From: Pleurocapsales cyanobacterium LEGE 06147
Lineage (GTDB): Bacteria > Cyanobacteriota > Cyanobacteriia > Cyanobacteriales > Xenococcaceae
Length of the DNA stretch: 42,198 nucleotides
Direction of reading: 5' to 3'
Assembly: GCA_015207585.1 (NCBI GenBank)
Contig: JADEWQ010000046.1
Span: forward strand, 1-42,198
Part shown: positions 1-42,198 of the stretch, in pieces
How the letters are laid out: the number at the start of each line of letters is the position of its first letter
Numbering within the stretch: the stretch's first letter is position 1
Notes under the pieces: generated by a model
What the model was told of the DNA's origin: nothing
What the model saw: the letters and a program-made list of their open reading frames with translations, nothing else
The model's database searches: none
Position numbers and translations under genes: made by a program

Positions 1-319
1 CTGTACCTGAAAATCGCGATTTGGGGATAGTTAAATCCCCTCGCCCGAAACGAGCCAAACTACCTCTCGATTTATCTCCTTTTCCCTCTTGACAACTAGC
101 TTTCACGCTTAACTTGTCACTAATACTGCGTTCCATTCAGATTGCGGAGCAGCACTGCCAATTGTTATTGGGCAGAAGCTTTTTAGCCTAATTAAAACTC
201 CCAAACGAAAAGTATGTTTTCAGAATCGGATTTGGTATAAATAGGTTTTGACAATCGGATTTAGTATGAGCCGCCCCACAGTGCTGCAAGCAGCAAAAGC
301 TCGGCGATGTCTGAGATTC
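1..319. other. intergenic stretch, no gene seen
   Basis: No convincing open frame, RNA gene or strong hairpin was seen here. The stretch lies downstream of the reverse-strand Ada-like gene and is probably the end of an intergenic region whose other gene lies outside the window. Confidence 0.5.
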
Positions 320-1201
320 TCACGCTCGCTCCTGTTCTAGGTACTGATTTCGACTGGCTTCCCAACCTAGAAGAGCAGCCTTAAGTTCTAGTCCCCAACG
401 ATAACCGCCCATCTCACCCGATTCTCGAATCACCCGATGACACGGAATTAGGTATACGACTGGATTATTGCCCAGTGCATTACCTACAGCCCTAGCGGCA
501 GTTGGACGTCCCATTAATTGCGCCAAACCTTGATAGGTGGCGATCCCTCCAAAGGGAATTCTCAAAAGCGCACGCCAAACTTGAATCTGAAAGTTCGTCC
601 CTTTGACGTGGAGAACCAAAGGAGAACTATTAGTAGCAACTGGTTGAAAGATGCGATCGCAAATTTCCCTAGTCCCCTGCCGATCGCGAATGATTTCAGC
701 CTTTGCCCATTCTTTACGGAGATGATGTTCAGCCGTTTTTTCGTCTATCGTATTAAGGAAATGCAGATTACAGATGCCACGCGCTGTCGTTGCAATGAAA
801 CAATGACCGAAAGGACTTTCATGAACTCCATACCGAATCTGCAATCCCGCGCCTGCTGTCTTAAACTCGCCAGGTGACATGGCTTCTAGCTTGACAAATA
901 GGTCGTGTAAACGCCCCGGACTTGATAAACCAGTATCTACAGTCAGCTCTAAAATACTTTTGGTTTCAGCGATTTTTGACTTTGCATATTCAACCGTAAG
1001 ATATTGCAAAAAACGCTTCGGACTAATGCCAGCCCATTTTGTAAACAATCGCTGAAAGTGATACTCGCTGAGATGTACGTACTGAGCGATCGTTTTTAAG
1101 TCAGGCTGGTTCAAGTGATTTTGACGCATAAAAGCGATCGCTCGTGTAATGCATTCATAGGTTTCGCCATCATAAGCCGTGGCTTCTATCACGGGTTTCA
1201 T
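320..1201 (-). CDS. Ada-like AraC regulator fused to O6-methylguanine-DNA methyltransferase
   Basis: 293 residues. Residues about 14-115 form an AraC-type double helix-turn-helix, and residues about 125-285 form a methylguanine-DNA methyltransferase domain. The suicide-cysteine motif PCHRVIRESG places the acceptor at Cys254, and GGYRWG follows as expected. Family knowledge: such proteins take the alkyl group from O6-methylguanine irreversibly and can act as transcriptional activators. The N-terminal zinc/phosphotriester-repair domain of E. coli Ada is absent, as in shorter Ada-like proteins, so the usual Cys38 methylation switch is missing. It lies divergent from the metal efflux adaptor gene. 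Whether it regulates anything is unknown; the repair activity is well supported. Confidence 0.9.
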   Translation of the reverse strand: MKPVIEATAYDGETYECITRAIAFMRQNHLNQPDLKTIAQYVHLSEYHFQRLFTKWAGISPKRFLQYLTVEYAKSKIAETKSILELTVDTGLSSPGRLHDLFVKLEAMSPGEFKTAGAGLQIRYGVHESPFGHCFIATTARGICNLHFLNTIDEKTAEHHLRKEWAKAEIIRDRQGTREICDRIFQPVATNSSPLVLHVKGTNFQIQVWRALLRIPFGGIATYQGLAQLMGRPTAARAVGNALGNNPVVYLIPCHRVIRESGEMGGYRWGLELKAALLGWEASRNQYLEQERA

Positions 1202-1404
1202 GCTGTCAGCTTATTCGCACATAAATCACATACCCATCAATGTATCGACAATAGTGGTTCAATGCCACCCGTTTCTTGCTATCCAGGAAATGATCTTACC
1301 CGGTCAGCAGCCCAATACGTTGCAGCTAAAAGACGAAAGCCACTACTGCGTTTTGCCGATATCAGATTTTTCTCAAAAATGTCTTAACTAATTAGAATTA
1401 ACTC

Positions 1405-1431
1405 AAAATTTCATCCTAATTTCATTTTCAT
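1405..1431 (+). promoter_or_regulatory. direct-repeat operator upstream of the metal efflux adaptor
   Basis: TTTCAT occurs at 1409-1414 and again at 1420-1425, exactly 11 bp apart, with a third TTTCAT at 1426-1431. Almost the same block stands before the pump gene at 4173-4197. An 11-bp direct repeat (one helical turn) is typical of OmpR/PhoB-type response regulators. From memory, the copper regulator CopR of Synechocystis uses a TTCAT-type direct repeat; this was not checked. Confidence 0.6.
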
Positions 1432-1490
1432 CAGAAAAACTTGAGTTGGAGCAAATTTCTCGAACTCACAACCGAAGAATTTTTTCAAGC

Positions 1491-3185
1491 ATGGGCAACA
1501 CTGACCTACCTCTACCTCTTTGGCTGTTCTATCGTCTTTCTGGAGCATTTCTAAGTCTAATTCTTTTAACTGCTCCTACTGTAGTTTTAGCTCACGCCGG
1601 ACATGGGGATGAATTTCAAGGCTCGAACGCCACTGGGGAAACTCTCGATTCTGTTCGAGTTGACGCAGAAACTGTCGAACGTCTGGGGATTACAGTCGAA
1701 CCCGTTACCAAAAAACAGCTCGATGCGATCATTAAAACCACCGGACAGATTGAAACGCTGCCTAGCAGACAAGTAGAAGTAACTACGCCCGTTGAAGGGG
1801 CAAAAGTCGTAGAACTTCTAGTCGAACCGGGAGACAAAGTAGAATCGGGTCAACCCGTCGCTGTCCTTTATAGTCCTCAGTTAGTAGAACTGCGCGTTAA
1901 CTCTCAGGAAAAAAGGGCAGAAGCAGAGGCAGATTTACAGCAGGCACGGGCAGATTTAGAGCTAGCCCGACAAAATTACGAAAAATTTTCCCAAATAGCC
2001 ACCGATGAGATAGCGCAAGCACGAAGTCAGCTAGCCTTTGCCCGGGAAAAGTATGAAAAGGACAAGCAGTTAGCCGATTCTGGAGCTTTGCCCCAGCGCG
2101 ATGCTTTAGAGTCCGAAACTCAGTACAAAGAGGCACAAGCCAACCTTACTAAAGCTTTGAGCCGTAGGGAAGTAATCGATGCCGAAGCCCAACTCAAACG
2201 CGCTCGGGCGGCAGTAGAAGTAGCCCAATCGCGCCTGCAACTGAGCGATTCGGTTTATCAAACTCGACTGGCACAACTAGGAACTCGCGCTAATGCTAAG
2301 GGATTAGTCACAATAACTGCACCAATTTCTGGTAGAGTCGCTGACAGAGAAGTTACCCTCGGACAGTCATTTCAAGATGCGGGTGGCAAGCTGATGACAA
2401 TTGTCAACGACAGTCGCGTTTATACTACGGCTAATATTTATGAAAAAGATTTGAATAAAATAAGAATCGGTCAACGAGTTAGCCTGAGATTAGTTTCCGT
2501 ACCAAATAGCACTTTTAGCGGACAAATTACCATCATTGGTTCTGTCGTACAAGGCGAGACGCAAGTAGTCCCCGTGAAAGCAGAAATCGAAAACTCGGGT
2601 GGACTTCTCAAACCGGGGATGTTTGCCGAACTAGAAGTACTAACCGATCGGACGGCTACTCCAATTTTGGCAATTCCCAACTCCGCAGTTGTTGAAGCTA
2701 ATGGCAAGCAATTAATTTATCTTCAAAATGGTAATGTTTTTCAATCCGTTGAAGTTACATTAGGTCAAACTGCTGGGAATTGGGTTGAAGTCAAAAGCGG
2801 TCTATTTGAAGGGGATGCGATCGTTACTCAACGCGCGCCGCAACTTTACGCACAATCTTTGCGAGGGGAAAATCAATCTCCCGCCGAGGAACATCATGTC
2901 GAACGCAGTCAAGAAACTACTAGGCAGACAACGGAGACAAAAACAATTAACTTCCCAATTCCTTGGTGGATGGGAGCAACAGGAGGAGCAGCCCTATTTG
3001 GGGCAGCTTTCGTGACAGGTGCTTTTTGGTCGAGTCGTCGGACTTCTTCTCGTTTGGGAAGAAGGAGTAATTCAGAGTCCGAAGGGTTCGTTTCTGATAT
3101 AGAGGACGACCTCGATAATCACAAACAGACAACTCGGTCTGGCGCGATCGCTAGGGCGAAAGATCTCGAAGAACCTCGCTATTAA
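1491..3185 (+). CDS. RND efflux periplasmic adaptor (CusB/CzcB/HlyD family)
   Basis: Periplasmic adaptor of a tripartite heavy-metal exporter, linking an RND pump to an outer-membrane channel. The ATG at 1491 is preferred because a hydrophobic signal segment ending TVVLA follows it; an in-frame TTG at 1446 would only add 15 polar residues. A histidine-rich stretch (HAGHGDE) follows the signal. Two lipoyl half-motifs (TTPVEGAKVVELLVEPGD and TAPISGRVADREV) flank a long coiled coil rich in Ala, Glu and Gln, followed by a beta-barrel region. The extra C-terminal hydrophobic segment (WWMGATGGAALFGAAFV) and Arg-rich tail are less usual for classic CusB. The cognate pump starts at 4237. Metal specificity cannot be read from the sequence. 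Confidence 0.88.
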   Translation: MGNTDLPLPLWLFYRLSGAFLSLILLTAPTVVLAHAGHGDEFQGSNATGETLDSVRVDAETVERLGITVEPVTKKQLDAIIKTTGQIETLPSRQVEVTTPVEGAKVVELLVEPGDKVESGQPVAVLYSPQLVELRVNSQEKRAEAEADLQQARADLELARQNYEKFSQIATDEIAQARSQLAFAREKYEKDKQLADSGALPQRDALESETQYKEAQANLTKALSRREVIDAEAQLKRARAAVEVAQSRLQLSDSVYQTRLAQLGTRANAKGLVTITAPISGRVADREVTLGQSFQDAGGKLMTIVNDSRVYTTANIYEKDLNKIRIGQRVSLRLVSVPNSTFSGQITIIGSVVQGETQVVPVKAEIENSGGLLKPGMFAELEVLTDRTATPILAIPNSAVVEANGKQLIYLQNGNVFQSVEVTLGQTAGNWVEVKSGLFEGDAIVTQRAPQLYAQSLRGENQSPAEEHHVERSQETTRQTTETKTINFPIPWWMGATGGAALFGAAFVTGAFWSSRRTSSRLGRRSNSESEGFVSDIEDDLDNHKQTTRSGAIARAKDLEEPRY

Positions 3186-3205
3186 AAATCTTTATGTTTC
3201 ATCAC

Positions 3206-3232
3206 CTCGCGCAGCGAGTGCTGCCGCACCGC
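3206..3232. repeat. interspersed palindromic repeat, copy 1
   Basis: Contains GAGTGCTGCCGCACCGC, the reverse complement of the core found at 29774-29809 and 31083-31117; a partial copy lies at 19735-19757. It sits between the 3' ends of the convergent adaptor and methyltransferase genes. Confidence 0.7.
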
Positions 3233-3269
3233 TTCATGTGAGATTTACCTACATCTTTGGTCATGTTGG

Positions 3270-3845
3270 TCATGGTTTAATCGCCAGCACACCAAAACTA
3301 CGATCCATTTCTATAAGATGCGTCTCAATGAACCCAGCGTTTGTAAGCATCTCAGTCAATCCGGTACTCGACTGCCCCGAATAGGGAGTGAAACCCAGTG
3401 CAATCCTGCCACCAACTTTCATGACTCGCCGTATTTCCCGTAGCCCAACTAAGGCATCTGACCAGACTTGCATGGAATTAACCGCCAGTGCTTTATCGAA
3501 GGTGTTGTCTTCAAACGGCAAGCTCTCTACCGAGCCTTGCCGCAAGTCGACCAATCCAGCCTCAATCGCTTCCCTGTTCCGGGCTGTAGCTTGCTCGACC
3601 ATTTCCTCAGAATAATCAATGCCTGCGATATATCCCGCTGACGCTAACTTAGCCAGAAGTTGAATGCCTACTCCAGGTCCAAATCCAATTTCCAGTACTT
3701 TGTCATTTGCCTGAATGTCGAGCAGGTTGATAACAGAATAGGTAAACTCTCGATTCGTAAACGCTAGGATAATGCCACCCAACCTGCCCAGAATACCCTG
3801 AGGACGACCGAACATGTGCATCAAAATGCTATCAACAATGCTCAT
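3270..3845 (-). CDS. class I SAM-dependent methyltransferase
   Basis: 191 residues. The SAM-binding motif I is VLEIGFGPGVG at about residues 50-60, and the acidic loop AGIDYSEEMVEQA follows, as in UbiE/Methyltransf_11-type enzymes. A later FDKALAVNSMQVW segment matches motif IV/post-I topology. The substrate is unknown; related proteins are annotated as generic small-molecule methyltransferases. The gene points against the two flanking efflux genes and separates them, so it looks inserted into or rearranged within an ancestral adaptor-pump unit. ATG start at 3845. Confidence 0.85.
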   Translation of the reverse strand: MSIVDSILMHMFGRPQGILGRLGGIILAFTNREFTYSVINLLDIQANDKVLEIGFGPGVGIQLLAKLASAGYIAGIDYSEEMVEQATARNREAIEAGLVDLRQGSVESLPFEDNTFDKALAVNSMQVWSDALVGLREIRRVMKVGGRIALGFTPYSGQSSTGLTEMLTNAGFIETHLIEMDRSFGVLAIKP

Positions 3846-4172
3846 CGGTACTAATTACCTCCATACTGTGATGCCTTTGATGTCATCTTTCTTATTTATT
3901 AGACGGAAGTTGTCTCGATATATATCTTCAACATGGCATGATATCCAGCATGTTTCTAGATATTACCTATGAAAGGGTACCTTGAATGGTCGCTAAATAT
4001 TACTGCGCGATCTCAGCAGACACAGACTCAAAGAGCGGCAAGCTAGCGTGCTTTGAAAACTAGCTGAGGCGCAAAGCGACTATGGAGTAAAAGTCTTCCC
4101 AAAGGGTGACGAAGTCTAGCGGTTAGGTAGCACCCGCTTTGCGCGATCGCCCTATTTCTTTTTAGTAAAAGA
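3846..4172. other. intergenic region between methyltransferase and pump
   Basis: This carries the divergent promoter region for the methyltransferase and the metal pump. Several short G/C-rich segments between about 4020 and 4150 look like interspersed repeat debris, and a GCGATCGC palindrome lies near 4143-4150. No coding frame was recognised. Confidence 0.5.
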
Positions 4173-4197
4173 CAAATTTCATCCTGATTTCATTTTC
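4173..4197 (+). promoter_or_regulatory. direct-repeat operator upstream of the RND pump
   Basis: TTTCAT at 4177-4182 and 4188-4193, again 11 bp apart, within a block nearly identical to 1405-1429 (one R difference in the spacer). It ends about 40 bp before the pump start. The duplication before two separated but functionally linked genes argues for one shared regulator. Confidence 0.6.
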
Positions 4198-4236
4198 CTA
4201 TGGGAAATTAGATGGCGTTGACTGAAACATCTCAAA

Positions 4237-7200
4237 ATGCTCAACTCTATCCTCAAGTGGTCGATCGCCCAACGCTGGCTGGTGGTAATCGGTGCAGTTA
4301 TCGTTACTGTCTTGGGAGCGTATAATCTCACCCAAATGCCCCTAGATGTCTTTCCTGACTTTGCTCCCCCACAGGTAGAAATTCAAACAGAAGCTCCAGG
4401 ACTAGCTCCCGAAGAGGTCGAGTCGCTAGTTACTCTGCCAATTGAAAGCGCGGTCAATGGTACGCCGGGAGTGGAAACGGTACGCTCTTCTTCTGCCGTT
4501 GGGATTTCTGTGGTCAAAGTCATCTTCAAATGGGGGACAAATGTTTATCAAGCGCGTCAGTTGGTAATGGAGCGATTGCAACAAGTGCAGCAAAAATTAC
4601 CAGAAGGCGTGGAAAACCCACAAATTTCGCCTATCTCTTCTCCTATCGGTACAGTCATTCAGTACGCCTTCACTGCCCAAACGACTTCACTGATGGAAGT
4701 GCGACGCTTAATCGAGCGCGATGTGACTAACCGATTGCTAGCCGTACCGGGGGTTTCTCAAGTTATTGCCTATGGGGGGGACGTGCGCCAGTATCAAGTC
4801 TTGGTCGATCCAGCTAAGCTACAAGCTTTTAACGTCACCTTAGAGGAAGTTACGGCAGCAGCGAGAGAAGCTAATGTCAATGCGGCTGGTGGTTTTTTAA
4901 TTAATCCCGACCAAGAGCTCGTGATTCGCGGTTTGGGACGCATTGAATCAATCGAGCAACTGGCAAATTCAGCAATAACGGCTCGTAACGGCATGCCAAT
5001 ACTGCTTAAAGATATAGCAGAAGTTAGGATTGGAGCAGCATTAAAGCGTGGAGATGGCAGTTTAGACGGTCAACCCGCTATTGTGGTAATGGTTAACAAA
5101 CAGCCTCAGTACGATACGCCTAGTGTCACCAAAGCGATCGCTAAGGCGATGGAAGAGGTTAAAGCTGGGTTGCCTAAAGACATAGAAGTAATAGAGACTT
5201 TTCGTCAAAACAATTTTATCGACGCGGCGATTAAAAACGTTACCAGTTCTCTACGAGACGGAATTATTATCGTTTCGATTATCTTGTTCCTGTTTTTGAT
5301 GAACTGGCGCACTGCCATTATCACCCTCAGCGCGATTCCTTTATCGGTTCTAATGGGAATGCTGATTTTAGGCTGGTTCGGTCAGGGAATTAACACCATG
5401 ACTCTAGGCGGTTTAGCGGTGGCGATTGGTTCGGTTGTGGATGACTCGATTGTCGATATGGAAAATGCCTATCGGGGTTTGCGAAAGAATCAGTTAGCAG
5501 GAACTCCGGTACATCCTTTTAAAGTGGTTTACGACACATCAGTAGAAGTGCGAGTCAGCGTTATTTTCTCAACAGTCATTATTGCGGTTGTCTTCGCGCC
5601 GATTTTTTCGCTGACAGGAGTAGAAGGGCGTATCTTTGCGCCAATGGGGGTTGCTTACCTGGTATCAATTTTTGCTTCTACCCTCGTTGCAATGACGCTA
5701 TCCCCAGCACTGTGCGCGATTTTGCTAACCAAACAACCCCTGCGATCGGAAGATAGTTGGGTCAGTGCTTTATCGCAACGTCTCTATCGACCTCTGCTTA
5801 ATTTTGCTACCCGTTTTCCCACAATCATTTTGGCAGTAGCAGTAGCCTCTTTAATAACTGCTTTGATTATTTTACCGAGCTTAGGACGGGTATTTTTACC
5901 GGAGTTTCAAGAACCATCATTGGTAAATGCGATGCTCCTTTATCCGGGCAGTTCTTTAGAAGCAACCAATCGAGTCGGATTCGCCATGCAGGATGCTCTC
6001 AAAGATGACGAGCGCTTTAAGACAGTGCAGTTACGTGCCGGACGCGCCCCAGGTGATGCCGATGCAGGTGGGGTCAATCTGGGTCATTTAGATGTGGAAT
6101 TGAGCGAGGAAGGATTGAAAGATAGAGAAGCGAGTGTGGAAAAACTACGAGAAGAGTTTGCTAAGATTCCTGGAGTGGCACCTAACATCGGCGGCTTTAT
6201 CTCTCACCGCATGGATGAAGTATTGTCTGGGATTAGAAGTGCGATCGCGATCAAAGTTTTCGGTCCTGACTTAGAAGAACTGCGCCGTCTGGGGTCTGAG
6301 GTTGAGGCGGCTGTGAGTGACATTCAGGGACTGGTGGATTTACAACTAGAACCCCAAGTTCCCATCAGACAGCTACAAATTCAATTTAACCGAGAAGCAG
6401 CCGCTCGCTACGGGTTAACCGTCGGTAATCTTGCTGAGATGGTGGAAACAGCACTCAATGGACGAGTCGTCTCTCAAGTTCTCCAAGAACAGCAACTGTT
6501 TGACTTAGTAGTTTGGTTACGGGAAGAAGCGCGCAATAATTTAGACATCCTCCGCAGCTTATTAATAGATACACCTACAGGTCAAAAAATTCCCCTCGCT
6601 CAAGTCGCCAACATCGATTACGGAACTGGACCCAACACGATTAATCGAGAAAATGTCTCTCGTTTAATTGTAGTTTCTGCCAATGTTGCGGGTCGAGATT
6701 TAGGCTCTGTAGTAAATGAGATTCAAACTAGAGTAAGCCAGTCGTTACAGCTACCTGCCGGTTACTTTATCCAATATGGCGGTCAATTTGAATCGGAACA
6801 ACGAGCAACTCAGAATTTATTAATCTATGGCGGACTAGCAGTTGTCATTATTGCCGTCTTAATGTACTTCGCCGTTAAGTCTTTCCCCGCCATGCTGATG
6901 ATTATTATTAATTTGCCTCTGGCACTGGTGGGAGGTATATTTTCTATTGCCATAGGAGGGGGAATAATCTCTGTTGCTTCGCTGGTGGGATTTATTACCC
7001 TGTTTGGTGTAGCTACGCGCAATGGTCTGTTGCTGGTAGATAATTACAACAACAAGTTGGCCCGGAGAATGCCTTTACGGCAGGTCATTTTTGAAGGCTC
7101 AATGGAGCGTCTCGTTGCTATATTGATGACAGCTTTGACTTCTGCGTTAGGAATGATCCCTCTAGTTCTCGGAACAGGTGCGGGAAAAGAAATTTTGCAA

Positions 7201-7362
7201 CCTTTAGCCGTAGTGGTGCTAGGAGGGTTGTTTACTTCCACAGCGTTAACCTTGTTAGTATTACCTGCTTTGTACGCTAAGTTTGGCAAGTTCTTAATAC
7301 CCAAACAAAGCATGTCAGTTGTAGAGGATGGCAAGGCAATTTTGGAGGTAATTAAATCCTGA
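4237..7362 (+). CDS. heavy-metal efflux RND transporter (CusA/CzcA family)
   Basis: 1041 residues, the usual size for an inner-membrane RND pump. The N-terminal transmembrane helix (residues about 10-30) is followed by a porter domain opening with MPLDVFPDFAPPQVEIQTEAPG, a hallmark of the HME-RND group. A membrane block at about residues 340-415 carries the charged helix GSVVDDSIVDMENAYR, where Asp residues are expected to take part in proton relay. A second periplasmic domain and a second membrane block complete the repeat. It exports metal ions with the adaptor at 1491-3185; no outer-membrane channel gene lies nearby. The exported metal (Cu, Ag, Co, Zn, Cd or Ni) cannot be decided. Confidence 0.92.
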   Translation: MLNSILKWSIAQRWLVVIGAVIVTVLGAYNLTQMPLDVFPDFAPPQVEIQTEAPGLAPEEVESLVTLPIESAVNGTPGVETVRSSSAVGISVVKVIFKWGTNVYQARQLVMERLQQVQQKLPEGVENPQISPISSPIGTVIQYAFTAQTTSLMEVRRLIERDVTNRLLAVPGVSQVIAYGGDVRQYQVLVDPAKLQAFNVTLEEVTAAAREANVNAAGGFLINPDQELVIRGLGRIESIEQLANSAITARNGMPILLKDIAEVRIGAALKRGDGSLDGQPAIVVMVNKQPQYDTPSVTKAIAKAMEEVKAGLPKDIEVIETFRQNNFIDAAIKNVTSSLRDGIIIVSIILFLFLMNWRTAIITLSAIPLSVLMGMLILGWFGQGINTMTLGGLAVAIGSVVDDSIVDMENAYRGLRKNQLAGTPVHPFKVVYDTSVEVRVSVIFSTVIIAVVFAPIFSLTGVEGRIFAPMGVAYLVSIFASTLVAMTLSPALCAILLTKQPLRSEDSWVSALSQRLYRPLLNFATRFPTIILAVAVASLITALIILPSLGRVFLPEFQEPSLVNAMLLYPGSSLEATNRVGFAMQDALKDDERFKTVQLRAGRAPGDADAGGVNLGHLDVELSEEGLKDREASVEKLREEFAKIPGVAPNIGGFISHRMDEVLSGIRSAIAIKVFGPDLEELRRLGSEVEAAVSDIQGLVDLQLEPQVPIRQLQIQFNREAAARYGLTVGNLAEMVETALNGRVVSQVLQEQQLFDLVVWLREEARNNLDILRSLLIDTPTGQKIPLAQVANIDYGTGPNTINRENVSRLIVVSANVAGRDLGSVVNEIQTRVSQSLQLPAGYFIQYGGQFESEQRATQNLLIYGGLAVVIIAVLMYFAVKSFPAMLMIIINLPLALVGGIFSIAIGGGIISVASLVGFITLFGVATRNGLLLVDNYNNKLARRMPLRQVIFEGSMERLVAILMTALTSALGMIPLVLGTGAGKEILQPLAVVVLGGLFTSTALTLLVLPALYAKFGKFLIPKQSMSVVEDGKAILEVIKS

Positions 7363-7629
7363 ATTGAATTGACTCCAAGCTACTCCGCTGTGAGACGGCG
7401 CACTGGGAGGAAACCTCCGGAGACAGCCCCTCGCCTGCTTGGACTTCGTCGAATGAGAGAGGTAAAAATTAAAATTAATTCAAGCTCCGCTGTTTTATCA
7501 AATGAGGGAGTTTCCGTCCTCAATGGCGAGTGTTCATTCAGAACAAGATGCCATAGGGCGGGGATACATGGACTCCCTCAAGCTTATCGATTTCCCTCGA
7601 TGGGGATGAGATCGGCAAAGATTAAATTT

Positions 7630-7851
7630 TTACTTCGTGTCCATAGCTGTGATTCATGCGAATATACAACTACCAGAGATGTGGCAGCAGCCCAAGAAGT
7701 AAGAAATCGAGGTATCACTGCGCTAGGGCATAGCGTAGTTGAAAATGTCTGTGGACTGGATGCGACGGGGAGTATCGGTTACGGTATTCGCTTTTGGCAC
7801 GGGACGAAGCAGAAATCTATCATCGCGAGATGCTGGAATCCCCTACTTTAA
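7630..7851 (+). pseudogene. TnpB/OrfB C-terminal relic of an IS200/IS605 element
   Basis: The frame ending at 7851 contains SCDSCEYTTTRDVAAAQEVRNRG followed by TALGHSVVENVCG. The zinc-ribbon CxxC, the RDxxAAQ segment and the AxGHxV segment are the C-terminal end of IS605-type TnpB. The body of TnpB is missing; sequence upstream in the same frame (from 7369) does not look like transposase. A right-end-like hairpin overlaps its 3' end at 7842-7884. A dead remnant left by deletion. Confidence 0.7.
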
Positions 7852-7884
7852 AGACATTGAGCTACGCTCAGTGGCTTAAGTAGG
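7842..7884 (+). mobile_element. right-end hairpin of an IS200/IS605-type element
   Basis: CCTACTT (7842-7848) pairs with AAGTAGG (7878-7884), and inside it TGAGC (7858-7862) pairs with GCTCA (7866-7870). Subterminal hairpins directly after tnpB are typical of IS200/IS605 right ends, where TnpA binds as single strand. No left end was found. Confidence 0.55.
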
Positions 7885-7892
7885 AGAGAATG

Positions 7893-8351
7893 TCAAAGGG
7901 CAAAATCACAACAATGGAGTAGATCTACTTGTAGTAGTATCTCTTGAATTTTCTGGTTGGGATTTGACTGTTGTTTAACCCAAAACTGTTCGACTGCATC
8001 GACTAAAGCCAAAGTTTGGAACGGGTATAATGCTTTCAGTTTATTAGCGAGTACTTCACGGTTAACCTTCCATTTCCGATCGAAACTATCGCGCTGGATT
8101 GCCTCATGAATCCAGGGCAAAACTGTTTCTATTCGAGCGAGATTGTCTTCAAGATTGTAGCCTTTTAAAGCATCGCAAATTAGTGCGGCTTCACCAATCG
8201 AAAAGGAGAGTTCAGAAAGGGAACGCTTTAGCAGGGCATAATAGCGTTTGAGATCTCGTAACGCAATCTTGCTAGCATTGTCTCCCCGCTGAAGCAGAGC
8301 ACCTTTCAGTTGAGAATCGTGGAGAATTGATGAGTTGCTATTCATGAGCAT
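7893..8351 (-). CDS. conserved-looking hypothetical protein
   Basis: 152 residues, family not recognised. It is soluble and mainly helical in appearance, with a central charged stretch (LRDLKRYYALLKRSLSELSF) and no signal peptide or membrane segment. The stop codon abuts the IS200/IS605 relic at 7893, so the last residues (CCDFAL) may have been replaced by sequence from the element end. It lies 93 bp downstream of another unknown gene on the same strand. ATG start at 8351. Confidence 0.65.
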   Translation of the reverse strand: MLMNSNSSILHDSQLKGALLQRGDNASKIALRDLKRYYALLKRSLSELSFSIGEAALICDALKGYNLEDNLARIETVLPWIHEAIQRDSFDRKWKVNREVLANKLKALYPFQTLALVDAVEQFWVKQQSNPNQKIQEILLQVDLLHCCDFAL

Positions 8352-8444
8352 ACTCCTTGTAAACTTATCTTACTTACATATTGCTAAAATTTTTCAACTA
8401 TCTCTTTGAGCTACCTCAACTTTCAAATAGGAAAACTAAATAAA

Positions 8445-8903
8445 TTAGGGAAAAACAACTTTTGGCTCTGGTTTATGCTCGAGATAGAGATGAGCTGCAG
8501 ATTTCAAAACTAGTTCAGAGTAAAGAATTTTCTGAATCTCTAAACTGGGCGATCGATTAGCGAGTCTTCGATACGCCGCGATCTCACCTTCGAGACTAAA
8601 ATCCGTACCAGTTCGGTAATGGTCATAATCATGTACGGCTAGTAGAGCAAATCCGCAAAAGAGGTTAGGATAAATGTCACTACCATAGTTCTCCAATGAT
8701 ACCCAAAGGTGGTTTTGGGTGATGTCGTCAAACATGTCGGTCACAGTGTCATATTCCATGGCATTTGAAGCTTGAACGGCGAATGGAAGTTGCTGAAATT
8801 CAGACATCATCCAATTACAAAAGTCTTGTTTAGTTTGTTCGGAAATTTCAGCAGGCTCGCCTTCTAGATAAAGTTTGGCTAGAGTTTCTAGCTTAGAGGT
8901 CAT
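8445..8903 (-). CDS. conserved-looking hypothetical protein
   Basis: 152 residues, family not recognised. It is acidic, with a His/Asp/Tyr-rich centre (LLAVHDYDHYRTGTDFSLEGE) that could bind a ligand or metal, though this is only an observation. No signal peptide or membrane helices. It is on the same strand as the unknown gene 7893-8351, which has the same length; the two proteins do not obviously resemble each other. ATG start at 8903. Confidence 0.65.
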   Translation of the reverse strand: MTSKLETLAKLYLEGEPAEISEQTKQDFCNWMMSEFQQLPFAVQASNAMEYDTVTDMFDDITQNHLWVSLENYGSDIYPNLFCGFALLAVHDYDHYRTGTDFSLEGEIAAYRRLANRSPSLEIQKILYSELVLKSAAHLYLEHKPEPKVVFP

Positions 8904-9106
8904 TGTATTCCCCTCCTGGAAATTTGTATTTGATTTTCAATTCCAAAAGGTCTGTACTGGTCTGGATTTTTGTTTGACCAAACAGTACAGACATCGTCGT
9001 ATAGGCAAATCTCAATTGATCGTTCCAAAAAGACTGGTTGCAGACTTTTCTTTCCTTTACAGAGATAATGCAACAGTTTATTTCAGGCTACTATCAAAAG
9101 CTGGCG

Positions 9107-9544
9107 CTACTTTAGGGAAGCCTTTAATTCGATCGCTACACTGCCTCGTAATGCATTAGAGACGGGACAAATTTGTTCAGCTTCCCGAGCGATTTGATTG
9201 AATGTTTCAGCATCAACGCCTGATACGTGACCCTGCGTTTCTAAATGAATCTTCGTGATTTTGAACCCTCCATCCTGTGATTCGATCGTACAGATGGCTT
9301 TCGTTTCGACCTGTTGGGGTTGGTATCCTTTTTCGTTTAGCGTGAGGGTGAGTGCCATACTGTAGCACGCGGCATGAGCGGCGGCAATCAGTTCTTCTGG
9401 ATTCGTTCCAGGTTGATTCTCAAACCGAGTGGCAAAGCTATAGGGAGTGCTGCTGAGCACACCACTTGTCGCACTAATTTGACCTTGACCCTCTTTCAAT
9501 GTGCCATTCCAAACAGCTGATGCGGTACGTTGTAGTACTGTCAT
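9107..9544 (-). CDS. osmC: OsmC-family peroxiredoxin
   Basis: 145 residues. OsmC proteins reduce organic hydroperoxides with two redox cysteines. Both are present: Cys60 in AAHAACYSMAL and Cys126 in AEQICPVSNAL. Arg40 (FATRFENQPGTNPEEL) matches the conserved active-site Arg, and Glu51 follows in NPEELI. The start MTVLQRTASAVW at 9544 is chosen because an AGGAGCGAGAG ribosome-binding region precedes it and it aligns with E. coli OsmC; an upstream in-frame TTG at 9562 overlaps that site. Probably thiol-dependent lipid-peroxide detoxification in the cytoplasm. Confidence 0.93.
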   Translation of the reverse strand: MTVLQRTASAVWNGTLKEGQGQISATSGVLSSTPYSFATRFENQPGTNPEELIAAAHAACYSMALTLTLNEKGYQPQQVETKAICTIESQDGGFKITKIHLETQGHVSGVDAETFNQIAREAEQICPVSNALRGSVAIELKASLK

Positions 9545-9768
9545 AATTCTCTCGCTCCTCAAACTTTATGGAATTGTGCAAAGCAGTTTTATCTTTAGTC
9601 TGACAAACAGTCTTGATTTTTTCATTGAGATAGCTCAGTTTCGGCATTGCACAAAATTAAGATAATAGGAAGTGTAAGTTTTCTAGCGATCGCCTATGCA
9701 AACCTATTTTCTTCTTTTGAAAAAGTAATCGAGCAGAGAGTATAAACTCTCATTCGACTGGACGGCAG

Positions 9769-9912
9769 ATGTGTTGCATCGTTGGGTGCAATTCCTATCG
9801 TGCCATGCTCGATGCTCTTGCCAATTTTGAGCAGGATATGCACCAACGTATCCACAAGGAAAACAATGTGCTGTTTCCCAGGGCGATCGTCCTGGAACAA
9901 TCAAAAGCCTAG
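9769..9912 (+). pseudogene. relic of a Ric/ScdA/YtfE-type di-iron repair protein (C-terminal end)
   Basis: The plus-strand frame reads CNSYRAMLDALANFEQDMHQ and then RIHKENNVLFPRAIVLEQSK before TAG at 9910-9912. The CNxYR segment, the FEQDMHQRIHKENNxLFPRA segment and the position of the His and Glu residues match the last part of the hemerythrin-like domain of iron-sulfur cluster repair proteins (family knowledge). An in-frame stop lies upstream at 9718-9720 and the rest of the gene (about 190 residues) is missing. It is far too short to work. Confidence 0.6.
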
Positions 9913-10169
9913 TAGCTCTGATATTGGTTAAGTTCTGCTAGCGCTACACCCATCTGAAGGGCACTGGAGGAAAGACAAGTCTGCAAAGCTACCTGTTAGC
10001 ATTTCATCAATAAATAATGAATCTTGACCCAGTGAGCGCGATCGCTTTTAGTGTAGGGTTCCTCAAGTTTAGCTCCATTCTTTGGCAACAGAAGTGGTAT
10101 TATTTCGAGAAATTGATATTAGACTAAGAAGAGCTAGACTGTCTAAACAAACAGGCTAAGCGCTCGAAG
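9913..10169. other. intergenic region downstream of the MFS pseudogene
   Basis: No coding frame recognised. It contains the 14-mer CTGTCTAAACAAAC at 10139-10152, which recurs in reverse complement at 28282-28295 upstream of the ROK regulator gene. The biological meaning is unknown. Confidence 0.35.
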
Positions 10170-11423
10170 TTAGTCTGAGCGTAATCGAGAGGGGACTTCT
10201 TGCCAGAATAGAGGAACTGCGATCGCACCAAAAACTAGCTGAAGACCGCCAAAAATGGCAAGAGACAGTCCAAATCCAAAGCGTAGTAGTTCTCCAAATA
10301 TAAGACTGCCAACACCAAATCCAGTGAATAGGGTAAAAACCTTTAGTCCCATTGTTTGTCCCAAATTATTGTCATCCCCTAAGTCTGTCACTATACCGAC
10401 AAACAAAGGTTGGGTCAGGTCGTACCCCAAAGATAGAACGAGAACCGCGATCGTCGTTGCAGTTGGGGGAATATCAAAAATCATCACAATCCCAGCTAAG
10501 GCAGCCATAATTAACCCTGATGGAATTAGCCAACGCCGTCCCCAACGATCCACAGCTCGACCAATCAGAGAACTCAGCAGTAATCCAGGAATGCCATAGC
10601 CGAGAATGGTCAAACCGATGCTCAAGGCATCCATGTTGTAACGTTGCGATAAATACAACCCCAGCCAGGTATATACTCCAGAATGATAAATGCCGTTCCA
10701 TAAAACATATGCATAGGTTCGTTGTCCTCGAAAACTAGCTAAAATCTGGCTGTATCCACTGAATACCTGGCGAATGTTGGGAAGTTTTTCGAGCTTGGCG
10801 GTGTCGAAGAGAGCACCGTAAGGATGGAGCCGCCACAGTACTAAAGCAGCAAGAACCGCCGTACCGACAAACAGCGATCGCCAACCTACAAAAGGTTCAA
10901 GAATTGCACCTCCCGCAGAACCAGCTGCCATTCCTCCTTCCATCGCAGCAAATACCAATCCAAGCTTACCGCCTCGCTGATCGAATGGAAATAAATCACC
11001 GATTAATGCAAAGGTAAGTGGAATCACGCCGCTGGCTCCAATTCCAGTCGACAGTCGCCAAGTTGCGATTTGTGACGAGGTTTGAGCCGTTGCAGTTAGT
11101 GCCGTGCAGATGACAAAAATGGCCAGCGAAATACGAATGATCGATCATCGTCCAAATCGATCTGATAACACTCCATAGAACAATGCCATCAATGCATAAG
11201 ACAGCATATAAGCTGGAACGATAAATCCGATTTCCTGAACGGGAACGTTAAACACTTCGGCTAAGCGCGGAATCAACGGAGCTATCATGTAACCCTGAAG
11301 AAAAATTAGACCCGCCGCAATCGAAAGTAAAGTAAACAGGCGTTTATGCTGCTTTAAGCGAATCGTGCGATCGGCTGCTTCAGCGTGACGTAGATGCTCA
11401 AAATGTTCTTTGGGATTTGGCAT
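10170..11423 (-). pseudogene. MFS transporter interrupted by a single in-frame TGA
   Basis: One continuous reading frame of 417 codons encodes a typical 12-helix major facilitator. A TGA at 11145-11147 replaces the second Arg of the loop motif, giving SDRFGR-stop-SIIRISLAIF where members read GRR. The signature between helices 2 and 3 (YGVLSDRFGR) is intact before the stop, and WRLSTGIGASGVIPLTFALI follows after it in the same frame. The change CGA to TGA is one C-to-T transition. GTG at 11027 could restart translation but would lack the first four helices. The substrate is unknown. Either a fresh pseudogene, an error, or stop readthrough. Confidence 0.8.
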
Positions 11424-13878
<2,455 letters not shown>

Positions 13879-13977
13879 CTTGTGTCGTTTTACTCATAAG
13901 TTGAAATATTAAGTAAGGCGGTGGGAATAAATCAAACTATGTTACGAAACATAAATACGCTTGAAACCCTCACCAAT

Positions 13978-13997
13978 GACAAAGGACAAAAGACAAA
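13978..13997 (+). repeat. short tandem repeat (GACAAAG/GACAAAA type)
   Basis: Three successive GACAAA units lie downstream of gyrB. Heptamer-type short tandem repeats of this composition are common between cyanobacterial genes. Confidence 0.55.
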
Positions 13998-14049
13998 TAA
14001 CAACCTTCGCTAGTTAGCTTTATTTGTGCCGACCTACTTAGATAATCAT

Positions 14050-14093
14050 AGAGTATCTCCTAATTATACGAGATGCTCTGTGATTTTTTTTTT
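14050..14093 (+). terminator. intrinsic terminator downstream of gyrB
   Basis: The stem AGAGTATCTC (14050-14059) pairs with GAGATGCTCT (14070-14079) with one G:T wobble and a 10-base loop, followed by an uninterrupted run of ten T at 14084-14093. It is about 170 bp after the gyrB stop, and is the most likely transcription end for gyrB. Confidence 0.75.
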
Positions 14094-14100
14094 GCAGCAA

Positions 14101-14358
14101 CGCAAAAATCGTAAATACAAACAGACTACTGGTAATTTCAGCAGTTGCAAGATGAGAACGAGTTTCTGGTACGACTCGTAACTCCAAAAGGATTTTATGT
14201 ACTGGTTAGAGTTCGATCCAGAAGTTTTGTCATATGATACATCAGCCATTCCATTGGAATATTACAGCAATGGCAAACAGAAACTCTACGTTCCTGATTT
14301 TTAAGTCATCCGCCACCAAAAGAAACAAATTATTGCAGATAAGAATAAACATAAGTAA
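14101..14358 (+). pseudogene. tnsA: decayed Tn7-like TnsA endonuclease relic
   Basis: One frame reads FWYDS-stop-LQKDFMYWLEFDPEVLSYDT, then YYSNGKQKLYVPDF-stop-VIRHQKKQII. The order (ES/DS)LLxxDFxYxLEFDPxVxSY, then GxxxxYxPDFLV, then KKQI is the N-terminal catalytic core of TnsA-like endonucleases (family knowledge). Both stops, TAA at 14179-14181 and at 14302-14304, sit where Leu (TTA) is expected, so each is a single T-to-A change. The catalytic Glu has become Asp and the final E-V-K segment reads ADK. No tnsB, tnsC, tniQ or transposon ends are visible. Non-functional. Confidence 0.65.
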
Positions 14359-14495
14359 ATAAAACGCCTGTTCTTTTAAACTTCCTTCATAATTACGCGA
14401 TTTCCCGAATTTACGTTCTTAGGAATGAGTAGTTATATTCGGGAATACACGGCTATTACCCGAAAGGCGATCGCCTAAGCAGAAGGAAGTACATT

Positions 14496-16022
14496 ATGCC
14501 GTTCGAGCAGGAATTAGACATTTATTTGAGATCTCGTTTTACCTTGATGATCTTGGTAACGCCAGAGGAAGAAAGGGCTTTACAAAGTGTTAAAGTGGTT
14601 TGCGATCGCGCCCAGCGTCCCTGTCTGAGTTGGGATGTTGTCGATGGGTTTCAGGCTTTAACTAATTGGCTAGGTTCGATTCCTGTTGCCCGCGATCCCC
14701 TTACTGCCCTAGAACAGGTAGATAAAGCCGACGGGGATGGCTTATTTATCCTCAAAGATTTTCACGACTGTTGGAGCAATTCTCAAGTTAAACGCAAACT
14801 CCGCAGCCTCGCCCAAAAACTGAAGTTGAATAAAAAGTCGATTTTAGTAACTGCCCCTTCGGCTAAGATTCCCGTGGAGTTAAAAGATGAAGCGGTAATA
14901 GTCGAATTTCCCTTACCCCAAACGGGGGAATTAGAAGCAGTGCTGCAAAGATTGACCCAAACCCCAGGAGTCAAAGTTAATCTGACGCGCTTGGGTAGAG
15001 AAAAATTGGTACAGGCAGCATTGGGATTGACCGCAGCCCAGGCACAACGGGTATTTGCTAAAGCAATTGTCAGTGATGGGGTATTAGATGACCGCGATAT
15101 TAATTTAGTTACGGAAGAAAAGAAACAAATTATTCGCGAGAGTCAGGCGTTGGAGTTTTTTGCCGTCCACGAAACACCAGGGGATGTGGGCGGTTTGGGA
15201 GTATTAAAGCAATGGTTGCGGATGCGGGAGCGGGCTTTTTCTCAAGAAGCCCGTAACTATGGGTTGCCCGCGCCCAAGGGTATTGCTTTGATCGGTATTC
15301 CTGGTACGGGTAAAAGTCTCACTGCCAAGATGATTGGGGGTTTATGGCAGCTACCCTTATTGCGGTTGGATGTAGGTTCGTTGTTTGGTTCTTTAGTAGG
15401 GGAATCGGAAGAGAGAACCCAGCGAGCGTTACAGCTAGCGGAAACTGTAGCTCCCTGTATCCTTTGGATCGACGAGATGGAGAAGGCGTTTGCTTTTGGT
15501 GGTAATGATGGGGGTGTGAGCAAGCGGGTATTTGGGACGATTCTTACCTGGATGCAGGAGAAGACAGCACCCTGTTTTGTAGTAGCTACCGCTAACGATA
15601 TTTCTAGTTTGCCCCCAGAGTTACTGCGTAAGGGACGCTTTGACGAAATTTTCTTCCTCGATTTACCCACCGCAGCAGAGCGACAGGAGATTTTCTCGGT
15701 GCATTTACGCAAGCGTCAACGGATGCCCCAAGATTTCGAGATTGCCCAGTTAGCTAGGCAGTCGGCGGGTTATGTGGGGGCGGAGATCGAGCAGGCGATT
15801 ATCGATGCGATGTATGTGGGTTTTAATGCCAATCGGGAGTTTACTACGGTTGATATTGCCGCAGCCCTCAAGCGCCAAGTACCTCTATCGGTTTCTTCTC
15901 AGGAGACGATTGAAGCGTTGCGTAATTGGTTGCGGGAAGGAAGGGCGCAGTCGGCTTCTTTCCAAGAGATTCGGGAAGCGGAACAGCAGTTTGTCCCCTT
16001 GCAGTTGGAGATTGGGAGGTAA
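14496..16022 (+). CDS. Ycf46-like AAA+ ATPase
   Basis: 508 residues. The N-terminal half ([20 protein letters not shown] and onward) matches the Ycf46 family of cyanobacteria and plastids. The AAA+ module carries Walker A GIPGTGKS at residues 267-274, Walker B ILWIDEME with Asp326 and Glu327, and a sensor/arginine-finger segment [16 protein letters not shown]. Such ATPases remodel or unfold proteins; the client of Ycf46 is not firmly known. It opens a stretch with HEAT/WD40, GrpE-like, Hsp70 and Ycf35/DUF2997 genes on the same strand, which suggests a shared chaperone task. ATG start at 14496 with AAGGAAGT upstream. Confidence 0.88.
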
Positions 16023-16049
16023 AGGCGATGGGCGATTTTTAAAGTTAAA

Positions 16050-16169
16050 GTCCCCCTGCCTCCCTTTTTAAGGGAGGTGCCGAAGGCGGAGGGATTGGGG
16101 ATTTAGGGGGATCTCTAGCAACAGCATTTGTTGGGAGATCCCCCCTAGCCCCCCTTAGAAAGGGGGGAA
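16050..16169. repeat. G/C-run palindromic interspersed repeat, two units
   Basis: Alternating runs of C5-6 and G5-6 (TCCCCCTGCCTCCC, GGGATTTAGGGGGATC, GATCCCCCCTAGCCCCCC, GAAAGGGGGG) form strong stems. The same element occurs at 19217-19289 and 19679-19732. Typical intergenic cyanobacterial repeat. Confidence 0.75.
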
Positions 16170-16182
16170 TAAGCCAAAGAAA

Positions 16183-17049
16183 TTGAAAGGACTGGACTCA
16201 ATGTACCCAGAACAGTTAAAAAGTTACGAATCCAGGTTATACGAACCCCTCCCCATACCCATTATTGGTAAATGCCTACAGCGCAAAGCAGCCATGGCAT
16301 TAGCCCAAGATGGTTCGCCCGATGCGGTGAGAGTGTTGGCGCAAGGGGTGACTCGTCTTGAGGATGAGGAAATCCTAGCAATTGTGGTGGAGGCACTGAG
16401 TCAGCTTAAGAAGCAACTTTGTATCGATGCTGTTTGTAAGGTTTGGGCAACTACGCGCCATCAGAAGTTAACTAATTTGCTGGTTAAGCAAGGTTGGGTT
16501 GCTTCTGCGCCAGTTGAAGTTAAGGTATTGACTGCTTTGAAGACGGGACAGTTACGAGTAGTAACTGGGGGTGGAAAAGAAATAGTCGAGCCGTTGCTCG
16601 AGGCATTTAAAGATAGAGATTCTGAGATTGCCAGTCGAGCGAGTCAATGCGCGATCGCGCTTACTAATCCCGATGCTATAGATTATTTCTGTCAACAGTG
16701 GGCAACTACTAGGAATAAGCTATTAGAGCAAGTGTTATCTCAGGGTAAGTATGTAGCAAGACAACCAATTGAGGTAAGGGTTTTGACTGCGTTGAAGTTA
16801 GATCGCTCAGAAATTATTACCAATGGTCGTCAAGAAGTAGTCAAGCCATTACTGGAAGCGTTGAAAGATAAAGATTCTGAGATTGCCAGTCGAGCGAGTC
16901 AATGTGCGAGCCTATTTGAGAAGCCCGAATATCAAGAGTTTCTTTGTCGTTTAGTGATAGAACAAGACCATCCGATAGCCCGTCAGATTACCATTAAAGC
17001 CAAATGTGCTCCTCGCGAGCCAAGTCAAAGAGCATTTTTTATTTCCTAA
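16183..17049 (+). CDS. HEAT-repeat protein, N-terminal piece of a frameshifted HEAT/WD40 gene
   Basis: 288 residues as read. After a basic N-terminus, about six alpha-solenoid HEAT-like units follow; two are close copies (KDRDSEIASRASQCAIALTN and KDKDSEIASRASQCASLFEK). The natural protein should continue past residue 284: the text REPSQRA is normally followed by LFYFLTEQW, which here is in the -1 frame. One base missing in the T6 run at 17035-17040 explains this, and restoring it gives one gene 16183-17939 of 585 residues. The ATG at 16201 is also possible as start. Role unknown; HEAT/WD40 scaffolds usually present proteins to partners, here perhaps the neighbouring Hsp70 and AAA+ proteins. 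Confidence 0.75.
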   Translation: MKGLDSMYPEQLKSYESRLYEPLPIPIIGKCLQRKAAMALAQDGSPDAVRVLAQGVTRLEDEEILAIVVEALSQLKKQLCIDAVCKVWATTRHQKLTNLLVKQGWVASAPVEVKVLTALKTGQLRVVTGGGKEIVEPLLEAFKDRDSEIASRASQCAIALTNPDAIDYFCQQWATTRNKLLEQVLSQGKYVARQPIEVRVLTALKLDRSEIITNGRQEVVKPLLEALKDKDSEIASRASQCASLFEKPEYQEFLCRLVIEQDHPIARQITIKAKCAPREPSQRAFFIS

Positions 17050-17939
17050 CCGAACAATGGGACGAGTACGAAAATTTAGATTTTGAACATACTTTTTTAC
17101 AAACAGCTTTTGAACATGGTAGCGAGCAGCTACGCCAAAGAATAAGAGAACAGATCAGGAAAGCTGGTCGTGCTGAGTTGCTGAAAGTTCTTGCTGGTGG
17201 AAACCACAAGAAGCGATTGGGAGCAATGACCGATGCTGAATGGGAGACAACACTGGCAGTTCTCAATAGCACTCAGCAATGGGAGGAAATGTGGCGGTTG
17301 GCACAAAAAGCTCCTGCTATTTGGAGTAAGCAGTTATTGCAACAGTTAAAGCAAGCAGCATGGTTGCCAAAAGAGGAACAGGAACGAGTGGGTTTTGAAA
17401 GGTTAAAGCAGCTTGCCCAAAAGTGTTTAGAAAAGATACCGCCAATCGGAGGGTTAACGAGTTGTCAGGCTACTCTCACCGGACATACCGATTTGGTCGG
17501 GGGCGTAATCTTTAGCCCCGACGGACGACTGCTGGCTAGCTGTAGTGCGGACACAACCATCAGGCTGTGGCAAATGCCCGACGGCAAACCCCTCGCCACT
17601 CTCACCGGACACACCGATTCGGTCGGGGGCGTAACCTTTAGCCCCGACGGACGACTGCTGGCTAGCTCTAGTGAGGACACAACCATCAGGCTGTGGATGC
17701 TTAGGCTGTGGAAATTAGATTTACCTCGGTTAAACGGTCTACCTATCGGACAGTTAAGTCAGCAGGATAGAGAATTTATCCAAAAAGTATTATTGAATGA
17801 AGAGCTTACTGAAGAAGAACAACACTGGCTGGAATTCATGCAGGAATTGAGCAATTGGCATCGGCGATTCGATGTGGAAGTGGAAGATGCACCTCGATTA
17901 GTCAGTACTGGCGAGTTTGATATTGAAATTGAGGGGTAA
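17004..17939 (+). CDS. WD40-repeat protein, C-terminal piece of a frameshifted HEAT/WD40 gene
   Basis: 311 residues as read, but residues about 1-11 are probably not natural because homology starts at FYFLTEQWDEYENLDF (from 17037). A helical region follows (GAMTDAEWETTLAVL, EEMWRLAQKAPAIWS), then only two WD40 blades (TGHTDLVGGVIFSPDGRLLA and TGHTDSVGGVTFSPDGRLLA), each ending in TTIRLW. A C-terminal tail with LEFMQELSNWHRRFD and an acidic end follows. Two blades cannot close a propeller, which normally has seven, so blades were probably lost by recombination between near-identical units, or the protein is inactive. Confidence 0.7.
   Translation: MCSSRAKSKSIFYFLTEQWDEYENLDFEHTFLQTAFEHGSEQLRQRIREQIRKAGRAELLKVLAGGNHKKRLGAMTDAEWETTLAVLNSTQQWEEMWRLAQKAPAIWSKQLLQQLKQAAWLPKEEQERVGFERLKQLAQKCLEKIPPIGGLTSCQATLTGHTDLVGGVIFSPDGRLLASCSADTTIRLWQMPDGKPLATLTGHTDSVGGVTFSPDGRLLASSSEDTTIRLWMLRLWKLDLPRLNGLPIGQLSQQDREFIQKVLLNEELTEEEQHWLEFMQELSNWHRRFDVEVEDAPRLVSTGEFDIEIEG
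17472..17696 (+). repeat. tandem 126-bp WD40 unit, nearly identical copies
   Basis: ACTCTCACCGGACA starts at 17472 and 17598, and ATCAGGCTGTGG ends at 17570 and 17696, a period of 126 bp or 42 codons. The copies differ at only a few bases. A stray AGGCTGTGG at about 17702-17710 looks like the scar of a further unit lost by recombination. Confidence 0.85.
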
Positions 17940-17995
17940 ATACTATTACCTCTCAGCCTTTTTTGTTTTTTTAGTCAATTTATGGAGAATTTAAA

Positions 17996-18307
17996 ATGGA
18001 TTGGAAAAAAATTTTTAATCATCATAAATCAGAAATAGATAGTTTTCAAAAACTACATTCAAGGTATAAATTTACTTTAAAACAAACCAATCAAACGATT
18101 AAAGTCAATATTTGGGAAAATTCTGATGGTACATTTACTGGTTTAACTAATTACTCAATAAAAAACACAAATCAGCTTTCTCACTACAGAGATTATTCTT
18201 CTTATCATACTCCTGACGAAGCCCTAGAAAAAGCAATTTCTGGAATTACAATGTATTACCAACCACCCTACGATCAAATAGATTTTAAATTAGAAGAAGA
18301 ATATTAA
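17996..18307 (+). CDS. small hypothetical protein
   Basis: 103 residues, family not recognised. Rich in Lys, Asn, Tyr and Ser; soluble, no signal or membrane segment. The centre (VNIWENSDGTFTGLTNYSI) looks like beta strands and the end (EALEKAISGITMYY) like a helix. It follows the HEAT/WD40 gene by 56 bp on the same strand and uses more A/T than its neighbours, suggesting separate acquisition. ATG at 17996 with GGAG nearby upstream. Confidence 0.6.
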   Translation: MDWKKIFNHHKSEIDSFQKLHSRYKFTLKQTNQTIKVNIWENSDGTFTGLTNYSIKNTNQLSHYRDYSSYHTPDEALEKAISGITMYYQPPYDQIDFKLEEEY

Positions 18308-18386
18308 TAATGTAAATTGATTGTAGAGATTTTCAAAACCAATGAAAGCCTAGCTAAAAAGTCTATTTAGATAATATTTGATAACC

Positions 18387-18647
18387 ATGAACCAAAAATA
18401 TTTTTTTCGTATTCATCGTAAACCTTTAAATTCAAACCTTGATTTATACAATCTTTATTCTCGATTATTGGATTATATAGAACTAAGAAAATTAAACCAT
18501 TGCATAAAAAAATTAGAACCGTTAGAAGATCATATAAATGTAAATACAAAAGATAATTATATAGAAATTAGTCCCGATTTAGGAATAGCTCTTGGACTCT
18601 CACCCAAAAACCTTCCAGAATGGCTATCTTTCTATAAAAAGCTTTAG
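18387..18647 (+). CDS. small hypothetical protein
   Basis: 86 residues from the ATG at 18387; an in-frame TTG at 18378 would add three residues. Family not recognised. Lys/Asn/Leu-rich, A/T-rich coding like the preceding small gene; no signal or membrane helix. The end (DLGIALGLSPKNLPEWLSFY) is distinctive and could serve to search for relatives. It stands between the HEAT/WD40 and GrpE-like genes on the same strand. Confidence 0.55.
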   Translation: MNQKYFFRIHRKPLNSNLDLYNLYSRLLDYIELRKLNHCIKKLEPLEDHINVNTKDNYIEISPDLGIALGLSPKNLPEWLSFYKKL

Positions 18648-18702
18648 AAATCTAATTTTGAATAGAGTATCGAAAATAAATAATTATCTTGGTATAGTCT
18701 AA

Positions 18703-19218
18703 ATGTTAAGTTTACTAAAAAAATTGTTTGGACATTCTCTAATTGTTCAACCACAAACAGACGAAAAATTACTAACTATAGAACAACAAACACAAACATT
18801 GCGCCTAGAACTAACCGAACGCGACCAATTAATCGACAAGCTCAAACAACAACTAGAACAGCAACGCACCAGCGAAAGCAACAATATTGCTACCGCCATC
18901 CACAACCAAATCGAACAACTACTAACTGATACTGCTGCTCCCGTCACCCAACTACTCACCCAGGCACATCTGGTCGAACAAGGCAAACCCGTACAAGCCA
19001 AAGACGTGCTGCTAGTAGCCAAACGCCTCATCCGCACCTTGGAAGACAACGGTTTAACCCTTACAGGCAAAGTAGGCGAAACCGTTCCCTTCGACTCCAA
19101 CCTCCACGAACCCTTGAGTACCAGTACTACCATTACCCCAGACACAGATGTAGTAGTGAGATTTGCAGGTGTTGCTTATCAGGACAAGGTGATTCGTAAG
19201 GCGGGAGTAGAGGTTTGA
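18703..19218 (+). CDS. GrpE-like protein (nucleotide exchange factor family)
   Basis: 171 residues. A coiled coil (residues about 22-55, TIEQQTQTLRLELTERDQLI and following Gln-rich helix) is followed by a beta head domain ending VGETVPFDSNLHEP and VVVRFAGVAYQDKVIRKAGV. That order, especially VPFDxxxHEPL and RxAGVEV, is the GrpE signature. Standard GrpE exchanges nucleotide on DnaK; this short divergent copy probably serves the Hsp70-family protein at 20857-22449. The helical part between (IHNQIEQLLTDTAAPVTQL) differs from standard GrpE. Its 3' end runs directly into an interspersed repeat. Confidence 0.75.
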   Translation: MLSLLKKLFGHSLIVQPQTDEKLLTIEQQTQTLRLELTERDQLIDKLKQQLEQQRTSESNNIATAIHNQIEQLLTDTAAPVTQLLTQAHLVEQGKPVQAKDVLLVAKRLIRTLEDNGLTLTGKVGETVPFDSNLHEPLSTSTTITPDTDVVVRFAGVAYQDKVIRKAGVEV

Positions 19219-19289
19219 TCCCCCCTAACCCCCCTTAATAAGGGGGGAATAATTAAGTCCCCCTTTGTAAGGGGGATTTAGGGGGATCT
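19217..19289. repeat. G/C-run palindromic interspersed repeat
   Basis: GATCCCCCCTAACCCCCC, AAGGGGGGAA, TCCCCCTTTGTAAGGGGGAT and TTAGGGGGATC form stems; same family as 16050-16169 and 19679-19732. It begins at the stop codon of the GrpE-like gene. Confidence 0.75.
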
Positions 19290-19316
19290 TCACAGTGTAA
19301 AACTCTTCAAATAATT

Positions 19317-19703
19317 ATGGGCGATCGCGATTGTAACAACTTTCATCTTCCCTATAATCCTGACTTAATAGCCAAAGCTAGGGAGTTACGGAAGAATATG
19401 ACTCCAGCCGAGAAAAAACTCTGGTATGACTATTTGAGAACTTTTAGGTTTAGAGTTTTAAGACAGCGAGCGATCGCCTTTTTTATTGTAGATTTTTATT
19501 GCGCTGCTTTGAAGTTGGTAATTGAGGTTGATGGAGATGTTCATTTTACCGAGGCGGGAAAAGCTTACGATGCAGAAAGAACTCGCATTCTGGAAGGTTA
19601 TGGTTTAAAAGTGATTCGGTTTACCAATGATGAAGTGTTACATAATTTTGATGCCGTTTGCGATCTGATTGAAAGAGAGATCCCCCTAAATCCCCCTTTG
19701 TAA
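19317..19703 (+). CDS. DUF559 domain protein (Vsr-like PD-(D/E)XK endonuclease fold)
   Basis: 128 residues. Signature ARELRKNMTPAEKKLWYDYL, then FRVLRQRAIAFFIVDFYC and KLVIEVDGDVHF, which supply the D...ExD residues of the nuclease fold. The end IRFTNDEVLHNFDAVCDLI is also typical. DUF559 proteins are widespread, often linked to repeats or mobile DNA, and their activity is unproven. The last residues (IPLNPPL) are encoded by the interspersed repeat at 19679 onwards, so the C-terminus and stop come from the repeat. It is flanked by copies of the same repeat on both sides. Confidence 0.85.
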   Translation: MGDRDCNNFHLPYNPDLIAKARELRKNMTPAEKKLWYDYLRTFRFRVLRQRAIAFFIVDFYCAALKLVIEVDGDVHFTEAGKAYDAERTRILEGYGLKVIRFTNDEVLHNFDAVCDLIEREIPLNPPL

Positions 19704-19757
19704 GGGGGACTTTGATTTATTCCCCCCTTGCTAAGGGTGCTGCCGCACCGCTCCGCG
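19679..19757. repeat. compound interspersed repeat
   Basis: The first part (ATCCCCCTAAATCCCCC to 19732) belongs to the G/C-run family; the second (GGTGCTGCCGCACCGCTCCG at 19736-19755) belongs to the family seen at 3206, 29774 and 31083. Two repeat families are joined here. Confidence 0.7.
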
Positions 19758-19758
19758 C

Positions 19759-20091
19759 CTATGGGGCGAGATCGCATTCGATAAAATAATCATAGGATTC
19801 TGTATCCAACTCGAAATTTAATAAATTCTGCAAATAATTCATCTGTTCGGCGGATTCTACTAAATAGCAATCATACATCGGATTTTCTGAATCAATCCCA
19901 AACAGTTTTTGTAGATGCTCTAAATTAACATTAGAAATAACTTTTTCTCCCACCAACTCATCCTCTTCTTTTTCAAACCAACGAAATACCCGATCTATTT
20001 TAGGTTTTGATATCTCCTGAGTCTGGTCTAAAACCGTATTATCGTGTTTTTTATTTGGTAATTTAGGATTAATTAAAAATTCAGAATTCAT
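19759..20091 (-). CDS. small acidic hypothetical protein
   Basis: 110 residues, family not recognised. Acidic, with charged segment RVFRWFEKEEDELVGEKVIS and Tyr/Asp-rich end (ENPMYDCYLVESAEQMNYLQ). The ATG overlaps the preceding antitoxin-like gene by four bases (ATGA at 20088-20091), so the two are probably translationally coupled. This placement behind two regulator-like genes would fit a third component of a toxin-antitoxin-like locus or an immunity protein, but nothing in the sequence proves this. Confidence 0.6.
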   Translation of the reverse strand: MNSEFLINPKLPNKKHDNTVLDQTQEISKPKIDRVFRWFEKEEDELVGEKVISNVNLEHLQKLFGIDSENPMYDCYLVESAEQMNYLQNLLNFELDTESYDYFIECDLAP

Positions 20092-20288
20092 TTACGCGAA
20101 ATCTTAGCTTCATTTGCCACTGTTTGCATCGCCCCAGTCGCATCCACTACATTTTTCAAAGCTAATAAAAAAGCTGACTTGTTCCCGTCAACAAGAGTTT
20201 CATCAAATGCTGCTTTTAAATATTGTGCTGCGTATTCAGGATTAGCTAGTCGCTTAAGTAAATCGGTTTGATAATCTTTAGTAGGCAT
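20088..20288 (-). CDS. truncated HigA-like antidote protein
   Basis: 66 residues. The text DLLKRLANPEYAAQYLKAAF and SAFLLALKNVVDATGAMQTV matches the N-terminal part of putative addiction-module antidote proteins, which are normally about 95-100 residues with a full helix-turn-helix. Here the protein ends at NEAKISRK, inside the HTH region, so the recognition helix is missing. The stop overlaps the start of the next gene (ATGA). Either a truncated antitoxin or a short form that needs a partner. The start at 20288 is 6 bp from the stop of the upstream XRE gene. Confidence 0.65.
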   Translation of the reverse strand: MPTKDYQTDLLKRLANPEYAAQYLKAAFDETLVDGNKSAFLLALKNVVDATGAMQTVANEAKISRK

Positions 20289-20294
20289 TATCGA

Positions 20295-20624
20295 TCAGTT
20301 CTCAATTACAGTAGTTATACCTGCTGACCGAGACTCTGGCTTAGGTTTGACAGAAATTTCTACATCACTACCTAAAGCGTTTAAAAATCGAAACAACCTT
20401 TCCGTTGAGAAACCTGTTAATCTACCTCTAATCAAAGCAGATACTTTGGGCTGATCTATTCCCAATATTTCTGCTGCTTCCATTTGAGTTAGATTTCTTG
20501 CTTCAATAATTTCGCCGATTTTACTAGCTAATTCAGCTTTAACTAGCATCTCGTCTGAATTAGGTAATTCCAAGTCGGCAAAAACATTACCACTACTTAC
20601 TTGAACCTTGATTTCTTCAGTCAT
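20295..20624 (-). CDS. XRE-family HTH regulator, HigA2-like
   Basis: 109 residues. The helix-turn-helix lies at about residues 40-75 (RNLTQMEAAEILGIDQPKVS followed by ALIRGRLTGFSTERLF). This matches the XRE proteins paired with HigB/RelE toxins. No toxin gene is found upstream, where one would be expected; the 230 bp between this gene and the Hsp70 gene hold a repeat. It leads an operon-like run of three minus-strand genes (20624 to 19759) with gaps of 6 bp and an overlap of 4 bp. Probably an autoregulator or an orphan antitoxin. Confidence 0.8.
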   Translation of the reverse strand: MTEEIKVQVSSGNVFADLELPNSDEMLVKAELASKIGEIIEARNLTQMEAAEILGIDQPKVSALIRGRLTGFSTERLFRFLNALGSDVEISVKPKPESRSAGITTVIEN

Positions 20625-20702
20625 TAATTTTCTTCTTTTGATTTGCTTTCAAAATAATTCTCTTGATATTAAAGAACTTCCGATCCAAACAACTGGCTTC
20701 TT

Positions 20703-20740
20703 GGTGCGCGTTCCCTTGCGTCTTTCGCCGACGCACCGCT
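20703..20740. repeat. hairpin-forming G/C-rich repeat
   Basis: GGTGCG at 20703 pairs with CGCACC near 20733-20738 around TTCCCTTGCGTCTTTC. It lies between the divergent XRE and Hsp70 genes and may have displaced a toxin gene. Confidence 0.45.
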
Positions 20741-20856
20741 TTTGTGATTGGTTAATACTCATTACTATAGTATGCTTTTTTTGGCATAAAATTTCAAGTT
20801 ACTTTTACTAAATTCCTGGGAACTCTAAAACAGAAGGCTTGTTAATAAAGTGAACT

Positions 20857-22449
20857 ATGCCAGGAAGACTAGCCATTGATTTCGGGACATCCAATACCGT
20901 AGTTGCCCTTTGGGACGAAATTCAACAGACGGGTATACCCTTTCATCTACCCGATTACGGTTATTTCTATCAACACGATCACGAAAAAATCTCTGTCATT
21001 CCTTCCCAAATTCACTACGCCAGCGACAAAAGAAGATGGCTGGGCTATCAAGTCGAACAGCAAAATCTTACCAAAAGCGATCGCACTTTTCGTTGGATGA
21101 AACGCTACATCTCCAACCGCAGTCCCGTACAGAGAAAGCTGGATGGCAAGCAAATTTCTCACTTCGATGCTGGAAAAGATTTCCTCTCCACCGTCTTACT
21201 CTTTGCCGCCACCGAACTCAATCTAGGGGATGAAGAAGTAGCCTTTACCGTCCCCGTCGAAGCCTTCGAGCATTACGAAAACTGGCTGGCAGATGTGGCA
21301 GAAGCTGCTGGCATTAGACGTTTCCGCTTAATCGACGAACCCTCTGCTGCTGCTTTGGGTTATGGGGCGCATATCCAACCAGGAGATGTCTATCTCATCT
21401 TTGACTTTGGTGGGGGAACCTTAGATGTAGCCGTAGTACTGATTGAAGAATCCGACCAATCCCAAGTAGGTCGCCGCTGTCGGGTGTTGGGTAAAGCTGG
21501 TTTGGATCTTGGCGGTGCTACTCTAGATCAGTGGCTGTTTCAAGACGTACTCAAACAAACCGGACGGAATGACCTCGATGAAGAAGTGCGCCAACTGAGT
21601 CGTTCCTTACTAGTAGAATGCGAACGAGCTAAGGTCAGATTATCTACCCACGAACGGGCTGATGTCACGGTAATGAATCCCAATACAGGGGCAGTCTTAT
21701 CGGCAGAGTTTAGCCGCAGCAAGTTTCAAGATTTACTCGATGACAACGAAGCTTTTACCCAAATCGACCAAACCATCCGTCGCGCCCTCAATTCCGCTCG
21801 CGAACGAGGCTATCAGGAAGATGATATTAAAGCAGTATTGCTAGTGGGTGGCAGCAGTCAAATTCCCGCTATTCAAAGCACGGTACGACGTATTTTTGGC
21901 AAAGAAAGAGTAATGCTCAACCGTCCCCTCGATGCGGTAGCCAGAGGCGCAGCAGCTTTTGTAGCGGGAGTTGATTTTTACGACCACATCCAACACGATT
22001 ACGCCATTCGCTTTCTCAACCGCCAAAAAGGAGAATACGATTATCGAATATTAGTCAAACGGGGTACTCCCTATCCCACAGCCGATTCCCTAGCACGACT
22101 AACAGTAAAAGCTTCTTATGACGGTCAAACCCAGTTAGGTTTAGCCATCTTTGAAATGGGGGAAAGCAGACAGCGCAATAATAGCGCACCCATGGAATTA
22201 GTTTTTGACCCCTCTGGCGCAGCAAGACTTTCAGCCGTTACTCCAGAGGAAGACGATAACCGCGCCCACTTCTGGATGAATGAAAGCAGTCCCACTTTTC
22301 TTCATGCTAATCCTCCAGCATCTCAAGGAGAATCCCGATTTCAGGTCGAGTTTTCCATTGACGGTAACAAACGATTACTGATGACTTCCCGCGACTTAAA
22401 AACTCAGAAAATCACTCACCGCGACTATCCAGTCGTCAAATTAACTTAG
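20857..22449 (+). CDS. Hsp70-family (DnaK-like) protein
   Basis: 530 residues, shorter than DnaK (about 640). The actin-like ATPase is complete: phosphate-1 loop AIDFGTSNTVVALWD (residues 5-19), phosphate-2 loop LIFDFGGGTLDVAVV and adenosine loop VLLVGGSSQIPAI. The C-terminal part (from about residue 390) is a shorter, divergent substrate-binding region without the helical lid or EEVD-like tail. Family knowledge: such atypical Hsp70s handle specialised clients. It stands with a GrpE-like protein upstream and a Ycf35/DUF2997 pair 55 bp downstream, so it is probably the motor of a dedicated module. ATG at 20857; a weak ribosome site precedes it. Confidence 0.88.
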   Translation: MPGRLAIDFGTSNTVVALWDEIQQTGIPFHLPDYGYFYQHDHEKISVIPSQIHYASDKRRWLGYQVEQQNLTKSDRTFRWMKRYISNRSPVQRKLDGKQISHFDAGKDFLSTVLLFAATELNLGDEEVAFTVPVEAFEHYENWLADVAEAAGIRRFRLIDEPSAAALGYGAHIQPGDVYLIFDFGGGTLDVAVVLIEESDQSQVGRRCRVLGKAGLDLGGATLDQWLFQDVLKQTGRNDLDEEVRQLSRSLLVECERAKVRLSTHERADVTVMNPNTGAVLSAEFSRSKFQDLLDDNEAFTQIDQTIRRALNSARERGYQEDDIKAVLLVGGSSQIPAIQSTVRRIFGKERVMLNRPLDAVARGAAAFVAGVDFYDHIQHDYAIRFLNRQKGEYDYRILVKRGTPYPTADSLARLTVKASYDGQTQLGLAIFEMGESRQRNNSAPMELVFDPSGAARLSAVTPEEDDNRAHFWMNESSPTFLHANPPASQGESRFQVEFSIDGNKRLLMTSRDLKTQKITHRDYPVVKLT

Positions 22450-22463
22450 AATTCATTTTGCCC

Positions 22464-22497
22464 TATTACTTACTTATTACCTATTACTTATTACTTC
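22464..22497 (+). repeat. short tandem repeat TATTACT(TA) type
   Basis: Repeated TATTACTTA/TTATTACC units fill the gap between the Hsp70 gene and the Ycf35 gene. Such short tandem repeats are common in cyanobacterial intergenic DNA, and here leave no clear ribosome-binding site before the ATG at 22505. Confidence 0.6.
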
Positions 22498-22504
22498 TTC
22501 CCCC

Positions 22505-22888
22505 ATGTCCCACTTTACTAGCATCAAAACCCAAATAGTTGAAAAACAATATCTCAAACAAGCATTGTCGGATCTCGGTCATGTTTACCAAGAAGGTAAT
22601 GTCCAAATTCGCGGCTATCAAGGTATTCAAACTCCTGTAGCCATCAAAATCCTTACCAAAAATTCGGGCTATGACATTGGCTTTCGCCAGTCGGGTAATG
22701 CCTACGAAATCGTCGCCGACTGGTGGGGAATTAAAGATATTAAGCAAGAGCAATTTCTGCAACAAGTTTCTCAACGTTACGCCTACCATGCAGCCAAAGC
22801 CAAATTAGAAGAACAAGGTTTTTCTCTTGTCAGCGAAGAAAACCAAGAGGGAGAGCGAATTCATTTAGTGCTGAGACGTACAGTTTAG
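22505..22888 (+). CDS. Ycf35-like DUF1257 protein
   Basis: 127 residues. The opening SHFTSIKTQIVEKQYLKQAL, the centre NSGYDIGFRQSGNAYEIVAD and the end segment QRYAYHAAKAKLEEQGFSLV are the DUF1257 (Ycf35) signature, a small protein conserved in cyanobacteria and some plastids with unknown function. It is 55 bp after the Hsp70 gene and 16 bp before the DUF2997 gene, the usual partner of DUF1257. The link with an Hsp70 suggests a role in handling a particular protein substrate, but the job is unproven. Confidence 0.88.
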   Translation: MSHFTSIKTQIVEKQYLKQALSDLGHVYQEGNVQIRGYQGIQTPVAIKILTKNSGYDIGFRQSGNAYEIVADWWGIKDIKQEQFLQQVSQRYAYHAAKAKLEEQGFSLVSEENQEGERIHLVLRRTV

Positions 22889-22904
22889 TCAAGGATAATT
22901 AACG

Positions 22905-23111
22905 ATGGAACTTCAAGAAATCGACGTATTTATCGAAAAAGACGGACAGGTAAAGATTGAGATACGAGGAGTCAAAGGAATGTCCTGTCTGGATTTGACC
23001 AAAGATTTAGAAGCGGTTTTGGGCGATCGAATTGCAGCACGCGAGATGACCCCCGAGGCTGATGAGGTAGGACAAGAGCAGGTTCAACAACAGCAATGGC
23101 AATGGGGATGA
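22905..23111 (+). CDS. DUF2997 protein
   Basis: 68 residues. Opening ELQEIDVFIEKDGQVKIEIR and the segment KGMSCLDLTKDLEAVLGD match DUF2997, a short protein nearly always next to DUF1257. The Cys at the SCLDLT position is typical. A Gln-rich tail (EQVQQQQWQWG) extends it. It probably acts together with the Ycf35 protein 16 bp upstream in the same operon. Function unknown. Confidence 0.85.
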   Translation: MELQEIDVFIEKDGQVKIEIRGVKGMSCLDLTKDLEAVLGDRIAAREMTPEADEVGQEQVQQQQWQWG

Positions 23112-23314
23112 ATGAGAAATTATGTTTTATTTGGCGATCGCCTGATGTTCGGGAAAATGTTTGGCTAGTCGATCTTTGACATCTTTTTAAAATGACGGAC
23201 ATAAAGATCGCGAATCTCGTCTTTGGTGTAATCGGTTAGTAGCGCGCTCTTGACACTCTCACGGCTTCGCTTAATACTAGAAAATTTAATGAGCGATCGT
23301 TATGCTTATTCCAA

Positions 23315-23674
23315 TTATTTGAAAATAGCTTCCTTCTCACTGTTGTTAGACTCTTCATCGTTCAATTCTGCAATTCCGGTGAGAACAACAGTCGGTCGAT
23401 CGGGAAATTCTGCAATTAGTTTAAGTTCTCCTCCCATAGCATTTACATAGCTGCGAAGAGTAGAAAGAAGTAAATCGCTGCGTTTTTCCAGCCTAGAAAC
23501 GCTATCTTGACGAATTTTAAGTGATTCTGCCATGCGTTCTTGAGTAAGTTTTCTTGCTTTTCTTAAATCTTGAAGGGTCATATATTCGGCAATAAGTTCT
23601 TGCGATCGCGCTTCAATTTTATTTTGACGTTCCTGTGGAAGTTTTTTGATTATTTCATTTAGCTTTTTTGCCAT
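23315..23674 (-). CDS. XRE-family antitoxin (HigA-like)
   Basis: 119 residues. The helix-turn-helix at about residues 38-70 (RKARKLTQERMAESLKIRQD followed by SVSRLEKRSDLLLSTL) and the end segment AMGGELKLIAEFPDRPTVVL are typical of HigA-like antitoxins paired with HigB/RelE-type toxins. The ATG at 23674 lies 4 bp after the toxin stop, in the toxin-first order typical of higBA. It should bind and neutralise the toxin and repress the operon. Confidence 0.88.
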   Translation of the reverse strand: MAKKLNEIIKKLPQERQNKIEARSQELIAEYMTLQDLRKARKLTQERMAESLKIRQDSVSRLEKRSDLLLSTLRSYVNAMGGELKLIAEFPDRPTVVLTGIAELNDEESNNSEKEAIFK

Positions 23675-23678
23675 AACC

Positions 23679-24041
23679 TTATTTTTCTTTCTTTTTCAAC
23701 CGATCGAGATGTGAATCAAATCTTTCGTCTGCTTTGTTAATAAGTTCCTTGTAAAAACGTTTTTGTTTTATCCCTGCTTTATTTCCTGCCACTAACAAAA
23801 TTGCTTGGCGTTCTGGATCGAAAGCAAATGCTACTCGCCAGACTCCATCAGCAACTTCAAAACGAAGCTCTTTCATGTTGGCATGACGAGAACCATTGAG
23901 CGTATCGGCATGAGGTCTACGAAGATTAAAACCAAAGCGTTCGAGCAGTTTTGTATAAGCTAGTAGCTCATCCTGAACTTCTTCAGGTAGTTCGTAAAAC
24001 TCTGGTTCAAATTCATCGTGCAATAAAACTTGCCATTCCAT
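23679..24041 (-). CDS. HigB/RelE-like toxin of a type II toxin-antitoxin pair
   Basis: 120 residues from the ATG at 24041 (MEWQVLLHDEFEPEFYELPE); an upstream ATG at 24098 would add 19 residues that do not look like the family. The core GFNLRRPHADTLNGSRHANM, then KELRFEVADGVWRVAFAFDP and LLVAGNKAGIKQKRFYKELI, matches HigB/phage-derived Gp49-like mRNA interferases that cut mRNA on the ribosome. The Arg and Lys residues expected for RNA cleavage are present. The gene precedes its antitoxin by 4 bp. Looks intact. Confidence 0.85.
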   Translation of the reverse strand: MEWQVLLHDEFEPEFYELPEEVQDELLAYTKLLERFGFNLRRPHADTLNGSRHANMKELRFEVADGVWRVAFAFDPERQAILLVAGNKAGIKQKRFYKELINKADERFDSHLDRLKKKEK

Positions 24042-24675
24042 ACCCTTATTATGGACTAAAAACCATATGGATTCAAACCCATATTTAATGGAAATCAAAA
24101 TCTAGGGAGAAATTTTCAAACTTTTAATAAAAATTTAATTTTTTGATAGGGTCAAATTTGAAGTAGTAGAAGCAAACACAGAAAAAGGATTAGGTTTCGA
24201 TCATTGCCGAAAATGCTCGACTCAGAAGGAATTAAAAAGCAATTCTCCTAGCAATCGAGCAAGGATTTTTTACACGAAGATCTTTTATTTGTATAGATTT
24301 TTACAAGAAAACTTTACAAACTTCCTAACTTTAGTAAGAAGCTATTCATAAAATTGTTTGGCACAATTTTTATATCTAAAGTCGAAGCTATAGCTAGCTT
24401 AATTAGCTAAATTACTTTCTTACTGTAGAGAGATTTATTTTGAATTTGTCAATACTAATATAAAGTTAATCGCCTCAATATTTCTTTGGCAAAACTTTAC
24501 TAAACCCCGTCTACTTTGAAAACAGTAGTTTGTCAGGAACGGAAAACAGACAATTTTGAACGAGCGAACTTTGTACGAGCAAACAACCATTTGCCCCTAC
24601 TAAAAACTCCAGTTCTCCATGTGGACGAAGTTTAATTCTTGTCCTCTATATTTTGATTGAAAACAAAAAAAAACA
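24042..24675. other. A/T-rich intergenic region
   Basis: 634 bp between the divergent higBA-like operon and the large repeat membrane protein gene. No coding frame or RNA gene recognised. Strongly A/T-rich with many T tracts; it presumably holds both promoters. Confidence 0.5.
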
Positions 24676-24870
24676 ATGCTTCAAAATTCGATCATGATAC
24701 TAAACTTATACAATTTACCCAATTTTTGGCTGGCTAAAGTTCCAGTTGCTCAACCGATAACTCCGCCAGCAACCACAGCAGATGCCTTTTCGGGAACTCA
24801 ATTTTTTGTTGCCCTGATTGCCGGAATACTGATGGCATTTGCTTTTCAATTTTTATTAACCAACTGTTAG
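24676..24870 (+). CDS. N-terminal piece of a frameshifted repeat membrane protein
   Basis: 64 residues as read. A proline-rich opening is followed by one membrane helix (GTQFFVALIAGILMAFAFQF) and LLTN, after which the frame ends at TAG. Sequence continues in the +1 frame as VSLAAGIASGENPLEAEAAD and joins the 25016-27727 frame without stop from 24866, so one extra base near 24865 splits the gene. Removing it gives one protein of 1016 residues (24676-27727). The start could also be the ATG at 24694. Confidence 0.65.
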   Translation: MLQNSIMILNLYNLPNFWLAKVPVAQPITPPATTADAFSGTQFFVALIAGILMAFAFQFLLTNC

Positions 24871-25015
24871 CCTCGCCGCAGGTATTGCAAGCGGAGAAAA
24901 TCCTTTAGAGGCTGAAGCAGCCGACAGTTGGAGTGGCAAAGTTCAAGAAATTGAATCTAAGGTAGGAATTTGGGCTTTAATAACTGTCAATATTGCTCTA
25001 TTTGGTGCTTGTTTT

Positions 25016-27727
25016 TTGGCAGTAAAACTGACCTTAATTAATAGCGTAACTTTAGGAGCAATTACCGGCGTTGTAATTTGGTCGGCATTCTTTGTAGTAC
25101 TACTTTGGCTTAGTTCTAGAACCATTAATTCTCTAGTCGGTTCTGTTGTCGATACAGCAACTTCTGGTATTCAAGGAATTATGGGTATCGCCACTACTGC
25201 TCTTGGTGGAAGAGCGGTTAATGCTCAAGTAGTGAATACTGTCGAGGAATCTGTTGCTGCGGTAAGGCGAGAGTTGAGTTCGGTAGTAGAGCCAACTGCA
25301 ATTCGAGATCGATTACAGGATTATCTCAACCAGTTACAAATACCCCAATTAAATCTACAAGAAATTGGCAAAGATTTTGAAAATTTGCTGAAAAGTTCGG
25401 ATTTAAAATCGATTGCCAATAGCGATCTGTTAAAAAATATAGATCGCCAATCGTTTATAGATTTAGTAAGCACTCGGACAGACTTATCCGAACAAGAAAT
25501 AGAGAGAATTGCCGATTCCCTCGAAAATGCTTGGCAAAAAGTTGTCAATCGACAGCAAACAACTCCTTTAGCTTTAGAAGGATTGCAAAAAGTTCTTAGT
25601 ACCCTTCCAGCAGGAGGAGGAAGTCAGCAAGGATCTGCTTTGGGACAGCAAGCGATCGGGTTTGGAATAAATGCCTTACTCAGCACAGTTCTCAACCGTA
25701 TAGACTTCTCAGAAATAAATGGAGATGGAGAAGGAATTGGCGATCGCCTGAAAAAACTTACGGAGGAAGTAACGGATCGAGCCAAACAGCTCGCACGGCA
25801 GACACCCCAGAATACAATTAAAGCTGATGTACAAGACTACCTGCTTTCTTCTAAGACTTGGCATTTAAACCGAGAAACGATTAAAAAAGAATTTCGAGAA
25901 GTTATCTACGATCCAGAAGCGAATCCGGGTTTAGTTCGCCGTCAATTAGAGCAACTCAATCGAGACTTTTTTGTGGAAATCTTAAATCAACGAGATGAGT
26001 TTAGCTCTGATAAAATTAACGAGATTGCCGAGCAGCTTGAGGGAATTCGTCAGGAAGTTCTCGAACAGGTTCGCTCTGCCGAACCAGAACAACAGTCAAA
26101 CAAGCTTCGCAGCGAAATTGAAAATTATCTCCGTTCTACCGGAAAAGAAGAATTGAACCCTGAAGGGATTGAGAAAGATTTTAAAGAAGTTTTGGAAGAT
26201 CCGGAAGCAGGATTCGAGCAGTTACAAGATCGCCTTTCCCAATTCGATCGCGATACTTTGACACAAATGCTGGCTCAAGCACGTCAGGACTTGAGTGAAG
26301 AAGAAGCTAATAATATTGTCGATCGCTTAGAAAGCGTGCGAGATCGCGTCCTTGGGGAAGCGAGAGAGGTACGAGAAAGAGCCAAATTCCAAGCTGAAGA
26401 ATTCGCCAATAAAGTCGAGTCCTATCTGCGGGATACGAACAAAGAAGAACTCAACCCCGAAGGTATTAAAGAGGATCTGCAAAAGCTTTTTGATGAACCC
26501 CAACAAGGTGTAAAAGCGATCGCGCATCGCCTCTCTCAATTTGACCGCGATACGCTGGTGAAACTGCTATCACAACGAGGAGACTTGAGCGAAGATGAGG
26601 TTAATCGGTTCGTCGATCGCTTCTTACAAGTGCGAGACAATATTCTGAAGGCTCCCCAAAAATTAGCCGGTAAGGCAAAGGATGAGTACGAGCGAGTTAC
26701 TAACAAGATTGGCGATTACTTGCGGAACACAAATTTGGATGAATTGAATCCTGAAGGAATTAAGCAAGATTTAAACCAACTGTTTGACGAACCCGAACAA
26801 GGGATTAAAAATCTGCGAGATCGCCTCTCTCAAGTAGACCGAGAAACTTTAGTAAAACTACTCAGTCAACGAGAAGACTTGAGTGAAGAACGAGTCAATC
26901 AAATTGTCGATAACGTCCAAGACGCGATCGCTAGTATTGCTAAAGCACCTCGACGCTTGGCGAATCGGACGACAAAGCAGGTACAGAGTTGGGAAAGTCA
27001 ACTTGAAGACTATCTGCGCAATACCGATAAGGAAGAACTGAACCCAGAAGGAATTAAACGGGATCTGCAATTGTTAGTGCGAGAACCAGGTTCTGGATGG
27101 AAACAGATGCGCGATCGCCTCTCCCAGTTTGACCGCGATACCATTGTTTCTCTTCTATCCCAACGGGAAGATATTTCCGAAGAAGAAGCCGAGCAAATCG
27201 TCAACCAGATTGAATCCGTTCGCGATAGCTTGCTTCAACAAGCACAAAAGGTTCAAGACAAAGCGCAATCGATAGTAGATAGCACTTTTGACAAAATCCG
27301 CAATTACCTCAACTCAATGGAGCGTCCAGAGCTAAACTATGAAGGTATTAAGCGGGACTTACAAAAATTATTTGAAGACCCAGACGCAGGATTAGAGGCA
27401 TTGCGCGATCGCCTCTCCCAGTTCGACCGCGATACCTTAGTAGCGTTGCTCAGTTCAAACCCTGCAGTATCGGAAGCAGACGCTAATCGACTGATCGATA
27501 ATATCGAACAAGTGCGCGATAGTGTCCTCAACCGTGCCGAACGTCTTCAACAAGAAGCTCAAAAACGAGTTGACCAGATTAAGCAAAACGCTAAAAAACA
27601 GATCGAACAAACCCGCAAAGCTGCAGCTACCGCTGCTTGGTGGCTCTTTGGCACGGCTTTGACTTCGGCTGGTATGGCTGCGTTTGCTGGCATAATAGCG
27701 GTACGAGGTCTAACTTTATTTAGTTAA
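25016..27727 (+). CDS. large membrane protein with about seven ~98-residue repeats
   Basis: 903 residues from a TTG at 25016, but the coding frame is open from 24860, so this start is only nominal. The missing first part is at 24676-24870. Two hydrophobic segments (WALITVNIALFGACFL, encoded just upstream, and SVTLGAITGVVIWSAFFVVL) lead into a long soluble part of repeats starting near 25319, 25835, 26123, 26420, 26714, 27008 and 27302. Typical unit: YLR(N/D)TxKEELNPEGIKxDL, then RDRLSQFDRDTLVxLLSQR, then SEEExNxIVDxIExVRD. A last helix (WWLFGTALTSAGMAAFAGI) ends the protein. Function unknown; a cyanobacterial envelope or membrane-shaping protein is a guess. Units 2-7 are spaced 288-297 bp, so they arose by tandem duplication. 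Confidence 0.75.
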   Translation: MAVKLTLINSVTLGAITGVVIWSAFFVVLLWLSSRTINSLVGSVVDTATSGIQGIMGIATTALGGRAVNAQVVNTVEESVAAVRRELSSVVEPTAIRDRLQDYLNQLQIPQLNLQEIGKDFENLLKSSDLKSIANSDLLKNIDRQSFIDLVSTRTDLSEQEIERIADSLENAWQKVVNRQQTTPLALEGLQKVLSTLPAGGGSQQGSALGQQAIGFGINALLSTVLNRIDFSEINGDGEGIGDRLKKLTEEVTDRAKQLARQTPQNTIKADVQDYLLSSKTWHLNRETIKKEFREVIYDPEANPGLVRRQLEQLNRDFFVEILNQRDEFSSDKINEIAEQLEGIRQEVLEQVRSAEPEQQSNKLRSEIENYLRSTGKEELNPEGIEKDFKEVLEDPEAGFEQLQDRLSQFDRDTLTQMLAQARQDLSEEEANNIVDRLESVRDRVLGEAREVRERAKFQAEEFANKVESYLRDTNKEELNPEGIKEDLQKLFDEPQQGVKAIAHRLSQFDRDTLVKLLSQRGDLSEDEVNRFVDRFLQVRDNILKAPQKLAGKAKDEYERVTNKIGDYLRNTNLDELNPEGIKQDLNQLFDEPEQGIKNLRDRLSQVDRETLVKLLSQREDLSEERVNQIVDNVQDAIASIAKAPRRLANRTTKQVQSWESQLEDYLRNTDKEELNPEGIKRDLQLLVREPGSGWKQMRDRLSQFDRDTIVSLLSQREDISEEEAEQIVNQIESVRDSLLQQAQKVQDKAQSIVDSTFDKIRNYLNSMERPELNYEGIKRDLQKLFEDPDAGLEALRDRLSQFDRDTLVALLSSNPAVSEADANRLIDNIEQVRDSVLNRAERLQQEAQKRVDQIKQNAKKQIEQTRKAAATAAWWLFGTALTSAGMAAFAGIIAVRGLTLFS
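25835..27595 (+). repeat. tandem protein-coding repeats, period ~294 bp, six units
   Basis: Units begin at 25835, 26123, 26420, 26714, 27008 and 27302. A more diverged first unit lies at 25319. The strongest conserved block encodes RLSQFDRDTL and nearby SEEE-I-VD segments. Confidence 0.8.
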
Positions 27728-27731
27728 TTTG

Positions 27732-28187
27732 TTAAGCAATTAAACGTTTTGGGGCGATATTACTCGCCCCAATTTTATTGTTTTTGAAGATATAATTCGA
27801 GATTTCTTGTCGAAAGTGTGAATTGCGATCGCCAATTGGAATGATCACCTTTCCGGTTGAGGGAACTTTTAGCCGTCCAAATACATATGAGCCGTCCTTC
27901 TTCTTACCTATTGCCCCCTTGTAGTAGAGAGGAGGATAGAGTATGTCTTCTCCATTCAAGTTGAGCTTTAAAGGACCTATAAACTCCCCAAAGAATCTCT
28001 CTCCCAAATTAAAATGAGGATTACTTTGGTTAAAGTAGTAAATTAAATTCCGCGTGATGAAGTAAAGAAAGTTGAACGCAAAAACTGCACTTGAGTCGTT
28101 CTCTAATAGATCGGTAAACGTAATCTTGCTCCGCTGCCGCCCGCGCCAATCTTTCATTGATTGTGCGAATTGAACACTTAAGCTCAT
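27732..28187 (-). CDS. hypothetical protein
   Basis: 151 residues from the ATG at 28187, which has AAAGGTCAG upstream; an in-frame TTG at 28208 is less likely. Family not recognised. Tyr/Phe/Asn-rich, with segment FLYFITRNLIYYFNQSNPHF and a Gly/Lys-rich region KKKDGSYVFGRL; no clear membrane helix. The convergent 3' ends with the repeat protein share a terminator hairpin that overlaps its last codons (GASNIAPKRLIA). Confidence 0.6.
   Translation of the reverse strand: MSLSVQFAQSMKDWRGRQRSKITFTDLLENDSSAVFAFNFLYFITRNLIYYFNQSNPHFNLGERFFGEFIGPLKLNLNGEDILYPPLYYKGAIGKKKDGSYVFGRLKVPSTGKVIIPIGDRNSHFRQEISNYIFKNNKIGASNIAPKRLIA
27749..27779 (+). terminator. intrinsic terminator of the repeat membrane protein
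   Basis: TTGGGGCGA (27749-27757) pairs perfectly with TCGCCCCAA (27764-27772) around a 6-base loop, followed by TTTTATT. The hairpin lies inside the last codons of the convergent gene at 27732-28187. Confidence 0.8.
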
Positions 28188-28353
28188 TTTCTGACCTTTT
28201 AAATTCAAGTCATTTATCTGAGCTGCTGCTGTTGAGTCCTCATGATTCTCGTCTCATCAAAGCAACTATCTTCACGCTAGTTTGTTTAGACAGCGAAGAA
28301 ACTTATGACAGATAATTTGTAATCGAAACAAATGGAATGCTGGATTGTTTCTT

Positions 28354-29574
28354 ATGCAAGCAAACTCTGGACGAATACCAAGCACCGATGCAAGTCTGCT
28401 AAAGCAGATTAACTACGTTCGTATCCTAGGATTATTGCGCTGTCATTCGGGTCTCTCCCGCGCTGAAATCGCTCGCCGGACGGGGTTAACGCGATCTACC
28501 GTAACCGTGATTACAGCCGAACTGATGGCAGACGAACTCATTCGTGAAGGAGCCGAAATGGCGTCCCAACCTGGAGGAGGGCGACCTGGTGTGAAGCTAG
28601 AGCTCAATCCAGACGGTGCCTTTTTTATTGGAGCGGCGATTGAAGCAGATCATGTGAAAGCCGTGGAGCTGAATCTTGCAGCACAAGTAACCCATCGGCT
28701 TTGGCAGCCTTTGACGAAGAACGATCCAGATACTGTTATTCATCAACTTGTCCGTTCGATCGAACAACTACGTCAGTTCAATCCCCTTGGTAATCAGCGA
28801 CTTCGGGGCATTGGGCTAACGATTCCTGGCACCATTAATCGAGACGGGGTGCTGATTCGAGTCCCTGGTTTAAATTGGTATGGGATAAATCTACGGCAGT
28901 ATCTGGAAGCCCAGATCGATCTACCGCTGTTTATTGACAATGATGCCAATGCAGCAGCTCTAGCAGAGGTTTATCTTGGTAGTGCGATGCAGAGCAATAA
29001 TTTGCTCTTTCTGCTGCTGAATGAAGGTGTGGGTAGCGGTATTGTGGTCGAGCACCGGATTAGGCGTGGCGCAAATGGGACAGCTGGTGAAGTCTGTGAA
29101 CTGGTTATTGATGCTCAAGATTCAGTTGGTAGTGAGTATGGTCAGCCCGGTAGTTTAGGCTCACTGGTCGGCAAAGCAGGATTGCTGCGGCAATATTGGC
29201 AACGAGGAGGTGAAGCAGCAGATTTAGATGATTTGGTTGATGCTTTAAAGCGAGGAGATGCGATCGCACATTCTCTTGTTTCGCAGTGGGCATACCGACT
29301 CGGTAAAGGATTGATTAACATTCTCGATATTCTCAATCCAGAGCAAGTCATTGTGGGTGGGCCGCTCACCGTGCTGCTTCCTTATGTTAAAAATCAGTTG
29401 AACCAAATGCTAGAGCAAGAATTGCCACGAAATGGGCAAGCTGGGTTTTTCAGTACACCACATTCCTGTTGGCAAATCTCGGAGTTTGGTGAGGATGCAT
29501 CTGTCATTGGTGGCGCTGTGTTAGTTTATCAGTCTTTATTCCAGGTTCCTGATTTGGTGTTATTAGGACTGTAA
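28354..29574 (+). CDS. ROK-family transcriptional regulator (NagC/XylR-like)
   Basis: 406 residues from the ATG at 28354; a TTG at 28345 would add three. The N-terminal winged helix (SGLSRAEIARRTGLTRSTVT) is followed by a sugar-kinase-like ROK domain with LRGIGLTIPGTINRDGVLIR and the signature DNDANAAALAEVYLG. GEVCELVIDAQDSVGSE stands where ROK proteins normally have the GEIGH and CxCGxxGC zinc motif, which is absent, so this is a degenerate ROK repressor without structural zinc. The ligand is unknown, perhaps a sugar. The regulated target is not obvious in the window. Confidence 0.85.
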   Translation: MQANSGRIPSTDASLLKQINYVRILGLLRCHSGLSRAEIARRTGLTRSTVTVITAELMADELIREGAEMASQPGGGRPGVKLELNPDGAFFIGAAIEADHVKAVELNLAAQVTHRLWQPLTKNDPDTVIHQLVRSIEQLRQFNPLGNQRLRGIGLTIPGTINRDGVLIRVPGLNWYGINLRQYLEAQIDLPLFIDNDANAAALAEVYLGSAMQSNNLLFLLLNEGVGSGIVVEHRIRRGANGTAGEVCELVIDAQDSVGSEYGQPGSLGSLVGKAGLLRQYWQRGGEAADLDDLVDALKRGDAIAHSLVSQWAYRLGKGLINILDILNPEQVIVGGPLTVLLPYVKNQLNQMLEQELPRNGQAGFFSTPHSCWQISEFGEDASVIGGAVLVYQSLFQVPDLVLLGL

Positions 29575-29606
29575 ATCAGCCTCACTGTGTTAATTTCTGT
29601 GACTTA

Positions 29607-29642
29607 CACCATAAAATGTCCGAATAAGGACATTTTATGGTG
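29607..29642. repeat. perfect 15-bp inverted repeat
   Basis: CACCATAAAATGTCC (29607-29621) and GGACATTTTATGGTG (29628-29642) are exact reverse complements with a 6-base loop. There is no T run after it, so it is a weak terminator candidate; an operator, a transposon end pair or a miniature element would fit as well. Confidence 0.75.
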
Positions 29643-29717
29643 CAAAGCACAATTTCTCTCAAATTCATCAACTTGCTAACGAATCTAATAAAAACCTAGT
29701 CCTAATCAATTGAATGG

Positions 29718-30257
29718 TTGAGGCTGAACCATCTTCACCTCTACCGTCCCCACTGCATACTGCTCTTTAAGAAGCGCGGTGCGGCAGCACTCGCTCCGCG
29801 AGACCGCGCTTTGTTATGTCTGATGTATGGTTGTGGTTTGCGGGTGTCGGAGGTGTGCGGCTTAACCTGGAATGACTTACAGCCGCAAGGGGAGGGAGGT
29901 AAGGCTACTATTTTCGGTAAAGGAGACAAAACCCGCGTGGTGTTGATTCCTGCGTCTGTTTGGCAACAGCTGATGAGGCTGCCGAGAATTATTGATGCTG
30001 TCTTTGTCTCTCGCACTGGTAGACCTTTAGAGAGGACAATGGTATTTAGGATTGTTAAGCAGTGCGCTAAACGCTCTGGTGTATCCGAAAAAGCATCCTG
30101 TCACTGGTTGAGACATTCCCATGCTTCTCATGCTATAGAGGGGGGTTGTAACCTAAGATTGCTACAGCAATCTCTCGGTCATAGCAAATTGGAGACGACA
30201 GAACGTTATCTGCATATTAATCCCGACCAGGGTTCTAGTCAGTTTATTAATATTTAA
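29718..30257 (+). pseudogene. tyrosine recombinase, catalytic domain only
   Basis: 179 residues as read from a TTG. All catalytic residues are present: Arg42 (GCGLRVSEV), Lys68 (GKGDK), His129 and Arg132 (CHWLRHSHASH), His155 (LGHSKLETT) and Tyr164 (ERYLH). The N-terminal core-binding domain is missing: residues 1-30 are unrelated, and residues about 19-31 come from an inserted interspersed repeat (29774-29809). Such enzymes need both domains to hold DNA, so it is most likely inactive. It directly precedes the Phd/PIN pair, as at an integrated element. Confidence 0.8.
29774..29809. repeat. interspersed palindromic repeat, copy inside a recombinase
   Basis: GCGCGGT at the left pairs with ACCGCGC at the right, with CTCGC and GCGAG as inner stem. 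The same core is at 31083-31117, and related copies are at 3206-3232 and 19735-19757. Confidence 0.8.
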
Positions 30258-30274
30258 AGAAAAAAGTAAAACCC

Positions 30275-30511
30275 ATGACAATTCAAGTAGACCAACAAGA
30301 AGCAAGAGAGCGATTTTCTGAACTGTTCGAGCGAGTCCTACAAGGAGAAGAAATTATTATTTCGGTACAAGGTATTGAGATGGCACGGCTGATTCCGATA
30401 ACGAGTAGACCAAGAGTACCAGGGATTGATAAAGGGCGTTTTGTTGTGCCTGATGATTTTGACGACCCTTTACCATCCGAAATAATCAAAGCTTTTGAGG
30501 GTGAAAGTTAG
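30275..30511 (+). CDS. Phd/YefM-family antitoxin
   Basis: 78 residues. The opening TIQVDQQEARERFSELFERV and VLQGEEIIISVQGIEMARLI match prevent-host-death antitoxins, which fold on the DNA at their own promoter. The C-terminal tail (GRFVVPDDFDDPLPSEIIKA) is the segment that normally inserts into a PIN toxin. It lies 8 bp before its toxin gene and 17 bp after the recombinase relic. Intact, although its toxin is truncated. Confidence 0.88.
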   Translation: MTIQVDQQEARERFSELFERVLQGEEIIISVQGIEMARLIPITSRPRVPGIDKGRFVVPDDFDDPLPSEIIKAFEGES

Positions 30512-30519
30512 AACTGAAA

Positions 30520-30810
30520 ATGCTTGCGCTACTCGATACAAATGCCTTCTTGTGGTGGGCTACTGATGATTACCGACTTTCTGAAGAAGCCCGTGGGGTC
30601 ATTAGCGACCCTGGTAATACTATCTTTTTCAGCGTTGCCAGTGCTTGGGAAATCGTCATCAAAACTAAATTAGGAAAGTTACCTTTGCCCGAACCTCCGG
30701 AAACTTATATTCTCTCTCGTGTTAGTTACTACGGCTTTCAAATACTCACGATAGAAGTTGCTGCTCTAATGTCTCCAACTGAGATGACAGTAACTGGTGT
30801 CTGCGCGTAG
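30520..30810 (+). pseudogene. PIN-domain toxin (VapC-like), C-terminally truncated
   Basis: 96 residues against about 125 in the family. It starts LALLDTNAFLWWATDDYRLS, with first acidic residue Asp6, and has the second at Glu44 (SVASAWEIVIK). The stretch after ILTIEVAAL, which should contain the HxDPFDR motif and the remaining acidic residues of the metal site, is replaced by MSPTEMTVTGVCA and a stop. Without them it cannot bind the two metal ions needed for RNA cleavage. The truncated toxin beside an intact antitoxin is expected for loss of toxicity. Confidence 0.8.
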
Positions 30811-30842
30811 CTGCTTCATAATCGAATAGTAGTCGCAAAACC

Positions 30843-31078
30843 TTATCCCCTAACCTTACCTTCTCCTCTTCCTGCTGTCTTGATTTCGAGGTCGGCAATG
30901 GCTAATCTATCTCTTTGAACATCACCACCGCCGAAGAGGTTTTGTAGCAGCTTTACTGGGTCGAGGGTCACATAATTAGTCCAGGTTTTCTTCTGGCTGT
31001 ATTCAAGGCGATCGTCCATCAACTCTAACCGCTGGTCAATCAGAGCAATCTTTTCATCCAGTTTCTTGAGTTTATTAG
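30843..31078 (-). pseudogene. decayed gene, C-terminal coding relic of unknown family
   Basis: Minus strand reads NKLKKLDEKIALIDQRLELM, then DDRLEYSQKKTWTNYVTLDP and VKLLQNLFGGGDVQRDRLAI, ending IKTAGRGEGKVRG before TAA at 30843-30845. The coiled-coil opening and clean codon use show that this was coding. A second coding scrap on the same strand at 31219-31345 reads VVKAPYAGTVRRIR after an AKLNDMENA helix, and probably belongs to the same gene. The interspersed repeat at 31083 and a short tandem repeat lie between them. Family not identified. Confidence 0.5.
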
Positions 31079-31082
31079 AAGA

Positions 31083-31117
31083 GGCGGTGCGGCAGCACTC
31101 GCATTCGCGAGACCGCC
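31083..31117. repeat. interspersed palindromic repeat
   Basis: GGCGGTGCGGCAGCACTCGC followed by ATTCGCGAGACCGCC; same family and order as 29774-29809. It interrupts or adjoins the decayed gene on the minus strand. Confidence 0.8.
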
Positions 31118-31169
31118 TTCTCGGTTAACTCGTTTACACACTCGTTACTGCTATCGAGACAAGGGAGTT

Positions 31170-31201
31170 CAGTTATCAGTAACCAGTTATCAGTTATCAG
31201 T
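31170..31201 (+). repeat. short tandem repeat, CAGTTAT type
   Basis: CAGTTATCAGTAACCAGTTATCAGTTATCAG consists of about four imperfect 7-bp steps, a common cyanobacterial repeat pattern. Confidence 0.65.
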
Positions 31202-31218
31202 TTTTCTTCACTGGTCAC

Positions 31219-31345
31219 TCAACGAATACGGCGCACAGTACCAGCATAGGGAGCTTTGACGACTGAAAGGGAAGCGATCGCCGAAGGCGCAGCTCCGCTG
31301 AGCGCATTTTCCATATCATTTAACTTTGCCTGTAATTGAGAAAAA
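31219..31345 (-). pseudogene. coding scrap, possibly part of the gene at 30843-31078
   Basis: Minus strand reads FSQLQAKLNDMENA, an insert SGAAPSAIA that corresponds to an interspersed repeat, then SLSVVKAPYAGTVRRIR and TGA at 31219-31221. A helix followed by a KAPYAGTVRRI-type strand segment is suggestive of the fused coiled-coil and beta domain of a larger protein. The family was not identified. Confidence 0.4.
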
Positions 31346-31571
31346 AGATAAGGTTACTGAACCATGCCATAACAGTTGTTAGTTATTGGTATTCAGTAAC
31401 CAGTGTTAATTGATTGGTTGGTTATTGTCAGCGATCTTGGGCTTTGCCCAAGGCGCGTAGCGATCGCATTCGCTCTTATAAGCAATTGTTAACGGTTCGG
31501 TTGAGCGACTGCAAGTCACCTTTGCTTCCACACCAAGATCTTACATCAGTCCGCTCTAACCGGGTTGTTAT

Positions 31572-31709
31572 GATACGTTTGGGCGACAGTTCTACAACTT
31601 CTCTTCTGCTTTCATCTTGCTGTTTCTGCAAATCTCTCAAGATTGCGTCCAAGTCATAATGGAATGACTTGGCATATTCTTCACGAATTCTACGATTGTG
31701 CCGCTCGAT
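31572..31709 (-). pseudogene. relic of a small REEY/LDAI-type cyanobacterial protein
   Basis: Minus strand reads RRIREEYAKSFHYDLDAILR, then DLQKQQDESRREVVELSPKR. From memory, small cyanobacterial proteins with IREEYA-x-YDLDAI and a final (L/S)PPKRI occur beside toxin-like genes. Flanking sequence in the frame (31476-31571 and 31710-31790) does not look like the family, so this is a fused fragment whose start is lost in the end of the DUF1772 gene. Not checked. Confidence 0.45.
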
Positions 31710-32193
31710 AACAGAGCGCGATGGTGAGCGATGCTGCTGCCGCAAGTGCTGCAATCGTCCGAATGTGGTTCCAGACCGTCCAGTTGGCAAGATAGCTATA
31801 CCATAGGTTCGCGCCGTCAGTGCTATCTGGTTTAACGATCGCCAGCGCGTCGTTTAAGGGCACATTGAACGCGATCGTCACCCCAACGGTACCTACGAGA
31901 TAGAGCAGACTGCCAAGGAGCAGATAAGCAGCACCTGGTTGATGCCAATTCAACAGCAAAGAGATCGCCAGAAAGAGGCAAGCCGCAGCCGTTCCGAAGA
32001 GGGCCGTCATAAACAACGGATTGATTGCCGTAATATTGATCGATTGCATGGCAGTAATGCCCTCCTTTGGTTGAAGGCGGGCAAGGGCATTCATCACAAA
32101 AGTTGAGAAGGCGAAGAAAACACCAGCCACCAGTCCGCAGCCTAGTGTGGCGAAAAGCGTCAAAAGGAAGCGCAAATTGTCAACAACTACCAT
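31690..32193 (-). CDS. DUF1772 membrane protein (anthrone oxygenase-like)
   Basis: 167 residues from the ATG at 32193, which has AGGAGG five bases upstream; an upstream ATG at 32220 would add nine residues. Four hydrophobic helices are visible (RFLLTLFATLGCGLVAGVFF, PLFMTALFGTAAACLFLAIS, LLLGSLLYLVGTVGVTIAFN, IAALAAAASLTIAL). The pattern FNVPLNDAL and the preceding NWTVWNHIR segment match DUF1772. Function unknown; some members act on aromatic compounds in fungi. It stands in a block of small stress-linked genes on the minus strand. Confidence 0.85.
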   Translation of the reverse strand: MVVVDNLRFLLTLFATLGCGLVAGVFFAFSTFVMNALARLQPKEGITAMQSINITAINPLFMTALFGTAAACLFLAISLLLNWHQPGAAYLLLGSLLYLVGTVGVTIAFNVPLNDALAIVKPDSTDGANLWYSYLANWTVWNHIRTIAALAAAASLTIALCYRAAQS

Positions 32194-32273
32194 TAAAACC
32201 TCCTGTAGATTAATGCCCAAAGTCTTGTTCGCGCATAGTGTCGTTGTATTTTCAGCTCGGGTCTGTCATTGCG

Positions 32274-32742
32274 CTATTGCTTGTGCCGATAGTTTGCGGT
32301 CATGAAGTGGTGCCATTGTCCGTCATCACCAGCACATGGGATGTAAACACCCGATAATCATCGCTTTTGAACTCGATCGCGTCTTTGTATTTCGCCATCC
32401 TTCCTTCAGTGGTCGCAGTTCGCCGTCATATACCCAAAGGCAGGTCATCATCGACCCGATCCATGCACCTACGTACCGCTGCTTCTGTGGGTCATAGCCG
32501 AGAGTCATCATAGTTGTCGCGGTACCGCCGCCAGGTATCTCGCCCTGACCTTCAGCCAGAATCCAGAGTCCACCGAGCGATCGCACGCTCTCGGTCCCCG
32601 TGGCTTTTTCAAGGGGTCGATCCGGTTCCATCGTCACCTCGGTTTCATACGTCCACTCGCCAACAAGCTTCTGTAACCAATGGTGTTCGTTCTGCGGTTC
32701 AGTCTTCATCGTTGACTCCTGTTGTGTTTTGCTTGTCTCCAT
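32274..32742 (-). pseudogene. DUF1579 protein with two frameshifts and a deletion
   Basis: From the ATG at 32742 (AAGGAG upstream) the frame is family-like through LVGEWTYETEVTMEPDRPLE, TMMTLGYDPQKQRYVGAWIG and SMMTCLWVYDGEL, then shifts. The natural continuation reads TTEGRMAKYKDAIEFKSDDY in another frame, and GDDGQWHHFMTANYRHKQ then TAG at 32274-32276 in a third. So part of the loop was deleted and a base lost. Family function unknown. Downstream of a SnoaL-like gene on the same strand, in a row of small stress genes. Confidence 0.7.
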
Positions 32743-32774
32743 TGCTTCATCTCCTTCATTTCCAATTACAAGCA

Positions 32775-33179
32775 CTAAACTATCGAAATCACTGGGTAGT
32801 TATAACTCTCTTTTACGACTAATCCATCTCTCCAATAGCCAATCGAAAGTTGATTACTCTTGTTATTAACGATCCGATTGTCAACTCTGATTGTGTAATC
32901 GTTGTACCAATTGGAAATGACTACAAAGTCATACTCTTTGTCTGCTGAAACAGCGATGTCTTGACTAATCAATCTTGACTCTCTAAACTCGACCAGCATG
33001 TTTTTGAAAAAGACTTCTCTTCCCTGACGACAGGCTTCTTTACCAGTAGTAACAGTTCCATCACCTTCAATCATTACGATGTTCTCGGCATAATATTTTT
33101 CCAAAGCAACTGATGTTTGAAATGTAGAAACCAGGTGGTTAATCTCTGCGAGCTTGGCTTGTAACTCTTCAAGTGTCAT
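32775..33179 (-). CDS. SnoaL-like/NTF2-fold protein
   Basis: 134 residues. Opening LEELQAKLAEINHLVSTFQT, then LEKYYAENIVMIEGDGTVTT and a C-terminal DNRIVNNKSNQLSIGYWRDG fit the cone-shaped NTF2/SnoaL fold. The pattern of a helical start, a beta sheet with an acidic/His cavity and a length near 130 matches many stand-alone SnoaL proteins. Substrate unknown. It appears intact, unlike its neighbours on both sides. ATG start at 33179. Confidence 0.75.
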   Translation of the reverse strand: MTLEELQAKLAEINHLVSTFQTSVALEKYYAENIVMIEGDGTVTTGKEACRQGREVFFKNMLVEFRESRLISQDIAVSADKEYDFVVISNWYNDYTIRVDNRIVNNKSNQLSIGYWRDGLVVKESYNYPVISIV

Positions 33180-33186
33180 AAAAGCT

Positions 33187-33275
33187 TTAGGTGGTTAAAT
33201 TTTGGCTATCCTCAAGCTTGAAATGGGGATTTTCGATAATGCCGAAGATGTTTCTCCAGGGATCTGTGCTATAGG
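33187..33275 (-). pseudogene. C-terminal relic of a VOC-family (glyoxalase-fold) protein
   Basis: Minus strand reads STDPWRNIFGIIENPHFKLE and ends at TAA (33187-33189). DPWGNxFGIIENPHF is a well-known C-terminal motif of VOC proteins, here with Arg for Gly. The stop follows soon after and the first part is gone. A second VOC relic lies directly upstream at 33289-33551, from a different subfamily. Confidence 0.5.
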
Positions 33276-33288
33276 TTGTGTACTTATG

Positions 33289-33551
33289 TTATGCTGCGCT
33301 CCACGGATCGTAGGTGCCGAAATTCCACAGATATCCCTCCGGATCGCCGCAGAAATAGTCGCGCCCGCCGTAGTCTTTGTCTTCGATCTCAATCACAATT
33401 TCGGCTCCAGTGGCGTTGCGCCATTCTCACCGGAACCAGGTGTTTCTCAAACCCAAATGCCTGGCAAAATCACTCGCTCGCAGCGACCAGCGTCTTTATA
33501 GCGCCAAGTCAGAATTACAGTCGCTACTGTTTGCTTGGGGTTGTCAGCCAT
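33289..33551 (-). pseudogene. VOC-family (PhnB/glyoxalase-like) relic, deleted and frameshifted
   Basis: The start is intact: ATG at 33551 with AAGGAGG upstream, reading ADNPKQTVATVILTWRYKDA. AFGFEKHLVP follows in a shifted frame, then after a large deletion GAEIVIEIEDKDYGG and RDYFCGDPEGYLWNFGTYDP to TAA at 33289-33291. The conserved order (core beta strand, FGFE, EIEDxxYGGRxYxxxDPEGxxW) is clear. About half of the family's ~130 residues is missing and three frames are used, so it is dead. Confidence 0.75.
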
Positions 33552-33593
33552 GGTTTTCCTCCTTGCTCAACATTTGTCTGCCGATCGACCTAG

Positions 33594-34287
33594 ATTTAGT
33601 TCAAGTGTACTATAGTTTATCGCTCGGCGAAATTAATCTTAAAAAAACTCAAAGGAAAAGATATCAACCGTGATTGCCCATTTCCTGGATGAAATCCAAC
33701 TCCTACCAAATTAATCGCTTTCGCTTCCAACAACGTCCGATTGGCCTGCCTGGGAAAGCATATTGATTGCCACGGTTAGCACCAGCCAGAATCCGGTATC
33801 CAGGTCCAGTGAGATACCAAAATCAGCGATCGCCAGCAGTCCCCACCCTGTCAACCAAGGCAAAGATCCAATAACACAGAACACCATAAAGCATCAGGAA
33901 AAATCCTGTTATGAAAAGTAGTATCCCCAGATGCGAAGAGCGTCCGGCTTGACCACATCCACGATATCTTGCCAGATTCCCTCAAATCCGTTCGTCCCTG
34001 ATGCGATTAACCCGAGCAGGCTGCCGAAGCAGAAAAGGTTGGGTTAAGTGCCACTAAACACACAGCTCCGGACCTCTTCAGAATAGAAAGAGCAAAGGTT
34101 GCCAGCAGCACAATCAATACAGCCATTGTTCATCTGATCTTACGTTCATTCTCTTTATACAGAAAACCCATCCGATCGAGGCACCACAGTTGGGCAACCA
34201 CAACGCTCATCGCGCCGAAGGCGATTGGCCAGAAATGACTCACCCGCTCGGGGGAAGGTTGAGTTCAGTAGCCTGCTTTATGCCTTA
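33594..34287. other. coding-like debris without an intact gene
   Basis: 694 bp. The minus strand holds short coding-like pieces (SVVVAQLWCLDRMGFLYKEN near 34140-34210, LRIWGYYFS near 33930, FWLVLTVAINM near 33760) in different frames with stops. They look like remnants of a membrane protein that could not be identified. No RNA gene seen. Confidence 0.4.
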
Positions 34288-35007
34288 TCAGGCTGATTTA
34301 GCTCGAGCGAGCAGATGTTTGAAATCCTCACGCCAGCTATCAAATTCAGTGACAAAGTTGTAGCCACAGACTGTCTCAAGCGATCGCTCGGAAATCACCT
34401 CTAGTATCCGTGCTGCACCTTCACGGGTCTCGCCTTGCGGTCCAAAGGGATTGAGTCGCATCTTAGGTCCTGGAGGTTCTGCATAGTCACAGATAAACAA
34501 TACTTTGTTGTAGATATAAATAGTGAAGCCCGGTGAATGTCCACCAATATGGAATGCTTCAATGCCGTGCTCGCTGAAGTCACCGTCGAAGGGACGATCG
34601 ACCGGAAATGGCTTAGCCAGCGGATGTTTGGCATCAAGAGCGTGCAGATAAACTTTCGCCCCCCAGAGTTCACGATACTGATTAGACGCGCCCATGAAAT
34701 CCTTATGGGTAAAGTAAATCGCTTTTACTGGCTCCAAGTCTCGATTGAATGCGGATGGACAATCAATCCAAACGGCACCATCATCGGTTTCAATGCGATA
34801 AGCCGCATGTTCAAAACCAAGACGAGGTACAGAGAGTAATTGTGTGACGTAGTCATTGACTGGGTGTGGCGTCACTCGATAAGTTTGCTCTGCCTCATCC
34901 CAAGACATAAACTTATCATGGCGTGCTCCACAGAACGGACAGACATCAGGCATCTCGCCAATCATGTTATAGCCACAAACGGTACAAACCCACTGTCGAT
35001 GGGACAT
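34288..35007 (-). CDS. rubredoxin-like zinc ribbon fused to a metallo-beta-lactamase-fold protein
   Basis: 239 residues. The first 30 residues carry a rubredoxin-type knuckle pair (Cys8, Cys11, Cys23, Cys26: WVCTVCGY and CPFCGARHD). The rest is an MBL-fold domain with His101 (YFTHKDFMG), His157 (HIGGHSPGFTIYIYNK) and Asp174 (LFICDYA). The standard HxHxDH motif is degenerate (THKDF), so metal binding may differ from that of true hydrolases. Rubredoxin-like domains bind iron or zinc and often serve in electron transfer or oxidative stress. It lies 55 bp downstream of an ECF41 sigma gene on the same strand. Confidence 0.82.
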   Translation of the reverse strand: MSHRQWVCTVCGYNMIGEMPDVCPFCGARHDKFMSWDEAEQTYRVTPHPVNDYVTQLLSVPRLGFEHAAYRIETDDGAVWIDCPSAFNRDLEPVKAIYFTHKDFMGASNQYRELWGAKVYLHALDAKHPLAKPFPVDRPFDGDFSEHGIEAFHIGGHSPGFTIYIYNKVLFICDYAEPPGPKMRLNPFGPQGETREGAARILEVISERSLETVCGYNFVTEFDSWREDFKHLLARAKSA

Positions 35008-35062
35008 GGTAAACTCCTTTTGAGAAATATTAGGTTTCTTGTATGTGTATTCAAAATTGAGG

Positions 35063-35944
35063 TCATTGGTTGTCAGGTAAATCCTGTGTCAATGACTTGA
35101 GTTTGTCTGGATTGCCCACAATGTAAATGGACTGAATGCGATCGTTAGCAAAATCAAAAGTGTACACCCTACAAAGCTGACGATCGACGAAGTGAAGCAT
35201 TCCCGGTTGCCCGTTGATCTCGGCCGGTAGATCGCGTGTCGAGGGTGGCTTGCGACGACGAATGTTCAGCAACAATCGGGCAACTTTTACTGCCCCATGT
35301 ACAGGTTTCAGCGCTGCTGGCACCTTACCACCACCATCCGACCAGAGTGTAATATCCTCTCCGAGTAGCCCAATTAGACCCTGCAAGTCACCCTGACGAC
35401 ACGCTTGGATGAATTGCTGCACTAGTTGTTCCTGCCGCTGGGATGGAACCTCAAAGCGGGAACGCTGGGAGGTTAAGTGTTGTCGTGCTCGTCGTACCAG
35501 TTGCCGACAATAGGTGGGATTTTTATTCACTATACGCCCCACTTCATTGTAGTCGTAGTCAAAAACCTCTCGTAACAGAAATACGGCTCGCTCTAGCGGC
35601 GAGAGTCTTTCCATTAAAACTAAAAACGCTGTTGAGAGAGTATCTGCTAATTCCACCGTATGAGCTGGGTCTGGGGTTTTCTGGGTGAGCAGAGGTTCGG
35701 GAAGCCACGGTCCCACATATTGCTCTCGTTGCACGCGGGCAGACCGCAAATGGTCAAGACAAAGGCGTGTGGTGATGGATGACAAATAGATTTTGGCAGA
35801 TTTTACCGTTGCTTCCGTAGTTTTTTGCCAGCGCAGGAAAGTTTCTTGCACCATATCCTCTGCATCAGTAACCGTGCCTAACATGCGGTAGGCGATCGAG
35901 AACAGCAAAGGACGATATTGATTAAATGTTTCTAGATGGCTCAT
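35063..35944 (-). CDS. ECF41-type RNA polymerase sigma factor with SnoaL-like C-terminus
   Basis: 293 residues. Region 2 (RPLLFSIAYRMLGTVTDAED with the following MVQETFLRW) and region 4 (LERAVFLLREVFDYDYNEVG) form the sigma core. The extension from about residue 170 is SnoaL-like and carries both ECF41 hallmarks, DGGGKVPAALKPVHG and NPDKL near the end. Family knowledge: in ECF41 the C-terminal domain replaces the anti-sigma factor and regulates activity internally. The nearby carboxymuconolactone decarboxylase at 36058-36528 is the usual ECF41 partner and probable target. Not a housekeeping sigma. ATG at 35944. Confidence 0.92.
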   Translation of the reverse strand: MSHLETFNQYRPLLFSIAYRMLGTVTDAEDMVQETFLRWQKTTEATVKSAKIYLSSITTRLCLDHLRSARVQREQYVGPWLPEPLLTQKTPDPAHTVELADTLSTAFLVLMERLSPLERAVFLLREVFDYDYNEVGRIVNKNPTYCRQLVRRARQHLTSQRSRFEVPSQRQEQLVQQFIQACRQGDLQGLIGLLGEDITLWSDGGGKVPAALKPVHGAVKVARLLLNIRRRKPPSTRDLPAEINGQPGMLHFVDRQLCRVYTFDFANDRIQSIYIVGNPDKLKSLTQDLPDNQ

Positions 35945-36057
35945 CTTTTTCCCTTGTAGTACTCGTTCCCAGGTTCTACCTGGAAGTGCCTTTAGGGTGG
36001 CTCTGCCTTGGAACGAGTTTTGTCAGTCAACTAAAGGACGCTTACCCGAAAACGAAT

Positions 36058-36528
36058 CTAGAACCCTGCATTAATTGGCTGCGGTTCATACGTGCCAGGA
36101 ACCATTCGCGTCGTAATCGCAATTCGATTCCAGGCATTGATGGTGACGATCGCCATCAGAATTTTGACGATTTTATCGGGTGAGAAATAACGACCGATCT
36201 CCTCATAAAGTTCATCAGAAACATGGTCCTGGGAAATGAGTGTAATCGCTTCAGTTAGGGCTAAAACGACCCGTTCTTCTGAAGTGAAAAATGGAGTTTC
36301 ACGCCAAGCGTTGAGAGCGTAAATCCGTTGTTCGGTTTCGTTATTGTTTCTAGCATCTTTAGAGTGCATATCAATACAAAAGGCACAGCCATTGATCTGC
36401 GAGGCGCGAATTTTAATCAGTTCGAGTAAAGCCATATTCAATCCACTGCCTCTAACATAGTGTTCCAATTGAAGCATGGCTCGGTAGGCAGCAGGTTCAA
36501 CGTTGCCGAGTTCCATTCTTGGCTGCAT
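36058..36528 (-). CDS. carboxymuconolactone decarboxylase-family (AhpD-like) protein
   Basis: 156 residues. The thiol motif CAFCIDMHSKDARNN (CxxC with a following His) and the helices ALLELIKIRASQINGCAFCI are the AhpD/CMD signature, typical of peroxidase-like activity using a disulfide. The end segment TINAWNRIAITTRMVPG is common in this subgroup. It lies 113 bp upstream of the ECF41 sigma gene on the same strand; this pairing is well known and fits regulation by the sigma factor. The gene looks intact. ATG at 36528 with GGAGATT upstream. Confidence 0.9.
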   Translation of the reverse strand: MQPRMELGNVEPAAYRAMLQLEHYVRGSGLNMALLELIKIRASQINGCAFCIDMHSKDARNNNETEQRIYALNAWRETPFFTSEERVVLALTEAITLISQDHVSDELYEEIGRYFSPDKIVKILMAIVTINAWNRIAITTRMVPGTYEPQPINAGF

Positions 36529-36582
36529 TTGTCAATCTCCTGTTGAAGAATATGAAGTATTCACAGATAAGACGAAAGAGTT

Positions 36583-36720
36583 TTATTGGTTGTGACACAT
36601 TGGAGAAATGTTGCGCTGCAGCTCACCGCCGTCACTACCCCACTCATTGTTCTCTTTTCGTTCAATAAAATCATACTCAAACATCACAACATCATCTTCC
36701 AGAAGGGTTACATAGCCTTC
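36583..36720 (-). other. coding-like open stretch, possible small gene or relic
   Basis: Minus strand reads EGYVTLLEDDVVMFEYDFIE, then RKENNEWGSDGGELQRNISP, ending at TAA 36583-36585. It continues in the same frame into the dienelactone hydrolase 3' end. Codon use looks real and an ATG at about 36682-36684 could start 33 residues. The family was not identified. It may be a fragment left by an earlier deletion next to the hydrolase. Confidence 0.3.
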
Positions 36721-37430
36721 TGCAAGTGTTTTTGAAAGAATCCTATGAGTTCATGCCAGGAATCTGCTGCTGCCGCTTGCTGATAAGAAGACCGCTCATT
36801 GCAGAAAAAACCGTGATTAGCATCTGGATATATTTTCAACGTGTATTCTTTTCCAAGTTGCTGAAATCGTGCCTCAATTTGTTGAATGCGATCGCGCGGA
36901 ATGAACGGAGCGACACCCCCAAAAAACAAATAAATCGGCACCGTAATATTTTTGACTGCCTCGATCCACTCATCTAAAACCATGCCGTAGAAAGGTGCTG
37001 CTGCCGAAATTTCAGCCGAAAATTTGCAGGCAGTGAAAAAGGTCAATCCACCCCCTAAACAAAATCCAGTCACGCCAACCCGATCCGGGTACACATTCGA
37101 TCGAGACTTGACATACGCTAACGCTGCTCGAATGTCTTCTTCCATCGGCTTACCGAAATCGAGCCGCCACATCATCGCCATCGCCTGCTCTACCTTGTCG
37201 TATCCAAACTTATTGTTGGGCAACTCTCGGTAGTATAAATCGGGCACAAGAACAACATAACCTTCGTTGGCAATTCGGACTGCTACATCTCGAATGTGCG
37301 AAGTTAAACCAAATGCTTCCATGAGCAGGAGGATAGCAGGCTTACAGCTATTCTCAGGATGCGTAAATAAAAAGGCTGGCATCTGTCCATCCGGTGTAGG
37401 AATCATCACCTCTGTCTGTAAAACTTTCAT
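36708..37430 (-). CDS. dienelactone hydrolase-family protein, catalytic Asp replaced
   Basis: 240 residues. The alpha/beta hydrolase with nucleophile Cys124 in the elbow GFCLGGG and His206 in DANHGFFCNERSSY, plus EAFGLTSHIRDVA early on, matches dienelactone hydrolases, which open lactone rings in chlorocatechol degradation. The catalytic Asp normally lies in GGxDPFIP; here the text is GGVAPFIPRD, so the Asp is Ala174, which needs only one base change (GAT to GCT). The enzyme may be inactive or use another acid. It lies in the detox island near the azoreductase relic. ATG start at 37430. Confidence 0.88.
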   Translation of the reverse strand: MKVLQTEVMIPTPDGQMPAFLFTHPENSCKPAILLLMEAFGLTSHIRDVAVRIANEGYVVLVPDLYYRELPNNKFGYDKVEQAMAMMWRLDFGKPMEEDIRAALAYVKSRSNVYPDRVGVTGFCLGGGLTFFTACKFSAEISAAAPFYGMVLDEWIEAVKNITVPIYLFFGGVAPFIPRDRIQQIEARFQQLGKEYTLKIYPDANHGFFCNERSSYQQAAAADSWHELIGFFQKHLQKAM

Positions 37431-37449
37431 CTGCTTTCCTCCAAACGCT

Positions 37450-37804
37450 TTATAACTCCTGAATATCCATTCGTCGGATCAAACCATTCTCGATAGTGTA
37501 AACGTGCCGAACCATTCGATCCACCATCAAGTTTTCATCCAAATCTTGGACCACTTGATGAACATCGACCACTATTTGCCCATTCTCATCAGATTGAAAT
37601 CCTTGAGGTTCAACATGGGGATCGATCGAGTTCCACTGGCAAGTCCAATAATCGCGTACTGCCTCACGTCCGCGAACGTACCTGCCTTCCATCCCATTTG
37701 CCCACGCACGTCAGGGTGCATTACCGTACCGCGAGGACGGTATTAGTATCACGGGCGTTAAAAGCAGCATATGCTTTTGTGAGTAAATCCTGTTGTGTTT
37801 TCAT
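37450..37804 (-). pseudogene. SnoaL-like protein with two frameshifts
   Basis: An ATG at 37804 starts KTQQDLLTKAYAAFNARDTN, TVLA follows, then HPDV in a second frame, then RAWANGMEGRYVRGREAVRD and YWTCQWNSIDPHVEPQ in a third, with the frame running to the stop at 37450. The joined text matches NTF2/SnoaL proteins of about 118 residues (ARDxxTVLAxxHPDVxWANGMEGxYVxGREAVRDYW). Both lesions are small, so the gene died recently or suffered two sequencing errors. Confidence 0.75.
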
Positions 37805-37979
37805 CAGTTTAATTCGCTCTATAGGCTGTCGCGTGATACCTATTTACTTTCCAATCGTAGTAGATGAAGTGGGATATGACTACAAAGTCCACATTTTGCT
37901 AATCGAGAAGGAGATTATCTGTGAGTGGCTTCGATTGCACAAACCAACTGCGATAGCGATCGCTGCAATGTTAAATTCA

Positions 37980-38414
37980 TCACCAATCAGTCGCTAATTC
38001 TTGAATCCTCATTTTGGCTTCTGCAAGGAACCCCTTGAACCCTTTGATATCAACTGCAAACGTACGTCTGGGACGGACGATACGATCGATGTAGGATTTG
38101 AGCACAGCCGGAATGCTGAAGTTATACATTGAGGTGGATATAACGTAGCGCTCGGCAGCCAAAAATTCATCAATCAATTCGTCTGAAAGTGCGATCGTCT
38201 CTGCCAGTTCTGGCGTGTATTGATCTGGGGGCGTGAACTTTGCCTTCACCCACGTTGCATCAATGTAAGGCACGGGATTCAGCCCTAAATCTCTGTGGAT
38301 GATTTGTGTTTCAGGATGATAGTTGCTCCATTTTTCAACAAATTCTCGCGCCAGCATCCGCGAGTGAGAGTGTTCGAGCCGAGGGCTAGTATCGATCTGT
38401 AAAATGTGAACCAT
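37980..38414 (-). pseudogene. azoR: FMN-dependent NADH-azoreductase, C-terminally truncated
   Basis: 144 residues against about 200. Opening VHILQIDTSPRLEHSHSRML and the flavin segment AERYVISTSMYNFSIPAVLK then SYIDRIVRPRRTFAVDIKGF are unmistakable AzoR. After FKGF the expected GxxxxIxxxRGGxY region is missing and LAEAKMRIQELATDW with a stop follows, so the second part of the FMN and dimer surface is gone. Probably inactive. The start (ATG 38414) is intact. Its 3' end lies at noncoding DNA 37805-37979. Confidence 0.8.
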
Positions 38415-38447
38415 ACAATCACCTTCTTGATTAGGTTATGTTGAATT

Positions 38448-38774
38448 TCATTGCCTAGTAACGTCACATTTCCTCAGCTGTTGCACGGAAGCTTGATTAC
38501 TGGCATACTGAGCGTAATCCTGAATGTAAACTTCGGGAGGCTGAGCAGTTGCTCGAACAGCGGGATGTTGCTGCATTATCCCCAACCATTCTTTTAATCG
38601 ATCGCATTCTGTTGGCAGCGCGTTGCCCCGATAATATTCCAGGGCTATCCATCGTTCAAACCAAGGATAGAAGGACAAATCGACTAGACTCAGGGAATCA
38701 CCTAACCAGTAGGAACCAGCCCTCGATAACTGACAAAATCCTTCGTTTTCCATAAACAACAAGTGTTGAGACAT
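38448..38774 (-). pseudogene. glutathione S-transferase, thioredoxin domain deleted
   Basis: 108 residues that correspond only to the C-terminal helical domain: LLFMENEGFCQLSRAGSYWL, then GDSLSLVDLSFYPWFERWIA and LEYYRG. The N-terminal thioredoxin-like glutathione-binding domain (about 80 residues) is absent. The start ATG at 38774 is well placed with AAGGAGG ten bases upstream, so an internal deletion fused the original start to the C-terminal half in frame. The product may be made but should not bind glutathione. It lies directly downstream of a truncated EamA gene. Confidence 0.75.
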
Positions 38775-38791
38775 AAACTATCCCTCCTTTA

Positions 38792-39190
38792 TCAACTTTG
38801 TGTTTCTTTTGCGGTTTGAAACTGCATCCAGGTAATTGCTACAACAATTAGAAATCCACCAACAATCTGCATCAGGTTCAGGGTTTGACCGAAGAACCAA
38901 ACCCATGCCAGTACGCCCGCTACGACAGGTTCCAGCGTGGCAGCGATCGCCGCTCGTTCTGCTTGAACTCTTTGAATACACCAGAAAAACAGCAGATAGG
39001 GCAGCAAATTGCCAGCGAAGCCAACATAGAAAACATTCGGGATATTCTCCGGTGCAAGGAGTATCTGGAGGATTCCCTGAGTCAACTGATAGGCGAGCCA
39101 AAATAAGCTGGCGATGGCAAACACCTTCAACATCACGCCAATCGTTTCCTTTGTTGCGCTCACCTGCTCGCTCAGCACGATGTAGGCAGC
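38792..39190 (-). pseudogene. EamA/DMT-family transporter, C-terminal third
   Basis: The frame from about 39190 reads AIAAYIVLSEQVSATKETIG and continues as SLFWLAYQLTQGILQILLAP, VFYVGFAGNLLPYLLFFWCI and AAIAATLEPVVAGVLAWVWF, then a last helix (IVGGFLIVVAITWMQFQ). This is the second EamA repeat of a 10-helix drug/metabolite transporter. The first repeat and start are gone, and an in-frame stop stands just before AIAAY. The best remaining start (GTG or ATG near 39175) makes about four helices. Inactive in all likelihood. Confidence 0.75.
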
Positions 39191-39433
39191 AATGGCTCAT
39201 GGGATTGAACGTCTTTTCCCTCCTATTTCAGCTATCTTTTTACCTGCTCTCGAGTGAGTTTTCGCGCTACCGAGACTCTCAACCGTCTGTACCAAAGCAG
39301 TTATGGGTTAGGTAGCTGACAAATATAAACACAGCAATCATGTTAAGAACTCTAAAACTAGCTGATTGAATTTTTATGGATGCTCGATCGGGCACCAATA
39401 ACTACACTCTTCAATGTTCGTCAACACTAACCT
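39191..39433. other. intergenic region
   Basis: No coding frame, RNA gene or repeat was recognised between the EamA relic and the SDR relic. Confidence 0.45.
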
Positions 39434-39628
39434 TTAACCACCAATTGCACTCATTGCCACACCATCAAATGCGGTGTCAATCGAGAGATCCTTCCAATCC
39501 GCTAATTCAGTCGTCATAGCCTCCAACTTAGCATGAATCACATCCAGAGCATCAGCTCCCAATACCAGCCGCAGTTGAGGTTTTGAGCTATTCACGACTT
39601 GAATCATTGCCGATCGAGGCGACAGCAA
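39434..39628 (-). pseudogene. short-chain dehydrogenase C-terminal relic
   Basis: 64 residues as read. AMIQVVNSSKPQLRLVLGAD, then ALDVIHAKLEAMTTELADWK and DLSIDTAFDG match the C-terminal end of SDR-family oxidoreductases (IQVVxSPNPPLRLxLGxDAL). The Rossmann fold, TGxxxGxG motif and YxxxK catalytic pair are missing. The frame's first residues are unrelated, so an upstream deletion brought it here. Confidence 0.65.
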
Positions 39629-39731
39629 TCAGCATCAGTGAAAGGCACGACGATGCTTGCGGACGAGGACAGCTAGAGGAGCGGTTTTGTTGACCTCCCA
39701 CGCCTAATAGTTGCGATCGCGCTGATTTAGC

Positions 39732-39759
39732 CATAATCAGATTATGACAATTAGTTGTC
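39732..39759. promoter_or_regulatory. paired palindromes, candidate operator
   Basis: CATAAT-cag-ATTATG (39732-39746) and GACAA-ttag-TTGTC (39746-39759) share one base. Two adjoining palindromes upstream of the SDR relic would suit a MarR/HxlR- or TetR-type regulator. No regulator gene lies nearby. Confidence 0.35.
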
Positions 39760-39799
39760 GTTTCGCTCTCACTCCAAAGAAAGAAGTCGGTCGGGTGCA

Positions 39800-40486
39800 T
39801 CAGACGAGTGGCTCTACCAATGCCCGCACGCGCATAGCATCTTCTGAATTGACTAGTGGTGCTCCGTGAGCAAGCACGATTGCCGGATCGTCATTAAGAA
39901 CATCGATCGCTGTTTGAGCCACAGCTGGCAAATTAGTACACAGCAATTTCGAGTATACCCGATTGACCTTGAGTCCAGGCGCACTGCCAGTTAGCCAGAA
40001 CAGAACTTTAGCTAGAAATGCTTCCGGTAGCGATCTCAAGTTACACACCAATTCATCCAGGTAAACGATTGGTCGTCTGCCCCGCTTTACGATCGCGATC
40101 GTTCCGCCTTTTCTTGTCCCTGGAACCTCTCGAAACTCGATTTTCGACGAAGAGGATAACTCTGACAGCGGAGCAAAGGGGCGGAGTCCTAGTGCATTGA
40201 GTTGGTTTAATGCGGCAGTCGGAGCATAGGCTCGAGCATCAGGGTAACGGACTTGCCACTCAGCTTGACCCAGGTCATGCCCCGAGTGCGGCGCGATGAG
40301 TGCAGCCACACGACCTTTTTCCTCGATCGCTGCAAAATCCGCTTCAGTCATCTCAGTCGGTGGGCTAATGACCGCTAGAGTTCGATCGTCGAGGAGAACG
40401 GCGAAAGCGTTGACTTGGCTGTAACCAAGAACGCCATACTCATGAACCCATACATCAGTACCTTCAATTAACTCTTGCCAAACCAT
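39800..40486 (-). CDS. MBL-fold metallohydrolase-like protein
   Basis: 228 residues. A metallo-beta-lactamase-like fold is suggested by VNAFAVLLDDRTLAVISPPT, then ALIAPHSGHDLGQAEW in the place of HxHxDH, then a His-containing end IVLAHGAPLVNSEDAMRVRA. Only His, His and Asp of the first motif are seen, so the metal site is incomplete by this reading. Similar proteins are annotated as hypothetical hydrolases of about 220 residues. Substrate unknown. It stands at the start of the detox island's last stretch; ATG at 40486. Confidence 0.7.
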   Translation of the reverse strand: MVWQELIEGTDVWVHEYGVLGYSQVNAFAVLLDDRTLAVISPPTEMTEADFAAIEEKGRVAALIAPHSGHDLGQAEWQVRYPDARAYAPTAALNQLNALGLRPFAPLSELSSSSKIEFREVPGTRKGGTIAIVKRGRRPIVYLDELVCNLRSLPEAFLAKVLFWLTGSAPGLKVNRVYSKLLCTNLPAVAQTAIDVLNDDPAIVLAHGAPLVNSEDAMRVRALVEPLV

Positions 40487-40923
40487 AGAGCCTCCTACTG
40501 TAAAAGTTGGCGGAGAGCGACGATTTCAAGGTATTGGAGCAGGCGATCGGCGATTTCCAACCAAGACACTTTCGATAAATCCAAACACAAGTTAGCCAAG
40601 TAAAACAACAGATATATTCCTTGGGACGCAGCGGTCGTCTTAAACTACGGAAGTAAATTCCGTAGACGCGACCTTGGGAATGTAGCCTGGGTATAGCTTC
40701 AGCTAGACGACTGTCAGTGCCACCTTTCGGGGTGAAGCAAAACCAGTGGATATGGTGTAAGTCCAAAACTAGCTTGCTAGTAGAGGCGACTGGTAGATGA
40801 AACAGTGTAGATGAAACAGGAAGCCCTCGCTTTAGCGACGGGTACGCCACTTTGGCTAGCTGTTACAGCTACTCCAGCTATCTAGAGAGTTTCTAGACAA
40901 ATAGACTAGACCGTTCGACTGTA
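40487..40923. other. non-coding stretch with small duplication
   Basis: A minus-strand open frame at 40464-40850 was not accepted: its residues look random, with no domain. The stretch holds two tandem copies of GTAGATGAAACA (40793-40804 and 40806-40817, plus strand). Nothing else was recognised. Confidence 0.4.
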
Positions 40924-41283
40924 CTAGATTAGCCCAGATCCTTTGTGTCGCCAGTCATGTTCCATGGTCAATTTACCTTCTTCATCTTCCGACAAATCTT
41001 GAAGTAGGTGAAGGCGTTCGGCTTTCCGTTCTAGCTCTTGTTCTTTCAAATCTCCAGGTTCAGAGATGTACATTTCCGGCTCAACTGCGTAGTTATTAAT
41101 CAGTCCTTCTTGGTCGATGGTGTAGCCATCTCGGATGTGAATATGTTCTCGATCGGCAGGGTTATCATGCTCGATATGACCGAAATTCGCACCTTCTCTG
41201 GCTTCTCGCGCTATAGTTTCGGCTGGAATAAGATGCGGATCGTAGTGAGGAATACTTGGAGTGGAATCACTTTGAGCTTTCAT
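40924..41283 (-). CDS. small hydrophilic hypothetical protein
   Basis: 119 residues, family not recognised. Very rich in Glu, His, Asp and Arg, with no membrane segment or signal. Opening STPSIPHYDPHLIPAETIAR; centre GANFGHIEHDNPADREHIHI; the helical end segment KEQELERKAERLHLLQDLSE may be a coiled coil. It appears intact, with AAGGAGGAACCG upstream of the ATG at 41283. Upstream of the cluster-end peptide gene, but separated by a terminator. Confidence 0.65.
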   Translation of the reverse strand: MKAQSDSTPSIPHYDPHLIPAETIAREAREGANFGHIEHDNPADREHIHIRDGYTIDQEGLINNYAVEPEMYISEPGDLKEQELERKAERLHLLQDLSEDEEGKLTMEHDWRHKGSGLI

Positions 41284-41370
41284 CGGTTCCTCCTTGCTGT
41301 TTGAAGCAATGATATGAGGTCGCTCAATGATCTTATTTTAACTCTCATTGCCCTCTCTTAATTCTCGAGA

Positions 41371-41398
41371 ATAAAAACCTCGGCACTGTAACCGAGGT
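41371..41398 (-). terminator. intrinsic terminator of the double-glycine peptide gene
   Basis: On the minus strand ACCTCGG pairs with CCGAGGT (41392-41398 and 41377-41383) around an 8-base loop, followed by TTTTTAT. It lies about 70 bp after the stop of the peptide gene at 41467. Confidence 0.75.
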
Positions 41399-41466
41399 CA
41401 ATGCAAGACGAGAAACTTTCAAAATCTTAATTAACTAGTCTTTTAGCCGAGAACCACTTTTGTCAA

Positions 41467-41706
41467 TCAACCAGCAAACCCAGTGTCGACAGAATTAACA
41501 CGGACTCCATCGATATAAACATCTATTGGATCTCCGTCAGATGTGATGAGCTTTGGAAGAGGCTCGGAGAAAGTTTGAAATTGATTGAGATTGATCCGCC
41601 CTCCCGAAATTGCTGCAGCGGATTCATCTGAAAGTTCTTCTATTAAAGAAAGTTCACTAATTTTCAGAGAATTGATTGTTTTCGTAGTACTATCTTTTTG
41701 CATCAT
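41467..41706 (-). CDS. double-glycine leader peptide, possible RiPP or exported small peptide
   Basis: 79 residues. The leader (residues 1-36) ends with IEELSDESAAAISGG: a Glu/Leu-rich helix with ELSDE and a final Gly-Gly, the classic cleavage site of C39-peptidase ABC exporters. The core (37-79) reads RINLNQFQTFSEPLPKLITS and continues to VDTGFAG. No Cys and only few Ser/Thr are present, so a lanthipeptide is unlikely; a plain bacteriocin-like or signalling peptide, or another modification class, is possible. No exporter or modification enzyme lies within the window. GGAG precedes the ATG at 41706; a terminator follows at 41371-41398. Confidence 0.7.
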   Translation of the reverse strand: MMQKDSTTKTINSLKISELSLIEELSDESAAAISGGRINLNQFQTFSEPLPKLITSDGDPIDVYIDGVRVNSVDTGFAG

Positions 41707-42198
41707 CTACAACTCCTATAGATTATAAGTTTGGTTGTGTGTTTTTTGAACTAACAACTCATTCTTAAGAGCCTTAGTCTCTTAAAGATGGCATTCGTGT
41801 GGTCTTTCTTAACAAGGAGAGCTGCAGTTCAAATTTGGAGCTAACATCCAGAGGAGCAAGTTGCTTTTCTGCTCTCTCTGCCTGATTAGGTTTATATAGA
41901 TTGGATTTAGAAAATTTATGCAAGTTAAGTTGGTTTTGCGGTCTTTCTGCCTGTACAAAGCAACAGTGAAATTACCATTGGCATGATTGCCTTTATCATT
42001 ATCGACTAGTACAATAGTACTTAAGCCATCACAGTAAATACTTAATTAGTTATTATTAAGATGAAGAAAAGTTTAGCTCCGTGAGCGGGAAGCCTCACGC
42101 TTATCCGCTAGGAAAGCGTTGAGAGAGGTTCGCTCCGCGTCGAGAGCGAACTTCTCACTAAGTGCCCAACATCTGTGATAATAGAGCAAATAAGTTTT
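41707..42198. other. peptide-gene upstream region with end-of-window palindrome
   Basis: 492 bp without a gene. The first ~350 bp are presumably the peptide promoter region. GAGAGGTTCGCTC (42123-42135) pairs with GAGCGAACTTCTC (42144-42156) with one wobble around CGCGTCGA, a strong hairpin of the interspersed repeat type. TCTTAAGAG and CTCTTAAAGA near 41763-41788 form a weaker hairpin. Confidence 0.5.

What the first reader, a model, noticed from the sequence alone, without database searches (positions are those of the whole stretch)
41467..41706. Orphan double-glycine peptide with its own terminator
The leader ends IEELSDESAAAISGG followed by a 43-residue core without cysteine, ending in VDTGFAG. 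Leader, ribosome site and terminator make a complete transcription unit. Many cyanobacteria have such peptides with unknown products.
Basis: partly seen in the sequence, partly recalled or inferred. Interest (0 to 1): 0.55.

Follow-up and report, generated by a model that had tools for sequence, protein, structure and literature searches.

The report
Orphan cyanobacterial secreted-peptide precursor gene
A small gene, probably from a cyanobacterium, encodes a peptide whose export tag resembles the tags of two peptides encoded beside a peptide-exporting pump elsewhere in the same genome, so it is most likely cut and secreted by that pump; this is an ordinary kind of gene in cyanobacteria, although no relative of its mature part was found in the searches made.

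Summary
Confirmed. The 79-codon gene at 41467-41706 (minus strand) has a 36-residue leader ending ISGG, a cysteine-free acidic 43-residue core, a GGAG ribosome site and a terminator-like hairpin 67 nt past the stop. Searching the whole genome answers it instead: the leader matches two precursors on contig C52 (15/37 and 14/37 residues; 37 and 36 of 48 nt over its last 16 codons), which lie beside a C39-peptidase ABC exporter and a divergent HlyD gene. The same cassette with the same leader type occurs in two related genomes. The core has no convincing relative in any collection searched, and the gene is absent in front of the neighbouring Psb34-like gene in the 14 related loci inspected. Best reading: an accessory substrate, encoded away from its exporter, of the C52 exporter (Wang group III-like), cleaved after GG and secreted unmodified or little modified. 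What the secreted core does is unknown: matrix or signal peptide (EbfG-like) and bacteriocin are both open. New member of a known kind.

The parts
41599..41706 (-). Leader peptide codons 1-36, ending ...IEELSDESAAAISGG; predicted C39 cleavage after Gly36
   Evidence: matches leaders of two C52 precursors
41467..41598 (-). Core peptide codons 37-79 plus stop (43 aa, 4.7 kDa, pI about 4.2, no Cys)
   Evidence: no convincing homologue
41713..41716 (-). Ribosome-binding site GGAG
   Evidence: Read by eye from the sequence
41376..41399 (-). Intrinsic-terminator-like hairpin, followed by a T-rich tail
41722..41750 (-). Promoter-like TTCAAA-17-TATAAT; doubtful
   Evidence: number of such sites not above chance
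42072..42198 (.). Repeat of about 127 nt shared at 98-100% with 11 other contigs, at or within 55 nt of their ends; assembly break, so the upstream neighbour is unknown. Not part of the system
40924..41283 (-). Downstream gene, 119 aa, partial match to Psb34 (33.3 bits, cut-off 45); found in relatives without the peptide gene in front; not thought to belong

Best explanation
The gene encodes a secreted-peptide precursor that works in trans with a C39-peptidase ABC exporter encoded elsewhere in the genome. The ribosome makes a 79-residue precursor; its leader is recognised by the C39 domain of the short-type exporter on contig C52 (L005 5749-8001; the related exporter beside LanM on C148 is second choice), cut after Gly36, and the 43-residue acidic core leaves the cell through the ABC exporter, the HlyD adaptor and a TolC-type outer channel. 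The core has no Cys, so it cannot form lanthionine rings; it is probably exported unmodified or little modified. Shown: the gene, the leader match, the exporter cassette. Inferred: recognition, cleavage, export, the outer channel (not searched for) and any activity. Outside the cell it is most likely a lineage-specific surface, matrix or signal peptide, or a bacteriocin; sequence does not decide.
For: Leader matches in the own genome: DNA E 7.7e-6 at two places on C52; BLASTP 15/37 and 14/37 identities, E 4e-6 and 1e-5 for single comparisons; 37 and 36 of 48 nt identical over the last 16 leader codons, while the core shows no DNA similarity above shuffles (133/500 and 81/500 reach it); 0 of 2000 shuffled leaders score as high. 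C52 carries a 750-aa protein with Peptidase_C39, ABC_membrane and ABC_tran domains and a divergent 452-aa HlyD. In 2 further genomes, G021 and G011, a precursor with this leader stands beside a relative of the same exporter (80% over 286 residues, cut by the contig end; 82% over 719) and a divergent HlyD relative (67%, 56%). Precedent: EbfG1-4 of S. elongatus need the C39 protein PteB for efficient secretion, and peptides starting right after GG/GA were seen in the medium (PMC4997328, Results read); precursors distant from their clusters are mentioned in PMC3140520 (Discussion read).
Against: The leader has a 6-residue insertion relative to the C52 leaders. It also scores 53 (0 of 2000 shuffles) against the leader of the ATP-grasp-linked precursor on C148, against 63 and 55 for C52; 40 (2 of 2000) against the LanM-linked precursor and 26 (102 of 2000) against the C47 precursor. 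So C52 is favoured, not proven. Its upstream region lacks the 5' region that C52, G021 and G011 precursors share, so co-regulation is not supported. No orthologue of the whole precursor exists to show that the core is under selection. Two further leader hits under E 1e-3 (G026, G010) were not checked for an exporter nearby. No expression or export data.
Confidence: 0.72

Rival explanations
1. Substrate of a modification enzyme as well as of an exporter: a RiPP whose core is altered before export, for example by ester or amide rings made by the C148 ATP-grasp ligase (graspetide-like), then exported by the C148 C39 exporter.
For: The genome has an ATP-grasp peptide maturase-like gene (TIGR04187 E 1.6e-42, 145.8 bits, cut-off 350) directly after a GG precursor, and a LanM, on C148; leader score 53 against that precursor's leader. 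The core has Ser/Thr/Lys and Asp/Glu.
Against: No known peptide-modifying enzyme among the 29 window proteins scanned or the 6 C52 proteins scanned; leader closer to the C52 precursors; no Cys rules out lanthionine; the C148 core has two AIGEEGG segments that this core lacks.
Confidence: 0.1
2. Decaying relic: leader of a duplicated C52-type precursor whose original core was lost by recombination or frameshift, leaving a short unselected tail; not a functional product.
For: No orthologues; core unrelated to the C52 cores; gene near a multi-copy repeat; one reverse-complement frame of the core scores higher by codon use (5.1) than the forward frame (3.3).
Against: No trace of a C52-like core in any frame of the 300 nt spanning core and 3' region (tblastn at E up to 10, no hit); forward-frame codon use of the core is above the 95th percentile of off-frame pieces and between the 5th and 25th percentile of in-frame pieces; ribosome site and terminator-like hairpin intact. 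Very little conservation of cores is usual in such precursors (PMC3140520 abstract).
Confidence: 0.13
3. Chance ORF with a leader-like stretch.
For: Loose GG patterns are as frequent in shuffled sequence.
Against: DNA-level leader similarity to two precursors in the same genome; 0 of 2000 shuffles.
Confidence: 0.03

Closest known systems
Wang, Fewer and Sivonen (2011) cyanobacterial bacteriocin-type clusters, group III, and their double-glycine precursors (PMC3140520)
   Same: Short-type C39 ABC exporter (C39, membrane and ATPase domains only), HlyD, double-glycine precursors with very diverse cores; length within the reported 28-164 aa; precursors distant from clusters are mentioned
   Different: This precursor is not beside the exporter; its leader is of a specific type (M-x-x-K start, EE-x-S-x-E near GG); the group assignment is mine, by domain content, not by their tree
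EbfG1-4 with exporter PteB, Synechococcus elongatus PCC 7942 (PMC4997328, PMC9981879)
   Same: Small GG-motif proteins whose mature parts have no homologues in other cyanobacteria, secreted with the help of a C39 peptidase protein
   Different: ebfG1-4 are on one transcript, and their locus numbers put them beside pteB (inferred); EbfG sequences were not compared here; no phenotype is known here
NHLP / Nif11-like (N11P) precursor families
   Same: Double-glycine precursors of cyanobacteria
   Different: No NCBIfam or significant Pfam match; the long nitrile-hydratase-like or Nif11-like leader is missing (length of those leaders recalled)
CTB family bacteriocin (NF038167), mersacidin-type lanthipeptides (TIGR03898), graspetides
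   Same: GG-type leaders; lanthipeptide and ATP-grasp genes occur elsewhere in this genome
   Different: No model match to this precursor; no Cys; no maturase found in the window

Membership tests
Double-glycine peptides exported by C39-peptidase ABC transporters | Leader ending in GG/GA, related to leaders encoded beside a C39 exporter | tested here: met
Double-glycine peptides exported by C39-peptidase ABC transporters | C39 exporter present in the genome | tested here: met
   6 matches over cut-off; C52 exporter of 750 aa with C39, membrane and ATPase domains
Double-glycine peptides exported by C39-peptidase ABC transporters | Cleavage after GG and export of the core | not testable with these tools
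   Needs biochemistry or mass spectrometry
Wang group III cluster | Precursor located at a short-type C39 exporter plus HlyD | tested here: not met
   The gene lies on contig C26, the cassette on C52; only its leader relatives meet this. The 492 nt upstream of it end at an assembly break
Lanthipeptides | Cys in the core for lanthionine rings | tested here: not met
   0 Cys in the core
Graspetides | ATP-grasp ligase beside the precursor | tested here: not met
   None among 29 window proteins scanned; upstream side unreadable beyond 492 nt; the genome's ATP-grasp gene seen is on C148
NHLP, Nif11, CTB and other curated RiPP precursor models | Match to the curated profile | tested here: not met
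   No NCBIfam hit at E up to 10, none for the core alone; Pfam only one insignificant match, E 0.11
EbfG-like biofilm proteins | Required for biofilm; matrix or cell-surface location | not testable with these tools
   No phenotype data; EbfG sequences not compared

The most novel reading that the evidence does not exclude
A lineage-specific 'plug-in' cargo: the leader of the C52 exporter's own substrates has been joined to an unrelated core at a distant site with its own expression signals, so that one exporter secretes chemically different cores (long Leu/Pro/Gly-rich C52 peptides and this short acidic peptide) under separate control, with a new extracellular function.
Probability: 0.3. Interest if true: 0.45.

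Novelty: new member of a known kind. Interest (0 to 1): 0.3.

Why it matters
Hundreds of cyanobacterial GG precursors have no known product (PMC3140520, Discussion read). This one can be assigned to a probable exporter encoded elsewhere, by leader matching, which gives one clear experiment: does the C52 C39 domain cut it, and is the core in the medium. By itself it does not change the picture of these systems.

Tried and rejected
Whole-precursor homologues: none convincing. 60 relatives: own only, 1 of 60. 388 genomes of the class: own plus one E 0.005 match with two stop codons inside, rejected. Genome contigs: 1 of 208 pattern stretches, a planctomycete stretch reading KPTYAEPVKLTTADGDPIDVYG inside a 1088-aa frame without GG leader, taken as chance or convergence; it looks like an FG-GAP/VCBS repeat protein, my reading, not scanned. 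Plasmids: 1 weak hit, E 0.3. Phages: none. Viral contigs: none of 18 stretches. Last 27 residues of the core in 27 family genomes: own only.

I thought of DUF4397 or FG-GAP blades for the stretch DGDPIDVYIDG, from memory; Pfam listed neither for the core (only PF23786, E 0.037, 13.9 bits, cut-off 27), so dropped. AlphaFold2 on the single sequence: mean pLDDT 44.3, pTM 0.25, no usable fold; no fold search was made. Rfam at gathering scores: no family in the window. One own-genome leader hit at C75 (E 0.9) looks like a chance ORF.

The first alignment script loaded no sequence for the window gene (empty row); it was repeated correctly. The shuffle tests used typed leaders and do not depend on that.

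Rows left out; of 26 loci (L015-L040) my filter printed an ORF for 17; nine had none, and at least L018 and L035 of the 17 do not look like leader peptides; 15 of the 26 loci were inspected (own plus 14); the 11 others (L066-L071, L074-L078; mostly weaker, paralogue-like matches) were not given to the script. Of the 14, L057 and L063 had less than 1 kb upstream; only same-strand ORFs of at least 45 aa were listed, and a GG flag appeared for the own locus alone. Window scan: 25 of the 27 ORFs of at least 150 aa and 4 shorter ones were scanned; 15257-15712 and 38836-39315 were not.

Full report
The gene. The minus strand of 41467-41706 holds an ATG-started frame of 79 codons: a 36-residue leader ending IEELSDESAAAISGG and a 43-residue core RINLNQFQTFSEPLPKLITSDGDPIDVYIDGVRVNSVDTGFAG, with no Cys, computed mass 4710 Da, pI about 4.2. 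A GGAG site precedes the start. A hairpin with a T-rich tail follows the stop by 67 nt and appears in both predicted folds of that stretch, though the stretch as a whole is not unusually stable (z -1.02). The promoter-like site is doubtful: the transcript would start almost on the ribosome site, and such sites are not above chance in number. No call names the organism; that it is a cyanobacterium is inferred from the Psb34-like gene and from the types of C39 exporters.

Is it more than chance? A loose GG pattern is not (3 ORFs in the window; 0 to 6 in each of 30 shuffled windows). Homology is: a whole-genome DNA search with 401 bases around the gene found, besides itself, only two places, on contig C52 (79% and 78% identity over about 60 bases, E 7.7e-6 each), and both are leaders of double-glycine precursors. 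BLASTP gives 15/37 and 14/37 identities. Over the last 16 leader codons 37 and 36 of 48 bases agree; the cores do not resemble each other in DNA. None of 2000 shuffles of the leader, its final GG kept, reached its score against either C52 leader. By codon use the leader (6.8) and core (3.3) lie in the range of 238 in-frame 43-codon pieces (5th to 95th percentile -1.9 to 17.7) and above the 95th percentile (-2.0) of 476 off-frame pieces; against this, one reverse-complement frame of the core scores 5.1, and no control was made for reverse-complement frames.

The exporter. The window is the whole of contig C26, and its last about 127 bases recur at 98-100% identity in 11 further contigs, in nine at the very end and in two 55 nt from it: an assembly break at a multi-copy repeat. 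The genome has six C39 matches over the cut-off. On C52 the order is: 750-aa C39-ABC exporter and two precursors (109 and 100 aa) on one strand, and a divergent 452-aa HlyD. In two related genomes a precursor with the same leader type stands beside a relative of that exporter and a divergent HlyD relative (G021: exporter cut by the contig end, 80% over 286 residues, HlyD 67%; G011: exporter 82%, HlyD 56%). So this leader type goes with this exporter in the three cassettes looked at, and the window gene is the only further strong bearer of it in its own genome (the fourth hit has E 0.9). The window itself has an HlyD-type gene (1446-3185), but beside an AcrB-type RND pump gene, not a C39 exporter.

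How narrow is the leader? With a three-row leader profile that includes GG, 18 of 60 relatives (own included) match at E up to 1, but only 5 of 60 (own, G021, G011, G026, G010) below 1e-3. The ORFs that could be read carry very diverse cores (17 of 26 loci gave an ORF, not all of them leader peptides). The G026 and G010 loci were not checked for exporters. With a five-row profile that stops before GG, 4 of 388 class genomes match at E up to 0.1, and only the own genome's three places are strong (3.5e-13 or better; the other genomes 0.009 to 0.08). Those three are followed by SGG, but they had built the profile.

The other candidate exporter is on C148, 65% identical to C52's, in a region with a LanM, a mersacidin-type precursor (TIGR03898, E 1.2e-19, over cut-off) and, further on, a GG precursor directly before an ATP-grasp maturase-like gene. 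The window's leader scores 53 against that last precursor's leader, 40 against the mersacidin-type one and 26 against the C47 precursor, and 63 and 55 against C52's. C52 is therefore the better guess, not a certainty.

The core. No convincing relative in 60 relatives, 388 class genomes, genome contigs, plasmids, phages, viral contigs, NCBIfam and Pfam. AlphaFold2 on one sequence is uninformative. Lanthionine formation is excluded by the lack of Cys. No known peptide-modifying enzyme or C39 domain was listed for the 29 window proteins scanned; six of them had no Pfam match at the limits used.

Accessory gene. The gene downstream (119 aa, partial Psb34 match below cut-off) has a match in 19 of 26 genomes including the own one, some of them only weaker and paralogue-like. 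In the 14 other loci inspected, of 25 fetched, no GG peptide was flagged in front of it. The 5' region shared by the C52, G021 and G011 precursors is absent here, so this gene is probably controlled on its own.

Mechanism and comparison. The best reading is a precursor cut after Gly36 by a C39 exporter encoded elsewhere, core secreted. It would work like the EbfG/PteB pair of Synechococcus elongatus, where GG motifs and the C39 cysteine matter for secretion and biofilm (PMC4997328, abstract and Results read) and EbfG1-3 form amyloid (PMC9981879, passages seen). It belongs to the broad class of cyanobacterial double-glycine precursors of Wang et al. 2011 (PMC3140520, abstract, Results and Discussion read); it is not a member of a group III cluster in the strict sense, since it is not located at one. 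Whether the core is a bacteriocin, a matrix protein or a signal cannot be told from sequence. Four library searches were made; the other papers in them were seen as listings only. I did not search the literature for this particular peptide and make no claim that it is unreported.

Noticed in passing
L079 14019-14213 (+) and 14254-15171 (+) (G000 contig C148, about 22018-23170): A 64-aa GG precursor with two AIGEEGG segments directly before an ATP-grasp peptide maturase-like gene (TIGR04187 E 1.6e-42, below its cut-off): a possible graspetide cluster.
   Followed up: partly
L079 4535-13181 (+) (G000 contig C148): Mersacidin-type lanthipeptide precursor (TIGR03898), LanM-type protein with DUF4135, short C39 exporter and HlyD in a row.
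   Followed up: partly
L005 about 8422-8551 and 9297-9426 (-); L092 upstream of 1864 (-); L093 upstream of 9617 (+): Shared 5' region before the C52-type precursors in three genomes: CTGACAAAA, an AGAAAAG...CTTTTCTT inverted repeat and AGGAGATATAAACAA before the start codon; a possible operator or RNA hairpin.
   Followed up: partly
window 42072-42198: Contig-end repeat of about 127 nt present at or near the ends of 11 other contigs; identity of the element unknown.
   Followed up: partly
window 37450-39200: Short, apparently partial genes in a row on the minus strand (SnoaL-like, flavodoxin-like, GST C-terminal part), as if decaying.
   Followed up: no
L023 1441-1824 (+), L027 1453-1806 (+): GG leaders of similar type in relatives before larger cores (precursors of 117-127 aa) that look, from memory, like small beta/gamma-crystallin-type domains; not scanned.
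   Followed up: no
L005 4346-5509 (+): Two frames beside the C52 exporter that look, from memory, like pieces of a broken TnpB-type gene; not scanned.
   Followed up: no
window 16183-17939, 18703-22449: HEAT-repeat, WD40, GrpE-like and Hsp70-like proteins near an AAA ATPase, an unusual-looking chaperone-type neighbourhood.
   Followed up: no
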